Below, piece after piece: positions 1 through 64,000 of a DNA stretch of 64,000 nt (its first letter is position 1; every line of letters starts with the position of its first letter). The notes beneath the pieces were generated by a model, which saw nothing but the letters and a program-made list of their open reading frames with translations, was not told the origin of the DNA and searched no databases. The stretch lies in the NCBI RefSeq assembly GCF_023638035.1, contig NZ_JAKRVX010000001.1:682001-746000 (forward strand), given 5' to 3'. The position numbers and the translations under genes were made by a program. The stretch comes from Natronocalculus amylovorans (lineage in GTDB: Archaea > Halobacteriota > Halobacteria > Halobacteriales > Haloferacaceae).

Positions 1-578
1 GAGAGGCCATCACCATCTGTATCTGCGTATGCGGGATGGGTTCCGGCACTGATCTCTTGCTCATTTAGTAATCCATTCCCGGAGAGATCTCCTTCCGGCA
101 GAAAAATATGAACCGGTACGGTTTGGGTGTCAACAATCTGTTGTTCTGTTGATCCATGCCCGCTGTAGAGCCGAATCGAGATCCATTGGTTTCCGTGTGC
201 GGACTCCGGCCAGTGGTCAATGTGGAGCGGCACATATGCTGTCTCTGTCCCTCGCGGGATGAATTCACAGCCGAAGGAGACGTGATCACTCTCGAGTGCC
301 TCCGTCGAAGCACACACAAAGACAGCAGACTCCCGATCGGGGGACACGGCGATCGTCAGCGTTGCGGATTCTTCCGCCCAGAGGAACGTCCGATCGGCGG
401 TCTCAACTGCAACCCCATCGCCGTGATAGCTTACCGCATTAATATGTGGAGAGCTGTCAACTTCGGCAGTTGCTGTCGGGAGGACAATGAGACAAACACC
501 GAGCAGACAGGCCACTATCGCCACCGTAATTAAGACGTGTTTCTGTGAGAAACCCAACAGGAGTTCGTCTGTTGCCAC
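1..578 (-). CDS. Exported protein with Ca-binding-type repeat start (C-terminus cut by window edge)
   Basis: Reading leftward from a GTG at 576-578 there is an open frame to the window edge of about 192 residues. The N-terminus has a short polar stretch and then a hydrophobic segment (around residues 15-35, ITVAIVACLLGVCLIVLP) ending in TATAEV, which looks like a Sec signal peptide. The mature part is polar and beta-rich, with Cys in VCAS and FGCEF. The last visible residues, DTDGDGL, match the thrombospondin type-3/EF-hand-like calcium repeat that often precedes repeats or a cell-surface anchor in haloarchaeal exported proteins. An in-frame TGA just upstream of the GTG limits the start. The function is unknown; secretion and cation binding are inferred. 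Confidence 0.7.
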   Translation of the reverse strand, partial: MATDELLLGFSQKHVLITVAIVACLLGVCLIVLPTATAEVDSSPHINAVSYHGDGVAVETADRTFLWAEESATLTIAVSPDRESAVFVCASTEALESDHVSFGCEFIPRGTETAYVPLHIDHWPESAHGNQWISIRLYSGHGSTEQQIVDTQTVPVHIFLPEGDLSGNGLLNEQEISAGTHPAYADTDGDGL

Positions 579-716
579 TGTCGTTCACCGAAAATACGAC
601 AGACGGAGCAAAGTAGCTTGTTCAAGGAAATTAGTAGGTATCAATTGTTACGCGACAACAAACAAATCAACATAGGAACCCACACGTACAAACCGTCAGC
701 AAAACTACTGATCGGT

Positions 717-974
717 ATGCAACAGCTCTGGCTCGTCGAACGATCGGTTGACACCCGAGATTTGGTAACACTGATATATGCAACAACGGACGGAAAACTC
801 GAGCGGAGAAAAGAGTTTGCCGCCGCCACGTTACAGCAGCATGGGCGGACGGTTACCGCAGCAATTGAAGCCCCAGTTGAAAAGCTGGAACCAGTGTTGG
901 AGACCGATAGAAAGCGGTTCGCAACGGAGGCGACAAAGATGTCGAAAACACATGACCCTGAAGACGAAATATAG
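717..974 (+). CDS. Small conserved-looking hypothetical protein (85 aa)
   Basis: The frame starts at ATG 717 (MQQLWLVERSVDTRDL) and ends at 974, shortly before the P450 gene and on the same strand. The N-terminal half looks like a compact beta/alpha module (LVTLIYATTDG) followed by a charged amphipathic helix, and the tail is acidic (HDPEDEI). Composition is haloarchaeal-like and the opposite-strand frame is less acidic, so I take this frame as real. An upstream in-frame ATG at 618 would add 33 basic, unconvincing residues. I do not recognise a family. It could be co-transcribed with the P450, 66 bases downstream. Confidence 0.55.
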   Translation: MQQLWLVERSVDTRDLVTLIYATTDGKLERRKEFAAATLQQHGRTVTAAIEAPVEKLEPVLETDRKRFATEATKMSKTHDPEDEI

Positions 975-1040
975 CAATTTCGGCGGATAGAAACGGTTTC
1001 CGGCCGAATCCTTTTGCATACCGAAACCCTACGAATAGTA

Positions 1041-2390
1041 ATGAGTATCCGACCGCCGGGACCGAAGGGTGTACCACTGTTTGGAAACAGCAGACAGTAC
1101 GCGAACGACCCATTTTCATTCATGCAAGCGTGTGCCGATGCGTACGGTGACGTCGTGCGATTTGACCTTGGTCCGATCGACACGTACATGCTCACGAATC
1201 CACGCGATATTGAGCGCGTGTTGGTGTCGGATGCAGCACGGTATCAGAAGCTCGACCTTGGAGACGACGCGATCTACAATCTCCTTGGCGATGGGCTCTT
1301 GATGAGCGAAGGCGCCACCTGGGAGAAACAACGACAGCTGGCAAATCCCGCCTTTCGGATGAATCGCATCACAAAGCTCGGTGGGATGATGACCGACCAC
1401 ACCGACGCAATGCTGTCGGGATGGGCTGATGGCGACCGAATTGATGCACAGGTAGAGATGGCACGAGTGACAGTGAAAATTATTGTCAATGCGATGTTTG
1501 GAACCGAGATTGCCGATGAGCGGATACGAGCAGTCCAAGAAAACCTCGAACCGCTCGGGGCGCGGTTTGAGCCGGATCCAACGAGATTTTTAGTGCCGAA
1601 CTGGGCACCGACACCGGAGAACAGACAGTTCGATGGTGCGATCGAGACGCTTGAAACACTTATTGACGAACTCGTTGCAGAGCGACGGGAAACCGGCTAT
1701 CACGAGACGGAAGACGGGGAGGTACCAATGGATCTGTTGTCAATTATTCTGCGGGCGATCGACGATGGCGAACAGACCACACAGAGTTTGCGCGACGAGA
1801 TGATGACCATGCTTCTGGCAGGTCACGACACGACTGCACTGACGCTTACATACACCTGGTACCTTCTCTCAGAACACCCAGAAGCGAGAGATAAACTGCA
1901 CGCGGAGCTTGCGGAGGTGTTGGATGGAAAAACGCCAACAGCGGCGGATACCAGAAAGCTCGAATATACCGAGTGGGTCCTAAACGAGGCAATGCGGCTG
2001 TATCCACCCGTGTATACGCTCTTCCGCGAGCCAAAGATCGACGTGAAGCTTGGTGGCTATCGGATTCCAGAGGGAGCAGGAATTATGTTGCCACAGTGGG
2101 TCGTGCATCGATCGCCGCGGTGGTACACCAACCCGGACCAGTTTGAGCCCGAAAGATGGGCACCAAAACGGCGGTCAGAGCGCCCACGGTTTGCATTTTT
2201 CCCATTCGGTGGTGGTCCACGCCACTGTATCGGGAAACAGTTCTCCATGCTTGAGGCAAAGCTCATCCTCGCAATGGTTGCACAGGAGTACGAATTGGAT
2301 TACTTGGGTAAGGGGGAGTTTGGCCTCCGAGGCTCGCTCACGATGCATCCACAGGAGCCGATGGCAATGCGGCTCACAAAGCGATCGTAG
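1041..2390 (+). CDS. Cytochrome P450 (CYP174-like)
   Basis: A 449-residue haem monooxygenase. It has the I-helix oxygen-activation motif AGHDTT (about residues 260-265), the K-helix ExxR in NEAMRLYPP (about 316-319) and the haem loop FGGGPRHCIG (about 389-398), with axial Cys near 396. Starting at ATG 1041 gives the usual proline-rich P450 N-terminus (IRPPGPKGVPLFGN); an upstream in-frame ATG at 1014 is less likely. There is no membrane anchor, so it is probably cytosolic. Its substrate is unknown; CYP174A1 of Halobacterium is the nearest named family I can recall. No redox partner is adjacent, but a CX5C-type ferredoxin lies at 40514-40756. Confidence 0.92.
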   Translation: MSIRPPGPKGVPLFGNSRQYANDPFSFMQACADAYGDVVRFDLGPIDTYMLTNPRDIERVLVSDAARYQKLDLGDDAIYNLLGDGLLMSEGATWEKQRQLANPAFRMNRITKLGGMMTDHTDAMLSGWADGDRIDAQVEMARVTVKIIVNAMFGTEIADERIRAVQENLEPLGARFEPDPTRFLVPNWAPTPENRQFDGAIETLETLIDELVAERRETGYHETEDGEVPMDLLSIILRAIDDGEQTTQSLRDEMMTMLLAGHDTTALTLTYTWYLLSEHPEARDKLHAELAEVLDGKTPTAADTRKLEYTEWVLNEAMRLYPPVYTLFREPKIDVKLGGYRIPEGAGIMLPQWVVHRSPRWYTNPDQFEPERWAPKRRSERPRFAFFPFGGGPRHCIGKQFSMLEAKLILAMVAQEYELDYLGKGEFGLRGSLTMHPQEPMAMRLTKRS

Positions 2391-2395
2391 TCCGG

Positions 2396-2923
2396 CTATT
2401 CGGTCAACGAGATCCTACCAGCGATTTCACGAAACTGTGGGTCCCAAATATCGAGTGACGTAACGCGCCACTCAATCGGGTCAACGGTCATTTCTGAGAG
2501 TCGATCGGCCACGGCTGTCGCGCCACCGCGGGCGAGTGTGACATGTGGTGTGTATTTCTCACCTTCGAGTCCGTCGATCGGACCAAACTCCGAGACGAGT
2601 CGCCTATGGAATTCCATGAGCGGTTCACTTTCGATGGCGAGATACACAACAGGTGCAGAACCGACTGGCGGTTCGTCAAAGGTGTCGATGTGTGTTGCAC
2701 GAACGGTGAACGGTGCGGTATTTGCAGCCAGTGGTCTGAGGAGATGCCGAAACGCGGCAACTTGCTGATTCGGCGAGAGCCCACGCTCAAGGAGGCTATC
2801 GTCGAATCGTTTGAGGACCAGTGTATGTCGGTCCCGCATTCGCTGGAACTGTATGAGATCTGGGTGGATCCTGTTTGCAAGCTGTTTGGTGCGCCCGGAG
2901 ACGGGAACGTTGACGCTGAACAC
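2396..2923 (-). CDS. 2H phosphoesterase / 2'-5' RNA ligase-like protein
   Basis: The protein carries the two HxT/S-type motifs of the LigT/2H superfamily: RHTLVLKR in the first half and PHVTLARGG in the second. Members act as cyclic phosphodiesterases or 2'-5' RNA ligases. I chose the GTG at 2921-2923 (FSVNVPVSGRTKQLA) because family members begin with this strand; the open frame reaches a GTG at 2956 that would add 11 hydrophobic residues. It converges with the P450 gene, leaving 5 bases between stops. Its substrate is not determinable here. Confidence 0.82.
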   Translation of the reverse strand: MFSVNVPVSGRTKQLANRIHPDLIQFQRMRDRHTLVLKRFDDSLLERGLSPNQQVAAFRHLLRPLAANTAPFTVRATHIDTFDEPPVGSAPVVYLAIESEPLMEFHRRLVSEFGPIDGLEGEKYTPHVTLARGGATAVADRLSEMTVDPIEWRVTSLDIWDPQFREIAGRISLTE

Positions 2924-3028
2924 GAATACTCTCAGGAGGTACGGTATGAAAAGCACGACGAACCATCGAGCGAGATATCTGGATAGAAAGAGGCAACCAA
3001 TTTAGTAAGGGGCAACAGAGAGGTTGGT

Positions 3029-4090
3029 ATGCGGGTCGCCATCGTCTTCATCTGTCTGCTCGTGTGTGGTGGAGCGGTTGCACTCACTGGCAGTGCAACC
3101 CCTGCAACGCTCGTTGGAGACGAGATGTTACAAACCGGCGAGTTGGATGCAGATAGAATCATCTTGGAGGCGAACGTCGATGAAGCCGGTACGGCAACGT
3201 GGACCGTTAGCTACCGAATTGCGTTAGACGATGACGCGACCGAGGAGGCCTTTGACGATCTCCGCGATGAAATTGCGGACGACGAGGACGCATATTTGGA
3301 GCCGTTTGTCGATCGAATGCAGCGTGTCCAAGACGATGCAGCATCCCAAACAAGCCGGGAGATGGCGATCGAAAACCCACGCATTGAGACCGACAGACAG
3401 GAGCTTCCGGGGCCGTACGGAATTGTTCGATATGAGTTCGAGTGGGTTGGATTTGCAGCGGTTTCGGATGACACGATCGTTGCAGGTGATGCGCTCTCTG
3501 GACTCTTTTTAGATGAAGAAAATAGGCTTATCATCCGACATCCGGAGGGATATACTGTTGAATCCATCTCCCCATCGCCATCGGAACAAACCGATCGATC
3601 GATGAGTTGGAACGGGCCGATCGATTTTGCCCCGAATGAGCCACGAGTGACGGTTGTGCCTGCATCAACGCCGCTTTTCACTGCTGATCGAGTTGCGATC
3701 GGTTTAGGAGTGGTATTGGTGATTGTCGGTGGCGCGTTGTGGCTCCGACGCGATGTAGATTCAAAAAGTACGCCGACAGAAGCGCCAGAAGCTGGTGCGC
3801 AGCCAACGACCCCATCTGAGCCGCAGAGCGTTGCAGAAGACACCGATACGGAGGAACCAAACATGGTTCCAGAAGAGCTTCTCAGCAACGAAGAGCGCGT
3901 GCTCCGGCTGGTCGAAGAGAATGGCGGCCGAATGAAACAACAAGAGGTGGTGCAGTCGTTCGAGTGGAGTGCAGCTCGAACGAGCCAGATCGTTGGCGCG
4001 CTCCGAGATGACGGGAAAATCGAGAGCTTCAGAATCGGACGTGAGAACGTCCTCCGAATCCCGGAGAAAGACGAGGAATCGCGCGAATAG
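3029..4090 (+). CDS. Membrane-anchored protein with exported domain and cytoplasmic winged helix-turn-helix
   Basis: The 353-residue protein has a signal peptide (residues 1-22, VAIVFICLLVCGGAVALTGSA) and an exported beta-rich domain of about 200 residues with an acidic helical insertion. One transmembrane helix follows (about 228-248, VAIGLGVVLVIVGGALWL), then a low-complexity Pro/Thr/Glu linker. The cytoplasmic C-terminus (about 290-345) is a winged HTH (NEERVLRLVEENGGRMKQQE, then WSAARTSQIVGALRDDGKI). The layout matches the haloarchaeal DUF7345/DUF7343 family as I recall it. An outside sensor joined to an inside DNA-binding domain suggests one-component transmembrane signalling; that is inference. 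Confidence 0.82.
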   Translation: MRVAIVFICLLVCGGAVALTGSATPATLVGDEMLQTGELDADRIILEANVDEAGTATWTVSYRIALDDDATEEAFDDLRDEIADDEDAYLEPFVDRMQRVQDDAASQTSREMAIENPRIETDRQELPGPYGIVRYEFEWVGFAAVSDDTIVAGDALSGLFLDEENRLIIRHPEGYTVESISPSPSEQTDRSMSWNGPIDFAPNEPRVTVVPASTPLFTADRVAIGLGVVLVIVGGALWLRRDVDSKSTPTEAPEAGAQPTTPSEPQSVAEDTDTEEPNMVPEELLSNEERVLRLVEENGGRMKQQEVVQSFEWSAARTSQIVGALRDDGKIESFRIGRENVLRIPEKDEESRE

Positions 4091-4149
4091 CGCAGCCAAA
4101 CAGCCGAATCCAACCACAGACGTAAGTACTTCGCGTAGTAATATTAACC

Positions 4150-5316
4150 ATGAGCGAAAGCCTGTTTCAGCAGGCGGGTCGAGCAACCCAGCAAGGCCCG
4201 GTTCCCAGTGGTATTCCCGATGGCGTGTGGACAACACTCGCAGTGCTCGGTGCTGCTGCAGTCGGATTCCTCCTCTTTAGCGGTAGCTTAGATCCGATCA
4301 CAGCGATTGGCCTCCTCGTACTAATTGTTGCAACAGTCACCGTTGCTAGTGCTGTTGAGATGGTTGACGCATACGAGCAGCGAGCGCTTACCGTCTTCGG
4401 AGAGTACAGAAAGCTTCTCAAGCCCGGATTAAATATCATCCCGCCGTTCGTTTCTCGAACCTATCGGTTTGATATGCGAACTCGAACGATCGATGTTCCA
4501 CGGCAGGAAGCAATTACACGTGACAACTCGCCAGTTCGAGCAGACGCGGTTGTCTACTACCGTATCATGGATGCGCGGAAAGCGTTCTTGGAAGTCGATA
4601 ACTATGAAGTTGCGATCTCGAATCTTGCACAGACAACACTCCGTGCTGTGATTGGAGATATGGAGCTGGACGAAACCCTCTCACGGCGAGAAGAAATCAA
4701 CGCGAAAATCAGAAAAGAGTTGGATGAGCCAACAGATGAGTGGGGAATTCGTGTTGAGGCAGTTGAGGTGCGTGAGGTAAGTCCATCCCCAGAAGTTCAG
4801 CGTGCGATGGAGCAACAGACAGCCGCAGAGCGCCGTCGCCGTGCAATGATTCTCGAAGCACAGGGAGAACGCCGCAGTGCAGTTGAGAAAGCGGAGGGTG
4901 ACAAACAGTCGAACATCATCCGTGCACAAGGTGAAAAACAGAGTCAGATTTTGGAAGCACAGGGTGAGTCCATCTCGACTGTCCTCCGTGCAAAAGCCGC
5001 AGACTCGATGGGTGAGCGTGCGATCATCGAGCGTGGAATGGAGACCCTTGAAAAGATCGGTCAAGGAGAGTCGACCACGTTTATTCTCCCACAAGAGCTC
5101 ACATCGCTTGTTGGCCGCTACGGACAGCAGCTAACTGGAAGCGATGTGCAATCCGAAACACAGCCGCTTGAGAGCCTCCCGTTCGATTCGGAGACAAAAG
5201 AGTGGCTTGGGTTGGACAACATTGACGAGCTGCTGGGTGAACTGGATATCACGGAGACAGATATCAAAGGTGGGGAAGCCGATATGGAGAAAGAGGTTGT
5301 CTTAGAACAGGACTAG
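4150..5316 (+). CDS. SPFH/band-7 (stomatin-like) membrane protein
   Basis: A 388-residue protein with two N-terminal hydrophobic segments (about 28-45 and 50-70). The SPFH domain follows (AYEQRALTVFGEYRKLLKPG, DVPRQEAITRDNSPVRADAV, about residues 75-240). Next is a long Ala/Glu/Arg coiled coil with repeated AQGE units (EAQGERRS, RAQGEKQS, EAQGESIS) and an acidic tail. Stomatin-like proteins form membrane scaffolds, often with an NfeD or FtsH partner; neither is next to it here. It begins 59 bases after the HTH membrane protein on the same strand. Confidence 0.92.
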   Translation: MSESLFQQAGRATQQGPVPSGIPDGVWTTLAVLGAAAVGFLLFSGSLDPITAIGLLVLIVATVTVASAVEMVDAYEQRALTVFGEYRKLLKPGLNIIPPFVSRTYRFDMRTRTIDVPRQEAITRDNSPVRADAVVYYRIMDARKAFLEVDNYEVAISNLAQTTLRAVIGDMELDETLSRREEINAKIRKELDEPTDEWGIRVEAVEVREVSPSPEVQRAMEQQTAAERRRRAMILEAQGERRSAVEKAEGDKQSNIIRAQGEKQSQILEAQGESISTVLRAKAADSMGERAIIERGMETLEKIGQGESTTFILPQELTSLVGRYGQQLTGSDVQSETQPLESLPFDSETKEWLGLDNIDELLGELDITETDIKGGEADMEKEVVLEQD

Positions 5317-5362
5317 CTGGCTCAAATACGGTCGTACCGGTTGTCCCAAACATGAAATACTG

Positions 5363-6760
5363 GTGCGGCCTAGGGTAGACGTGACTGGAGGTACTGACTC
5401 TCGGATTCACTCGTTTTATACGAAGACATCAAGACCCTTGTCTGATGGCCTCATTCAGACGGATACTGATTTTGAAGTTGTAGCTTGTAACTCAGCCGCG
5501 AGTCAATTGCTCCAAACGATCGATACCCAGTGCATCGGCACCTCTCTATGGACGTTATTTCCCGATTCGCGTGGAACCATCGCACAAACCGAGATTGAAA
5601 CGGCGCTTGAGAGCCAACAGCAGCGGTCATTTAAATGGTATGCTGGAGAGTCACAGACATGGGTTGAAGTACTCGTCTTCCCGAGTATCGACGGGCTAAC
5701 GCTCGTGCTCACGAAACTCCGGAGCGATGGGCGGCGGCACCGAAATATCGATCTCTACAAATCGGAATTAGAACCGGCCAGCGTGGGTGGATGGAAGATC
5801 GACCTCCCGTCAGAAACGCTTCACGTCTCAGAGGAGGTCCTTCGTATCCGCGGACTCCCGGCCGATTACGACCTGACTATCGAGGAAGGCATCCAGTTTT
5901 ATCATCCCGAGGACCGGCGGATTCTGACTGCAGCGGTCGATCGACTTAAAAACGGAGGAGAAACGTATGATTTAGAACTTCGAGAGGTCAGAGAGAATGG
6001 TGATATCTATTGGGTCCGGACAACCGGCATCGCAGATTATAACGAGAGCGGGGAAATCATTGCGCTGCGCGGTGTGTACCGAGACATCACGGAGCGCAAA
6101 GAAAGCGAACTCGAACTACAACGAAAAACCCGCGAACTAGCGCGGCAAAATGAACGTCTTGATAACTTCGCAAATGTGATCACTCACGACCTTCGGAATC
6201 GATTAAATGTTGCGCAAGGTCGGCTAGGACTTGCTCGTGAACAGCTCGAAAGCGAGCACTTCGATGTAATTGAACGATCGCTTTCCCGTATGCAAACGCT
6301 GATTGAAGAGGTGCTCGATCTGGCGCGCCACGGCAAAGCGGTTCATAATCCAGCGCCAGTTGAGCTCACCGTGATTGTCCAACAGAGTTGGGAGGCGGTT
6401 GAGACGGCCGGTGCCCAACTGATCAGTCAAGATCGCCTGACAATACTCGCCGATCGAAACCGAATGAAGCAACTGTTTGAAAATCTCATACGAAACGCAA
6501 TTGAACACGGTGGTGAAGATGTCACGGTGACGATCGGCGCACTCGATGATGGGTTTTTTGTCGAAGACAACGGACCGGGGATTCCCGTAAACGAACGCGA
6601 GCAGGTATTCGAATCCGGGTACACCACATCCTCGAGTGGGACCGGGTTTGGGTTAGCAATTATCAAGGAGATAGCTGACGCACACCACTGGAACGTGCAA
6701 ATCACCGAGAGCTCCGGTGGCGGCACACGATTTGAGTGTACTGGCGTTGAGATGGGGTGA
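5363..6760 (+). CDS. PAS-domain sensor histidine kinase
   Basis: A soluble 465-residue kinase. The first PAS-like region (about 25-120) is degenerate. A second PAS/PAC (about 140-245) ends with the typical GVYRDITERKE. The H-box is in ANVITHDLRNRLNVAQGRL (about 276-294), the N-box in LFENLIRNAIEHGG, G1 in VEDNGPGIP and G2 in GTGFGLAI, so all catalytic elements are present. There is no transmembrane segment, so a cytosolic signal is likely. The start is GTG 5363, or the in-frame GTG 5381. No response regulator is adjacent, which is common for haloarchaeal orphan kinases. Confidence 0.9.
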   Translation: MRPRVDVTGGTDSRIHSFYTKTSRPLSDGLIQTDTDFEVVACNSAASQLLQTIDTQCIGTSLWTLFPDSRGTIAQTEIETALESQQQRSFKWYAGESQTWVEVLVFPSIDGLTLVLTKLRSDGRRHRNIDLYKSELEPASVGGWKIDLPSETLHVSEEVLRIRGLPADYDLTIEEGIQFYHPEDRRILTAAVDRLKNGGETYDLELREVRENGDIYWVRTTGIADYNESGEIIALRGVYRDITERKESELELQRKTRELARQNERLDNFANVITHDLRNRLNVAQGRLGLAREQLESEHFDVIERSLSRMQTLIEEVLDLARHGKAVHNPAPVELTVIVQQSWEAVETAGAQLISQDRLTILADRNRMKQLFENLIRNAIEHGGEDVTVTIGALDDGFFVEDNGPGIPVNEREQVFESGYTTSSSGTGFGLAIIKEIADAHHWNVQITESSGGGTRFECTGVEMG

Positions 6761-6882
6761 GCGAGTGCACAGAATAGTGACCTCATAGCAACGCTCACGA
6801 CTCTCGACATTTTGTTGACTAAGCGTCCTGTATTCAGCATACCGATCAGACCACTACCGGAGGATTCCAACAGCGCTGGTAG

Positions 6883-7875
6883 TTACCAGTCCAACGAACC
6901 ACCGGATTGATACTCAGTCACTTTTCGTTCGAAGAAGTTCGCTTCCTTGTTGAGATCGATCGCCTCGGACATCCACGGGAATGGGTTCTGCGTATTGAAG
7001 GCTGGGCCGCAATCTAACTGTGTGAGTCGGCGATCGGCCACGTACTCGACATACTCACAGAACGCTTCGGGACTGAGTCCAAGGATCGAGTCCGGACAGG
7101 CTTCCGTTGCGTACTGTCGCTCCAACGCGACAGCGTCGATGATGAGCGATCGGATCTCAGCATCGAATGAATCAGTCCACACGCCGGGGTTCTCTTGTCG
7201 GATAGTGGTGATAAGATCAACACCGAAGTTGACGTGAAGCGACTCATCGCGCATGATGTATCGGAACTGCTCACCAATTCCCGGCATTGTCCCCTGTCGT
7301 CGGAGCGCGAGCATCATCGCAAAGCCTGCGTAGAAAAACACCCCTTCCATGATGATGTAGAAGCCAACAAGATCGCGGAGAAATGCTCGAAGATCGTCGT
7401 CGGTTTCGATCGTGAAGTCGGGATCGTCGATCGTTTTTGTAAGATCGACCACAAAGGCGTCTTTGGCTTCGATCGCAGGGATTCTATCGTACATGCCGTA
7501 GAGATACTCCGGCTCGAAGCCGAGGCTATCACAGCAGTAGATGAACGTATCAGTATGAATCGCCTCCTCGTACGCTTGCCGGAGTAAGTATTGTCGACAC
7601 TCCGGTGCAGTCACATGGTCGTAGACTGCAAGGACGAGATTGTTTGCGGTGAGCGACTCCGCAGTTGAGAAGAAGCCGAGGTTCCACTCGATGAGCTGTC
7701 GCTCCTCAGGGGTGAGTTCATCGCCGTTCCATTGGGCAATATCGTCGCCCATGGGAACCTCTTCGGGAACCCAGTTGTTTGCAACGCCATCGCGGTAGTA
7801 CTGGCGGGCCCAGTCGTACTCGATCGGCAGGATTTTATTCGGGTCGTGCTGGCTGTCGTTGGTAAGGATAGACAT
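6883..7875 (-). CDS. nrdB: Ribonucleoside-diphosphate reductase, beta (radical) subunit
   Basis: A 330-residue ferritin-like R2 protein. The carboxylate/His ligands of the dimetal site are visible: E in WNLGFFSTAESLTANN, EEAIHTD in the second helix pair, EGVFFYAGFAM and RDESLHVNFG. It supplies the radical that the alpha subunit uses to reduce ribonucleotides. It is the second gene after nrdA, separated by 23 bases, so the two are probably co-transcribed leftward. The presence of a beta subunit marks a class I enzyme. Confidence 0.95.
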   Translation of the reverse strand: MSILTNDSQHDPNKILPIEYDWARQYYRDGVANNWVPEEVPMGDDIAQWNGDELTPEERQLIEWNLGFFSTAESLTANNLVLAVYDHVTAPECRQYLLRQAYEEAIHTDTFIYCCDSLGFEPEYLYGMYDRIPAIEAKDAFVVDLTKTIDDPDFTIETDDDLRAFLRDLVGFYIIMEGVFFYAGFAMMLALRRQGTMPGIGEQFRYIMRDESLHVNFGVDLITTIRQENPGVWTDSFDAEIRSLIIDAVALERQYATEACPDSILGLSPEAFCEYVEYVADRRLTQLDCGPAFNTQNPFPWMSEAIDLNKEANFFERKVTEYQSGGSLDW

Positions 7876-7898
7876 TGGTTGGGTGAGTTTGTGAATGG

Positions 7899-10337
7899 TT
7901 ACTGGCAGGCGTCACAGGTTGGATCTGCAACAGTCGGGAGATCACAGCGGTCTGTGCCGCCGTCATCGTTCTCTTGGCTCGATCGACGGGCCGTATCGTC
8001 GTACTCGTTCATATCGATCGTCGATTTTTCGATGCTGGACGCGCCAAGCGTTCGGAGATAGTAGGTTGTTTTGAGCCCTAGTTTCCATGCAGTCCGGTAG
8101 ACTGAGTCGAGAAGCGAGCCATCAGTAGACGGGAAGAAGACATTGTGCGATTGACTCTGGTCGATCCAAACGCCGCGCTGGGCGGTGAGTCGGAGCTGAT
8201 GACGTGGGTCAATCTCAAACGCACCACGGTACAGCTCGCGAACGTCCGCTGGAATATCTCCAATTTCCTGGATTGAGCCATCGTGGTATTTGAGGCGATC
8301 GAGCATGCCATCAGTCCAGAGATCACGCGCTTTGAGGTCCGCAATCAATCGTTCATTGACGACGGTGAAATCACCGGACATGTTGGATTTGACATACAGA
8401 TTCGAGTAGATCGGCTCGATCGATGGTGTTGTGCCAGCGATCGTCGAGATTGTTGCTGTTGGCGCAATGGCCATTGTGTTTGAGTTTCGAATCCCATGTC
8501 TACTGATTCGTTCACGGAGCTCATCCCATGGAAGTCGTTCGGTGTAGTCGACCTCGATCGGTTCCCCACGCTCTGTTTCGAGGAAATCGATCGTATCCTG
8601 TGGGAGGAGACCACGGTCCCATTTTGACCCTGCAAAGCTTTCATAAGACCCGCGTTCAGCTGCAAGCGAGACGGAGCCTGAGATTGCATGATAGGCAATC
8701 TGTTCTGTCACTGTATCCGTGATTTCGAGCGCATCCACGCTATCAAGGGGGACACCCAACTGCATGAGTGCGTCATGGAATCCCATCATCCCAAGCCCCA
8801 CTGGACGGTGCTTCATATTCGATCGCTCGGCGCGATCGGTTGGATAAAAGTTCAGATCAACGACGTTATCGAGCATTCGCATCGCAGTCTCGATGGTTAC
8901 AGAGAGCTTCTCGCGCTGGATTCCATCCGACGTAACGTGATTTGTGAGATTTACCGAGCCAAGGTTACAGACCGCGGTTTCGTCGGCTGCGGTGTTGAGT
9001 GTGATCTCCGTACAGAGATTTGAGGAGTGGATTGTGCCGGCGTGGTCCTGTGGCGATCGGATGTTACACGGATCTTTGAATGTGATCCATGGATGGCCCG
9101 TCTCAAACAATCGAGTCAAAAGCTGTCGCCAGAGATCAGCCGCATCAACGCGTTCGAACTGTCGGAGCTCACCCGCCTCAGCACGTGCTTCGTATGTGAG
9201 GTACTGTTCTTCAAACGCTTGGCCGTAGCTGCCGTGTAGCTCCGGGACCTCATCCGGTGAAAACAGCGTCCACTGTTCGTCGGCCTCAACACGCTTCATA
9301 AACAGATCGGGAATCCACGCAGCCGTGTTCATATCGTGGGTACGTCGTCTGTCGTCGCCCGTGTTCCGCCGAAGGTCCAAGAATGCCGGGAAATCCAAAT
9401 GCCATGCTTCGAGGTACGCACAGGCTGCCCCCCGACGCTTTCCCGATCGGTTGATCGCAGCGGTAACATCGTTCGAAATTTTGAGGAACGGGACCGTGCC
9501 AGTTGACTCGACGCCGGTTGACTCAATCAGCGCACCTGCAGCCCGGAGATTTGTCCAGTCGGTTCCGATTCCGCCGGACCATTTTGAGAGGTTCGCATGT
9601 GCTTTGTACGAGTCAAAAATATCATCCAGATCGTCTTGGACGGTCGTCAAATAACATGAGGAGAGCTGCGGATGTGTTGTTCCCGCATGAAACAGCGTTG
9701 GTGTGGATGGAATAAACCGAAGTGTCGAAAGCAGTTCGTAGAACTCGATCGCATATGCGTCCCGTTCGCTTGGCGCTTCACGAAGTGCGAGACCCATTGC
9801 AACGCGCATCCAGAAGATCTGTGGGAGTTCCAGACGCTCGCCATCGGGAGTGCGGAGATAGTAGCGCTGATCGAGCGTATCGAGTGCCATGTAGTCGAAT
9901 CGCAGGTCTCGTGCAGGCACAAGCGCATCCGAGAGTCGATCGATATCAAATTCGGCCATTCGCTCGTCAAGCCGCTCTTCGGCGAGACATCGATCGATCG
10001 TTGTAGTGAACTGATCACGATACGTGTCAACAAATTCGGTGTGAGTCGGATCAACGGAGTTTCGGGCAAACGTTGGGTCAACTGCAAGCCGATATGATTG
10101 CTCTCGATGCACTGCTGCTGCTGCCGAACCAAACGCAGGATCACGTTCGAGACGAGCGGTGAGTGCGCTGATTGTTGCCTGCTCGATTTCGGTAGCCGAT
10201 GCGCCGTCATAGAGCGCGCGTTCAATTTCGGCTTGAATTGAGTCGAGGGAGTCGTCTGTGAGTACGTCTTCGTGGCCCGTTCGTGCTCGTCTGAGCAGTT
10301 GTCGGACAGTGTCGTGTTGGGTTGTTGCGTGACTCAT
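7899..10337 (-). CDS. nrdA: Ribonucleoside-diphosphate reductase, alpha (catalytic) subunit
   Basis: An 812-residue R1 protein with an N-terminal ATP-cone-like region and the ten-stranded barrel. Recognisable stretches are FHAGTTHPQLSSCYLTTVQD (first active-site Cys), SSNLCTEITLNTAADETAVC (finger loop with Asn/Cys/Glu) and ATISTIAGTTPSIEPIYSNL (phosphate binding). The C-terminus ends in CDLPTVADPTCDACQ, a swinging-arm Cys pair that re-reduces the active site. It makes deoxynucleotides for replication and repair together with nrdB. The 193-base upstream gap contains AT-rich TATA-like tracts but no riboswitch I recognise. Confidence 0.95.
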   Translation of the reverse strand: MSHATTQHDTVRQLLRRARTGHEDVLTDDSLDSIQAEIERALYDGASATEIEQATISALTARLERDPAFGSAAAAVHREQSYRLAVDPTFARNSVDPTHTEFVDTYRDQFTTTIDRCLAEERLDERMAEFDIDRLSDALVPARDLRFDYMALDTLDQRYYLRTPDGERLELPQIFWMRVAMGLALREAPSERDAYAIEFYELLSTLRFIPSTPTLFHAGTTHPQLSSCYLTTVQDDLDDIFDSYKAHANLSKWSGGIGTDWTNLRAAGALIESTGVESTGTVPFLKISNDVTAAINRSGKRRGAACAYLEAWHLDFPAFLDLRRNTGDDRRRTHDMNTAAWIPDLFMKRVEADEQWTLFSPDEVPELHGSYGQAFEEQYLTYEARAEAGELRQFERVDAADLWRQLLTRLFETGHPWITFKDPCNIRSPQDHAGTIHSSNLCTEITLNTAADETAVCNLGSVNLTNHVTSDGIQREKLSVTIETAMRMLDNVVDLNFYPTDRAERSNMKHRPVGLGMMGFHDALMQLGVPLDSVDALEITDTVTEQIAYHAISGSVSLAAERGSYESFAGSKWDRGLLPQDTIDFLETERGEPIEVDYTERLPWDELRERISRHGIRNSNTMAIAPTATISTIAGTTPSIEPIYSNLYVKSNMSGDFTVVNERLIADLKARDLWTDGMLDRLKYHDGSIQEIGDIPADVRELYRGAFEIDPRHQLRLTAQRGVWIDQSQSHNVFFPSTDGSLLDSVYRTAWKLGLKTTYYLRTLGASSIEKSTIDMNEYDDTARRSSQENDDGGTDRCDLPTVADPTCDACQ

Positions 10338-10530
10338 GATGAGCGGTGGTTCCCACGCTGCGGTGGCTCAGCCAGTGTTGCCACTATAGTCGATGAGGAC
10401 GATCGAGGGCGATCGCTCCCAAGCAATCGGCAATGAGCCGAAGCGCACGAGGGCGAACCGTATCACTCTCTTTGGGCGATATCTGATAAAGCTTTCCCAG
10501 TCTACTTTCAATAGAACAAGTTTAGTTTAA

Positions 10531-10749
10531 TTATCGGCGAATCGCCTGCCACTGTTGGTTCGCAACGTAGCCGCCAGTCATAATGAAAATCACCGCAAAG
10601 AGGCCTAAAAGCACCCGTGCTGGAGTGTATAGCGGCTCAAATCCGGGTGGGAACGTCTCCGGCCATGCTACAATTAAGATGAAGATTCCGAGCCACCCAA
10701 CAAGATTCAGCGAGAGGCCACCTGCAAACTTTGCTCGGTCGTCATCCAT
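10531..10749 (-). CDS. Small two-helix membrane protein
   Basis: A 72-residue protein with two predicted transmembrane segments (about 16-30, LVGWLGIFILIVAWP, and 45-62, VLLGLFAVIFIMTGGYVA). The N-terminus is charged (MDDDRAKF) and the tail basic. It starts 2 bases after the uvrB stop on the same strand, so it is probably the last gene of a uvrB transcript. I do not recognise a family and claim no function. The Ala/Gly-rich helices and clear start make a chance frame unlikely. Confidence 0.75.
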   Translation of the reverse strand: MDDDRAKFAGGLSLNLVGWLGIFILIVAWPETFPPGFEPLYTPARVLLGLFAVIFIMTGGYVANQQWQAIRR

Positions 10750-10751
10750 AC

Positions 10752-12818
10752 TCAGAACGCCCCCCGTTCAGCCTCCGGTTCGACACCTTCATCCGATCGG
10801 TCAAGATCAAACTCACGTCGTAGGTTTTGAATCCGATCGCGGATATCTGCTGCGAGTTCGAACTCCAGATTGTTCGCCGCCTCTTGCATTCGCTCTTCGA
10901 GCAGTTCGACCTGTCGAGCAGCCTCGTCATCGTTTGCAGGTGTATCGCTGACGCTGATTCCGGATGTGTCGGTTTTTGAACCGGGAAGATTTGTTTCGCC
11001 AACCGGTTTATCGATCGTCATCGGCTCATGGCCGTGTTCTTTGTTGAACTGTTGTTGGATCTTCCGGCGTCGCTGCGTCTCTTCGATCGCCGCATTCATC
11101 GAGTTTGTCCGCTTGTCTGCGTACAGCACAACAGTTCCATCAACATTCCGTGCGGCACGACCCATCGTCTGGATCAATGTGGTCTCCGATCGGAGGAAGC
11201 CTTCCTGGTCAGCATCGAGAATCGCAACCAACGATACCTCCGGAATATCCAACCCCTCTCGGAGCAGGTTGATTCCAACAAGCACATCGATATTGCCTAG
11301 CCGGAGGTCCCGGATGAGTTCGTGGCGCTCGAGCGTATCAGTCTCGTCATGCATGTACGCCACTGAGACGCCGGCTTCTTCGAGATACTCCGTGAGATCC
11401 TCAGCCATCCGCTTCGTGAGTGTGGTGACAAGTGTCCGCTCCTCTCGTTCGATCTGTGTGTTAATCCGGTCCATCAACGCATCGACCTGTCCGGTTGCAG
11501 GTTCGATCTCAACTTTTGGATCGACCAAGTGCGTCGGCCGAACAATCTGCTCTGCAATTCGTTCGGAGCGATCGCGTTCGTAATCACCGGGCGTTGCACT
11601 CACGTAGAGCGTCCGATCGGTCTTCTCGTCAAACTCCTCAAACGTCAGCGGTCGGTTATCGTAAGCGGTCGGGAGTCGGAAGCCGTTTTCAATCAGCGAG
11701 TCTTTTCGCGATTTATCGCCTGCAAACTGTCCCTTAATCTGTGGCAGGGTTTGGTGAGATTCGTCGATAACTGTTAAAAATCCATCCGGGAAGTAATCAA
11801 GCAGCGTGTATGGGGCTTCGCCGGATTGGCGATCGGACATGTGCACTGAGTAGTTCTCGATACCTGAACAGTAGCCCGTCTCCCGAAGCATCTCAATGTC
11901 GAAGGTCGTTCGTTCTTCGATCCGCTGGGCAGCAACGAGATCGCCCTGTCGCTGGAAGTAGCTGATCCGTTTTTCCATCAGGTCCTCAATTTCCGAAATT
12001 GCGCGTTCGAGCTTTTCCTCAGGAATCGAGTAGTGCTCTGCTGGGTGGATAAGCACAGCCGGTTCGTTCGACTGTGGTTCGCCTTTCAGCGTGTCAATTT
12101 TCATCATCCGATCGATCTCATCACCCCAAAACTCAACGCGAACAGCGTACCGACCGTACATCGGGAAGATCTCAACGGTATCGCCACGAACTCGAAACGA
12201 ACCGTGTTGGAAGTCGATGTCGTTTCGTTCGTAGTTGAGGTCTACGAGTTTTGCGAGCAGTTCGTCTCGTCCGATCTGTTCGCCCACTTCGAGCCGAAGC
12301 GCCATCTCAACGTAGTTGGCTGGGTCACCGAGGCCGTAGATTGCAGAGACGGATGCAACGACAATCACATCATCACGGGTGAGAAGCGATCGGGTTGCAG
12401 AGTGCCGGAGACGGTCGATCTCCTCGTTAATCGACATATCCTTGTCAATGTAGGTGTCGGTCTGTTCGAGATACGCCTCCGGCTGGTAGTAGTCGTAGTA
12501 GGAGACGAAGTATTCGACCGCATTATCCGGAAAGAGGTTCTTGAACTCGTCATACAGCTGTGCGGCAAGCGTTTTGTTATGTGCGAGCACAAGCGTCGGC
12601 GTGTCGAGTTCCTCAACGACCCACGAGACGGTGTTGGTTTTTCCAGAGCCGGTGACGCCAAGCAGCGTCTGTCGTTCCATACCGTTCACGTAACCGTCAA
12701 CAAGTTCTGAGATTGCCGTTGGCTGATCTCCTGCCGGCTCAAACGGTGCATCAACCCGAAACGGTCGATCGTGTCCTGGCCGATCGGGAGAGAGGGGACT
12801 CGAATCGGTATCACTCAT
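10752..12818 (-). CDS. uvrB: Excinuclease ABC subunit B
   Basis: A 688-residue UvrB of usual length. Walker A is [12 protein letters not shown] (about 54-65). The beta-hairpin shows as [15 protein letters not shown] (about 101-115) and the DEAD-like motif II as [13 protein letters not shown]. Motif VI is QTMGRAARN. The C-terminal UVR/coiled-coil ([20 protein letters not shown]) binds UvrC. UvrB loads onto damage after UvrA recognition; uvrA and uvrC are not in this window. The system is bacterial in origin and established in haloarchaea. Confidence 0.96.
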
Positions 12819-12868
12819 TGTCGGCTGTTAGAGACGAACGTACTTGACAACCGCGGCAGTCGAGAGTA

Positions 12869-12883
12869 TGTGTATTATACACA
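12869..12883. promoter_or_regulatory. Palindromic TATA-type element upstream of uvrB
   Basis: The arms TGTGTA and TACACA are separated by TTA, about 51 bases upstream of the uvrB start. On the uvrB strand the centre reads TGTATAATACACA, which is itself a good archaeal TATA box. An initiation site about 25 bases downstream would leave a leader of about 30 bases. The symmetry could be an operator or just a fortuitously symmetric TATA box. The rest of 12884-13038 shows no gene. Confidence 0.4.
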
Positions 12884-13038
12884 CCGTTGAGTAATCAGAT
12901 AGAGACGAGAATCGAAACCTAATGAATCCGCTTCTCTCAGTTGCGCCTGAAACACTGTTATCGATGACTATGCTGGTTCGCATTGGCTCTCTTCGTTCAT
13001 CCTCTATCTGTGTACCAAAAATGAAGCAGGAATCTCAG

Positions 13039-13551
13039 TTACGTAACACGCTTTTCGTACCGATATTCAGCGTAGGTGTCGCCGTTGAGCGTAACCGCTT
13101 GTTCGGAGCGTCGATCGAATCCACGGTGTTCATAAAATCGAATTCCAACGCTGTTTTCAGCAAGGACTGATAGCTCAAGTGTTGTTCCTCCAGCATCGAC
13201 AACAGCGTTGATAGTGGATTCGAGAAGTGCAGTGCCGATCTGGTTTCCCCAATGCTGTTCGCGTACGTAGATACGGAACAGTTCAAACGACGACCCATCT
13301 TCACTAATCTGTCCCGCATTCGAAAAGCCCACAATTTCGGAGTCATATGCCGCAACATAGAAGATCGATCGGTCGATAGCTGCTTCGAGTGCGTCTCTCG
13401 TATACCATTCATCAACCATTCGATCGACTGTCTCACTGCCAAGAATGTCGTCGTATGCCGCGTGCCAACTCGATCGGGAAACAGACTGAATCGAAGAGAT
13501 GTCTGTCTGTTCAGCGTGTCGAATAGTTGTATTAGAGAGCATATGTTTCAT
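13039..13551 (-). CDS. GNAT family N-acetyltransferase
   Basis: A 170-residue protein starting TTIRHAEQTDISSIQSVSRS (GNAT strand 1/helix 1). The acetyl-CoA pyrophosphate loop is in REQHWGNQIGTALLESTINA (Q-x-x-G-x-G/A type, here GNQIGTAL). The terminal NSVGIRFYEHRGFDRR is typical of motif B. The substrate cannot be predicted. The start could be ATG 13551 or ATG 13542 (MLSNTTIRH). It stands alone between uvrB and a divergent gene. Confidence 0.88.
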   Translation of the reverse strand: MKHMLSNTTIRHAEQTDISSIQSVSRSSWHAAYDDILGSETVDRMVDEWYTRDALEAAIDRSIFYVAAYDSEIVGFSNAGQISEDGSSFELFRIYVREQHWGNQIGTALLESTINAVVDAGGTTLELSVLAENSVGIRFYEHRGFDRRSEQAVTLNGDTYAEYRYEKRVT

Positions 13552-13675
13552 GTCAGCTACAGAAACAAAAATGTGGCTCTGTTAGAATCCATCAGCCCCA
13601 GCAAGGACTGCGTGCTGAGTAAGTGTGTTATCGAGGGCTGCCCAGAAACGCTGGCAACACCGGCTCGTCGTCGGC

Positions 13676-14308
13676 ATGAGCTTTACCACCTCTGACACCG
13701 AAGCAGATACTATGGATCAAGAGTACGAGTCTGAGCTGACAGCATCTCGTGAGGAAATAGCAGCAGTGCTTAGCGGCGTGGTTGATGGCATCACCGCAGG
13801 ATCCATCCGTTTTGGTGACGCGGATCACTCGATCGTCGTCGAAGTACCTGAAGAACTTGAGCTAGAGATCGAACTCGAAATAGAAGACGACGAACTAAGT
13901 CTAGAGCTCGAATTGGAGTGGCCTCATACGGAAGTCGAATTCGATGAAGGTCCCGCCGAGCCGACAGGGAAATCTAGTGTGAAAGACGACGACGCTCCCG
14001 CTGACACCACCGAGGAACCCCCTGTCGAAGACGATGAAATACCCGTCGACACTACCGAAGAATCGTTTATAGAAAGCAGTGCACTACCTATGCCAGTCAA
14101 AGCTGCGGACGAATCGCAGACGCTCGCCGGGTTCGAGATCTTCCGCGACAAAGGAGGTGAATGGCGCTGGCGGCTCCGCCACCGCAACGGCAACATCATT
14201 GCCATCAGCGGCGAGGGGTACACCCGGAAACATAACGCCCAGAAGGGACTCCGTAGCGTTATGCAAAACGCGCCAGGAGCGACGGTTACCGAAGACAAAG
14301 AGAACTAA
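13676..14308 (+). CDS. Amphi-Trp domain fused to DUF1508/HVO_2922-type domain
   Basis: A 210-residue protein. Residues about 12-80 match the amphi-Trp pattern: helix SREEIAAVLSGVVDGITAG, then an alternating acidic/hydrophobic strand pair (EELELEIELEIEDDELSLEL) ending ELEWP. An acidic linker of about 60 residues contains a repeated TTEEP/DTTEES unit. The C-terminal module (about 155-205, GFEIFRDKGGEWRWRLRHRN, then GEGYTRKHNAQKGLRSVMQN) is DUF1508, which as a single domain is HVO_2922-like. I chose ATG 13676; ATG 13709 is an alternative. The role is unknown. The linker repeats suggest recent internal duplication. Confidence 0.8.
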   Translation: MSFTTSDTEADTMDQEYESELTASREEIAAVLSGVVDGITAGSIRFGDADHSIVVEVPEELELEIELEIEDDELSLELELEWPHTEVEFDEGPAEPTGKSSVKDDDAPADTTEEPPVEDDEIPVDTTEESFIESSALPMPVKAADESQTLAGFEIFRDKGGEWRWRLRHRNGNIIAISGEGYTRKHNAQKGLRSVMQNAPGATVTEDKEN

Positions 14309-14561
14309 CGTCAAAACAGGTTTATTGTTTGCTGTCATTGTGATTCTCGTCTGTCCGCAAAACATACCGTTAAACGGTCTGGTTCGAAAAACGATTCTTC
14401 GTGAGAGCCATCTACCGTTTGAGACAGCAACCCAATGTCTCAGATTTGCGCCCTGATATCCATTCTAAATTCTATTGCACAAGAGACCTCTCTATGTGAG
14501 TGCTGTAGCAATAATAAAAGCACATACCTCTACATGAGTGGCGCACAAACACTTGGTTACC

Positions 14562-16085
14562 ATGTCGATCGAAACCTCCCTTCGCGCGGGCGGTCGAGTA
14601 CTGCTCGATCGCACAAGCGATGTGTTTCCCGTATATCTTCTGGCAACAGGCCTCCTTCTAACAGCACAAGTACCAATCTTACTGGCGCTTGGTGCAATTG
14701 CATTCATTCTCGTACAAACCGGTGCGGTGAGTGCACTCCTCACAGAGATTGAAGCGATCGATCCGGACGCATTTGATCCGGAGACGTTCGATCCTGAGAG
14801 CCCTGAAGCCGCAGCCGAAGCCTTCCCACCCGGGTTTGAGGAGGCGTTGTTGAACGTGTTTACGCCGACAGTGGTTGCACTGTTTTTCCTCGGGGTTATC
14901 GGCAGCGTCCTTGTGGTCCTCCTTGCACGCGGGTTCACAAACGCAGCAACACTCAGTGCGGTCTACGCGGCACTGCGTGGTGAGGACGGCGTTGACGCTG
15001 CGGTCGATGGGATTGTAGCGCGCTGGAAGTCCTTTGTTGCGCTCAGTCTGATCGAAGTTACCCTCCTATTGCTCACGGGGATTCCGATCGCCTTCTCGCT
15101 TGCACTGATTGCGCTTGGCTCGCCTGCGATCGGCGCAGTGAGTTTCTTATTGTCGTTGTTCATCGGACTTGTTGTCGTCCTTACTGTGCTCCTTGGCTTT
15201 GCGTTTGCAGGACAATCAATTGTGGTAGACGACGTTGGCGTCCTCACTGGGATCCGAGGCAGTTTCAGCTTCATCGTGCGCAACCCGATCGGGTTTGGTG
15301 GCTACATTCTCGTTGCGATCGGGATGTTGGTTCTCACCGGAACGCTGTCAGGTATCTTTGGTGCGCTTGGAGTCTCACAGCTCTCTGCACTGTTGAGCCC
15401 GCTCGTCTTCTTACCGTTCATGGACACGTTCAAAACGTCATTGTACGCCGAGCGAGCGCATACACCGATCGAAACACCACCAACCGGCGATCGACTCAAG
15501 ACAATCTTTAGTGATGGTATCAGAACGATGGGTGGATTTATTCGGTCACATCCGGTTGCGCATATTGGTGCAGCAGCGCTATTTGCTGGTGGCGCACTGT
15601 TTGGCTGGAGCCTCACGGCTGGGGCAGAGATTCCGTTCGGCGAGCCAGAAGATGTTGGTGCAGTGTTCGGTGCATTCCCGGTGGGAACCTTCATCTCAAT
15701 CTCGGTGAACAACTGGCTTGTCGGCGCGGCTGCTGCATTTGGTGGAGTCGTTGTCGGGATTCCAACAGTAATGAGTTTGCTATTCAATGGGGCGATCGTT
15801 GGCATTGTTTACGGTGTGTCCGATCCGATCGTCTTCTATGCGCTCGTTGCACCGCATGGGATCATCGAGTTGCCTGCAATCTTTATCGCATGTGCAGCAG
15901 GCTTCCATCTTGCAGGCGTAACGGTCGGTGCGCTTCGTGGCACACAGGATCGGTATGCTGTGGCGACAGCACTACGGCTTGTTTACCGGGTCCTCATCGG
16001 ATTGGCGATCGTCTTTGTCATCGCTGGCTTCGTCGAGGCCTTCCTCACCCCGCCGATCGCCGAGATCATCCTCCGAATCTTCTGA
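14562..16085 (+). CDS. Multispanning membrane protein with C-terminal SpoIIM (DUF95) domain
   Basis: A 507-residue protein with about ten or more transmembrane helices. The N-terminal half resembles haloarchaeal DUF7847-type membrane regions (RAGGRVLLDRTSDVFPVYLL). The C-terminal half has the stage II sporulation protein M signature: NNWLVGAAAAFGGVVVGIPT, then LFNGAIVGIVYG, then VAPHGIIELPAIFIACAAGF. In bacteria SpoIIM acts in envelope remodelling; in archaea the role is unknown. ATG 14562 gives MSIETSLRAGG; the longer frame from 14538 adds 8 unlikely residues. Its last 114 bases overlap the opposite-strand transporter gene. The 253-base gap upstream shows nothing clear. Confidence 0.82.
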   Translation: MSIETSLRAGGRVLLDRTSDVFPVYLLATGLLLTAQVPILLALGAIAFILVQTGAVSALLTEIEAIDPDAFDPETFDPESPEAAAEAFPPGFEEALLNVFTPTVVALFFLGVIGSVLVVLLARGFTNAATLSAVYAALRGEDGVDAAVDGIVARWKSFVALSLIEVTLLLLTGIPIAFSLALIALGSPAIGAVSFLLSLFIGLVVVLTVLLGFAFAGQSIVVDDVGVLTGIRGSFSFIVRNPIGFGGYILVAIGMLVLTGTLSGIFGALGVSQLSALLSPLVFLPFMDTFKTSLYAERAHTPIETPPTGDRLKTIFSDGIRTMGGFIRSHPVAHIGAAALFAGGALFGWSLTAGAEIPFGEPEDVGAVFGAFPVGTFISISVNNWLVGAAAAFGGVVVGIPTVMSLLFNGAIVGIVYGVSDPIVFYALVAPHGIIELPAIFIACAAGFHLAGVTVGALRGTQDRYAVATALRLVYRVLIGLAIVFVIAGFVEAFLTPPIAEIILRIF

Positions 16086-17093
16086 ATCACTAACACCCGC
16101 TATTGATTCAACCGCAGGATTGTACTCCTGTTTTGCGATCTTGGCCGCTTCTGCAAGCAGTGCAACAACCAACGGACCGACGATGACACCGATCGCACCA
16201 ACCGTGAGCAACCCACCAACGAACCCAATAAAATAGAGACTACCATCAAGATCAGCGGTGTAAGCCGCAAGCCGTGGTCGGATTGCAAGGTCGGGGAGCC
16301 AGCTAATAAAAGCACCACCAATAACGACGATTGCGATTGCTGAGAGAAATTCGCCAGCGACAACATGTGCAATAGCGAGAATACCAATCAAAACGGTTGG
16401 TCCAACGATCGGAATGAACTGCAAGATACCTGCGATCGTTGCAAGGGCGACCGGCGACTGATAGCCGAAGGCCAAGAAAATCGGAAGCGCAATAATAAAT
16501 GTTCCAACTGCAGTTGCGGCCTGTAAGACGTAGATTGCGAACAGTGTTTCGCGGGCACGCTCTGCCAGCGCCTCCGCAACATCACGATATGCAGGTGGAA
16601 CGATACCGAGGATTGCTTGCTGGATATTTCGCTCGTTTTGGAGCAGCCCAAACACAAGCAGAATAAACAGTGCGAGTTTGATCAACAGCACCGGAATTTC
16701 GGCCGCGACAGTCGCTCCAACACTGCTGAGCCAGCCGATCGCAATATCGAATAGATCAGCGAGGACAAGTGTATATGCAAATCCAGCAAACTCAACCGTG
16801 AGTTCGTCTGGAAGCGTCTCAAGCACTGCAATAACGTCATTAAACCGAACGACAAGCAATAGGACGATCGGTGTAAGGGCAATCAGAAGACCAATAACTG
16901 CAACGATCGTTGTCGCAACGCTTGAGACTCGTTTTGAGTACCCACGTTTTCTGAACTGGCGCCGAAGCGGGGTCAGCACATACGCAACCGTAATCGCAAA
17001 TAATACCGTCGGAAGCACATCCCACAAGACAACCGTCGAGAGAACAGCCATTGCGAGCAAAACCCCGCCAATGACCTGCCCGCGTGTAACCAT
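15972..17093 (-). CDS. AI-2E family (PerM-like) transporter
   Basis: A membrane protein of about 373 residues with an initial hairpin (VIGGVLLAMAVLSTVVLW, then a basic RRQFRKRGYSKR loop). The conserved central part has AIYVLQAATAVGTFIIALPI and LATIAGILQFIPIVGPTVLI, the typical family motif. The acidic cytosolic tail of about 45 residues (SDSEDSEDDLGDRRGEEGLD) is the part encoded opposite the 3' end of the SpoIIM-like gene. Some members export ions or peptides rather than AI-2, so the substrate is open. I chose ATG 17093; a GTG two codons upstream is possible. Confidence 0.88.
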   Translation of the reverse strand: MVTRGQVIGGVLLAMAVLSTVVLWDVLPTVLFAITVAYVLTPLRRQFRKRGYSKRVSSVATTIVAVIGLLIALTPIVLLLVVRFNDVIAVLETLPDELTVEFAGFAYTLVLADLFDIAIGWLSSVGATVAAEIPVLLIKLALFILLVFGLLQNERNIQQAILGIVPPAYRDVAEALAERARETLFAIYVLQAATAVGTFIIALPIFLAFGYQSPVALATIAGILQFIPIVGPTVLIGILAIAHVVAGEFLSAIAIVVIGGAFISWLPDLAIRPRLAAYTADLDGSLYFIGFVGGLLTVGAIGVIVGPLVVALLAEAAKIAKQEYNPAVESIAGVSDSEDSEDDLGDRRGEEGLDEASDDKDDRQSDEDPVNKP

Positions 17094-17165
17094 ACACACA
17101 ACCCACAGCGGGAAGGTAAAACCGTTGCTCTCTAACTATTTTTTTGATAGGTCAACAGATGAGAA

Positions 17166-17198
17166 AATCACACTTTTTAACTACCACCGAGTGTGATT
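17166..17198. promoter_or_regulatory. Inverted repeat over the thiB promoter
   Basis: Perfect 9-base arms, AATCACACT (17166-17174) and AGTGTGATT (17190-17198), are separated by 15 bases. The left arm abuts a T-rich TATA-like tract (17173-17179), and the right arm ends 8 bases before the thiB ATG at 17207. An operator over the promoter and initiation site is the natural reading. No TPP riboswitch core is visible in this gap. Confidence 0.55.
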
Positions 17199-17206
17199 AT
17201 CCAGTA

Positions 17207-18349
17207 ATGGAGCCACATAGTCGCAGACAATTTTTACAGTCCGCGGGAGCGGCAGGTGCTGTTGCCCTGCTCGCAGGCTGTACAGCCGAACAGACAAACG
17301 GGAATGGAGACGCAACACCGGATGAGAACGGGAACGGGAGCGACGATAGCAACGGAAACGGTGCAACAACCGACCCAGATGAGCCGACGGAGCTTACAGT
17401 AGGGACGTATGAGTCCTTTATTGACGCGCCAAGTACAAGCCCGGGAGAGTGGCTCAAAGAAGCATTTGAAGCGGAGTACGACGTTGAGCTCATCTGGGAG
17501 ACACCGTCAAACGGAGTCAACAACTACATTGAACAGGCAAATGCAGGGTCACCCGTTGATACCGATCTGTATCTGGGGTTGACGACAGACGATCTTATCC
17601 GCGTTGATGAGAACCTGAGTAACGGTTCGCTGTTTGCTCCAGCAGGAGAGCTCGCAGGTGCAGACGATATTCGCGAAGGGTTGCAGTTTGATCCGGAGAA
17701 CAGGGCCGTACCGTTCGAGACTGGCTACATCTCGCTCGTCTACAATGAGTACGAAACCGAGGCACCGGAGACGTTTGAGGGACTGCTTGAAGAAGAACAC
17801 AGAGGCGAGCTGCTTGCACAGAGCCCAGAGAGCCAAACTGGCCGTGCATTCTTTTTGCACACAATATACACCGTTGGCGAAGACGAGTATCTAGACTACT
17901 GGCAGGAACTTCAGGACAATGATGTTCGTGTGCTTGGCTCATGGTCCGATTCGTACGCCGCATACGAGGGGGGAGAGGCACCGATGGTCGTCTCCTACTC
18001 AACAGACCAAGTGTTTGCAAACATGGAGGACGCAGATCTGAGCGAACATCAGATTCGATTCCTCAACGATCAGGCCTATGCGAATCCGGAAGGGATGGCA
18101 CAGTTTACTGATTCGGAGAATACGGATCTTGTGACCGATTTCATGGAGTTTGTCCTTCGGCCGGATGTACAAGGAGAGATCGCGGAGCGAAATGTTGTCT
18201 TCCCAGCAACCGACACTGCAGAGCTTGATCCCGAATATGACGAGTTCGCGCATGAACCTCCTGAGCCAGTGACCTTCACATACGACGAACTCGACGGAAA
18301 TCTCAGTGAGTGGATCGATGCCTGGGAACGACAGTTCGCAGGAAACTAA
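17207..18349 (+). CDS. thiB: ABC transporter substrate-binding lipoprotein, thiamine type
   Basis: A 380-residue protein with a twin-arginine lipoprotein signal (SRRQFLQSAGAAGAVALLAG followed by Cys) and a Gly/Asn/Asp-rich tether. The periplasmic-binding fold has ThiB/Fbp-like segments: TELTVGTYESFID at the start, then DLYLGLTTDDLIRVDENLSN and PMVVSYSTDQVFANMED. Homologues bind thiamine or Fe(III); the fused permease and ATPase that follow fit a thiamine importer best. It is likely exported folded by Tat and lipid-anchored outside. ATG 17207 is set by the signal peptide. Confidence 0.82.
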   Translation: MEPHSRRQFLQSAGAAGAVALLAGCTAEQTNGNGDATPDENGNGSDDSNGNGATTDPDEPTELTVGTYESFIDAPSTSPGEWLKEAFEAEYDVELIWETPSNGVNNYIEQANAGSPVDTDLYLGLTTDDLIRVDENLSNGSLFAPAGELAGADDIREGLQFDPENRAVPFETGYISLVYNEYETEAPETFEGLLEEEHRGELLAQSPESQTGRAFFLHTIYTVGEDEYLDYWQELQDNDVRVLGSWSDSYAAYEGGEAPMVVSYSTDQVFANMEDADLSEHQIRFLNDQAYANPEGMAQFTDSENTDLVTDFMEFVLRPDVQGEIAERNVVFPATDTAELDPEYDEFAHEPPEPVTFTYDELDGNLSEWIDAWERQFAGN

Positions 18350-18379
18350 CTTGCCGCCAACAGAGCGGTGAGACGAACA

Positions 18380-20185
18380 ATGAGTGCTGGAGGATCGTGG
18401 GTCGAAAAGCACCTGCTAACAGTGTGTGCGATCGCCACAACCGGACTGCTTGTGCTGCTGTTTTTTTATCCGGTTTCCACGGTGTTCGTTGAGGCTGTTC
18501 GCGTTGATGGGGCGTTCTCACTCTCCGCTTTTGTTGAGATCCTTACAGACGAGTTCTATGTTGGTGAGCTAGCCTCGATTACTGGTGCAGGGTCGCTCAC
18601 TGCAGCGATCGATGCCCTTATTCAACGCGCTGCAGCTGGATTTGCCGATCCTCGGATGGGTGTGATCGGATTTACAGCGTATCAGGCCGCACTCTCAACG
18701 CTTTTGAGTGTGGCAATTGGGTTACCAGCTGCGTGGATTCTCGCGCGATTTGAGTTTCGCGGGCGAAAGACGATACGCTCGCTTACAATTCTCCCGTTTG
18801 TGCTGCCCTCAATTATGGTCGCGGTTGGATTTGTGGCGACGTTTGGAGCGAATGGAACCCTCAATCGGGCACTCGGCCTGGTTGGGCTCGGACCAACAAA
18901 TCTGCTGTTTACGCTGCACGCGATCGTCATTGCACATGCGTTCTACAATGCACCGCTTATTGCTCGGATCACAACCGCTGCGTGGGAGTCAGTCGATGCA
19001 CGAGCGATCGAAACGGCTCGAAGCCTCGGCGCATCTCCATGGCGTGCGTTCTACGATGTGGTGTTTCCACAGCTGAAACCGGCGATCGTGATGGGTGCAA
19101 CGCTAACGTTCATTTTTACGTTTGCGTCGTTTCCGATCGTGTTGGCCCTTGGTGGCTACCAACTGGCAACCATCGAGGTATTCATCTACCGACAGCTAAC
19201 GAATCTCAACTACACTGAAGCCGCAGCCCTTGCGACAATTGAACTCGTTATTTCACTTGGGTTGCTATACGCATATCTCCGTTATGAGGATGCACAACGA
19301 ACGCTTCGCCGAGGTATCCACACCCAGCCACGCCGACAGCTCATTCCGACCGCATGGTCGCTAAAGACCGTATTCACACGGATTTCAGTCGCTGGGTATA
19401 CCGTTGTTGCACTGCTCGTGTTTGTTGGCCCGATCGCAAGCATGATTATTGCCAGCCTTACAACGAGCGATGGATCGTTCACGCTCTCGCATTATCAGTT
19501 CCTGCTTGAGCGACAGACAGCGGGTGCAAGCTTTCAGGTACGACCGCTGCCTGCAATTCGGAACTCGCTCATATTTGCGGTTGGGACGCTTGCAATTGCG
19601 CTCCCGATGGGTGTTGTTGTCTCTATTCTGACGACGCGGCAGTATCGGGGTCGAAAGGTGATGGACGCGATCGCAATGGCACCGCTTGCGGTCTCTGGGA
19701 TCATTGTCGGCCTTGGGCTGCTTCGAGGGCTAGTGTTTGGTGTCGAGATTGCAGGGTGGCGAATTGCGGTTGCTGGTTCGCTTGCGATCGTCGCAGCCCA
19801 TGCGGTGAGTGCATATCCGTTTGTCACCCGGAACGTTACACCAGGGTTAGCGTCGCTCGATCGGACGCTGATCGAATCAGCTCGGAGTTTGGGTGCAACC
19901 CGTGTCCGAACAGTGATTGATATCGAACTTCCGCTTGTGTGGACTGGTGTCGTTGCAGGTGCAGCGTTTGCATTTGCAATTAGTATTGGCGAATTCAATT
20001 CGACGATCGTGTTGGCAACTGGCTCCGGTGAGTACACGATGCCCGTTGCGATCGAGCGCTATCTTGGAAGACGGCTTGGCCCAGCAACCGCCATGGGCTG
20101 TATTCTGCTTGTCGTGACGGCGCTAAGTTTCGTGATCATTGAGCGCTTTGGTGGCGATGCGGAACAACGCGGTGGTGGATTATGA
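18380..20185 (+). CDS. thiP: ABC transporter permease, fused double-domain (thiamine/iron type)
   Basis: A 601-residue permease with about 12 transmembrane helices made of two BPD_transp_1 halves. Each half has its own EAA loop: ETARSLGASPWRAFYDVVFP in the first and ESARSLGATRVRTVIDIELP in the second. The duplicated single-chain arrangement is the ThiP/FbpB type. It starts 30 bases after thiB and is followed 13 bases later by the ATPase. I chose ATG 18380 over a GTG at 18368. Confidence 0.88.
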   Translation: MSAGGSWVEKHLLTVCAIATTGLLVLLFFYPVSTVFVEAVRVDGAFSLSAFVEILTDEFYVGELASITGAGSLTAAIDALIQRAAAGFADPRMGVIGFTAYQAALSTLLSVAIGLPAAWILARFEFRGRKTIRSLTILPFVLPSIMVAVGFVATFGANGTLNRALGLVGLGPTNLLFTLHAIVIAHAFYNAPLIARITTAAWESVDARAIETARSLGASPWRAFYDVVFPQLKPAIVMGATLTFIFTFASFPIVLALGGYQLATIEVFIYRQLTNLNYTEAAALATIELVISLGLLYAYLRYEDAQRTLRRGIHTQPRRQLIPTAWSLKTVFTRISVAGYTVVALLVFVGPIASMIIASLTTSDGSFTLSHYQFLLERQTAGASFQVRPLPAIRNSLIFAVGTLAIALPMGVVVSILTTRQYRGRKVMDAIAMAPLAVSGIIVGLGLLRGLVFGVEIAGWRIAVAGSLAIVAAHAVSAYPFVTRNVTPGLASLDRTLIESARSLGATRVRTVIDIELPLVWTGVVAGAAFAFAISIGEFNSTIVLATGSGEYTMPVAIERYLGRRLGPATAMGCILLVVTALSFVIIERFGGDAEQRGGGL

Positions 20186-20198
20186 TGACGGAGGAACG

Positions 20199-21257
20199 AT
20201 GACAACGATCGAGTTGGACACAATTTCAAAACGGTATGGAGAAACAACCGCTGTGGATGAGATCTCTTTACAGGTATCTGATGGGGAGTTTTTTACGCTC
20301 GTTGGGCCATCCGGCTGTGGAAAGACAACAACGCTTCGGTTAATTGCAGGGTTTGAGTCTCAAACAAGCGGGGCGATCCGGTTTGATGGCCGGGAGATGA
20401 CCGGTGTCCCACCGGAAGAGCGAGGTGTTGGTGTTGTGTTCCAAAACTACGCGCTGTTCCCGCACATGACTGTCGCGAAGAATATTGCCTATGGGCTTCG
20501 GTTTACTGATCCGCCAGGTGGGGTTTCCGTTGGCGATCGGGTAACGGAGCTACTGGAGCTTGTCGACTTACCTGGAATGGGTGATCGCGATCCGGAAGCG
20601 CTCTCAGGTGGGCAACAACAGCGTGTTGCGCTTGCACGGGCGCTTGCGCCAGGCCCGGATCTGCTCCTGCTTGATGAGCCGATGAGCGCGCTTGATGCAC
20701 AGCTCCGTGAACAGCTTCGCGTGCAAATCAAACAGATTCAGTCCGAGCTTGGAATTACCACGGTGTACGTCACCCACGATCAAGAGGAGGCGCTCTCAAT
20801 CTCCGATCGGGTTGCAGTGCTCAACGGTGGAGGGGTTGAACAGATCGCAACGCCACAGACAATCTATCGCGAACCACAGACACCGTTTGTGGCGAACTTT
20901 ATCGGTGACAATAATCTGTTTACAGGAACGGTCGAACAGGTGGCCGCAGGGACTGCTCGTGTGTCGGTTGCCCAAACAGTGGTACACATTGGAGTCTCTG
21001 CAGATCACTCACTTACAACAGGCGATCGGGTGACGTTCTGTATCCGACCCGAACAGTTGCAGGTACAGACACAGGAGACAACGGCAACAAATCAACTCGT
21101 CGCATCGGTCGTCGAATCCGAATTCCTTGGCGAAACAACCCGCGTCCATCTGACATGGAAAAAACAAGAGCTGCGTTTGCGAACAACCGATCCGCTAGCA
21201 GGTGAAGTGACAGTAACGTTTGCGCCTGAGCATGCACATATTGTCACTGTCAACTAA
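20199..21257 (+). CDS. thiQ: ABC transporter ATP-binding protein (thiamine/iron type)
   Basis: A 352-residue ATPase with Walker A GPSGCGKTTT, Q-loop VFQNYALFPHM, signature LSGGQQQRVALARAL, Walker B LLLLDEPMSALD and switch His in VTHDQEEA. The C-terminal third is a TOBE/MOP-like regulatory domain. ATG 20199 has a GGAGG 8 bases upstream, which decides the start over upstream alternatives that overlap thiP. It energises the thiB-thiP importer. Confidence 0.88.
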   Translation: MTTIELDTISKRYGETTAVDEISLQVSDGEFFTLVGPSGCGKTTTLRLIAGFESQTSGAIRFDGREMTGVPPEERGVGVVFQNYALFPHMTVAKNIAYGLRFTDPPGGVSVGDRVTELLELVDLPGMGDRDPEALSGGQQQRVALARALAPGPDLLLLDEPMSALDAQLREQLRVQIKQIQSELGITTVYVTHDQEEALSISDRVAVLNGGGVEQIATPQTIYREPQTPFVANFIGDNNLFTGTVEQVAAGTARVSVAQTVVHIGVSADHSLTTGDRVTFCIRPEQLQVQTQETTATNQLVASVVESEFLGETTRVHLTWKKQELRLRTTDPLAGEVTVTFAPEHAHIVTVN

Positions 21258-21266
21258 CATACCAAA

Positions 21267-21629
21267 TTAGCTGTGGGTGTCCGATGGCTCGATCGTGAGG
21301 CTCTCATCGAGCGACTGATGATGGACCATCACCCGATGGCCGGTATGTCGAGCATGCGTCCGTGCCCATCGTTTTGATGGTCGATCGGAGAGATATTCCT
21401 CACCATCTGGACACTGAGTACAGGTCACAATCCATGGGACAACATCATCCGGAAAGTGTCCGGTATGGCGTTTATGATCGAGTGCAAACTGTTCAACAGC
21501 CTGATTACCAACCTGTAGCTCGTCGAGTTCATAGGAGAGGTCCCACTCACCATTACAACGGGCGCACGTGATTGTCGGAACGTCATCGATCGGCTGGCGC
21601 TCTGCAGGGAGGTCGTTTGGATCGGTCAT
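21267..21629 (-). CDS. Small haloarchaeal protein with two CxxC...HTGH modules
   Basis: A 120-residue protein containing two copies of a putative zinc-binding module. The first runs from CARC through HKRHTGHFPD; the second runs from CTQC through HARHTGH. In both, the Cys pair precedes a helix with the His pair by about 20-30 residues, a C2H2-like arrangement. I start at ATG 21629 (MTDPNDLPAERQ), 7 bases after the methyltransferase stop on the same strand. A longer start at 21650 would overlap that gene. The function is unknown; nucleic-acid or protein binding is possible. Confidence 0.72.
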   Translation of the reverse strand: MTDPNDLPAERQPIDDVPTITCARCNGEWDLSYELDELQVGNQAVEQFALDHKRHTGHFPDDVVPWIVTCTQCPDGEEYLSDRPSKRWARTHARHTGHRVMVHHQSLDESLTIEPSDTHS

Positions 21630-21636
21630 GGATCTG

Positions 21637-22317
21637 TTATGGAACGACACCGACAGTGAGAAGCGTCCCCCACGTTCGGTAGCGATCGATCATCGCGTCT
21701 CGTGTCTCCCAACGGTCCGTTGGGAACGCTGATTCCGGTGGAATTTCAATCTCGAGATCAGGAATCGTATCCTGTTCAGCAACGTGGAATCCAGCCTCGC
21801 GGAATGCGTCGCGATACTGGTCGCGACTCCAGCGAGTCATCGCAACGGAAATGTTGTCCTGCCAGCTATGAGAGGCGACGTTCTCCTCATAGTAGTTCAC
21901 TGCACAGTAGACGGCTCCACCGGGACGGATGATACGCTGCAGTTCTTCGAGCGTATGTGCTGGATCTGCCGCGTAGTAGAACGCTTCCATCGTAAACACA
22001 TGGTCGACGCTGTTATCCGCAAATGGGAGCGAGTCAAAGTCGCCAATTAGAAACCCGATCGAGTCATCGTCAGTGTAGTCTGCTGCGTTAGCAGCCATCT
22101 CTGGAGAGCCATCAAGCCCGTAGCCCCGGCCGATCGACTTTGTCTCTTTGAGTGCACGGAGCGCATAGCCGCTTCCCGTACCAAGGTCAAGAACGGTCTC
22201 GCCTGCTTCGATCGGCATTCGTGCAAGCACGTGCTTTGCGGTATGCCAATGACGCTCCTCCATCCCTTTATCTCGGCCATCGGTGGCCCAGTCGTCAAAC
22301 TCCTCACGGACGCTCAT
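21637..22317 (-). CDS. Class I SAM-dependent methyltransferase
   Basis: A 226-residue methyltransferase with motif I TVLDLGTGSGYAL (about 41-53), the acidic residue after strand 2 in GYGLDGSPEM, motif II-like FADNSVDHVFTMEAFYY and motif III RIIRPGGAVYCAV. The fold is UbiE/Methyltransf_11-like; the substrate is unknown. It is followed closely by the two-module zinc protein, so the two may form an operon. Confidence 0.88.
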   Translation of the reverse strand: MSVREEFDDWATDGRDKGMEERHWHTAKHVLARMPIEAGETVLDLGTGSGYALRALKETKSIGRGYGLDGSPEMAANAADYTDDDSIGFLIGDFDSLPFADNSVDHVFTMEAFYYAADPAHTLEELQRIIRPGGAVYCAVNYYEENVASHSWQDNISVAMTRWSRDQYRDAFREAGFHVAEQDTIPDLEIEIPPESAFPTDRWETRDAMIDRYRTWGTLLTVGVVP

Positions 22318-22401
22318 ATTGGGTAGTGGGCGGTGATCGGTTAAACGAGTTCGGCTTGCATCGACGAAAACAGCTACCTAACTGGAACTGATTATGAGAG
22401 T

Positions 22402-22866
22402 GTGAAATCGAGACCACGGCTCCCACCGATACAAGGGTTCAGAAAGCGTCGGCGTTTCAGAATTGCGGACTCAGCACAGCAGATTGTTGGTGGATTTTTG
22501 CTTGCAGGGCCGTTCGTCGTTACCGAAGAAGTATGGCTGCTTGCTGCGGGCATGAACCTCTGGCAAGCGTTCGCAACGATCGGAATTGTTTGTGCAATTG
22601 GATACGCAGCATTATACAAGGCAGATACAAAACGAGATCCAAGCGAAGAACAAGATATCGTTGGAATCCCAGTTCGGTTTCTCTCGTTGGTGTGTATCGC
22701 ATTTGGATCTGTGTTAGTGCTTGCACTCTTATTTGACGCACCTGATACATTCTTGCTCGATAATGGCGCAACGACAGCCGAAACCGCGATAATTACATTC
22801 AAAGCGGTGAGCGTGGGCGCAGTGTTCAGTGTTGTCGGCGCTGCAACAGCGGATAGTGTATTTTAA
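22402..22866 (+). CDS. DUF2391/TIGR02587-type membrane protein
   Basis: A 154-residue protein with a basic N-terminus (RKRRRFRIADSAQQIVGGF) and four predicted transmembrane helices, including LAGPFVVTEEVWLLAAGM and VSVGAVFSVVGAATADS. The pattern matches DUF2391 from memory; no function is established. It stands alone, divergent from the methyltransferase. Confidence 0.72.
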   Translation: MKSRPRLPPIQGFRKRRRFRIADSAQQIVGGFLLAGPFVVTEEVWLLAAGMNLWQAFATIGIVCAIGYAALYKADTKRDPSEEQDIVGIPVRFLSLVCIAFGSVLVLALLFDAPDTFLLDNGATTAETAIITFKAVSVGAVFSVVGAATADSVF

Positions 22867-22932
22867 ATAGTTATGTTTTTGAATTGGTCATTTAGCATGA
22901 AGGATTAAGGCTATTCGGTGGGTGACAACCAT

Positions 22933-23517
22933 ATGGAGTATTCGCTTGCAATTGAGTCGGCACCAAAAACAATTCCAGGTGGCACAGGGCTTCTCTTATT
23001 ACATCCAAGTATCGGTGAAACCGATCGGATCGACACGGATTTCCTGAAAACCGACACTGATCACTTCCTCGTTATTTCTACTCGGACGACCGCTCGGGAA
23101 GTCGAACAGAAACTTGAGCACTACGATGTCGACGAGTCACGAGCTGTGATTTTAGATACGCTCTCTGTTGAGCGAGGCTACTCGCGACGCTCCTCAGATC
23201 ACGTCCACTACGTATCCTCACCGGACGATCTCAGTGGGATTGTTGAGCAGACCAGACGCTTTCTTGAATCACACGATGGAAAGGTGAGAATTAGTGTGGA
23301 CTCGCTCACGGAGATGGCATATTACGCTGACGATGATGGCGTGTATGAAGCATCAAAACAGCTTCTGGCACTCCTCGAAGAAAACGACGCAGTTGGGATC
23401 TTCCACCTCTCAAAAGAGGTTCACGATGAGTCGACGGTTGCGAAATTCCGCGAACTGTTTGCTGGTGTTGTCGATCTCGATGAAGATGGGAGCGTCCACG
23501 TCGAGATGGCGGATTAA
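22933..23517 (+). CDS. RecA-like (KaiC-related) protein lacking a standard P-loop (DUF7090-like)
   Basis: A 194-residue protein with a RecA/KaiC-like order of strands: GGTGLLLLHPS where a Walker A would be, DHFLVISTRTTAREVEQKLE, RAVILDTLSVERGY, and a Walker-B-like VRISVDSLTEMAYY. The GxxxxGK[ST] lysine is absent, so ATP hydrolysis is unlikely. I recall the family as DUF7090. I chose ATG 22933 over an upstream GTG at 22918. It converges with the next gene, with a 4-base overlap of the ends. Confidence 0.75.
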   Translation: MEYSLAIESAPKTIPGGTGLLLLHPSIGETDRIDTDFLKTDTDHFLVISTRTTAREVEQKLEHYDVDESRAVILDTLSVERGYSRRSSDHVHYVSSPDDLSGIVEQTRRFLESHDGKVRISVDSLTEMAYYADDDGVYEASKQLLALLEENDAVGIFHLSKEVHDESTVAKFRELFAGVVDLDEDGSVHVEMAD

Positions 23518-24296
23518 TCTCGAAGCTGTGCAAACGTTTTTTCCGCCCATCGAACTGCATAGCTTGGCCCATGGTCGATGTATGCCGTTGTGTTAAGTGC
23601 GGAGAACGGTGCTGGTAGTTTGAGATCGTGTTTCATCGCTGAACAAGCATACTCTGTTGCTTCCGCAAATGTGAGTTTGCCGTGTGCGACCTCTCGGGAA
23701 AGCGAGTCAAGTCGGCCCTCAAGACGTTCTCCAGCGTCTACCCAACTTTCCCATAGCGCTGGATGCTCGGTTTCCCACGATCGAAACTCCGACCGTGTCT
23801 GCAGTCCGACCCAGCCGTCAAACAGCGCAGCCGCGAGCTGATACGTCTCTCCTGGAGAGAGTCCAGAGACCGCCGCAAGCTCACGGTATTGTTCGCCAAA
23901 GTACGGTAAAAAGTGCTCAGGCACAGCAAGATGTAGTTGTACGTATGCTTCTGCGAGCAGAAAATCAAGGAATGCATCTGGCGTTCCGGTTGCACGATGT
24001 TTCGTAAACACACATGGTGGTGTCGTCTGTGTTGTCCACATGACGGTCCCATCGCCTGGCATGCCGATCGTGAAATCGCTGCTCGCGTAGCGCTGTAACA
24101 GCTGTGGTGCATCGGACGGCAGCCACGACGCGGGATACTGTGCAGGAGAAAGCGACTCAACAACGAGCCCTAACTCTTCTGCAACCGCTGGTGGAAGCAT
24201 CTCCGAATCAGTGTCAAGCGAGAAGGTGAGTGCATCCGGAGCGTACGCTTTGTGGACCGCAGAAAGCGGTTCTGAGAGCGATCGCTCTGTAAACAT
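23514..24296 (-). CDS. Conserved haloarchaeal protein (DUF7089-like)
   Basis: A 260-residue soluble protein, mostly helical, with WETEHPALWESWVDAGERLE and SREVAHGKLTFAEATEYACS and no motif I can assign to catalysis. It pairs with the DUF7090-like gene, tail to tail, an arrangement I recall as common in haloarchaea. Its ATG directly abuts the stop of the 29-residue gene upstream, so those two are likely translated from one mRNA. Function unknown. Confidence 0.72.
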   Translation of the reverse strand: MFTERSLSEPLSAVHKAYAPDALTFSLDTDSEMLPPAVAEELGLVVESLSPAQYPASWLPSDAPQLLQRYASSDFTIGMPGDGTVMWTTQTTPPCVFTKHRATGTPDAFLDFLLAEAYVQLHLAVPEHFLPYFGEQYRELAAVSGLSPGETYQLAAALFDGWVGLQTRSEFRSWETEHPALWESWVDAGERLEGRLDSLSREVAHGKLTFAEATEYACSAMKHDLKLPAPFSALNTTAYIDHGPSYAVRWAEKTFAQLRD

Positions 24297-24386
24297 CTAC
24301 GCGAGTGCGAACGACAGAATAATTCCAATCGACAGGACAGCTGAAACGGCGATCGTACCGAGCGTAATTTTGGTCGCTTTGCTCAT
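24297..24386 (-). CDS. 29-residue single-helix membrane microprotein
   Basis: This frame starts at ATG 24384-24386 and its TAG (24297-24299) is immediately followed by the ATG of the DUF7089-like gene, with no gap. The sequence is a short basic start (MSKATK) and one hydrophobic helix of about 20 residues (LGTIAVSAVLSIGIILSFAL). The abutting stop/start suggests a real, co-translated gene. A longer in-frame extension reaching 24611 would run across the divergent acetyltransferase start and is not credible. Confidence 0.6.
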   Translation of the reverse strand: MSKATKITLGTIAVSAVLSIGIILSFALA

Positions 24387-24484
24387 ATCCGTGTGGTATT
24401 GTGGAACGTGCTTAAAGGCTTCAGTATCGGTTGACGAGGGACAGATGGCCATGGTTTTATCGCCACCGCCGCCGAACGCATAGT

Positions 24485-24919
24485 ATGCAAATTCGTGACG
24501 CGGTCGAAGCTGATGCGGAGGCGATCGCGGCAATGAGTGATGCACCTGTTGACGTGGTTCGTAATCTTGTACACGATCGAACAGTCCGGGTTGCTGCAGC
24601 AGATAACTCACGGGCGGCCGATCCGAATGTTGACGCTGGGGGTGCAGGAGCGTCGCTTTTGGGCTTCGTTAGTTTTGATGCAGCGGAGTCAACAGTGCAT
24701 GTCACCCAGTTTGGTGGCCAGCGTGAGGCCTGTATTGAGCTCCTTGAAGAGCCAGTTCGATTCGCAACCGCTGAAGGGATGACTGTTGAGTTACTCGTTG
24801 AGGCTGGAAACGACGAGCGGAGCACCGTTGCCACGGACGCAGGATTCACAAAAGTTGGCGCTGGCCCACAATTTAACAATGCGGGGACGGTTCGATATCG
24901 GCTCGAGCCAGAGGGTTAG
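24485..24919 (+). CDS. GNAT-like acetyltransferase
   Basis: A 144-residue protein that starts as a GNAT domain (MQIRDAVEADAEAIAAMSDA) and ends ERSTVATDAGFTKVGAGPQF, like the family's terminal helix-strand. The middle is short and the classic Q/RxxGxG/A loop is degenerate (GGQREACIELLEEP), so catalysis is uncertain. It overlaps the DP1 gene by 4 bases tail to tail. ATG 24485 gives the proper first strand. Confidence 0.75.
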   Translation: MQIRDAVEADAEAIAAMSDAPVDVVRNLVHDRTVRVAAADNSRAADPNVDAGGAGASLLGFVSFDAAESTVHVTQFGGQREACIELLEEPVRFATAEGMTVELLVEAGNDERSTVATDAGFTKVGAGPQFNNAGTVRYRLEPEG

Positions 24920-26520
24920 ACGAATTTTCGTACGGTCATATTCAGCGTATCGAGATCGACGATCGGCGCATACCCCGAGTCAGGGTTAATATTGACGCTC
25001 TTTTGGAAATCAGTTTGTGCTTGCCAACAGCCGCTGTTTACCGCAAGCACATTGTGATATTTTCCCCAACCAATTTTGTGAACATGGCCGGTATGGAAAA
25101 TATCCGGAACGTTGTCGATAACAAGATAATCCTGTGTTTCGGGTGCAAGCCGATTTCGGCCACCGTACTGTGGCGCAACGTGGCGTTTTTTCAAAAGGTG
25201 GTACATCGCTTTGTGGGACTCGTCGTAGCTTGCTTTCTCCTCGGGAAGTTCGGCAATCACTTCATCCAGTGAGACGCCATGATACATGAGCACAGAGACG
25301 TTTTCGATCGTCACCGTCGCTGGGTTGCTCACAATGCGCGCGTCGTGTATATCCATGATGTCTCGGAGCCTATCGTCGAATCCTGGCTGTGGTTCCGCAA
25401 GCCGGACTGCATCGTGGTTGCCGGGGATCATCACGATCTCCATATCGCCCGGGACTTCTTTCAGATACTCCGCAAACATTTCGTACTGGTCATAGATGTC
25501 AATGATGTCAAGTTCTTTATCTTGATTTGGATAGACACCAACACCCTCGACCATATCTCCTGCGATAAGCAGATACTCAACATGTTGTGCTTCTTCGCTA
25601 TGGAGCCAGTCCGTGAACTGATGCCATGCCTCAGCCATGAACTCCTGACTACCGACGTGGATATCCGAGATGAGTGCGGCTTGGACGTGACGATCGGCGG
25701 TACTTGGTCGGTGCGTCCGCGGAACGTCCGGAAAGTGAAGCGAGTCAACAAACATAATTCCCGCATCATCAGAGAGCCGCCCTTGGACGGCAATACACTC
25801 GTCCATAAGGAGTTCGTTTACAAGCTCTGAGATGTTTTTGTCTTTGGTGACAAGACACGGAAATGTCCCTGTTGTGTCCTCAAGTTCGATCAACCAATGA
25901 CCGCCTTTCGTCGATCGAACATCGTTCACCAACCCGATGAGTTCAGCTTCACTCCCACCAGGCATCTTCGAGATTGCCTTCGTCGGCCGGTGATTGACAC
26001 GGCTACGGAGCAGTTTTGAGAGCCGTTCGTACCGATCGCGAAACGTCCGAACAAACTGTTTGTACTCGCCTGTCCCCGTACTTTGTCCGGTCATATCGTT
26101 TGCGATCGACAGCGATCGTAAGGAGATATCCGATGCTCTTCGATTGCCGCTTGTATCGATCTCTTCAGCATCATCAACAGCACTGGAATCCGTTGGGTCA
26201 TCTCTCTTAGGCTGTTTGCTAGTAACCCCCTCGGTTTCAACTGGAGAATCGGCATCAGTTGCCTGGTTGGACTCGGTATTTTGAGCTTCTACTGGCGGCT
26301 CTTGTGGAGGGTCCTCAATAGGTGCACTGTCAATGACAGCACGGACATCTGTAACCGTAATTCGGAGTGTCTCTTCGCTTATATTCTCAAGCACGGCTCC
26401 GATGGCTTCTGGAGGGTCTGGAGCTCTTGCGAGGAGTGTTACTGCTTCCCGTTCAGCGTTGTATCCATGACGGGCAAGTGATTGCACAACGCTCGCTGGA
26501 GTCTCCGATGGCACACCCAT
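24916..26520 (-). CDS. polB: DNA polymerase D small subunit (DP1)
   Basis: A 534-residue archaeal DP1. An N-terminal domain (1-70) is joined by a long acidic low-complexity linker (about 70-150) to an OB fold (about 185-265). The Mre11-like phosphoesterase domain (about 275-534) has its metal ligands intact: SDIHVGS, AGDMVEGVG, PGNHDAV and TGHVHKIGWG. It is the 3'-5' proofreading subunit of PolD; the large subunit is elsewhere. The linker (residues 92-99) is encoded over an ORB-like sequence at 26225-26246. Confidence 0.95.
   Translation of the reverse strand: MGVPSETPASVVQSLARHGYNAEREAVTLLARAPDPPEAIGAVLENISEETLRITVTDVRAVIDSAPIEDPPQEPPVEAQNTESNQATDADSPVETEGVTSKQPKRDDPTDSSAVDDAEEIDTSGNRRASDISLRSLSIANDMTGQSTGTGEYKQFVRTFRDRYERLSKLLRSRVNHRPTKAISKMPGGSEAELIGLVNDVRSTKGGHWLIELEDTTGTFPCLVTKDKNISELVNELLMDECIAVQGRLSDDAGIMFVDSLHFPDVPRTHRPSTADRHVQAALISDIHVGSQEFMAEAWHQFTDWLHSEEAQHVEYLLIAGDMVEGVGVYPNQDKELDIIDIYDQYEMFAEYLKEVPGDMEIVMIPGNHDAVRLAEPQPGFDDRLRDIMDIHDARIVSNPATVTIENVSVLMYHGVSLDEVIAELPEEKASYDESHKAMYHLLKKRHVAPQYGGRNRLAPETQDYLVIDNVPDIFHTGHVHKIGWGKYHNVLAVNSGCWQAQTDFQKSVNINPDSGYAPIVDLDTLNMTVRKFV
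26225..26246 (-). repeat. ORB-like element inside the DP1 gene
   Basis: The sequence reads ACCCC-CTCGGTTTC-AACTGGAG on the plus strand, close to the origin elements at 27588 and 29816, with one extra C and one extra G. It points the same way as all ORBs left of the AT-rich core. It encodes part of the disordered DP1 linker, where coding constraint is weak. I cannot tell whether it is bound by Orc1. Confidence 0.55.
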
Positions 26521-26620
26521 TGCTCTGCGTGGAGTGACAAAAAGCGTAGCGAACTATTGATGCCTCGATAGGAGAAGCCCACCCAGAAAGTTCAAACCCC
26601 ACCGAACAAAAGATGTGTCG

Positions 26621-27583
26621 ATGAGTTCCGGGGACGAACCCGCGCCAGAGGATGAGCGTGACGTGCCAGCGGAGGATGACCAACACAAGTCACCGTCGGA
26701 GATGGAAACACCGCCTACCGGAACCGAAGTTGGAAATGATACTGAGACTGAAACTGGAGTTAACGCTTCTACAGACCCAGACCCAGACTCAAACTCAAAC
26801 TCGATAGACGACGCAGTGACAACACAGACCGAGCCCATAACGTCCTCTTCTGGTGACCACGCTGAAGAAGATCAGCGATCAACGAGTGTCGATCCTCGTG
26901 CTGATCACGGATTCTTCTATCGCTTCTATCACGCAAATGATGGACCACTGATGTTTATTCGTGAGATCCTGCTTAGCGCATTAATTGTCTTACTTATTGG
27001 TGGACTACTGTTTGGGCTCAGTGGGGTGTGGCCGCCGATGGTTGCGATCGAAAGCGAAAGCATGGAGCCAAACATCCAAATATATGATTTGGTGTTTGTT
27101 ACTGCTCCTGATCGATTCTCCCCAAGTGATGCAGATGAATACGGGGTGGTGACGCTTGAGCACGGCGAAGACGTTGGGTATGAGAGTTTCAATAAGCCCG
27201 GTTCTGTCGTCGTCTTTGATGAACCCGGAACCATTGGGCCACCAATTATTCACCGACCACATCTCTATGTCGAAGAGGGTGAAGATTGGAGCGATCGGGC
27301 AGATCCGGATGCATCAGGCGATCGATCCTGTTCAGAGATGTCCGCGTGTCCTGCACCAACTGACGGCTACATCACAAAGGGTGACAACAACGGCCGATAT
27401 GATCAGGTGAGCGGAATTGCCCCAGTTGTCGAGGAAGACTGGATAACTGGTGTTGCGCGGTTCCGAATCCCATATCTCGGATGGATTCGGCTTGCATTCA
27501 CTGGACAAGCCGTTCTGACGCCGACAATCCCGCTCTTTGGGATCGCCGCAGTTGGAAGCACTGTTTTAGGTCGAAAAACGTAG
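26621..27583 (+). CDS. sec11: Signal peptidase I (Sec11-type)
   Basis: A 320-residue protein. An acidic Asp/Glu/Thr-rich N-terminal region of about 95 residues precedes a transmembrane helix (LLSALIVLLIGGLLFGLSGV). The catalytic serine lies in VAIESESMEPNI. The archaeal/eukaryotic-type histidine replaces lysine and lies in PPIIHRPHLYV. The conserved Asp is in YITKGDNNGRYDQ, and a second helix follows near the C-terminus. It cleaves signal peptides on the outer face of the membrane. ATG 26621 is chosen. It is a usual neighbour of DP1 at the haloarchaeal origin. Confidence 0.92.
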   Translation: MSSGDEPAPEDERDVPAEDDQHKSPSEMETPPTGTEVGNDTETETGVNASTDPDPDSNSNSIDDAVTTQTEPITSSSGDHAEEDQRSTSVDPRADHGFFYRFYHANDGPLMFIREILLSALIVLLIGGLLFGLSGVWPPMVAIESESMEPNIQIYDLVFVTAPDRFSPSDADEYGVVTLEHGEDVGYESFNKPGSVVVFDEPGTIGPPIIHRPHLYVEEGEDWSDRADPDASGDRSCSEMSACPAPTDGYITKGDNNGRYDQVSGIAPVVEEDWITGVARFRIPYLGWIRLAFTGQAVLTPTIPLFGIAAVGSTVLGRKT

Positions 27584-27587
27584 AGTA

Positions 27588-27608
27588 ACCCCTTCGTTTC
27601 AACTGGAG
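27588..27608 (-). repeat. Origin recognition box (ORB)
   Basis: ACCCCTTCGTTTC followed by AACTGGAG lies 5 bases after the sec11 stop and 58 bases beyond the orc1 stop. It is almost identical to the ORB at 29816-29837 and in the same orientation. It is the only notable element in the short gap between the convergent genes. Confidence 0.75.
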
Positions 27609-27665
27609 AATATGCAGTATTGTCTTTTCGACTGTGGTTTCTATACACGAATGTGTATGATAGTA

Positions 27666-29315
27666 TCAGTTATCGAATCGGGCTTGGACAAATGGTTGGA
27701 CGGTTTCAATGTCTCCGAGCCGTGAGTCTGAGAGCAAAACTGCTTCGGTCTCATCAATCGGGACAGAGAGGCTGATCTCTTTTGTTCGGCCATAGCGACC
27801 TTTTGAAACAACAACAGCGTTGACGATTCCGAGCATATCCAGTTCGGAGATGAGGTCAGTTACACGGCGCTGAGTGAGCACATCTGCCTCTAGCTCATTG
27901 CAGATCCGTTTGTAGATATTGAATACTTCCCCAGTGTTGACATTGTGGACTCCGTTCTTTTCAAGCAGAATAATTGAGAAGAGGACAATCTTTGATTGGG
28001 TCGGAAGTGTTCGAACAACCTCCACAACTCGATCGAGTTCGATTTTGTCCTGTGCTTGTCGAACATGCGCCTCAGTAACCGTATCGGCTTGTCCACGCTC
28101 AGCGAGCTCGCCCGCGGTCCGAAGTAGGTCAAGTGCTCGACGTGCATCACCGTGTTCCTGTGCGGCAAATGCAGCACATAGAGGGATTACGTCTGACGTG
28201 AGGGCATCGTTTTTAAACGCAACATCCGCACGGTGTTGAAGAATATCGCGAAGTTGGGTAGCGTCGTATGGTGGAAACACGATTTCTTCTTCACCAAGTG
28301 ACGATTTGACACGCGGATCGAGGAAGTCCGTGAACTTGAGGTCGTTTGAGATCCCCATAATCGAGATTCGCGAGTTTTTGAGTTCAGAGTTCATTCGTGA
28401 TAGATTATAGAGCGTATCATCCCCTGATTTTTCAACGAGTTTGTCGATCTCATCAAGCATGATCACAACAACCCGTTCGCTATAATCGACTGCTTCAAAA
28501 AACGTTGTATAGACCCGATCGGTCGGCCATCCTGTCATCGGAACGGGCTCCATCTCTGCGGTATCAGATTCGAGTTCTTCGATCCGTGACTCAATCCCAG
28601 AAACGGTCGTAAACTGGGTCTCAGAAAGCGAAGTTTCGACGTCTATGTCAGTCTCGGTTACTTGTTCAATAAGCGACTTGAGTTCGGAAAGCCGGTTGTC
28701 GATCGCGTTTTTATTTTTTTCAATAAATTTGTTCGCCAGTTGCGCAAGCACGCGGTACTGTGTGTCAGTAACTTCACAATTGATATACTGGACTTCGCAT
28801 GGAACATCATACTTCTGTGACGTTGACTCGAGTTCCTGACTTACAAATTTTGCACTCGCGGTTTTTCCGGTTCCAGTTTTTCCGTAAATGAGAATGTTTG
28901 ATGGAGTTTCTCCACGCAGTGCTGAGACGAGGATCGTCGCCATCTGATTGATCTGATCTGTACGATGTGGTAGCTCGTGTGGCGTATATGATGGTCGAAG
29001 AACCTCTTTATTCTCGAAGATTGGCTCTCCAGCGAGCAGATCATCAAACAGTCCTTTATTTTCGTTTTCACCCTCGTTGAGCACATTATCAAAGTCGAAC
29101 CGTGGGGAAGACCGATCGCGTCCTGTCTCTGCAGCGTCGATTTCGACAGTTTGGTTGTTGCCTTCGCGATCGGTCTTCTTGTTACGAGAGTCACTCACAA
29201 CCCCTTTGTTTCGAGTGGAGTTCGACCGGTTTTGATCCTCAGCTGGGTCTTCGTCAGTCGATGAGTCGGTTGGTGGTGAATTATTCTTCGTAGTGTTGTC
29301 GGTGGTTTCGTCCAT
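27666..29315 (-). CDS. orc1: Orc1/Cdc6 origin initiator
   Basis: A 549-residue AAA+ initiator. It has an acidic, probably disordered N-terminus (about 1-75), Walker A YGKTGTGKT (about 144-152), Walker B VVVIMLDEIDKL (about 282-293), sensor 1 MGISNDLKF and sensor 2 HGDARRALDLL. The C-terminal winged helix covers about 440-549. A Glu-rich insertion (about 205-255) is visible between Walker A and B. It binds ORBs and recruits MCM. It reads away from the intergenic origin, which together with oapABC identifies it as the oriC1-associated paralogue. The start codon lies 3 bases from an ORB-like element. Confidence 0.95.
   Translation of the reverse strand: MDETTDNTTKNNSPPTDSSTDEDPAEDQNRSNSTRNKGVVSDSRNKKTDREGNNQTVEIDAAETGRDRSSPRFDFDNVLNEGENENKGLFDDLLAGEPIFENKEVLRPSYTPHELPHRTDQINQMATILVSALRGETPSNILIYGKTGTGKTASAKFVSQELESTSQKYDVPCEVQYINCEVTDTQYRVLAQLANKFIEKNKNAIDNRLSELKSLIEQVTETDIDVETSLSETQFTTVSGIESRIEELESDTAEMEPVPMTGWPTDRVYTTFFEAVDYSERVVVIMLDEIDKLVEKSGDDTLYNLSRMNSELKNSRISIMGISNDLKFTDFLDPRVKSSLGEEEIVFPPYDATQLRDILQHRADVAFKNDALTSDVIPLCAAFAAQEHGDARRALDLLRTAGELAERGQADTVTEAHVRQAQDKIELDRVVEVVRTLPTQSKIVLFSIILLEKNGVHNVNTGEVFNIYKRICNELEADVLTQRRVTDLISELDMLGIVNAVVVSKGRYGRTKEISLSVPIDETEAVLLSDSRLGDIETVQPFVQARFDN
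29200..29223 (-). repeat. ORB within the orc1 coding region
   Basis: ACCCCTTTGTTTC followed by GAGTGGAGTTC matches the core ORBs well. It encodes Orc1 residues about 32-39 (NSTRNKGV) in the disordered N-terminal extension. Its orientation matches the other left-side elements. Confidence 0.7.
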
Positions 29316-29318
29316 AGT

Positions 29319-29339
29319 ACCCCCTCATTTCATGTGGAG
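29319..29339 (-). repeat. ORB-like element between the orc1 promoter and start
   Basis: ACCCCCTCATTTC followed by ATGTGGAG starts 3 bases upstream of the orc1 ATG. A TATA box on the orc1 strand (TTTATACTGG, 29351-29361) lies just outside it, so transcription would start within or beside the element. It is weaker than the core ORBs (TGTGG instead of ACTGG). Confidence 0.65.
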
Positions 29340-29815
29340 CAACCCAACAACCAGTATAAAACACGCGATAGAGGTGCGTGGGGCGTGGATTCGGAGATAG
29401 ATGTGAGTGTGGGTTGTCCAACTGATGCACTCGAAGCAGACGAAGAGGACCTACAAAAGTGTTATTTATTAACGATGACAAGCACGTTGAGATGGAGATA
29501 CAGTTGGTTCTTACTCTATCAGTATTGCTGACATGTTTAATGTAAATTTCTATCTTTCAGATTGTGATCATCTTTCTCCGGGTAGTTGTAGACCGTTTGC
29601 ATGCCATCCTAGTATTGAAAATATCGTGAGTATTTTGACCTAATTTCAGCTGGTGTCAAATCGTAATTGGTCTCAGTTGGTGTTAGGATCGATATTCTCG
29701 ATAGTAAAGTATGAATTACAATGTACATACTCCACGGAATATCATTTGTACCGATTTGTCGTGGAATCGGTATACTACTGTCCTGTTAATGCTACCCACG
29801 GTGGACTAGCCCCCC

Positions 29816-29837
29816 ACCCCTTTGTTTCTACTGGAAC
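29816..29837 (-). repeat. Core ORB, left arm of oriC1
   Basis: ACCCCTTTGTTTC followed by TACTGGAAC, with CCCCCC immediately to its left (29810-29815). Read on the minus strand this is GTTCCAGTA-GAAACAAAGGGGT plus a G-run, the haloarchaeal ORB with its G-string. It is inverted relative to the element at 30034 and flanks the AT-rich core. Confidence 0.9.
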
Positions 29838-29929
29838 TGTCCGAGAGAGGGTACTCAATTTCGGCCGATAGCATCTGATAACCAACGGTTTTATATCTAA
29901 GTCTATCGAACAGTACCCTCGGTACTCGA

Positions 29930-29993
29930 AGAGACTTTATTTCACTATCAGTTATATTATTTTATTAGAGGTCGTGAATGAATAATAACACAA
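29930..29993. other. Probable DNA unwinding element
   Basis: The most AT-dense part of the origin lies between the inverted core ORBs, for example TTATATTATTTTATTAG and AATGAATAATAACA. Its position and composition fit the duplex unwinding element of haloarchaeal origins. The borders are approximate and were set by eye. Confidence 0.65.
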
Positions 29994-30033
29994 CCACCGT
30001 TTCAGCTCAATCAAGGGGTTACCCCTTCGTTGG

Positions 30034-30061
30034 GTTCCACCCGAAACAAAGGGGTGGGGGG
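30034..30061 (+). repeat. Core ORB, right arm of oriC1
   Basis: GTTCCACCCGAAAC followed by AAAGGGGTGGGGGG is a full ORB with its G-string, pointing right. A truncated, opposite-facing copy (ACCCCTTCGTT at 30021-30031) overlaps its left side, giving a dense local cluster. Confidence 0.9.
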
Positions 30062-30295
30062 TGGAGACTGTGATTTAATCACCATTTAGGTATATTATCT
30101 GTCCCCGACGTTTTAACCGCTCACAAGCACAATTACTGCATGACATTATCTACCGCCCTTGTCGTCAACCGGTAAGCTTGGGTTAAAATGAACTCTGTCT
30201 GACGTAGTACTTAAGTGTGCACGGATTGGAAGATAGTTTCATACACCCCTCCAGTACCAGATCGATTGGGACGATGGGAGGCGTGGGAGGTTAGG

Positions 30296-30937
30296 ATGGG
30301 TCTACTTACGAATCTCAAAGACAGCATTTCGAAGGTCACTGATCGGCTCTTCTCCGATAGCGAGCCAAAACGTATTGGAATCTATGGACCACCAAACGCC
30401 GGCAAAACAACGCTGGCAAATCGTATCGCGATCGACTGGGCTGGCGATACTGTGGGTCCTGAGAGTCATATTCCACACGAGACACGGCGCGCACGAAGGA
30501 AAGAGAATGTAACAATCGAACGGAATAGCCAAACCGTCACAATTGATGTCGTCGACACACCTGGTGTCACAACCAAGGTTGACTACAAAGAGTTCCTCGA
30601 TCACGACATGGAGAAAGAGGACGCAGTTCGGCGATCGCGCGAGGCAACAGAAGGTGTTGCAGAAGCGATGCACTGGCTTCGTGAAGATGTTGATGGTGTT
30701 ATATACGTGCTTGACTCAACAGCAGATCCGTTCACACAAGTCAACACGATGTTGATCGGCATTATAGAGAGCCGCGAACTCCCGGTTCTCATTTTTGCCA
30801 ATAAAACGGATCTTGAGGGATCAAACGTCCAACGGGTCGCAAATGCGTTCCCACAGCATGAGACCGTTCCGCTCTCTGCACTTGAAGGAAACAACATGGA
30901 CGAGGTATATGACAAAATTGCGGAGTACTTTGGATAG
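30296..30937 (+). CDS. oapA: Origin-associated Era/Der-like GTPase OapA
   Basis: A 213-residue GTPase with G1 GPPNAGKTTL (about 27-36), G3 DVVDTPG, G4 NKTD and G5-like SALEGN. A helical, charged segment lies between G3 and G4. ATG 30296 is preceded by GGGAGG and chosen over a GTG 81 bases upstream. It is the first of three tightly spaced genes right of the origin, matching the oapABC cluster described beside haloarchaeal oriC1. Its role is not defined; an origin-linked or membrane function is possible. Confidence 0.88.
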   Translation: MGLLTNLKDSISKVTDRLFSDSEPKRIGIYGPPNAGKTTLANRIAIDWAGDTVGPESHIPHETRRARRKENVTIERNSQTVTIDVVDTPGVTTKVDYKEFLDHDMEKEDAVRRSREATEGVAEAMHWLREDVDGVIYVLDSTADPFTQVNTMLIGIIESRELPVLIFANKTDLEGSNVQRVANAFPQHETVPLSALEGNNMDEVYDKIAEYFG

Positions 30938-30941
30938 GATC

Positions 30942-31328
30942 ATGCCGGAAGCAACACCAACAAACGAAGACGGGGTCAGGATTGACCTGATAAGCGGTGC
31001 CAGAATGGACGGGTTGGCAAGTATGGAAAAAATTAGACTCATTCTCGACAGCGTTCGAGAGGGAAAAATTGTTATTCTTGAAGCCGGGCTGTCACCGGAT
31101 GAAGAGTCACGGCTTATTGAAGTCACAATGTCCGAGATCAACCCAGACGGATTCAGCGGGATTGAAATCGAGACATATCCAAGTACACAGGCCGCAAATC
31201 AGAGTTTCCTCGATCGCCTCATGGGCCGACAATCAACGAAGAAGCTCACAGTGATCGGACCAGCAAATCAGATTGAAACACTTCATAAAGATGAGACGCT
31301 CATTAGCGCGCTCGTTTCACACAAATAG
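30942..31328 (+). CDS. oapB: Origin-associated protein OapB (DUF2073)
   Basis: A 128-residue protein, 4 bases after oapA. It contains the conserved core IDLISGARMDGLASMEKIRL, a strand KIVILEAGL and the C-terminal TVIGPANQIETLHKDETLIS, consistent with DUF2073. ATG 30942 is the first start after the oapA stop. The biochemical function is unknown; constant linkage to oapA and the origin is the main clue. Confidence 0.85.
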   Translation: MPEATPTNEDGVRIDLISGARMDGLASMEKIRLILDSVREGKIVILEAGLSPDEESRLIEVTMSEINPDGFSGIEIETYPSTQAANQSFLDRLMGRQSTKKLTVIGPANQIETLHKDETLISALVSHK

Positions 31329-31337
31329 TCACTACCG

Positions 31338-32165
31338 ATGCCACACCAGTGCACTAACTGCGGTCTGACGTTCCCTGATGGTTCAAAAGAGATGCTTTCC
31401 GGGTGTCCAGACTGCGGTGGAAACAAGTTTCAGTTCCACCCTGGAAGCGTTGATCGAGTCGAAAAACAGACGACAGAGACTGTGAACGAAAACCCGGCAA
31501 CACAGCGAACGCAGAATCCAGACCAACAACAGCCGTCGACAACGCAAAATCCAGACCAACAACAGCCGTCGACTGAACAGCCTCTACAGAGCTCCAGCGA
31601 AGCGACACAAAACAACACTAAGTCTGGATACACACCATGGCCATCACAGCGGAACACTGATGCTACGGACTCGACACCGTCACAGGCTCCAGATTCACCA
31701 CCCACAGATTCTCCGAAACAGAACCAACCACCGAGTAAGACGCGTCAACAATCAACAGATTCTGACCCTGTGAGTGACAAACCGATCGATGCGGTCACGA
31801 ATGATGCAGTTGTTGAACGATCGGATACACAGACAGAACTGGAAGCAGCCGAAACACCAGCCGAAGAGGACTCCGCGCAAGTTAGTGCTCGGACGGATGT
31901 CGTTTCAAACGAGGAACTTGCAGCCGCGCGTACCCAATCAGACACGACGGAATCGCAACCGGACGAGCCGTCACCGGATCTAGAACAACTTCGCAATGAA
32001 CTCAACGAACAGTTCGAGAGCATCAAGATTCTCAATCCTGGCCAGTACGAAATTAATCTCATGGAACTGTACGATCGTGATGAGTACATTATATCGCTGC
32101 GAGAAGACGGCAGATACGTTATTGAAGTCCCAGATGGCTGGGGAATTAGCGATACTGACGAATAA
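31338..32165 (+). CDS. oapC: Origin-associated zinc-ribbon protein OapC
   Basis: A 275-residue protein. The N-terminal zinc ribbon has two Cys pairs (HQCTNCGL and SGCPDCGG). A very long Gln/Ser/Thr/Glu-rich disordered linker (about 40-210) follows. A conserved C-terminal module (about 215-272, FESIKILNPGQYEINLMELY then YVIEVPDGWG) closes it. Nine bases separate it from oapB. The linker contains a perfect-frame 11-residue tandem duplication. The architecture suggests a tethered protein- or DNA-binding adaptor; that is inference. Confidence 0.85.
   Translation: MPHQCTNCGLTFPDGSKEMLSGCPDCGGNKFQFHPGSVDRVEKQTTETVNENPATQRTQNPDQQQPSTTQNPDQQQPSTEQPLQSSSEATQNNTKSGYTPWPSQRNTDATDSTPSQAPDSPPTDSPKQNQPPSKTRQQSTDSDPVSDKPIDAVTNDAVVERSDTQTELEAAETPAEEDSAQVSARTDVVSNEELAAARTQSDTTESQPDEPSPDLEQLRNELNEQFESIKILNPGQYEINLMELYDRDEYIISLREDGRYVIEVPDGWGISDTDE
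31510..31575 (+). repeat. Tandem 33-base repeat within oapC
   Basis: Two adjacent 33-base units (31510-31542 and 31543-31575) differ at about three positions and encode two copies of the QNPDQQQPST motif. Being in frame and in the disordered linker, it probably arose by slippage. Confidence 0.85.
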
Positions 32166-32193
32166 TATATAAGCGATATATACGGTACTGTAA

Positions 32194-32245
32194 CATCCAG
32201 TTGAATTCCTGTTATTCATACATACCATCTAGTTAAATTTCTGTT
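32194..32245 (+). repeat. Imperfect direct repeat after oapC
   Basis: Two 20-base copies, CATCCAGTTGAATTCCTGTT (32194) and CATCTAGTTAAATTTCTGTT (32226), are 32 bases apart. They lie just before the ORB at 32256, which begins with a similar TCCACTGGAA core. They may be decayed ORB half sites. Confidence 0.4.
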
Positions 32246-32255
32246 TTGAATCGAT

Positions 32256-32276
32256 CTCCACTGGAAACAAAGGGGT
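32256..32276 (+). repeat. ORB downstream of oapC
   Basis: CTCCACTGGAAAC followed by AAAGGGGT is a near-consensus ORB pointing right, in the 260-base gap between oapC and aspartate kinase. It is the right-side counterpart of the element at 27588, at a similar distance from the core. Confidence 0.8.
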
Positions 32277-32378
32277 ATGAACAAAGTTCACAACCAACGA
32301 TAATTCAGCGGAATTGTTGAATCGGCAACGGTTGGAGAAGTGAACAACGTTATGCAGTTGCCCGCGTTACGATGGCGC

Positions 32379-32435
32379 ATGACTGAGTTCACTGTCGGAT
32401 ACAGCAAACAGGTGGAGGAATGTTCATGCGAGTAG
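32379..32435 (+). CDS. Possible 18-residue leader ORF overlapping aspartate kinase
   Basis: ATG 32379 opens a frame of 18 codons (MTEFTVGYSKQVEECSCE) that ends at TAG 32433-32435, overlapping the start of the kinase gene (ATG 32426) in another frame. A TATA-like tract GTTATGCA lies about 27 bases upstream, so the mRNA could be leaderless at this ATG. The kinase has its own GGAGG at 32414-32418. It may be a coupling or regulatory leader; it may also be chance. Confidence 0.3.
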   Translation: MTEFTVGYSKQVEECSCE

Positions 32436-33604
32436 TTGCAAAGTTTGGAGGTACGAGCCTTGGAAGCGGTGACCGAATTAACCGTGCCGCAGACTCGATT
32501 GCAAAAGCGGTCGACGCAGGCCACGAGATTGCTGTTGTTGCGAGTGCAATGGGATCGACAACGGACGATTTACTCGACGAAATCCAGTTTGAAGCGGCCG
32601 ACGCGGATCGGGCGGAGATTGTTTCAATGGGTGAGCGAACGAGCGTTCGGATGTTAAAAGCAGCACTTACCGCTCGTGGTGTTAACGCACGATTCCTAGA
32701 GCCAGGAACCAAAGAATGGCCAATCATTACCAATGATCTCGGTGAGGTCGATGTTGAGGCAACCGTTGCTCGTGCCGAAGAGCTTGCATCCGAACTTGAC
32801 AATGTTGTGCCGGTAATCACAGGCTTCCTTGCACAAAATCACGATGGAGAGATAACTACACTGGGCCGTGGCGGCTCAGACACCACTGCTGTGATGCTTG
32901 GGAAGTACATGAACGCGGATGAGGTCGTTATTGTGACCGACGTTGAGGGAGTTATGACTGGTGATCCTCGTGTCGTCGAGGGTGCACGAAATGTTGGTCA
33001 GATCACGGTAGACGAACTCCGAAATCTTTCTTTCCGTGGTGCAGAGGTTGTCGCACCGAGCGCGCTCTCGTATAAATCGGGTGATATGGGAGTTCGCGTT
33101 GTTCATTATCAACACGGTGATCTACTTACTGGTGGGACTCGAATTGAAGGGCAGTTCGAGAATCTTATCGACATGCGCGAAACTCCACTTGCATGTCTGA
33201 CTGTTGCGGGACGTGCGATGCGGAACCGGCCGGGAATCCTCGCAGAGCTTTCGACTGCACTTCGAGGATCAGACATTAACGTTGACTGTGTTGCAAGCGG
33301 AATGGACTCGATTACCTTCTACGTTGATGCAGAGGAATCAGAGGAAGCGGAGGCAGTTCTTCATGAAGAGGTTGTTGCAGATGAAACACTTTCGAGCATC
33401 ACTGTTGATGATGGTGTTGCAGTCATCCGCGTAACTGGTGGGGAACTGCCGAACCGACCTGGTGTTGTCCGTGATATTCTTACACCGATCGCCGATGCAG
33501 GAATCAACCTCCACGATGTTATCACGAGTGCAACATCTGTTGCGCTGTTTGTCGACTGGGAGGACAGAGAAGACATCCTCGAAATCGTCCAATCCGAGTT
33601 CTGA
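32426..33604 (+). CDS. lysC: Aspartate kinase
   Basis: A 392-residue amino-acid kinase with VAKFGGTSLG at the N-terminus, the substrate loop MGERTSVRML, GFLAQNHDGEITTLGRGGSD and the nucleotide-binding VIVTDVEGVMTGDP. Two C-terminal ACT domains follow (about 265-392). It phosphorylates aspartate as the first step to lysine, methionine and threonine. ATG 32426 sits 7 bases after GGAGG; the ATG at 32420 would be too close to it. Feedback control through the ACT domains is expected from the family. Confidence 0.93.
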   Translation: MRVVAKFGGTSLGSGDRINRAADSIAKAVDAGHEIAVVASAMGSTTDDLLDEIQFEAADADRAEIVSMGERTSVRMLKAALTARGVNARFLEPGTKEWPIITNDLGEVDVEATVARAEELASELDNVVPVITGFLAQNHDGEITTLGRGGSDTTAVMLGKYMNADEVVIVTDVEGVMTGDPRVVEGARNVGQITVDELRNLSFRGAEVVAPSALSYKSGDMGVRVVHYQHGDLLTGGTRIEGQFENLIDMRETPLACLTVAGRAMRNRPGILAELSTALRGSDINVDCVASGMDSITFYVDAEESEEAEAVLHEEVVADETLSSITVDDGVAVIRVTGGELPNRPGVVRDILTPIADAGINLHDVITSATSVALFVDWEDREDILEIVQSEF

Positions 33605-33765
33605 CAGCGGTCGTTGTACAGGTTTAGACGGTGGCGATGATAACTATACATCGTACATTCTTTTTATCCGCCAGATCACGATTTTTGTACTTTTAGCGTC
33701 CGTCCGCACAGTATTCTCCATACACCGTCGCTGAATATTTTCACAGTTTGGCTCATTATTCTTTT

Positions 33766-35154
33766 ATGAACTCATCTCCCGATCGAGGTCGTCAAACGGT
33801 CCGATCGTACAAGGCAAAAGCAGTTGAACCAATCTCACTCCTCGCAAAACCGGATCGAGAGAGTGCACTCGAAACCGCGGGCTACAACGTGTTCAATCTT
33901 CAGTCGAAAGACGTCTACATGGATCTGCTTACTGACAGCGGCACCGGTACCATGAGCGATCGCCAATGGGCAGCACTGCAACAGGGTGACGAGTCGTACG
34001 CTGGCAGCCGAAGTTTTCAGCGACTTCAAAAGAGCGTCCAAGATGTCATGGGATTCGAACATGTCGTTCCGACACATCAAGGGCGTGGTGCGGAGAACGT
34101 CCTCTACGGTGTACTTGTTTCTGAGGGTGAGACCGTTCTCAATAATACACATTTTGACACCACACGTGCACATATTGCGGCACAAGGTGCGGACCCAGTT
34201 GATTGTCCACTCACCACCTCAGCCTCTACTCGGTTTAATGGTGATATGGATCTCGATCGTGCCCGAAACACAGTCGATAAAATCGGTCATGAGTTGGTCC
34301 CAGTCATCGTCCTCACCATTACAAACAACTCCATGGCTGGGCAGCCGGTGAGCATCCAAAATACCCGCGACGTTGCAGCGTTTGCAGCGGAGATTAATGC
34401 AACATTTGTGATTGACGCCTGTCGGTTTGCTGAGAATGCAGCGTTCGTCAAACGACACGAAGATGAGTTTACCGACGCAACCGTTGCTGAAATCGCTCGC
34501 GAACAGCTCTCGTATGCTGATGCAATCACCATGAGCGGGAAAAAAGATGCATTAGCAAACATCGGCGGCTTTGCTGCAATGAACGATCGGACACTCTTTG
34601 AGCGTGCAAAACAGCGAGCAACCTTGTACGAAGGATTTCCAACATATGGTGGCTTGGCAGGACGGGATCTGCATGCAATGGCAGTTGGCCTCAGAGAAGC
34701 AGTAACCAGTGAGTACGTGTTCGATCGGATCGATCAGGTTGCAGAGCTTGGGGGGCTTCTTCGTAACGCCGGCCTTCCGGTGTATGAGCCGTTTGGTGGT
34801 CATGCGGTGTACGCAAATGCAAACGAACTGTATCACCACATTCCACGATCGGAGTTTCCTGGTCAACGATTAGTTTGTGAACTGTACCGAGAGGGTGGTG
34901 TCCGAACCGTTGAACTCGGACAGTTCGCATTCCCGGGCACCGATCGACCGGACTTCGTTCGATTCGCACTCCCTCGCCGAACCTATTTCCGCGAGCATCT
35001 CGAACACGTTGCTCAAACTGCACGTCGAGTTATTTCGGCTGCAGACAGCACTGTTGGACTCACAGTTACAGAGACACCGGGAATGCCCGAGCTCAGACAC
35101 TTTTCGGCACGACTTGAGCCTGTTTCGAATGCGGTTGAATCAACTGCTGACTAG
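33766..35154 (+). CDS. tnaA: Tryptophanase / beta-eliminating PLP lyase
   Basis: A 462-residue fold-type I PLP enzyme. It has the family opening YKAKAVEPISLL, the NLQSKDVYMDLLTDSGTG block, GDESYAGSRSF, PTHQGRGAENVL and the PLP lysine in TMSGKKDALANIGG. The closest families are tryptophanase and tyrosine phenol-lyase; both release pyruvate and ammonia from an aromatic amino acid. I prefer tryptophanase but cannot exclude the lyase. ATG 33766 is chosen. It is flanked by unrelated genes. Confidence 0.88.
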   Translation: MNSSPDRGRQTVRSYKAKAVEPISLLAKPDRESALETAGYNVFNLQSKDVYMDLLTDSGTGTMSDRQWAALQQGDESYAGSRSFQRLQKSVQDVMGFEHVVPTHQGRGAENVLYGVLVSEGETVLNNTHFDTTRAHIAAQGADPVDCPLTTSASTRFNGDMDLDRARNTVDKIGHELVPVIVLTITNNSMAGQPVSIQNTRDVAAFAAEINATFVIDACRFAENAAFVKRHEDEFTDATVAEIAREQLSYADAITMSGKKDALANIGGFAAMNDRTLFERAKQRATLYEGFPTYGGLAGRDLHAMAVGLREAVTSEYVFDRIDQVAELGGLLRNAGLPVYEPFGGHAVYANANELYHHIPRSEFPGQRLVCELYREGGVRTVELGQFAFPGTDRPDFVRFALPRRTYFREHLEHVAQTARRVISAADSTVGLTVTETPGMPELRHFSARLEPVSNAVESTAD

Positions 35155-35177
35155 CCACCGATACACCGATCGTACAG

Positions 35178-35843
35178 CTACTGCCCCGCAGAAAGGCGAT
35201 CAGCAAGCGACGCTGGCAACCCGACCGCTTGTATCTCTGCAGCCACGGTTTCAATATCGTACGGAACACGATGTAGCTCAACAGCAAGCGTCTCTGTATC
35301 AACCACGGCATATGCTGCCCGTGGGTCGCGATCGCGTGGCTGCCCAACACTGCCTGGATTAAGAATTACTCCTCCGTCAACACGCTCCATTGCTTGCTTG
35401 TGTGTATGGCCCATAATTAGTATGGATGCCTCCGCTCGCTCCAATAGCTGTGAGGTAAATTGGTGTGGATAGACGTACCGATCGGGGTCAGACGGATGTC
35501 CGTGAACCACCAGTACATCACCATCTGTAAGCCGCTGCTCTGTCGGAAGCGACCGGAGCCATTCGACCTCGTCAGGCTGAAGCTGCTTTGTTGTGTACTC
35601 AATTCCAGCTCTCGCGCTTCCTGTAAAATTGAACGGCGTCTCAGCCGTGGCTGCTCGATCGTGGTTGCCTGCGATCGTCACATCACTGTTGTCTCGTACC
35701 CACCGGACGCACGTACTCGGCCACGGATTATATCCAACAATATCTCCTGCACAGACAAGCCGATCGATCGAAGGGAGATCATCATGAACCGCCTTGAGCG
35801 CTGGCCAGTTGCTGTGAATATCTGAGAGGACACCAAGCCGCAT
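35178..35843 (-). CDS. Calcineurin-like phosphoesterase (YfcE/MJ0936-like)
   Basis: A 221-residue metallophosphoesterase: LGVLSDIHSNWPAL, CAGDIVGYNPWP, IAGNHDRAAT, VVHGHPSD and ILIMGHTHKQAM provide all metal ligands. The pattern NPGSVGQPRDRDPRAAYAV is typical of this subgroup. ATG 35843 (MRLGVLSDIH) fits the first strand; the frame extends to 35864. It is a paralogue of the gene at 48257-49006. Substrate unknown (cyclic nucleotide or other phosphodiester). Confidence 0.9.
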   Translation of the reverse strand: MRLGVLSDIHSNWPALKAVHDDLPSIDRLVCAGDIVGYNPWPSTCVRWVRDNSDVTIAGNHDRAATAETPFNFTGSARAGIEYTTKQLQPDEVEWLRSLPTEQRLTDGDVLVVHGHPSDPDRYVYPHQFTSQLLERAEASILIMGHTHKQAMERVDGGVILNPGSVGQPRDRDPRAAYAVVDTETLAVELHRVPYDIETVAAEIQAVGLPASLADRLSAGQ

Positions 35844-35925
35844 GCTCACTAGCTGTTGTCTCAACCCACTTAAAAAATAGTCTCAGTGCTGACTCAAAAA
35901 CGATAGTCTCAGCGCTTGCTCGACC

Positions 35926-36519
35926 TTATTGCCCGTTTTCAATCGCAACAGAGACGCCTTCTTGAGTCACTGTTACACCCGCTGCACAGACTGCGTGCTC
36001 AAACGTGGCGTCATACAATTCCATTGCAACGCCGCTTGCGTCCGTTGCATCCAAGGTATACTTCGACGGTGTGTTGCGCTCGTATGTCGCAACAAGTGTT
36101 GGCTCTGTAACCGTTTCAACGTGTAGTGCATCGTGTCGAACTGTTGCAATCACTGCCGAATCTTCATACACAACGCCAGCGATTCGGGGCGTATTGTAGT
36201 CGTCCTTCTCGAAATCGAGCGCAAGCAGACTCAGCGCCAGTGCATCACGCGCTGGATACCCGAGTTCGATTTTTTCTGCGATCGGATCTACATGCGAGCC
36301 GTTTCCAACAACCGCAACCGTTGTTTGCTCTGACGGTGACGTGACTGTTCGCACACAGTTGTAGGACACGTATGGGTTGTCAGTCTCGGGCGCATCCGGT
36401 GTTGGACCAACGGTTACCCTCCCATTGCGATCAATAATCTGTCGGTTGGGAAACGATCGCGACGATACTCGATAGCCACCGATGCCTGGACCAACAACAA
36501 CAAACCGTCCAATGTACAT
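35926..36519 (-). CDS. purO: IMP cyclohydrolase, archaeal type
   Basis: A 197-residue PurO with the family start [20 protein letters not shown] and [20 protein letters not shown], then [10 protein letters not shown] and [20 protein letters not shown]. It closes FAICAR to IMP in the last step of purine synthesis, replacing PurH cyclohydrolase in archaea. It is a single gene. The 203-base gap upstream, up to the tRNA, is AT-rich and shows no gene. Confidence 0.92.
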
Positions 36520-36722
36520 GGGCGATGGTTTGATGCATGAATAGTAGTATCTACCGATCTAAAAAACGAATTGTAGACATAAACTTGTACAAATTTATCT
36601 ATTCCAACGGTACTCTTGAGCTAAACAAGGTATACAAACTGTTAGTGTAAAGAGCGCTATACACCACCAAGACGCAGTGGAAACGACAACGTTTAGTTAT
36701 CGAGTACCGTCACTGAAAATGA

Positions 36723-36795
36723 AGTCCCATGGGGTAGAGGCCAATCCTGTTGCCTTCTGGGGGCAACGACCGCGGTTCGAATCCGTGTGGGACTA
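36723..36795 (+). tRNA. tRNA-Gln, anticodon CUG
   Basis: A 73-base cloverleaf. Acceptor AGTCCCA (36723-36729) pairs with TGGGACT (36788-36794), with discriminator A at 36795. The D-arm starts GGGGTAGAGGCC. Anticodon stem TTGCC (36750-36754) pairs with GGCAA (36762-36766), with loop TTCTGGG and anticodon CTG at 36757-36759. The T-arm is CGCGG-TTCGAAT-CCGTG. CCA is not encoded. The sequence closely follows known haloarchaeal tRNA-Gln. A TATA-like TTTAGTTATC lies about 25 bases upstream. The 3' end overlaps the stop codon of the opposite gene by 3 bases. Confidence 0.95.
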
Positions 36796-37323
36796 TTCGT
36801 TTACTCTTTCAGACTCACTCTCTTCAGACCGATCGGTCTCGGTTGCTGCAGCCGAAATATCGTAAATAACCCGTTCAAGCTCCTGTTTGCGGCGCTTTTT
36901 TGCCAATCGATCGATCACCGGAGCAAACAGCCCACCAAACGTGTACTCCGAGTGAATAACGACAATCGTTGAGTCACCGTTCTCGATCGCCTCAATCTCC
37001 GCGAGCTCATCTGGGCCATGTGCGGCTGCGTATAAGGAATCATGCGTTTCGTGTAGCGTTATCGTCGTCTCTACCGTTTCAAACGGACCATCTGCCTCCG
37101 TCGCTTGGCGGTACTCATATCCATCGGGCCGCATTTTAACAATAACAACAAAATCGGTGTCGATCACTGGTGAAGATGCGGTTACTCGCCATCCATCTGT
37201 GTCTTCGACAACAGTGTCGACATCATATGTCCCACCAAACTCAATAACCGATCGGGGTGAAAGAACGTCTGCGACTCGGTCATACGAAGCAGGTACCGAC
37301 CCGGAGACTGTTACTTCGAGCAT
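36793..37323 (-). CDS. SRPBCC (START/Bet v1-like) domain protein
   Basis: A 176-residue single-domain protein beginning LEVTVSGSVPASYDRVADVL, with central strands GWRVTASSPVIDTDFVVIVK and DSTIVVIHSEYTFGGLFAPV, then a C-terminal helix KKRRKQELERVIYDI and an acidic tail. This is the polyketide-cyclase/SRPBCC pattern of a ligand-binding cavity. The ligand is unknown. Its TAG stop lies within the last three bases of tRNA-Gln on the other strand. Confidence 0.82.
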   Translation of the reverse strand: MLEVTVSGSVPASYDRVADVLSPRSVIEFGGTYDVDTVVEDTDGWRVTASSPVIDTDFVVIVKMRPDGYEYRQATEADGPFETVETTITLHETHDSLYAAAHGPDELAEIEAIENGDSTIVVIHSEYTFGGLFAPVIDRLAKKRRKQELERVIYDISAAATETDRSEESESERVNE

Positions 37324-37397
37324 GTGCTAATTGTATGGGCTCACGTACAATAATGAGTGTGTCACAGAACTGTCTCTTATTCCTGACTATCACAAAA

Positions 37398-37418
37398 CTC
37401 CATACGAAACAAAGGGGT
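37398..37418 (+). repeat. Distal ORB-like element
   Basis: CTCCATACGAAAC followed by AAAGGGGT lies in the 129-base gap between the SRPBCC and cgi121 genes, 7.4 kb right of the core. The GAAACAAAGGGGT half is perfect while the CACTGG part is altered. It points right like all right-side elements. Confidence 0.6.
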
Positions 37419-37452
37419 ACGAGATGTCTTCACAACCCACAACCGAATTGTA

Positions 37453-37977
37453 TTATTTGTTGACATCAAGTAATGCAACACGCTCAAGCACAACGGCTTC
37501 ACGATCGCCGTCTACAACGGATAGCTCACTCTCTGAAATGTCATAGAACCGGTCTACAACTGTTGTATCATACGAATCCAACGTAGATGCGTTGGTAATA
37601 TAGTCTTGTAACTGTGTCACAGCCTGTCGGATGTCACTCAATCGTTCCGTAGAACCTGATTTTCCACTGATAACAATAACAATCGGTTGCGGATCATCAG
37701 ATTCACTGACCCCCATTTCCAGTGCATCTGTGATCTGTCTTCGCCCCGCTGCATAGAGCAGTATTTCGACTGCTTGATCGCGAGCAACATTCTCGCCGCG
37801 GTCGAATGCTCGGTCAGTAAGTTCCACCGATCGCATGAGATGCCGTTTAGAGACCACATATGCAGGATCAAACGCTTGGATGACTGTCCCAGTCTCCTCG
37901 CTGATTGACTGAACTCTGCGCAAAAATGAATCAAGATCGGAGATGGTCGCTGTTCCCTCAACAATCTGTACGCTCAT
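37453..37977 (-). CDS. cgi121: KEOPS complex subunit Cgi121
   Basis: A 174-residue protein with the Cgi121 core: [39 protein letters not shown] and [18 protein letters not shown] makes N6-threonylcarbamoyl-adenosine in tRNAs, and Cgi121 presents tRNA to Bud32. Its ATG overlaps the hel308 stop (ATGA, 37974-37977), so the two are translationally coupled, as I recall in other haloarchaea. The other KEOPS genes are not in this window. Confidence 0.88.
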
Positions 37978-40406
37978 TCAAAATCACCCAAACTTGCTTG
38001 CCCACCCGAATTTGTCTGTGACGTGGATTCGGACTCCTCATCAGTGACGTCAGAAGTATCCGGAGCGACAGCCGATCGAACTGACGGCTCAATCTCTCGT
38101 ACATCAGCCATTGATGGATTTTCCCTGCCAACATTTTCTAAAATAGTTTCAGCGGTCTTCCGTCGACCACGGAGTGCGCCGAGAATGACGCCTTTCTCCG
38201 CGTCACGTAGGTCGGTTCGGCTCTCGACACCTGCTTCATACAACCGGCGTGCTCGCTTTCGGCCAATGCCACGAACACCAGCTAGGTCAAGTAGCTCATC
38301 GCGGACACCGTACTCAATTCGCTTCTTTGCCTCTCTGACTGCAATATTCGACCCAAGCTCCAGTGTTCCAGCAAGCTCCTCTGCAGCGCCGAGTAACCAC
38401 TGAGCGGTCTCGACTTTTCCACGGATATCACCCGGTCCAACACCGTAGCGATCAGTAATGCGGTCCTCATCGACTTCTAACGCCCAATCTTCGAGCAGTC
38501 GAGCAGTTTTCAACGCCGACAGCCACTCTTCAAACCGAACATCCTCAAACTCCGATGGAACCTGTCCCAAAAACTCCGACTCTCGTTCGTAACAAAGCTC
38601 CGTGTAGGTACTTTTGTCACCGGATTTGAGGTAGAGCTGGTACATATCCGGTGTGCGACTCACGAGATGGTAGAGCCCAAGCGGTGTTGGCCGATCGATT
38701 GTCTCTTGATCGTCGGCATTGCCGGTCTCCTGTTGGTCAGTTTCACGCAGATCAGATGCGGTCGAAAATGCGGTTTCCAGCTCGCCATCTGGCGGTGTTG
38801 GCTTCGATCGGCGTACTGCCGTCGTGGCTCCCTCTTCAAACGATCGCAGCCCATCAATGATCTCTGCGGCGCTCATCGGATCAAGATACAGCCGCGACAC
38901 TGTGTGACCGATCGGCGTCGCGCTGAGACTGTCGCCGTCTCGCTCAATGAACTCGTTGACGTCCAAATACGCGAGCACCGAATCAGTGACCTGCTCAAGC
39001 CGACCAAACTCGCCGCCTGCGTCAGTTTGGGTTGCGTACAATGTCCCATCCAGAAACTCCAATAAGCCTTCTTTCGTTGTTGCAAAGCCGGATGCGATTG
39101 TTGCCAGCACGTGCGTCCGCAGCGCTGGTTCGGCAGCCAATTTTGACTGAACTGCCTCCGGCTCCGCCCAAATGTACCGCTCAAACAGCTCATCCATCTC
39201 ATCGGCACTTTTCGCTAACAACACTGCTTCACCGTAGGGATCGAGCCCGGGACGGCCAGCGCGCCCACACATCTGATGAATCTCAAGGACAGCAAGCGGT
39301 TTCATCCCGCCATACTCACCATCATACCGCCGCCAATCCCGAATAATCACACGTCGACTTGGCGTGTTGACACCTGCGGCAAGCGTTGGTGTTGCTGCGA
39401 TCACTTTGAGCAGCCGATCGCGAAATGCATCTTCGACGATCGACCGATGTTCGGCTGCTAATCCAGCGTGGTGAAACGCTGCACCCTTTTCAACCACACG
39501 CGCAAGGGTATCACTTGTCTCCGCGTCAGAGACATCTCGAATCGCATCCGCAAGCTCCGATAACGAAGATCGCTCCGAATCTGTGAGATGCCGTTTTGTT
39601 ACTCCTGCTTGTCGCTTTGCCGCCGACTCTGCATTTCGACGGGAGTTGACAAATACGAGCGTTGAACCACCATCCGAGAGCGTATCATCAACGATCGCCT
39701 CCGTTTGCCGATCGTGCGATCCGGTTGGGAGTGCTGTTTGGCTTCCATCGTCGAAGTTGATCGCACTCCCGTAGTGGACACCAGTGCGGAGTTCGATCGG
39801 CCGCCAATCAGACTGTACCAAGGTCGCATCAAGCCAGTCTGCAACCTCTGATGCATTTCCGACTGTCGCAGAAAGCGCAACGGTTTGCAGGCCAGGGTTT
39901 ACTGTTCGCAGTTTTGCGAGCGTTACTTCGAGGGTTGGGCCTCGGTGACGATCGTCAACGAGATGCACCTCATCGGCGACAACGCAGGAGAGATCAGCGA
40001 TCCATGGGGCGTTATTTCGAAGCAGCGAATCAACCTTCTCGGACGTCGCGACAATAATATCCCGGGTTGCGAGCCACTCACCGCTGGATTCGTAGCTTCC
40101 AGTGGAAACACCAACCGAGAACCCGTGTTTCTCCCACTTTTCAAATTCGGATTTCTTCTCGCTTGCAAGCGCTCGAAGCGGAACGATGTAGAGCGCTTTT
40201 CCACCACGCTCGATCGCAGAGAGCATTGCCAACTCCGCAATGAGCGTTTTTCCGGATGCAGTCGGAACCGATGCAACAATGCTTTCGCCAGTTGTCAAGC
40301 CAGCATCGACCGCCTCCGCTTGCGGTGGATACAGCTCTTCAATGCCGTCGTCTGCGAGCTGTTCGGAGATCCCCGATGGCAAGCCAGGAATCGAAGCTGG
40401 ATTCAT
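37974..40406 (-). CDS. hel308: ATP-dependent DNA helicase Hel308
   Basis: An 810-residue superfamily 2 helicase: Q-motif region [11 protein letters not shown], Walker A VPTASGKT, motif [13 protein letters not shown], motif [12 protein letters not shown], motif IV-like [16 protein letters not shown] and motif [14 protein letters not shown]. The ratchet domain follows, with a helix-hairpin-helix [19 protein letters not shown] (about 706-724). The last residues QASLGDFE contain QxxLxxF, a PCNA-binding motif. It acts at stalled forks. It is upstream of and overlapping cgi121. Confidence 0.95.
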
Positions 40407-40513
40407 TGCTTGCAGTTGGCCCGTCTCTCGGTTTAAATTGTCGGACTCGGTGAGTGTGGTGGCTTGCGCTGACTGTCGGCATTGCTTTGTAGCCGGCTGT
40501 CAAACGGCTGGGT

Positions 40514-40756
40514 ATGAGGATCGAATTCGATCGAGATACCTGCATTGGCATGTACCAATGTGTCGACGAATGGGCGACATTCGAGAAGAATATGGATGAC
40601 GGAAAGGCCGACCTCGCTGGAAGCGAAGAGACTGAAGAGGATTTGTTTGTCCTCGAAGTACCGGAAGACGAGGAGTTTGATGCGGAGTTCGCCGCACGTG
40701 TCTGCCCGGTTGATGCGATTCGTTTGTACGACGATGACGGCGAACAGGTTGTCTAA
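40514..40756 (+). CDS. Small single-cluster ferredoxin (CX5C...CP type)
   Basis: An 80-residue acidic ferredoxin. The cluster ligands visible are C10 and C16 in RDTCIGMYQCVDEW, and the Cys of ARVCPVDAIRLYDD near residue 64. The second Cys of the usual CxxCxxC triplet is missing (Met-Tyr in its place). Three Cys in a CX5C...CP pattern is the 3Fe-4S arrangement of many P450-associated ferredoxins. An acidic insertion (about 25-55) lies between the motifs. Its electron partners are unknown. It is divergent from hel308 with a 107-base gap. The 237-base gap after it has a small hairpin (ACCTATT/AATAGGT) near 40900. Confidence 0.85.
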   Translation: MRIEFDRDTCIGMYQCVDEWATFEKNMDDGKADLAGSEETEEDLFVLEVPEDEEFDAEFAARVCPVDAIRLYDDDGEQVV

Positions 40757-40983
40757 CGCGTTATAAAACGGCGTGGTTTTATGATTTAAATTGCTGTTCT
40801 GGGTGCCTCAAAAAATAAAGAGAGAGCACGGTAGAGAGAAATCGTATGTCAATGGATCGGTGACATGACCGTTTCGTATCGACAGACGCACGTACCTATT
40901 TTGGGGCCTCAATAGGTCCGCACGCAGTCGTAGGAATCGATCAATGTTTAATTCATATCCGTTTCCCAAAATCTGAGAAGCGC

Positions 40984-41004
40984 CAACAAACTGCTAGTTT
41001 GTTG
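40984..41004. terminator. Hairpin across the metY stop codon
   Basis: The arms CAACAAACT (40984-40992) and AGTTTGTTG (40996-41004) are perfect, with loop GCT. The hairpin spans the TAG stop of the sulfhydrylase gene (40994-40996). No strong T-run follows on the gene strand, so termination is only a possibility; mRNA 3'-end protection is another. Confidence 0.4.
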
Positions 41005-42283
41005 CTGAGACGATCGCTTGATCTAAATCTCCAATAATATCGGAAACATTCTCGATCCCAACTGAAAGCCGGACCATATCGTCGGTCACACCCGCAGCAA
41101 GCTTCTCCTCATCAGACAGCTGTTGATGTGTTGTTGATGCTGGATGAATAACGAGTGTTTTTGCATCGCCAACGTTGGCAAGCAGCGATGCTAACTCGAC
41201 GTTTTCAACAGCGCCTTTTGCAGCCTCATAGCCACCAGCAAGCCCAAACGTAATCATTCCCCCGTAGCCATTTTCAAGATATTTTGAGGCCTCTGCGTGT
41301 GTCTCATGGCCCTCTAATCCTGGGTAGTTCACCCATGAGACGTCAGGATGATCTTCGAGGAACTCTGCAACGGCAAGCGCATTGTCACAGTGTTTCTGCA
41401 TCCGAAGTGGGAGGCTCTCGGATTTTTGGAGGACAACCCATGCATCAAACGGTGACTGTTGATTTCCAAGGTCACGCAATCCGCGTGCGATCGCCGCATA
41501 TGTAAACGCTGCATCGCCAAACGTCTCTGCAAAGTTTACACCATGGTATGCGGGATTTGGTTTCGCAATTTCGGCGTATTTTTCCGCATGCTCGCTCCAC
41601 GGGAACGATCCACCGTCAATCAGCGCCCCACCAACAGTTGAGCCTGAGCCGTGAATCCATTTCGTTGTCGATTCCCACACCAAGTCAGCGCCGTGTTCGA
41701 GCGGTCGGCACAGATACGGCGTTGCAAAGGTGTTGTCAATAAACAACGGTACCCCCTGTTCGTGCGCAATATCGGCGATTCGCTCAATATCCGGCGTTAC
41801 GAGTGCAGGGTTACCGATCGTTTCCAAATGAACGAATGCGGTATCGGCGTCGATCGCGTCTGCATATGCATCATAATCGAGCGTATCAACAAATCGTGTT
41901 GTTACACCACGCCGCTCCACTGTGTGGGTCAGGTACGTGTATGTGCCACCATACAGTGAGGACGAAGAGACAATATTGTCGCCGGCTTCTGCAAGGAGGA
42001 ACGTCGCAAGGTCGAACGATGCCATCCCCGATGCGGTTGCGACTGCACCAACCCCGCCCTCAAGGGATGCTAGCCGCTCTTGGAGCATCCCAACAGTTGG
42101 GTTCATCAGTCGCGAGTAGATGTGCCCCGGCTTTTCAAGTGCAAACTGTGCAGCAGCATCTGCTGCGTCATCAAACACATACGATGTTGTCTGATGGATT
42201 GGTGGTGCACGAGCACCAGTTGTTGGGTCCGGCTCGACACCTGCATGCAAACTTCGGGTTTCAAACTGCTTCTCTTCAGGCAT
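40994..42283 (-). CDS. metY: O-acetylhomoserine sulfhydrylase-type PLP enzyme (MetY paralogue 1)
   Basis: A 429-residue Cys/Met metabolism PLP enzyme with RSLHAGVEPDPTTGARAPPI, ASLEGGVGAVATASGMASFD, the PLP lysine in WESTTKWIHGSGSTVGG and the C-terminal VIHPASTTHQQLSDEE. It makes homocysteine from O-acetylhomoserine and sulfide, or a related reaction. It is very similar to the gene at 46890-48167 but is not next to metX. It is divergent from the metal ABC transporter, sharing a 141-base promoter region. Confidence 0.9.
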   Translation of the reverse strand: MPEEKQFETRSLHAGVEPDPTTGARAPPIHQTTSYVFDDAADAAAQFALEKPGHIYSRLMNPTVGMLQERLASLEGGVGAVATASGMASFDLATFLLAEAGDNIVSSSSLYGGTYTYLTHTVERRGVTTRFVDTLDYDAYADAIDADTAFVHLETIGNPALVTPDIERIADIAHEQGVPLFIDNTFATPYLCRPLEHGADLVWESTTKWIHGSGSTVGGALIDGGSFPWSEHAEKYAEIAKPNPAYHGVNFAETFGDAAFTYAAIARGLRDLGNQQSPFDAWVVLQKSESLPLRMQKHCDNALAVAEFLEDHPDVSWVNYPGLEGHETHAEASKYLENGYGGMITFGLAGGYEAAKGAVENVELASLLANVGDAKTLVIHPASTTHQQLSDEEKLAAGVTDDMVRLSVGIENVSDIIGDLDQAIVSATN

Positions 42284-42356
42284 TGTTGTACATATTCTAC
42301 CTGTGCACGCCTAAACCCATGCATAATAATCTACCAATTGGATTACCCATAGTTAT

Positions 42357-42372
42357 TTTAGATAGGTCTAAA
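42357..42372. promoter_or_regulatory. Palindrome upstream of the metal ABC transporter
   Basis: TTTAGA (42357-42362) and TCTAAA (42367-42372) are separated by TAGG. It lies about 20 bases upstream of the TATA box TTTATACTTTAA (42394-42405), whose spacing to ATG 42425 predicts a leaderless mRNA. The site resembles DtxR/MntR-type operators (TTAG...CTAA) and is a plausible metal-responsive site; it could also control the divergent metY. Confidence 0.45.
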
Positions 42373-42424
42373 TTTATTTGTTGATGCGTAATATTTATAC
42401 TTTAACGCACTTGAATTAGAGCTA

Positions 42425-43411
42425 ATGACTTCTCACTCGGAATCAACATATTTCACGCGACGTCAGGCGCTCATTGGCGCCAGTGGCGTTGCTTTCGGGC
42501 TTGCGGGCTGTCTTGGTGATGACCCACAAGCGAATAGCAACCCGAGCGGCGACGACAGCAGTGACTCGTTTACTGTTTTTGCAACAATGCCTGCAGTCTG
42601 GGACTTTGTCCGCCAAGTAGCAGGCGAGCACATGGATGTGATTGACCTTGTTCCAGTTGGCGAACACGGTCACGACTGGAACCCGGAACCGGGTACGGTT
42701 CGAGATCTTGATGAGGCCGATGGCTTTGTTTATCTTCGCGACTTTTCGAGTTGGCAGGATGATGCCGCAACACAACTCCGTGAGGATGGCGATATTGTTG
42801 TCATTGAAGCCTCTCAAGGAATCGAGTTTTTCGATAGTCCCGCAGAAGATGATGACGAACACTGGTGGATGGACCCACTTGAATGTCAAACTGGCGTGCT
42901 CAATATTGCGGAAGGAATCAGTGAAATTGATCCCGAACACGCTGATGATTACATGGCCAACGCGGAGTCGTTCAACGAGGAGCTGCAAGCACTTCACGAA
43001 GATTTTGAAGCAATCGTCGATCAGGCAGCACTCAACTCGATCGTTGTTGCCACACATGACTCCTTCCAGTGGTGGAACCGACGGTACGGCATTGACATCT
43101 ACTCACCCGTTGGTACCTCGCCGGATGATGCTGCATCACCGCAAGACGTTCAAGAGATCGAGGAACTAATCGAGGAGTTTGATATTGAGCATGTGCTCTA
43201 CGATGTTGGTGAACCATCACCACTTGCAGAGTCACTCGCCAACGAGGTTGGTGCTGATATTCTTCCACTGTCGCCGGTTGAAACACAAATTGATGGCAGT
43301 CCAGATATTGACCCAACTGTCGAAATGAAGCCTGATTGGGGATATATCGACCACTTCCGTCAGCTAAACCTCCCCTCGATTTCAACAGCATTGAAGTCGG
43401 AAGAACAGTAA
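42425..43411 (+). CDS. znuA: Zinc/manganese-type ABC transporter substrate-binding lipoprotein
   Basis: A 328-residue cluster A-I metal-binding protein with a Tat lipoprotein signal (TRRQALIGASGVAFGLAGC). Predicted metal ligands are in VGEHGHDWNPEPG, DEHWWMDPLE and VVATHDSFQWW, plus a C-terminal acidic site. The loop between lobes is Asp/Glu-rich with a single His rather than His-rich, so zinc versus manganese cannot be settled. It is the first gene of a three-gene operon. Confidence 0.88.
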   Translation: MTSHSESTYFTRRQALIGASGVAFGLAGCLGDDPQANSNPSGDDSSDSFTVFATMPAVWDFVRQVAGEHMDVIDLVPVGEHGHDWNPEPGTVRDLDEADGFVYLRDFSSWQDDAATQLREDGDIVVIEASQGIEFFDSPAEDDDEHWWMDPLECQTGVLNIAEGISEIDPEHADDYMANAESFNEELQALHEDFEAIVDQAALNSIVVATHDSFQWWNRRYGIDIYSPVGTSPDDAASPQDVQEIEELIEEFDIEHVLYDVGEPSPLAESLANEVGADILPLSPVETQIDGSPDIDPTVEMKPDWGYIDHFRQLNLPSISTALKSEEQ

Positions 43412-43473
43412 TCAGCTACCAACACTCTCGCACTAATGATATCTGCTACGTATACAATTTCGACCCAATAGCC

Positions 43474-44226
43474 ATGAGTGATATACTAACTGTCAACAAT
43501 GTCAATTTCTCTTATGATGACCAACCTGTTTTGAAAGACATCTCGCTCTCGGTTCGTGAGGGCGACTTTCTCGGAATGATTGGCCCGAACGGGTCAGGAA
43601 AGACAACACTGTTGAAGATCATGCTCGGGTTACAAACGCCTGACTCCGGTACCGTAGAACTGTTTGGAGAACCGGCACGATCGTTCGAAGACGGTGCTCG
43701 GTTGGGGTATGTCTCTCAACAGTCCACAGAATCCGATGCAACAATGCCTGTGACGGTTCGTGAAGTCGTTGCGATGGGTCGCTATGCACACGCTGGGCTC
43801 CGACGGCTGAGCGAGAGGGATCGAGACATCATCGATCGATCGCTCACAAAAGTCGGCATCGCTGATCTCAAAAATCGTCGAATCAGCCGTCTCTCCGGTG
43901 GGCAACGACAGCGCGCGTATATTGCTCGGGCGCTCGCCTCCGAAGCCGATCTGTTGGCGCTTGATGAGCCAACTGTTGGGGTTGATGCAAACTCGGTTGA
44001 AAAATTCTATCAGCTGCTCGATGAACTCAATACCGACGGTATCACGATCATTCTGATTGAACACGACATCGGACTGCTCACCGAGCATGCAACATCGATC
44101 GCATGTCTCGATGGTGAGCTATACGCACACGCTGAAACGAGCAAGTTTCTCAAAACTGACGCGCTTGAGCGGGCATTTAGTTCCGCACGGGTGCTGAGCG
44201 CAAATGCACCGGCAGGGGGCAACTGA
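43474..44226 (+). CDS. znuC: Metal ABC transporter ATP-binding protein
   Basis: A 250-residue ATPase with Walker A GPNGSGKTTLL, Q-loop YVSQQSTESD, signature RLSGGQRQRAYIARAL, Walker B LLALDEPTVGVD and switch His LIEHDIG. ATG 43474 (MSDILTVNNVNFSY) is the start; the frame continues upstream into znuA. It is 2 bases from the permease. Confidence 0.9.
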   Translation: MSDILTVNNVNFSYDDQPVLKDISLSVREGDFLGMIGPNGSGKTTLLKIMLGLQTPDSGTVELFGEPARSFEDGARLGYVSQQSTESDATMPVTVREVVAMGRYAHAGLRRLSERDRDIIDRSLTKVGIADLKNRRISRLSGGQRQRAYIARALASEADLLALDEPTVGVDANSVEKFYQLLDELNTDGITIILIEHDIGLLTEHATSIACLDGELYAHAETSKFLKTDALERAFSSARVLSANAPAGGN

Positions 44227-44228
44227 GA

Positions 44229-45188
44229 ATGTCGCTGCGAACAGCACACACACAAAAAGAACTCACGCTGTTGCTCGCAAGTATCCCGATCGGCTTGCTC
44301 GCGCTTATTGGATTTATTTTCTGGGGATTCCCACCCGTCTATAGTTTCTTTTGGGACACTGCATGCGGAACAATTGATACCTGGTTAGTCTGTAGTGGCT
44401 TCCTGCAGCGCGGCTTTACCTCGGGTATTCTTATTGGAATCACTGCACCGATCGTTGGCGCATACCTGGTCAACCGCCAGATGGCACTCATTGGGGAGGC
44501 GCTTGCGCACACCGCATTTGGTGGCGTTGCGATCGGGTTGTTTGTCGGTGCTGCGATCCCATCGCTCAACTATCCGCTCGGATTCGCACTTATTGCTGCT
44601 GCAGTCGGTGCCCTTGGAATGCAGTACATCGCCGTTACAACAGATGGCTATGCGGACATCCCGATCGCAATTATGCTTACTGGTGGATTCGCTGTCGGTA
44701 TTGCAGTGATATCCTATGGTGTTGTGTTCAGCGCAACTGTTGAGAGCTACCTCTTCGGAGATATTCTATTCGTTCCGTTTGAGAACGTCCAACTGATGGT
44801 CGGGCTGACGCTAATTGTTGCAGCGACGGTTGCGCTCACGCACAAGCAGCTGCTTTTTATTACGTTCGATCGGGAAGCGGCCCGACTTGCCCGAATCAAT
44901 GTCTGGTTCTACGATACACTGTTGATCGTGCTCACAGCGCTTGTCGTGGTGGCAGCGATGCAGATTCTCGGTGCGATTCTTGTTGCTGGGATGCTTGTCA
45001 TCCCTGTTGCCGCAGCAATGCAGCTTACCAATAGCTTCAACCGTGGAATGTTGCTCTCTGTCCTCTTGGGCCAAGTTGCTATTATCGGCGGTATTCTTCT
45101 CTCATACTACTGGAACATTGCGACAGGTGCAATGATCATCCTCGTTGCGATCGCAACCTACCTTATTGCGGTTGCAGTTTCTCGGTGA
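44229..45188 (+). CDS. znuB: Metal ABC transporter permease (ABC-3 family)
   Basis: A 319-residue permease with about eight to nine transmembrane helices. It has the family segments GITAPIVGAYLVNRQMALIG, EALAHTAFGGVAIGL and QILGAILVAGMLVIPVAAAM. It includes a short N-terminal extension with its own helix (LLLASIPIGLLALIGFIFWG). It completes the znuA-znuC-znuB importer. Confidence 0.9.
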   Translation: MSLRTAHTQKELTLLLASIPIGLLALIGFIFWGFPPVYSFFWDTACGTIDTWLVCSGFLQRGFTSGILIGITAPIVGAYLVNRQMALIGEALAHTAFGGVAIGLFVGAAIPSLNYPLGFALIAAAVGALGMQYIAVTTDGYADIPIAIMLTGGFAVGIAVISYGVVFSATVESYLFGDILFVPFENVQLMVGLTLIVAATVALTHKQLLFITFDREAARLARINVWFYDTLLIVLTALVVVAAMQILGAILVAGMLVIPVAAAMQLTNSFNRGMLLSVLLGQVAIIGGILLSYYWNIATGAMIILVAIATYLIAVAVSR

Positions 45189-45223
45189 CACTGTTATTTA
45201 TTGACGGATATAGAACTGCAACT

Positions 45224-45652
45224 ATGTCGTATTCGATTCTCATCCCTGTTGATTGGTCACCAAAATCACGTGCTGCGATCGACCACGTTGGCGCACACTT
45301 TCCAGATGCAGCGATCACGCTTTTGTATGTAATCAACCCTCAAATCGAATATAGCCGATCGCTTTCATATCCCGGCTACACAACCGATGCCGAGTTCAAG
45401 TCGGAGGCTGACAAAGCCGAGCGCGTACTCGAAATGGCTTTTGAACGCGCAACAGATGCAGGCTTTACTGCAATAGCTGAAACCGTGAAGGGCCTCCCGT
45501 CAAAGGAGATTGTTCAGTTTGCAGAAAACAACGATATCGACCACATTGTCATGGGAAGCCACGGACGTGAAGGGCTTTCCCGGTTCTTGCTTGGCAGTAC
45601 AGCAGAAGAAGTCCTCCGTCGATCGCCAGCACCAGTCACAGTCGTTCGCTAA
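45224..45652 (+). CDS. Universal stress protein (UspA family)
   Basis: A 142-residue UspA domain, starting SILIPVDWSPKSRAAIDHVG, with LLYVINPQIEY and the ATP-binding motif GSHGREGLSRFLLGSTAEEV (G-x2-G-x9-G-S/T type). It likely binds ATP. It follows znuB by 35 bases on the same strand and may be co-transcribed. ATG 45224 is chosen over an upstream in-frame ATG at 45185 that overlaps znuB. Confidence 0.9.
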   Translation: MSYSILIPVDWSPKSRAAIDHVGAHFPDAAITLLYVINPQIEYSRSLSYPGYTTDAEFKSEADKAERVLEMAFERATDAGFTAIAETVKGLPSKEIVQFAENNDIDHIVMGSHGREGLSRFLLGSTAEEVLRRSPAPVTVVR

Positions 45653-45656
45653 TACA

Positions 45657-46874
45657 TCACCCTGAAAAGAGACTATTGTGAACTGGTGCGAACTCCGAGC
45701 TGTTGGATCGCTCCTCATCACCGGATGCCGTATCCGTGATTGCTCGTCCGTCTAGTCCCTGCGAGAGCACGTCTGCAAGCGGCGGGCCAACGTTCTCCGG
45801 CTCAACAAGAAATGCATCGTGGCCGTGATCGGAGTCAACGACGTGATGGGCCACTGGAACACCTCCCGATCGAAGCGCCTTCGCAAGCGATTCTGACTGG
45901 TCAACAGTAAAGTGCCAATCGCCAGTGAACGACATAATCAACGCCTCGCCTTCATATGCAGATAGCGCTCGTGTGTCAGTTCCGTGCCCCTCTGCAAGAT
46001 CGTAGTCGTCCATCGCGCGTGTGAGGTACAGATACGAGTTTGCATCAAACCGATCGACGAAATTGTTTGCGTTGTAATCAAGATAGGACTCAACATCCCG
46101 ATATGGGAAGAACCCGGCGGCTCGATCAGTCGGGAATAACCCCTCAGCGGCCGCATCCTGCCGTGCGGATCGCCGTCCAAACTTATCGTCCATTGATGAT
46201 TTTGAGAGATACATCACGTGGCCGATCTGTCGAGCCAGTGCAAGTCCCTGCTTTGGTGGTTCGTCCCCATAGTACTCCCCACCATTCCAGTTAGGATCCA
46301 TTCGAATCGCCCGTCGGGCGATCGAATTGAGTGCTAAACACTGCGGGTCCAGCCGCCCAGCAGATGCGATCGGGACAATAAGGTCGGTGTCGTCCGGATA
46401 TCGCTTTGCCCATTCTAAGACGTTCATCCCGCCGACGCTTCCACCGATCACGGCGCGAAGCCGACCAATACCCAACTCATCAAGCAAGTGACGTTGCGCC
46501 CGTGTCCAATCGCCGATCGTTACCGGTGGGAACTCCGTGCCATACGGTTCACCGTTCGAGCGTTTGGTTGTCGGGCCGGATGAGCCATAACACGACCCAG
46601 GAACGTTCGCACAGACAACATAGTACTCCGTTGTATCGATCGCCTTTCCGGGGCCAACAATATCGCCCCACCATGCTCTGGCTTGACCTGCCGTGCCACG
46701 TGTTTCATAGCTGGCAACATTTTGACTGCCGGTGAGTGCATGACAGATCAAGATTGCATTCGAACCGTCGAACTCACCGTAGGTCTCGTATGCCATCTCC
46801 AGTTCATCGATCGACTCTCCACACTCAAACCGAAATTCGCCGAGCGCCTTTGTTCCTGTTTCAATTGTTGTCAT
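45657..46874 (-). CDS. metX: Homoserine O-acetyltransferase
   Basis: A 405-residue alpha/beta hydrolase. It has [15 protein letters not shown], the nucleophile elbow [14 protein letters not shown] (Ser about 149), [18 protein letters not shown] and the late catalytic Asp and His in [12 protein letters not shown] and [13 protein letters not shown]. It activates homoserine with acetyl-CoA. Its start is 15 bases after the metY stop, so the two consecutive steps of homocysteine synthesis are in one operon. Confidence 0.93.
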
Positions 46875-46889
46875 TGTGTGTTCCTCCTG

Positions 46890-48167
46890 TTATTGGGTCG
46901 CGACCGAAAGCGATCGGTCCAAATCTGCAATGATATCCTGTTCGTCCTCAATCCCAACCGAGAGTCTGAGCATGTCCGGTCCAACACCGGCGGCACGCTG
47001 CTCGTCGGCACTGAGTTGGGCGTGTGTAGTCGATGCCGGATGGATAATGAGGCTCTTTGCATCACCGATGTTTGCAAGAAAACTAATCAATGATACGTTC
47101 TCACAGACGCCTTTTGCAGCCGCAAAGCCGCCATCAACGCCGAAGGTAACCATCCCGCCGTATCCATCGAGATACTGTGTTGCGTTCTCGTGGGTTGGAT
47201 GGTTCTGGAATCCGGGATACGTAACCCAATCAATCCGCGGATCGTCACGAAGGAACTGCGCAACTGCACGCGCGTTCTGACAGTGTCTTTCCATTCGAAG
47301 CGGAAGCGTCTCAAGTCCCTGTAACGTCACCCAGGCGTCGAACGGCGACTGTTGGTTTCCGAGCGCTCTGACTGCTCTGTGTCGTGCTGCCATCGTGAAC
47401 GCACGGTCTCCAAAGCGCTCCGTGAAGTCAAATCCAAAGCCCGGATTCTCACCGGATAGCTCCGGATAGTTCGCCGCTGGATGATCCCACGGGAACGTAC
47501 CACCATCAACCAACACACCCCCGACAGTGGTTCCCGAACCGTGGATCCACTTCGTTGTAGACTCCCAGACAATGTCTGCACCGTGTTCGATCGGTCGACA
47601 GAGGTAGGGGGTTCCAAACGTGTTGTCGACAACAAGTGGTACTGCATTATCGTGTGCGATCTCCGCTAATCGCTCAAAATCAGGTGTAACAAGCGATGGG
47701 TTCGCGAGCGTTTCGACGTGAACGAATGCAGTATCCTCGTCGATCGCATCCGCATATGCATCGTAGTCTAGGGTTCCAACTGTTTGTGTCTCGATTCCAC
47801 GCCGGCTCGCAAGCTTTGAGAAGTACGCACCAGTCCCACCGTACATCTCTTCGCTTGCAACGATCGTATCGCCTACCTCCGCAAGAATCGTTGTCGCAGC
47901 ATCCAACGCACCCATACCAGCCGCCGTTGCGACTGCGCCAACACCGCCTTCGAGATTAGCAAGGCGATCTTCTAACATTGAGACAGTCGGGTTCGAGATT
48001 CGAGAGTAGACATGATCCTCCTGTTCGAGCGCGTAGAGAGATGCAGCAGTGTCCGCATCGTCAAACACATACGATGTTGTCTGGTGAATTGGCGGCGCAC
48101 GCGCCCCAGTTTCGGCATCTGGGGTCTGCCCAGCGTGCAAACTCCGCGTGTGGAACCCACGAGTCAT
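46890..48167 (-). CDS. metY: O-acetylhomoserine sulfhydrylase (MetY paralogue 2)
   Basis: A 425-residue PLP enzyme with RSLHAGQTPDAETGARAPPI, NLEGGVGAVATAAGMGALDA, PLP lysine in WESTTKWIHGSGTTVGG and IIHPASTTHAQLSADEQ. It is co-linear with paralogue 1 (40994-42283) along its whole length. Being directly upstream of metX, it is the better candidate for the main direct-sulfhydrylation enzyme. Confidence 0.92.
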   Translation of the reverse strand: MTRGFHTRSLHAGQTPDAETGARAPPIHQTTSYVFDDADTAASLYALEQEDHVYSRISNPTVSMLEDRLANLEGGVGAVATAAGMGALDAATTILAEVGDTIVASEEMYGGTGAYFSKLASRRGIETQTVGTLDYDAYADAIDEDTAFVHVETLANPSLVTPDFERLAEIAHDNAVPLVVDNTFGTPYLCRPIEHGADIVWESTTKWIHGSGTTVGGVLVDGGTFPWDHPAANYPELSGENPGFGFDFTERFGDRAFTMAARHRAVRALGNQQSPFDAWVTLQGLETLPLRMERHCQNARAVAQFLRDDPRIDWVTYPGFQNHPTHENATQYLDGYGGMVTFGVDGGFAAAKGVCENVSLISFLANIGDAKSLIIHPASTTHAQLSADEQRAAGVGPDMLRLSVGIEDEQDIIADLDRSLSVATQ

Positions 48168-48256
48168 GTATGAGATGCATATCTCTTCAAACGTTTATGA
48201 GCGTCAGTTACGGCAAAAGCCGCCGCTGTGAGTGTCTATCACACGGACCGTACGGT

Positions 48257-49006
48257 TTACTGGTAGCCAGCGGTTCGGAGCTGCTTGAACTCCCGCATCC
48301 GCCCAGGAAGTACCCCATTGACATACACCGATCGCCACCGCTCACAGAGCCCAGAAGGTAGCGGTAACTCAGCCAGTGCAGAGAGTACTGGCTCCGTATC
48401 GTATGGGACTGATCGCAACTGCATAACTCCATCTTCCTCGACCGCGTAGCAGGCTTCAACAACCCCTAATCTGTGCTGTCCGACACTGCCGGGGTTAATA
48501 AACCGTGTTCCGTTCACTGTTTTGTCAAACTGAACGTGTGAGTGCCCCGAACAGATAATCGGCTCATCATACTGAGTGGCGATCGTATGATACACTGTGG
48601 TGGGAGTATCTGGCCAGAGGCGCCCGTTCCACGACTGCTTTTCAACGGTGAAATCACCGTGATGAATACGAACGGACCGCTCTCCAAACTGCTGTTGCCG
48701 ATCACCCCCAAATGTTTGTAGAAACCGGTGACTCTCAGCAGAAAGCGCATTTCGTGTCCACTCATCATACGTTTCTGCATCCGATGGCCTTCCCGTTTTT
48801 TTCAATGTAGCAATCTCCGAATCGTGATTCCCACTGATGAAGACGCCGGCACAGTCTGCAAGCCGTTGTAATACCGCCTCAGGTTGTGGACCATAGCTCA
48901 CTGCATCGCCTAAAAAGAGCAGCTCATCCCAGTCTGTCTCCGCAGCAAGCACTGCATCTAACGCGGCGTGATTTGCATGAATATCCGAGAGAATGAGGCG
49001 TTTCAC
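48257..49006 (-). CDS. Calcineurin-like phosphoesterase (YfcE/MJ0936-like)
   Basis: A 249-residue metallophosphoesterase: LILSDIHANHAALDAVL, LFLGDAVSYGPQPE, FISGNHDSEIA, SVRIHHGDFT and IICSGHSHVQFD give the metal ligands. NPGSVGQHRLGVVEACYAV is the subgroup pattern also seen in the paralogue at 35178-35843. It has about 28 more residues than that paralogue, partly at the C-terminus. Substrate unknown. Confidence 0.9.
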   Translation of the reverse strand: MKRLILSDIHANHAALDAVLAAETDWDELLFLGDAVSYGPQPEAVLQRLADCAGVFISGNHDSEIATLKKTGRPSDAETYDEWTRNALSAESHRFLQTFGGDRQQQFGERSVRIHHGDFTVEKQSWNGRLWPDTPTTVYHTIATQYDEPIICSGHSHVQFDKTVNGTRFINPGSVGQHRLGVVEACYAVEEDGVMQLRSVPYDTEPVLSALAELPLPSGLCERWRSVYVNGVLPGRMREFKQLRTAGYQ

Positions 49007-49054
49007 TACCCATTTCTACGCGACCAGCAGAGAAAAAGGCACTTGCCCAATAAA

Positions 49055-49423
49055 TTAACCGACTGTAATCAGTTCGTATCCTTCCGAAGCTAGTTGCCCA
49101 ACGTCTGGTCCGTGTTCTTCAGTGCCACCAATCCGGTTGAGATTATCCTCCTCAACACCGTCTGCGGCATCAAACGCTCCAACACAGTAGCCGCAGACAC
49201 CAGCAACAAGATCGCGTGTGTAGACTTCATCATAATACTCTTTCACTGGATTCTCTGGATTTTCTTTCAGTTCATCCGGCCATGCTGTTGCTGCTCCATC
49301 AAAGTACACCTCAACATGGAAACCCGTATCGTCAAGATCGATCGCATACTGTAACCCGTTTGCCATCTGTCCTATCTCATCTGTATCGGCGTTCAGCAAC
49401 ACTGCATACTTCTTTTCAGACAT
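49055..49423 (-). CDS. DsrE/DsrF-like protein
   Basis: A 122-residue protein with the DsrE fold pattern KYAVLLNADTDEIGQMANGL, VEVYFDGAATAWPDEL and a central Cys pair VAGVCGYCVGAFDA in the position of the sulfur-relay cysteine. Such proteins carry sulfur in tRNA thiolation or sulfur oxidation; here the role is open. ATG 49423 is preferred over an ATG two codons upstream. Confidence 0.82.
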   Translation of the reverse strand: MSEKKYAVLLNADTDEIGQMANGLQYAIDLDDTGFHVEVYFDGAATAWPDELKENPENPVKEYYDEVYTRDLVAGVCGYCVGAFDAADGVEEDNLNRIGGTEEHGPDVGQLASEGYELITVG

Positions 49424-49500
49424 ATACACGAGGGTATTTGAACGCGAATTTAAAAAGGACGTGTCGGTCGTGCACGTTGCGTGCGCGATCGAATATACGT

Positions 49501-50622
49501 CTATAAGTCGGCGATGTCTTCGATCGCGTCTGTGAGCTCTTTGATACTTTCGACCGTATGTTCGCCCATGTGACCAATGCGGAACGTCTTCTCACCGAGC
49601 GTTGAGCCGTAGCCGTTCGAGAATACCATATCGTACTCTTCGGACACCGCCTCGATCGTTGCGGCAACATCAATTCCCTGTGTATTCTCGACACAGGTCA
49701 CGGTTTGGGACTCGTAGCCATCCTCTGCGAAGAGGTCGAAGTGCTCACGCGCCCACTCACGGGTGTACTCCGCCATCTCTCTGTGTCGCTGATCTCGACC
49801 CTTGTGGGTCTCTTCAAGCATGTACTTCATCTGTTTTCGGTATGCAAGCATAAGCGGGATTGCTGGCGTTGAGTGGGTCTGTCCCTTTCGATCGTAGTAG
49901 TCGATCGTCCGCTGGAAGCCACCGTACCACGATGCTGAGTCACGCTCAAGTTCGCGCTCGTAGGCTGCATCGTTGACGACACAGACCGCAAGCCCTGGCG
50001 GCATTGCGAACGCCTTCTGTACCGACGTGAAGATCACGTCGATGTTGTGTTTCTCGATATCGACATAGTCGCCACCAAGGGCTGAAATTGCGTCCACAAT
50101 AAAGAACGTGTTTGGATACTCTGCAACGACGTCACCGATCTCTTCGATCGGATTACGGACACCGGTTGAGGTTTCGTTCATGACGACCATCACGGCGTCG
50201 TACTCGTTGTCGCTGGATTCAAGCGCCTCGCGGATATCTTCGGGTTTGACTGCCTGTCCCCAGTCGTACTCAAGCCGGTCGACGTTCTTGCCAAGTCGCT
50301 CTGCGACGTTTGCCTGACGTTCGCTGAAACTGCCGTTCGTTGCACAGAGTGCCGTATCTTCGACGAGATTAAGCGTTGATGCCTCCCAGAACTCCGTTCC
50401 CGACGCACTCAGCACAATCACGTCATTTGAGGTGCCGAGGAACTCCTTTGTATCCTCGACGATCGTCGTGTACAGATCGGTCATCCGATCCATTCGGTGG
50501 CCGAACATCGGTTCACACATCGCCTCAATAACGTCATCACGCACGTGGGTTGGACCAGGGAGATACAGTTTCTTCTCAGGATAGTTGTCTTTGTACTCTT
50601 GTTTTTTTGTCACAGCAGACAC
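49501..50622 (-). CDS. Class V PLP aminotransferase (alanine/serine-glyoxylate type)
   Basis: A 373-residue aminotransferase: LYLPGPTHVRDDVIEAM, VIVLSASGTEFWEAST, MNETSTGVRNPIEEIGDV, FFIVDAISALGGDYVDIEKH and the PLP lysine in FTSVQKAFAMPPGLAVCVV. The C-terminus has GYGSTLGEKTFRIGHMGEHT. The family includes serine-glyoxylate and alanine-glyoxylate aminotransferases; the exact substrate pair is uncertain. Confidence 0.9.
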   Translation of the reverse strand: MSAVTKKQEYKDNYPEKKLYLPGPTHVRDDVIEAMCEPMFGHRMDRMTDLYTTIVEDTKEFLGTSNDVIVLSASGTEFWEASTLNLVEDTALCATNGSFSERQANVAERLGKNVDRLEYDWGQAVKPEDIREALESSDNEYDAVMVVMNETSTGVRNPIEEIGDVVAEYPNTFFIVDAISALGGDYVDIEKHNIDVIFTSVQKAFAMPPGLAVCVVNDAAYERELERDSASWYGGFQRTIDYYDRKGQTHSTPAIPLMLAYRKQMKYMLEETHKGRDQRHREMAEYTREWAREHFDLFAEDGYESQTVTCVENTQGIDVAATIEAVSEEYDMVFSNGYGSTLGEKTFRIGHMGEHTVESIKELTDAIEDIADL

Positions 50623-50746
50623 CTTGTTCGTACCTACAGTTCGCAGTCAGGTGGCATGGGAGTTTTGATACCGCTCAGTTTTGGCACTGTGGTTGATACC
50701 ACTGCCTGCCAAAACACGTAATTGGCTCCGCCGTGAGAATACGCCC

Positions 50747-52024
50747 ATGGTCCCTCCAGATTCGGACTCTCCACCGGAATCTGAACCCACTGATCAGTCA
50801 ACGCAGACCGTTTCTCCGAGGCAGTGGACATGGCTTACCCGTGAACTCGATCGGTGGGAAGCAACTGATATTATTTCAGCGGAACAGTCACAACGGATTC
50901 GCTCACAATATCAATCTGAACCCGAAACGCTATCTCCATCTGACACCATCGCAGATCGAGATACAGCGGCCGAAGACAGCCGTACCAGTCGCTCGCGTAC
51001 TGTGTTAGCGCTTTCTTTAATGGGTGCATTTCTCGTCGCGACGGGGATTTTTGTGTATCTCGTCTCAAACTGGGATTCAATTCCCACACTACTCCGAGCG
51101 GGATTGCTTGCCAGCACACCGATCGGGCTGTTTGCTGGGGGCTGGCGGCTGCGGCACACTGTAGCTGATTCTCGTGTCGGGCATGCATTATGGATTGCTG
51201 CGAGCGCAACGGTGGGTGTCTCATTGTTTGCACTGAACGACCTGTTTCTCTTTGGCGCGTCAAATGAACTACTCCTAGCGATTTGGGCAGCGACGGTTAT
51301 CCTTGCAGGACATATTTTCACGTCTCTTCTGACAACCGTGTTTGGTCTTGGACTTGGTGGGTGGACAGTTGGGTTGCTTTCTACATCTTCGATGTTACTG
51401 CTCCCTGTTGGTGTGTACGGGATACTACTGATTGCAACTGCTGGTGCCCCTCGGTTTCCAGCTTCCAGCCAACTTCGCGACGCATATCGACTAACTGGCG
51501 CAACAGGAATTACAATCTCATTGCTTTGGATCCCAGCTATTTGGCCACGTAGCTTTTCTGGACTCTCTCTGCAAACCGAACTCATTGGGCCGCTCACACT
51601 GCTTATAAGCACCGTTTTACTTGACACTTTACTTGGCTCTGTTAGAACAGACTCTCTTCGAAAACGATGGCTCGACGCAATTGGATGGCCGCTTGTTTCG
51701 GGAGTCGTACTCGCGGGCGCTGCTGCAGTTACTACGGTTGCACCGTTTTCCGGACAGAGCGGATTCTTCTTATTGCACCTCTGTTGTCTGCTGTTCTTGC
51801 TTGCAACCGTTGTCGTCGGCTACACTGGTGCCTCTATTATATTGGTCAATACCGCAATTGTGCTGTTCTTTGTACAAATTCTGGTGTTTCTCTCTTCAAC
51901 GATCGTTGATGGCCTCTCAGGACCAGTTGCACTTGTCCTCTCAGGTATTCTGCTACTTGTCATCGCGGGTAGTCTTGAGCGTGGCAGAACGCAATTTCTT
52001 GCCAGAATGCGTAAGGCCGAATAA
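50747..52024 (+). CDS. DUF2157 membrane protein
   Basis: A 425-residue protein. The cytosolic N-terminus (about 1-100) contains the DUF2157 helix WLTRELDRWEATDIISAEQS followed by a Ser/Thr/Glu-rich linker. Then come about 11 hydrophobic helices, starting LALSLMGAFLVATGIFVYLV. ATG 50747 is chosen; an upstream in-frame start at 50681 would add 22 residues. Function unknown. Confidence 0.82.
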   Translation: MVPPDSDSPPESEPTDQSTQTVSPRQWTWLTRELDRWEATDIISAEQSQRIRSQYQSEPETLSPSDTIADRDTAAEDSRTSRSRTVLALSLMGAFLVATGIFVYLVSNWDSIPTLLRAGLLASTPIGLFAGGWRLRHTVADSRVGHALWIAASATVGVSLFALNDLFLFGASNELLLAIWAATVILAGHIFTSLLTTVFGLGLGGWTVGLLSTSSMLLLPVGVYGILLIATAGAPRFPASSQLRDAYRLTGATGITISLLWIPAIWPRSFSGLSLQTELIGPLTLLISTVLLDTLLGSVRTDSLRKRWLDAIGWPLVSGVVLAGAAAVTTVAPFSGQSGFFLLHLCCLLFLLATVVVGYTGASIILVNTAIVLFFVQILVFLSSTIVDGLSGPVALVLSGILLLVIAGSLERGRTQFLARMRKAE

Positions 52025-52092
52025 AGTTTCAGTTACAATTCTACTCGCGCTCTTCGATATCCATCACTGCAGTTTTGTGCCCTGTTTCCTAG

Positions 52093-54201
<2,109 letters not shown>

Positions 54202-54204
54202 CGG

Positions 54205-56394
54205 TTACGGCTGTGGCGGGTCCCCGTCGTAGGTATCGTGATCAGTATAAAAATTCAACAATGCAAACTTGAGTTTCTCCGGTGCAATATCTGTGAGCTC
54301 TTTTCGTTCTTCGATCGGGAACGATCGACGAACGCTGTATTTCCCCATATCCGCCTTCGTGTAGCGTTTGTCAGCGACAATTCGAACACCGAAATCGTCT
54401 GGTGATCGAATCACCCGACCAAGCGCCTGTCGTGTCTTTCGGATGGTTGGAATCTCAACCGCGTACGCCCAGCCAGCGTCACGACCGCCCGGTTTACCAC
54501 CGTAAATCCGATCGTATGCATCTTGGACCGCATCCATCCGTTCGGAGAGGTGTGGATACGGAACACCGACCACAGCGATCGTCCGGGCATCATCACCATC
54601 AAAGCTCACACCTTCTGCAAGCGTCCCCCAAAGCGAAGTAAAAAGCGTTGCATTGTCGCTTTGGACCAACTGTTGTCGAAGGTCCTCTGTCTTTACGCCC
54701 GCTTCATCCAGAATGAGCGTGCCAAGCTCCGTCTCTGCAATCGAGTTTCCACCTAGTCGATCGTAGTATCGCTCTGCCTCTGCATATGATGGGAAAAACA
54801 ACAGCGTATTCCCGGGAGTGAATCGGATCGCATCGGATAACATATCAGCCAGCACCGCTTGCGTCTCCGGATTCGATCGCTCGCTTGCAAAGAGCGCCGG
54901 TGTTTTCACAGCGTATGTTCGACGATTTTCTTCGGGATACTCCAACCCGTATGCCAGTGTCACTGGCGACTCCAGTCCAAGCACGTCCTCAGTTACATCA
55001 AATGGGCGAAGCGTTGCGCTCATTAGGACACTTGCATACACCTCCTCGAAGAGTCCGCTTGTCACCTCTCGTGGAATACATGTGTACAGCTCTGCGCGGC
55101 CGTACACCTCTTCTGTGCCTGCATCCCGACGGACACCAACTACTGGATGTTGGCCAAGCTCTCCACCTTCGTCCATCCAGGTGCTAATAAATGCGGCTGC
55201 TTCCAACGTTTGACACTCCGCACGAGTCGTCGCCTTACCGTCTTTGTATGCTTGTTCGTACTCCTCATCAAGCACCTGCCCAAGTTGGTGTGCTAACTCA
55301 ATCTCGATTCCAATGCCTCGGCCTTCGTAGCGATCGAGAAACTCCAGTGTCAGATCGTCCCTTGCGTTCTCGTTTGCGATCGCAATATCTTGCCAGTTCT
55401 CCCCGACCTGCTCTTTTTCACCAAACCCAAACGAGCTATCATAGGTCTCAGTGAGCGCATCGTGAAACGCTTCGATCACGTTGCGTGCAGGCTCAGCACG
55501 TGAATCATCTAGCCCTTCGAGTTCATTGAGTGCCGACGCAAGCGTGTTCTCTGTAAGCGTTCGCGTCGCATGGTCGCGTGCGGCCCCTTCGATGTTATGC
55601 GCCTCGTCGAAGACCGTGATGACGTCTGCCGGATCACGATCGAGCCAGCGGAAAAACTGCTCTCTGATCATCGGATCAAGCAGATGGTGGTAGTTACAAA
55701 CCACAAGATCGACACCCTCCATCCCTTCTTTCAGCAACTCATAGCCACAGAACCCTTGATTACCTGCATGCTCGAAAATCTCATCAGGCGTTCGAACGTC
55801 ATCAAAAAGCCACGAAAAGAACTCGTCCGTATTCTCTGTGAGGTTGTTGTGATAATGCTCACAGATGTTTGTCTCCGAAATATTCGCAAGCTCTTCATCG
55901 AGTGATTCCAACTCCTCAACAACAGCACTCCGTGCGTCTGCCGCAGTTCGATCGCCGCCTTGGCTCTCCGAGAGCAGTTCCTGTTCCCGCGCTTTTAGCT
56001 GTGCTTTATCGGCTTGTTTTTCAACGTGTGCGCGTGTTGTATCCCGAAGCGTCTGACACTCCTGATAGCCAACATCGATATGACACATCGATGACTTTCC
56101 GCGAAAAACAACTGCTCGAATGGGTTCGGTTCGGGTGATCGATCGTGCATCCTGAATGAATTGTCGCATTTGCTGGTGCACATTTGTCGTGATCACGACC
56201 GTCTTGTCGTGCTCCCGTGCATACGATAGCGCTGGTACGAGCGCTGAAAGCGTCTTACCAGTTCCCGGAGCACCCTCTAAGAGTACGTCTTGCTCCCTAG
56301 CGAGTGCGTTCTGAATCCGATCGATCGCCTCCCGTTGATTCGGGTACGGCTCCTCGTACGGAAAGAACCGAAGGCTGTCGTCTGCGGTTGCCAC
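54205..56394 (-). CDS. Rad3/XPD-type ATP-dependent DNA helicase
   Basis: A 729-residue SF2 helicase: Walker A LLEGAPGTGKTLSA (about 38-51), motif II VFDEAHNIEGAARDH and motif VI RQALGRVIRSPDDFG. Four cysteines for an iron-sulfur cluster lie between motifs Ia and II (SMCHIDV, QECQTL, NICEHYH, GFCGYEL). These define the FeS-helicase group. A XPD- or DinG-like repair role is likely; the exact orthology is uncertain. It converges with ligA, only 3 bases apart. Confidence 0.9.
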   Translation of the reverse strand: MATADDSLRFFPYEEPYPNQREAIDRIQNALAREQDVLLEGAPGTGKTLSALVPALSYAREHDKTVVITTNVHQQMRQFIQDARSITRTEPIRAVVFRGKSSMCHIDVGYQECQTLRDTTRAHVEKQADKAQLKAREQELLSESQGGDRTAADARSAVVEELESLDEELANISETNICEHYHNNLTENTDEFFSWLFDDVRTPDEIFEHAGNQGFCGYELLKEGMEGVDLVVCNYHHLLDPMIREQFFRWLDRDPADVITVFDEAHNIEGAARDHATRTLTENTLASALNELEGLDDSRAEPARNVIEAFHDALTETYDSSFGFGEKEQVGENWQDIAIANENARDDLTLEFLDRYEGRGIGIEIELAHQLGQVLDEEYEQAYKDGKATTRAECQTLEAAAFISTWMDEGGELGQHPVVGVRRDAGTEEVYGRAELYTCIPREVTSGLFEEVYASVLMSATLRPFDVTEDVLGLESPVTLAYGLEYPEENRRTYAVKTPALFASERSNPETQAVLADMLSDAIRFTPGNTLLFFPSYAEAERYYDRLGGNSIAETELGTLILDEAGVKTEDLRQQLVQSDNATLFTSLWGTLAEGVSFDGDDARTIAVVGVPYPHLSERMDAVQDAYDRIYGGKPGGRDAGWAYAVEIPTIRKTRQALGRVIRSPDDFGVRIVADKRYTKADMGKYSVRRSFPIEERKELTDIAPEKLKFALLNFYTDHDTYDGDPPQP

Positions 56395-56604
56395 TACTGG
56401 GTTTTGGCCGCCATGTGGCTAAAAGTCTCGGGAACCACGGTGAAACTGATCGAAAAACGGGGTGGAAAGGCGTATATGGTGCGGTGGATGCTTCCACCCG
56501 CATTTCGGTAGCTTTGTTGCCTATATTTAAATCCGTTGGTGGTGTGTGGATCAGATGCATTTTTGAGGCAATATTTTCTGCTATTCTCGCGGATCTCTCT
56601 TTGT

Positions 56605-57072
56605 ATGTCAACTGAAACCGCAACTACAACAACGAGTACTGCAACTGAGCTGGGCGATTGGAAAGCAGGTGTCGCTGGCGGCCTCGCCGGTGGGCTCATC
56701 TTCGGTGTTATGATGGCCATGATGATGCCGATGATTATGGAGATGGCAATACCAGGCATGTACGGTCTTGAGGGCCCACTTGCTGGGTGGTTCCTCCATC
56801 TGTCTCACTCTGCGATTCTCGGTGTTGGCTTCGCTGCGATCGCAGGCCTTGCCCTTTCTCGTGATGCTTCACTCCTCAAAACGATCGGTCTTGGTGTCGT
56901 CTACGGGGCTGTCCTCTGGGCGATCCTCGCAACCTTCGTCATGCCAGCATGGGTTGGTGCAATAACGCCGATGGCACCACCAGTCCCCGATGTGAACCCG
57001 ATGAGTCTCGTTGGACACGTTGTCTACGGTGCAACCCTTGGTAGCGTCTACACCGCAATCGTCAGTAACTAA
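56605..57072 (+). CDS. Small four-helix membrane protein
   Basis: A 155-residue protein with four hydrophobic segments. The first is Met-rich (IFGVMMAMMMPMIMEMAI). The second contains His (AGWFLHLSHSAILGVGFAAI). Two more follow, with VGHVVYGATLGSVYTAIV at the end. His residues in the second and fourth helices could bind metal or haem, but I see no established motif. It may belong to the DUF6789 group; I am not sure. ATG 56605 follows a 210-base gap with AT-rich promoter-like sequence. Confidence 0.75.
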   Translation: MSTETATTTTSTATELGDWKAGVAGGLAGGLIFGVMMAMMMPMIMEMAIPGMYGLEGPLAGWFLHLSHSAILGVGFAAIAGLALSRDASLLKTIGLGVVYGAVLWAILATFVMPAWVGAITPMAPPVPDVNPMSLVGHVVYGATLGSVYTAIVSN

Positions 57073-57095
57073 CACGACGGTTCGCCCATTTTTTG

Positions 57096-58004
57096 TTACT
57101 GTCCAAGCAACTCAACCAGTAACGCGTTCTGTGCGTGAAGTCTATTCTCCGCTTGATCCCACACGATCGCGCGATCGCTCTCAACAACTGCATCCGTAAT
57201 CTCCTCCCCACGGTGGGCCGGCAGACAGTGCATCACTTTTGCATCCGTTCCAGCGAGTAGCTCCTCGTTGAGTTGGAAGCCATCGAACGCTGCCAACTTC
57301 TCTTCGCGTTGATTTTCCTGTCCCATGCTGACCCACACATCCGTGTAGACCACATCGACATCTTCGATCGCAGCTTTCGGATCTGTCGTTACGGTAAAAT
57401 CGCCACCAAGCTCTTTTGCACGCTCGATCACCGTCTCGTCCATTGTGTACGCCGGTGGCGTTGCGATCGAAAGATCGATCCCCGCAAGCGCACAGCCGAT
57501 CGCAAACGACTGGCCGACATTATTACCATCGCCAACCCATGCAACATTCACGTCGTCGTCGAAGTGTTCTCGGATCGTCAGTAGATCTGCAAGCGTCTGG
57601 CATGGGTGTGCATCATCAGTGAGTCCATTAATCACTGGCACATCGCTGTATTCGGCGATTGTCTCGATATCTTCGTGCGAAAACAGCCGCGCCATAATTC
57701 CGTCTACATAGCGTGAGGCAGCACGTGCAGTGTCTTTTAACGGCTCTCCATGACCAAGCTGGATATCCTCTGGGCCGAGGAAGATCGCATGCCCACCAAG
57801 CTTTGTCATCCCCGTTTCGAACGAGATTCGTGTTCGTGTGCTCGGCTTTTCAAACAACATTCCGAGCGTCTTCTGTGAGAGCTGTGTCTGGTCCGCCCCT
57901 GATTTGAGCGCTTCCGCCCGATCGAGCACCTGCTCTACCCCTGCTGCATCAAGATCATCTATATCGAGAAAATTGGTTATTCCAAGTCCTGATTCGTCGC
58001 TCAT
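57096..58004 (-). CDS. argF: Ornithine carbamoyltransferase
   Basis: A 302-residue OTCase with the carbamoyl phosphate motif EKPSTRTRISFETGM, HPCQTLADLLTI, the ornithine-side VAWVGDGNNVGQSFAIGCAL and HCLPAHRGEEI. It makes citrulline. It is the last gene of the arginine operon and overlaps argE by 4 bases (ATGA at 58001-58004). Confidence 0.95.
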   Translation of the reverse strand: MSDESGLGITNFLDIDDLDAAGVEQVLDRAEALKSGADQTQLSQKTLGMLFEKPSTRTRISFETGMTKLGGHAIFLGPEDIQLGHGEPLKDTARAASRYVDGIMARLFSHEDIETIAEYSDVPVINGLTDDAHPCQTLADLLTIREHFDDDVNVAWVGDGNNVGQSFAIGCALAGIDLSIATPPAYTMDETVIERAKELGGDFTVTTDPKAAIEDVDVVYTDVWVSMGQENQREEKLAAFDGFQLNEELLAGTDAKVMHCLPAHRGEEITDAVVESDRAIVWDQAENRLHAQNALLVELLGQ

Positions 58005-59083
58005 TGTCCGACCCCCATACGTTCACACACGGTTATCAATACATTCACTGCCTTATCAAAGTCTGCAAGTGGGAGGTGTTCATCCGGTGCGTGATCAAGA
58101 TCAGAGTTACCTGGCCCGTACGTCACCATTGGACAGTTCCACTCGGCTGCAAAGAGATTCATATCACTTGTTCCTGTCTTTCTGAGGAGACGTGGATCGC
58201 CCTCCTCACCACGAATCGCAACGCGGAACGCTCTCGCAAGCGGTGTTCGTGGATTCGTCATCACTGGCGGAATTGGCTCCTTCCAATTGACCGTTCCAGT
58301 CTCCAGCTGTGCATCCGCTAGCTCACGCACTTCGTCGATCGTTCGATTCGGCGGGACACGCAGTTGCACGTCCACGATCGCCTCCATTGAGAGCCCATCC
58401 GAGGATACACCACCATCAAAACCAACTGGCTTTGTCGTCACCTGTTCGAACACCGGCATCCACTCATCCGGGTCAAATGTCTCTTCGACGCGGTTCCACC
58501 ATGCGATCGCGTGTTGGATCGCATTCGGGTCTGGACGGGACGTGTGCCCGGACTCGCTTGTCGCTACATACGTTCCTGCGACATAGCCACGGTAGCCAAG
58601 CGTGATTCCATCCCAACCGGACGGCTCACCGTTGATCACCGCATCCGGCTCATTTCTCGTCTCGACAACGTAGCGTGCGCCACGAGAGCTTGTCTCCTCG
58701 CCAACGACACCAATGAATGACGCTCCGGTTTTCACCGCTGCGACGGCCATTGACGCAAGCGGCCCTGTCGCATCAACGCTGCCACGACCCCACAGCTCCG
58801 GACCGTCTGTACCCTCCTTGATTTCGACTGGAATATCTCCAGGGACCGTATCAATGTGGGATGTAAGCAGTACAGTATCATCACCCGGTGCATGGACGTT
58901 TCCAACGTCATCAATGAACGTTTCACGGCCATTCGCTTCGAAAAACGCTGCAAGCTGTGCTGCGGCTTCCGCTTCCTCGCCTGAGACGGATGGTATCGAA
59001 ACCAGGTCGTACAGCAACTGTCTCCCGTCCGTATTCAACGCAGGGTGATCGTCTGCGCCGATCGGTTCATACACTGCACTCAT
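58001..59083 (-). CDS. argE: LysW-carrier amino-acid hydrolase (ornithine release)
   Basis: A 360-residue M20 metallopeptidase-like enzyme: LLTSHIDTVPGDIPVEIKEG, GRGSVDATGPLASMAVAAV, GVVGEETSSRGARYVV and RKTGTSDMNLFAAEWNCPMV provide the two-metal site. In the LysW pathway (LysK/ArgE) it cleaves ornithine from the carrier's C-terminal Glu. It overlaps argD and argF by 4 bases each. Confidence 0.92.
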   Translation of the reverse strand: MSAVYEPIGADDHPALNTDGRQLLYDLVSIPSVSGEEAEAAAQLAAFFEANGRETFIDDVGNVHAPGDDTVLLTSHIDTVPGDIPVEIKEGTDGPELWGRGSVDATGPLASMAVAAVKTGASFIGVVGEETSSRGARYVVETRNEPDAVINGEPSGWDGITLGYRGYVAGTYVATSESGHTSRPDPNAIQHAIAWWNRVEETFDPDEWMPVFEQVTTKPVGFDGGVSSDGLSMEAIVDVQLRVPPNRTIDEVRELADAQLETGTVNWKEPIPPVMTNPRTPLARAFRVAIRGEEGDPRLLRKTGTSDMNLFAAEWNCPMVTYGPGNSDLDHAPDEHLPLADFDKAVNVLITVCERMGVGQ

Positions 59084-60216
59084 GAGAGCGCCTCCGTCAG
59101 TGCAGTACCAACCTCGTCTGCATGCTCCTCCTCAATAATAAGCGGCGGCAGGAACCGAACAACCGTTCGCCCTGCAGGCAACGCTAACACACCGCTGTTC
59201 AGTGCAAGGTCACGGAGCACGCGGTTTGCCCCGCGTTTCACCTCAACACCGATCATCAGCCCGTTTCCACGCACATCTCTAACTGGGAGGTCGTGTTCCT
59301 CAGCAGCGGCTTCGATCGATTCCATCAAATATGATCCAATATCGCCTGCGTGCGTTGGGATATCTTCGGACACGATCGTCTCAAGCGTTGCATTTGCGGC
59401 GGCACAGACAACCGGGTTGCCGGAGAACGTTGACCCATGATCTCCGTGATTCTCCGCAATCCAGTCTGCACAGAGCGTCGCACCGAGTGGGAGTCCATTC
59501 GCGATCCCTTTTGCGGTTGTCAGCATATCGGGGACAACGCCTGACTGTTCACAGGCCCACAGCGTTCCGGTTCGGCCGACTCCCGTCTGAATCTCATCAA
59601 AGACGAGCGCTGCGCCTACATCTTCAGTAATTTCGCGAGCGGATTCGAGATATGACACCGTCGCAGGGTGGATTCCGCCCTCTCCCTGTACCGGTTCGAG
59701 AAACACTGCTGCAGTCTCCTCATCAACAACCGATGCAAGTTCCTCGGCATCGCCGTAGCTGACGAACTCAATATCTCCTGCCAGTGGCTCATACGGTGCT
59801 TTGTACTTCTTTTTCCACGTCATCGCAAGCGCACCCATTGTTCGACCGTGGAACGCGCGTTTTGTGGCAACGATCTTGGAGTTTCCTGTTGCTGCGCGGG
59901 CGAACTTCATCGCGGCTTCGTTTGCCTCCGTTCCTGAGTTACAGAGCCAGACGTTCTCAAGATCGCCTGGTGACACGGCTGCAAGACGATCGTATAACTC
60001 TGTTCGAACCGTATTCGGGTACGACGCCTGCACATACGTGAGTGCTTCCGCTTGCGATTGAATCGCGTCGGTCACTGCGGGATGACTATGACCAAGCGGC
60101 GTGACAGCGTAGTTTGCACCGAAATCAAGATACTCATTGCCGTTGTCGTCGTATAGGTACGGTCCCTCGCCCGATTCGATCGTGATTGGTTTCTCCGAAA
60201 ATACAAAACCACTCAT
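59080..60216 (-). CDS. argD: LysW-carrier semialdehyde aminotransferase
   Basis: A 378-residue class III PLP aminotransferase: YLDFGANYAVTPLGHSHPAV, CNSGTEANEAAMKFARA, AFHGRTMGALAMTWK, LVFDEIQTGVGRTGTLWACE and the PLP lysine in MLTTAKGIANGLPLGATL. It converts the carrier-bound semialdehyde to the amine. It overlaps argB and argE by 4 bases. Confidence 0.94.
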   Translation of the reverse strand: MSGFVFSEKPITIESGEGPYLYDDNGNEYLDFGANYAVTPLGHSHPAVTDAIQSQAEALTYVQASYPNTVRTELYDRLAAVSPGDLENVWLCNSGTEANEAAMKFARAATGNSKIVATKRAFHGRTMGALAMTWKKKYKAPYEPLAGDIEFVSYGDAEELASVVDEETAAVFLEPVQGEGGIHPATVSYLESAREITEDVGAALVFDEIQTGVGRTGTLWACEQSGVVPDMLTTAKGIANGLPLGATLCADWIAENHGDHGSTFSGNPVVCAAANATLETIVSEDIPTHAGDIGSYLMESIEAAAEEHDLPVRDVRGNGLMIGVEVKRGANRVLRDLALNSGVLALPAGRTVVRFLPPLIIEEEHADEVGTALTEALS

Positions 60217-61205
60217 TGCTCCACCTCCGTCGTGATTGCAGTTGCGCTGATCGCCGTTCCTGCTCCGTTTAGTGCGGAGACGATCGGATTACGGACGTTC
60301 GCATCGGACACATGTACTGTCGTTGCACCGCCTTCGAGCGCCTCTTTTGCAGCCATTACCTTCTTTGTCATGAAGCCTTCTGCGGCCGCTTCGATCGCCG
60401 CTAGCTCCTCGCCTGTTTCTGCAGATTCAATCAGTGTGGATGGATCGTCCGGATCAGCATACACGCCTTCCACATCCGTGAGAATCACGAGCTCTGCGCC
60501 AAGTGCGCCTGCAACCGCTGCTGCAGAGCGATCGGCGTCAGCATTCACTGCAGTAACGCGTCCGTCTTTCTCCTCGCCGAGCATTGGCACGGAGACGATT
60601 GGCGTGTAGCCATCCGAAAGCAACGATTGCAGTAGGGTTGCGTTCACATCGGTAATCTTCCCGGAGTGATCACCGCGCTTGATTTTCTTTTTTCCATCCT
60701 CCAACACACGGACTGCTGACTTTCTACGACCCGTAAGCAATCCACCGTCGACGCCAGAGAGCCCAACAGCATCAACGCCTGCGTTTCTAAACAGCGTTGT
60801 GAGCTCTGTGTTGAGCTTTCCAGCCATGACCATTGAGAATACGTCCATCGTCTCCTCATCGGTAAATCGACCAGTCACTCCGCTTGGGGTTTCAACATAT
60901 GTCGGCTCCATACCCATCCGTTCTAACGTCTCATCGACCGCGGTTGAGCCACCGTGAACCACAACGACCTCACGGCCATTCGCGACGAGATGTGCAATAT
61001 CACCGACCGCACCCTCCGGATCGACGGCTTTTGCGCCACCGATCTTCACAACAACCGGCGGGCTCCGCACTTCGCCACCGTCGGTATAAAGTTGATTCGC
61101 CGTGGTGGCGGGCTGTGCTCCCGTCTCATCGTGCCACTCGTGGGCATCAATGAGGTCGTCGTGTGCAGCGAGGAGTTCCTCGCGCGTGTAAGAGGTATGT
61201 GTCAT
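60213..61205 (-). CDS. argB: LysW-carrier glutamate kinase
   Basis: A 330-residue amino-acid kinase: VVVKIGGAKAVDPEGAVGDI, VVVHGGSTAVDETLERMG and ILTDVEGVYADPDDPSTLIE. An N-terminal extension of about 50 residues (HDDLIDAHEWHDETGAQPAT) precedes the kinase core and is longer than in typical LysZ; an internal start is possible. It phosphorylates the carrier-bound substrate. It follows argC by 37 bases. Confidence 0.92.
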   Translation of the reverse strand: MTHTSYTREELLAAHDDLIDAHEWHDETGAQPATTANQLYTDGGEVRSPPVVVKIGGAKAVDPEGAVGDIAHLVANGREVVVVHGGSTAVDETLERMGMEPTYVETPSGVTGRFTDEETMDVFSMVMAGKLNTELTTLFRNAGVDAVGLSGVDGGLLTGRRKSAVRVLEDGKKKIKRGDHSGKITDVNATLLQSLLSDGYTPIVSVPMLGEEKDGRVTAVNADADRSAAAVAGALGAELVILTDVEGVYADPDDPSTLIESAETGEELAAIEAAAEGFMTKKVMAAKEALEGGATTVHVSDANVRNPIVSALNGAGTAISATAITTEVEQ

Positions 61206-61242
61206 ATGTGCTCAGTCAATTCGTATAAAAATCTCTCGTCAG

Positions 61243-62292
61243 CTACGGTGCTCCAACCGGATGTAGACCCATAAATTCGAGCCCTGCTGTCTCTTCAAGC
61301 CCGAGCGCGATATTTGCGCCGTGGATCGCTTGCCCGGCTGATCCCTTCATCATGTTGTCGATCGCCGAAAAGACAACAATCCGCTTGTTCGATGGGTCCA
61401 GCTCAAATCCGACCTCACCGTAGTTCGTTGCTGCAACTGCTTTCGGCTCTGGGTAGCGGTAGACGCCACCTCCGCCTGCAACCAGCCGCATGAACGGCTC
61501 ATCTTCGTAGCTACCGCGGTATGCGCTCCAGAGATCGCCCTTCGAGACCGGTGCGCCCGGGAAGACATGACAGGTTGCCGATGCTCCACGAATCATATCC
61601 ACCGCGTGAACGGTGAACGAAACCGAGACGCCGAGGAACTGTTCGATCTCGGCCTCATGGCGGTGGCTGATCGGTGCGTATGGCCGAACGATTCCCGATC
61701 GTTCCGGATGGCTTGACGCTTCGCCACCGCCTGCACCACCCTCTGAGGAGCCTACTTTCACGTCAACAACAATCTGCTCTGATCCGTCGAGAATCTCCGC
61801 ATCGAACAGCGGTTTCAGGCCAAGAATGGTTGCCGTTGCATTGCAGCCACCACCTGCGATTAGTTCTGCACCAGGGAGCTCTTCACGAGTAAGCTCCGGC
61901 AGTGCGTAGACGCTTTTATCTAAATACTCGCTCGCAGTGTGTCCATCATACCACTCATCATACTGTTCAACCGTGTTCAAACGGAAATCGGCAGAGAGAT
62001 CAACAACGGTATCTGCGTGCTCAAAAAAGGTGTCAATCTGTCCCATTGAGACGCCGTGTGGCGTTGCTGCAAACAAGACATCTACCGATTCAAGATCTGC
62101 AGGGTCTGAAAATCGCAGATCGACGCCGCGGAGATTCGGATGCACCGATCCAACGGTTTTACGATCGTACGATCGACTGGTTGCTTGTGCAATCTCAAAG
62201 TTCGGGTGACCTGCAAGCAGACGCAGTAGCTCGCCACCAGTAAATCCCGAGCCACCAATAACGGCAGCACTGAGCGTTTCACCCTCGCTCAT
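61243..62292 (-). CDS. argC: LysW-carrier acyl-phosphate reductase
   Basis: A 349-residue NADPH-dependent reductase: AAVIGGSGFTGGELLRLLAG (nucleotide binding) and the catalytic Cys in LIAGGGCNATATILGLKPLF, then HRHEAEIEQFL. ATG 62292 overlaps the argX stop as ATGA (62289-62292), which decides the start against a 19-residue longer frame. Confidence 0.94.
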   Translation of the reverse strand: MSEGETLSAAVIGGSGFTGGELLRLLAGHPNFEIAQATSRSYDRKTVGSVHPNLRGVDLRFSDPADLESVDVLFAATPHGVSMGQIDTFFEHADTVVDLSADFRLNTVEQYDEWYDGHTASEYLDKSVYALPELTREELPGAELIAGGGCNATATILGLKPLFDAEILDGSEQIVVDVKVGSSEGGAGGGEASSHPERSGIVRPYAPISHRHEAEIEQFLGVSVSFTVHAVDMIRGASATCHVFPGAPVSKGDLWSAYRGSYEDEPFMRLVAGGGGVYRYPEPKAVAATNYGEVGFELDPSNKRIVVFSAIDNMMKGSAGQAIHGANIALGLEETAGLEFMGLHPVGAP

Positions 62293-63182
62293 ATCGCTGG
62301 CGCCTCCGCCTTTTCGTCGCTCGTTTCGGCCGCTTTTGCTTCCATCCAATCGACAACCTTTGCTGGGACATCGACTGGTGTCGCCTCGTTGAGTGCTTTG
62401 AACTCAACTGTGTGATTCACTTCGTGGACAGTGTATTCGCCGCTTCCTGCACCACCGACTTCCATCAGATCGACGCCAAGTAGCCCGCCGCCGACTGCGT
62501 CGCTTGCTTTCTTCACAAGCTCAAGCGCAGTCTCATCCAACTCGAATGCGGCTGTCTTCCCACCTTTTGCCGCATTTGTGAGCCAGTGATCCGATGAGCG
62601 CGTCATCGCAGCGATCGGCTCACCATCCGTTGCCAGCACGCGAATATCGCGACCTGGTTTTGCAACGAACTCTTGGACATAGAACACTTTGTGCTCGTAG
62701 TGCCCAAGCGTTGCTTTGTGCTCTAAGATAGCCTCTGCGGCGTTACGCGAGTCGATCTTTGCCATTAGGCGTCCCCACGAGCCAACGACTGGCTTCAGGA
62801 CACATGGATAGCCGAACGATTCGATCGCCTCGAGCGCCGCATCAGTCGTGAATGCGACTTTCGTCACTGGTGTTGGGACGCCTGCATTCGCGAGCGCGAG
62901 ACTGTTTTTTGCTTTGTCAGCACAAATATCAGCCGTCTTTGGGCTGTTGATCACGGTTGCGCCGTAGCTTTCGAGGAACTCGGTCGCATACAGCGATCGG
63001 CTCGTTGCCAGACAGCGGTCGACCACAAGATCGAGATTCGAAATATCCGCTGTCGTCCCGTCTAAGCTAAACTGCTGTTTACGGACGTCGATTTTTTCGA
63101 CATCGTGACCGCGATTGCGAAGCTCAGAGAGGAGGAGTTTCTCATCGCGGCGGATTCGAGAGTAGAGTATTCCGACGTGCAC
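62289..63182 (-). CDS. argX: LysW-glutamate ligase (ATP-grasp)
   Basis: A 297-residue RimK-type ATP-grasp ligase: HVGILYSRIRRDEKLLLSEL, VINSPKTADICADKAKNSLA, CVLKPVVGSWGRLMAKIDS, FYVQEFVAKPGRDIRVLA and EVNHTVEFKAL. It couples an amino acid to the C-terminal Glu of LysW. Haloarchaea make lysine by the diaminopimelate route, so an arginine role (ArgX) is preferred, supported by argF and argH in the same operon. The start is GTG 63180-63182, 2 bases after the lysW stop. Confidence 0.92.
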   Translation of the reverse strand: MHVGILYSRIRRDEKLLLSELRNRGHDVEKIDVRKQQFSLDGTTADISNLDLVVDRCLATSRSLYATEFLESYGATVINSPKTADICADKAKNSLALANAGVPTPVTKVAFTTDAALEAIESFGYPCVLKPVVGSWGRLMAKIDSRNAAEAILEHKATLGHYEHKVFYVQEFVAKPGRDIRVLATDGEPIAAMTRSSDHWLTNAAKGGKTAAFELDETALELVKKASDAVGGGLLGVDLMEVGGAGSGEYTVHEVNHTVEFKALNEATPVDVPAKVVDWMEAKAAETSDEKAEAPAI

Positions 63183-63184
63183 TG

Positions 63185-63355
63185 TTACTCACCCCAGTCC
63201 TCTTCGAGCTCAGGGGCTCGGTCGAGGACTGGCGGCTCGGTGTCAATAACTTCGAGCTCTGCGCCACAGGTTCCACAGTCAATAATCTCTCCAGCTTCCA
63301 AATCGTCGTGTAGGGACAGCTCAGCCCCGCACTCGACGCATTCTGCTTCTGTCAT
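63185..63355 (-). CDS. lysW: Amino-group carrier protein LysW
   Basis: A 56-residue carrier with a zinc ribbon of two Cys pairs (AECVECGAEL and IDCGTCGAEL), an acidic body and the C-terminal EDWGE whose final Glu accepts the substrate. It is encoded on the minus strand from ATG 63353-63355 to TAA 63185-63187. It protects the alpha-amino group during arginine (ornithine) synthesis and docks with the basic faces of the pathway enzymes. It is the first gene after a promoter region. Confidence 0.95.
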   Translation of the reverse strand: MTEAECVECGAELSLHDDLEAGEIIDCGTCGAELEVIDTEPPVLDRAPELEEDWGE

Positions 63356-63379
63356 AGTGTACCTACCTCTACTGGGTAT

Positions 63380-63391
63380 GAATACATAAAG
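63380..63391 (-). promoter_or_regulatory. TATA box for lysW-argXCBDEF
   Basis: On the minus strand CCTTTATGTATT lies about 25-36 bases upstream of the lysW ATG, the spacing of a haloarchaeal leaderless promoter. It suggests that the lysW-argF block can be transcribed separately from argH. Confidence 0.5.
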
Positions 63392-63501
63392 GCTTCGAAC
63401 TTGTCAGAAATTAAACAAAAGATAGAGGCTCAGCTAACGGAGATATCAGGCGTTTCAGCAATTCGTAGAAATTCTCGGTTAAATTTCATGTTTAGATATC
63501 T

Positions 63502-63538
63502 GTCCCCAAGGGGGACCGCGGGGGTTGTCGTACGACCC
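63502..63538. terminator. Two hairpins between argH and lysW
   Basis: GTCCCC-AAG-GGGGAC (63502-63516) and GGGTTGTCG/TACGACCC (63522-63538) form two short GC-rich stems in an otherwise AT-rich gap. They lie about 40-75 bases after the argH stop on the gene strand. They may terminate or attenuate transcription; no clear T-run follows. Confidence 0.4.
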
Positions 63539-63576
63539 GCCGGGGTCGCATTCGTGGCACTCGTCGCGGTTGGCAT

Positions 63577-64000
63577 TCAGACATACTGTTGCACCTCTGT
63601 CATACGCATCTCAGTTGCAGCCGCAAGCGAACTGGTCCGATCGACAAGTGCGTTTTCTGCAATCTGCAGCTCATCCACTGCTTTTTCAAGCGTCTCTGTA
63701 ACTGCCGTCGGTGCAGGCCCGCCCTGAGAGTCACGACTCACAACGCTTTGGTGTGGGTCAAGCGCATCTTCGATCGATTCCGCTGTCACATACTCATATA
63801 GTGACTCACCCAGTACCTTTTGCGCGGCCGCGTCAAGATTTGCGGCAGTAACTTTCGAATCCGTTGATTCAGCCGCTTCTGCAGCATCCGCGACTACCTC
63901 ATGGGCGGTTCTGAACGGTAGCCCTGCCATTGCGAGCAGGTCCGCGATTCCCGTGGCCGTTGAGAACCCATCTCCTGCAGCGTCTGCGAGTATTTCATCG
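63577..64000 (-). CDS. argH: Argininosuccinate lyase (C-terminal part; N-terminus beyond window)
   Basis: The frame enters from the window edge and ends at TGA 63577-63579, giving about 140 residues. ATGIADLLAMAGLPFRTAHE is the C-terminal lyase pattern, followed by TAANLDAAAQKVLG and DSQGGPAPTAV. The enzyme splits argininosuccinate to arginine and fumarate. Its position ahead of lysW completes the arginine set; argG is probably upstream outside the window. Confidence 0.92.
   Translation of the reverse strand, partial: DEILADAAGDGFSTATGIADLLAMAGLPFRTAHEVVADAAEAAESTDSKVTAANLDAAAQKVLGESLYEYVTAESIEDALDPHQSVVSRDSQGGPAPTAVTETLEKAVDELQIAENALVDRTSSLAAATEMRMTEVQQYV

Follow-up and report, generated by a model that had tools for sequence, protein, structure and literature searches.

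Bacterial initiator boxes occur both at the gene of the initiator itself and away from the origin, with DnaA boxes present in the dnaA promoter and at datA, where datA soaks up DnaA. Haloarchaea are polyploid and have many origins, and the oriC1 ORBs of Haloferax, Haloarcula and Halobacterium share the same 21-bp core next to orc1-1. Surveys of ORBs have defined them in the intergenic regions beside orc/cdc6 genes (PMC3528665, PMC4595724), and at oriC2D of Haloarcula hispanica an intergenic cluster of 11 boxes has been described, for which titration of Cdc6E was proposed (PMC3936714). In Sulfolobus, Orc1-2 is reported to act as a transcription regulator of the DNA-damage response (PMC9738581), and the G-string of ORBs has been tied to stable binding by the AAA+ domain at opened origins (reviewed in PMC7776575). 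A literature search covering mainly open-access main texts returned no paper on intragenic ORBs for archaeal Orc1, and conserved, putative initiator sites of the kind described here are missed by searches restricted to intergenic DNA.

Here, we describe an ORB within the coding sequence of orc1 in a window of 64,000 nucleotides from Natronocalculus amylovorans (the whole stretch of DNA that was analysed), together with related boxes in other haloarchaea (Table 1). The core pair of the window, at 29816 and 30035, is a standard oriC1 with G-string. The box at 29200 matches the ORB core common to haloarchaeal oriC1 boxes; unlike these, it sits in orc1 coding sequence, outside the inverted pair that surrounds the AT-rich unwinding region, and it has no extended G-string, its flank reading CACA where 29816 and 30035 have C-runs. 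As with the DnaA boxes and datA, sites occur both at the gene of the initiator and outside the origin, a likeness that is analogous and not homologous, DnaA belonging to another protein family and the boxes here lying within orc1 and DP1 codons. The likeness to oriC2D is in having extra ORBs near an orc/cdc6 gene and outside the origin, there proposed to limit the initiator (PMC3936714); unlike that cluster, the boxes here are single or paired and occur within coding sequences or next to the orc1 start codon. Sulfolobus Orc1-2 provides a case of an Orc1/Cdc6-family protein acting on transcription (PMC9738581), albeit as a non-initiator orthologue, unlike the oriC1 initiator and intragenic sites considered here.

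Table 1. Coordinates of the genes, boxes and comparison loci discussed in the text (window positions unless loci or genomes are named)
Feature	Position or locus	Strand	Remarks
PolD small subunit gene (DP1)	24916..26520	-	OB fold from residue ~194, phosphoesterase 282-482
Degenerate ORB in DP1, residues 92-99 (SPVETEGV)	26226..26246	+	18.3 bits; counterpart of relatives' conserved DP1 ORB
ORB in gap between sec11 stop and orc1 stop	27588..27608	+	33 bits
orc1/cdc6 initiator gene, 549 aa	27666..29315	-	Pfam domains: AAA+ from residue ~114, Cdc6_C 432-524
Intragenic ORB, orc1 residues 32-39 (NSTRNKGV)	29200..29220	+	35.0 bits, without extended G-string
Start-adjacent ORB, 3 nt gap to orc1 ATG	29319..29339	+	24.4 bits
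TATA-like TTTTATA, upstream of start-adjacent ORB	29355..29361	-	predicted, sequence alone
Left core ORB of oriC1	29816..29836	+	C-run (G-string) on flank
Right core ORB of oriC1	30035..30055	-	C-run (G-string) on flank
ORB in gap between oapC and aspartate kinase gene	32256..32276	-	
ORB in short intergenic gap right of origin	37398..37418	-	
Copies of 13-mer ACCCCTTTGTTTC	29200, 29816, 30043-, 32264-, 37406-		exact match, 3.26 Mb genome
DP1 convergent ORB pair, example loci	L191, L232, L024, L264, L270, L271		
Natrialbaceae orc1-internal ORB, loci	L039, L040, L041, L043, L045, L035		
Natrialbaceae orc1-internal ORB, genomes	G384, G339, G345, G400, G390, G343, G264, G282, G368, G191, G376		

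The initial annotation had reported a near-consensus ORB encoding a short piece of the Orc1 N-terminus, and this is borne out. The + strand letters at 29200-29220, ACCCCTTTGTTTCGAGTGGAG, lie in frame over the codons AAC TCC ACT CGA AAC AAA GGG GTT (N32-S-T-R-N-K-G-V39), and the score of 35.0 bits is comparable with those of the window core ORBs (31 and 37 bits). To build the matrix, the top-scoring + site and the top-scoring - site above orc1 were taken from each of 152 haloarchaeal loci, giving 304 core oriC1 sites. The matrix yields 910 matches of at least 10 bits in the real loci versus 5 in 2.68 Mb simulated from these loci with a first-order Markov model, where zero matches reach 14 bits. 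The exact 13-mer ACCCCTTTGTTTC has five copies in the 3.26 Mb genome, all within the window, and ACCCCYYYGTTTCNNNTGGA is matched perfectly six times genome-wide, every time at window 27588-37418 (27588+, 29200+, 29816+, 30035-, 32256-, 37398-), the imperfect sites 29319+ and 26226+ completing the set. The annotation had also held that the orc1 codons look chosen to keep the box intact, with which the numbers agree: just 16 of the 18,432 synonymous encodings of residues 32-39 reach at least 35 bits, and the probability of such a score given the peptide, weighted by local codon usage, is 0.0010-0.0011. Codon choice at 29200 favours the ORB, with p~0.001 given the peptide amounting to moderate evidence.

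The box codes for part of the N-terminal extension of Orc1, the Pfam domains starting at residue ~114. ATG 29315 is well supported as the orc1 start, and 29200 most likely lies within translated sequence and not upstream of a misannotated start, given the codon usage, the MDE-type start and the position of TTTTATA. The orc1 frame above the conserved core is open up to a stop ~10 nt upstream of this ATG, the first 39 codons match genome codon usage (log-odds 0.50 versus -0.13 and 0.18 in the other sense frames), and the protein begins MDETTDN.., an MDE-type start like that seen in many relatives. A GTG in the same frame, at 29196-29198, was judged unlikely to be the true start on the same three grounds, and no TATA-like element is in place upstream of it in the sequence; were it used, 29200 would be no more than a usual start-adjacent box.

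Among the relatives, fetched as 120 loci of the same family plus others of the order, the conserved element is not the 29200 site; it is the ORB adjoining the orc1 start codon, which is present at 142 of 151 loci, reaching at least 16 bits in 138 and lying no more than 14 nt from the ATG in 137. The window thus has an initiator box at the initiator's own start, 29319, as in a dnaA-like autoregulatory operator, and this box is weaker (24.4 bits) than the relatives' median of 29. The A+T content of relatives peaks 20-24 nt upstream of the start-adjacent ORBs, the same distance at which TTTTATA stands in the window, and TATA-consensus matches upstream of these ORBs are not enriched (8 of 137 versus 8 of 137 in the reverse-complement control); judged by the A+T peak alone, the start-adjacent ORB probably covers the orc1 transcription start. 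Over the 60 nt above the box, A+T peaks recur about every 10 bp in the 137 loci (-52, -42, -31, -22, -12), a periodicity possibly dominated by one genus.

A strong + ORB at the 29200-equivalent place in the N-terminal extension is found in the window alone among the 151 loci, and the box is therefore a recent or lineage-specific addition. In the Orc1-core tree the window stands beside genus g4 (L132, L135) and near Haloquadratum sp. LUM.47 (L022), and the site is absent from all three. In this extension, L023 has a + ORB of 21 bits and L193 and L185 have - ORBs of 33 and 25 bits; weak matches of 12-18 bits (L172, L176, L190, L206, L208) were not counted as sites. The initial annotation had proposed comparing synonymous sites among orc1 orthologues, a comparison for which the relatives offer no orthologous copy of the 29200 box. 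Its general idea of a dual-use sequence with constrained codons is strongly supported in DP1 of the same neighbourhood and in an insertion of Natrialbaceae orc1. In Natrialbaceae, a separate ORB occupies a variable orc1 insertion and is read as SPVETKGS and similar at six loci, with codon-choice p of 1e-5 to 5e-4; by coordinates it is also present in 11 of ~24 further genomes, and in all of these loci and genomes it lies on the strand opposite orc1. Its reading frame and type of peptide match those of the ORB in DP1.

In DP1, in-frame ORBs occur in the linker that precedes the OB fold in 105 of 119 genes, as a + box (PVET[EK]GS) in 99, a - box (DPSVSTGT) in 56 and both in 50, and the DP1 pair is also found in other haloarchaeal families. 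The two boxes form a convergent pair exactly 57 bp apart in 41 of the 50 genes with both, and since the surrounding linker differs in length between genes (box at codon 63-185), so constant a spacing suggests that geometry matters. A dual-coding ORB with constrained synonymous codons is strongly supported in DP1 of relatives. The + box has an observed median of 29 bits against a codon-shuffled null mean of -5.5, and codon-choice p is below 0.004 for all 155 in-frame DP1 ORBs (median 3e-5). In a synonymous profile of 482 columns drawn from one genome per genus or taxon, the observed and expected frequencies of the ORB codons are 0.91 versus 0.12 for CCA, 1.00 versus 0.33 for GAA, 0.96 versus 0.08 for ACT, 0.96 versus 0.12 for GGA, 0.97 versus 0.24 for GGG, 0.96 versus 0.09 for GTT and 0.92 versus 0.06 for TCT. 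ORB columns make up 7 of the 11 most constrained of these 482, and the 13 ORB columns sum to 488.7, compared with a maximum of 218.6 over 20,000 random draws. C-terminal DP1 matches reading APETKD were left out as by-products of conserved protein. In the window itself, the DP1 box at 26226 is degenerate, at 18.3 bits, and its - partner was not found.

The flanks of the boxes differ, the extended G-string (a long C-run beside ACCCC) being present in 96-100% of core ORBs, in 0% of start-adjacent ORBs and in 4-10% of DP1 boxes. The boxes thus seem to fall into an initiating class and a gene-linked class without extended G-string, and since the latter miss the long G-string that core ORBs have, they look like predicted Orc1-binding sites that do not start replication. 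Genus g65 (G253, G364), in which orc1, oapA, DP1 and the inverted oriC1 pair are dispersed across 0.2-1.5 Mb, offers a natural experiment on which ORBs travel with their gene. The DP1 pair of G253, at 238011/238068, has orc1 194 kb away and the inverted core pair (1776722/1777039) at a distance of ~1.5 Mb, the DP1 pair of G364 is likewise away from the inverted pair, and in both genomes orc1, by coordinates, keeps an ORB near its start. The function of these ORBs seems to follow the gene and not the origin, given that those of orc1 and DP1 are kept here with the inverted pair elsewhere. Fetched DP1 genes at 12-55 kb from orc1 also retain at least one box of at least 17 bits.

Taking these observations together, we see about an even chance that 29200 is an Orc1-binding box written into orc1 codons, a member of the gene-linked class through which Orc1 feeds back on its own gene. 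We infer from the sequence both the binding of Orc1 at these sites and the feedback of its level on orc1; the most likely use of gene-linked ORBs would be feedback on the expression of Orc1 and PolD, or titration of Orc1. Under the feedback reading, Orc1 bound at the start-adjacent ORB 29319, expected to overlap the transcription start, would repress orc1, and the strong 29200 box, 119 bp further into the gene, would reinforce it, acting as a second operator or as a roadblock, a role that may owe to the weakness of the start-adjacent box in the lineage of the window. Orc1 would similarly act on DP1 via the pair in its linker, and 29200 would also enlarge the local stock of Orc1 sites around oriC1. 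Somewhat more tentative is the general proposal that Halobacteria have a second, gene-linked class of ORB without extended G-string, comprising boxes in orc1 codons, the convergent pair with 57-bp spacing in DP1 codons and the box next to the orc1 start, by which the initiator would control its own level and that of PolD independently of origin position. Such a class bears on how haloarchaea regulate the amount of their main initiator and its timing, and a predicted Orc1 box without G-string, fixed in the codons of a PolD subunit and recurring in orc1, is a directly testable switch.

The main rival to feedback on orc1 and DP1 expression is titration, where 29200 would be one of ~8 origin-proximal ORBs soaking up Orc1 as a reservoir, its place in orc1 being incidental; this we consider possible, if on the whole doubtful. 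ORBs cluster near orc1 genome-wide, with 4-6 of at least 18 bits within -5/+4 kb of oriC1 in most genomes and 7 in the window, and an ORB-rich region is proposed to titrate Cdc6E in Haloarcula hispanica (PMC3936714). As unrelated genes nearby (ABC ATPase, Hef-like helicase) contain ORBs too, generic titration fits as well as gene control, yet it leaves unaccounted for both the tight spacing to the orc1 start codon and the fixed 57-bp DP1 pair, which persists throughout the class, including where DP1 has been relocated. An accessory role at the origin, with intragenic ORBs joining helicase loading and origin firing, is improbable. These boxes share the core of the initiating pair, and all eight boxes of the window point inwards, + to the left of the origin and - to the right, but they do not have the extended G-string of core ORBs, the DP1 boxes are kept even where the inverted pair is far off, and the polarity is not kept in relatives right of the origin (67 + versus 26 - beyond oapC), so that inward polarity, true in the window, was rejected as a general rule.

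We give an equally slim chance to 29200 being a now neutral remnant, an old start-adjacent ORB engulfed as the translation start moved up to ATG 29315. In relatives with a short N-terminus, the start and its ORB lie just as far from the conserved core (165-210 / 178-219 nt), and the ORB upstream of the ATG reads STRNKGV in frame in some of them; a neutral relic, however, sits poorly with a box that is near-perfect and stronger than the present start-adjacent ORB, with the conserved MDE-type start at 29315 that has an ORB of its own, and with a GTG 29198 that has no TATA-like element in place. Least probable by some way is chance or pure protein constraint, with a conserved peptide motif producing the ORB likeness as a by-product. 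The encoded peptides are indeed similar (PVETKG, STRNKG), but it is rare codons that are fixed (CCA, GAA, GGG, GTT, ACT, GGA) as residues vary over the box (PVETEG, PVEMEG, PHETGG, PDETGG), and codon-shuffled genes almost never attain the ORB score.

Further ORB-like sites were seen in other contexts. Natrialbaceae loci L272-L277 have one such site in common, CCCCTTCGTTTCGCATGGA, flanked by an nmd3-like gene and an M48 protease gene; where orc1 is on the same contig, the distance to it is ~100-170 kb. A conserved Natrialbaceae box reading GCATGGA, which lies between these two genes, was considered as an ORB over another gene's start and rejected, no gene start being consistently at the site. 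Within genes in the vicinity of oriC1 whose names were judged by eye, ORBs occur in the C-terminal part of an ABC-transporter ATPase at oapC +3.7 to +6.3 kb (L164, L171, L153, L162), in a Hef-like helicase gene of Haloferax at oapC +1992 (L236), and in an acetylglutamate-kinase-like N-terminus that has several copies of the encoded peptide (L151).
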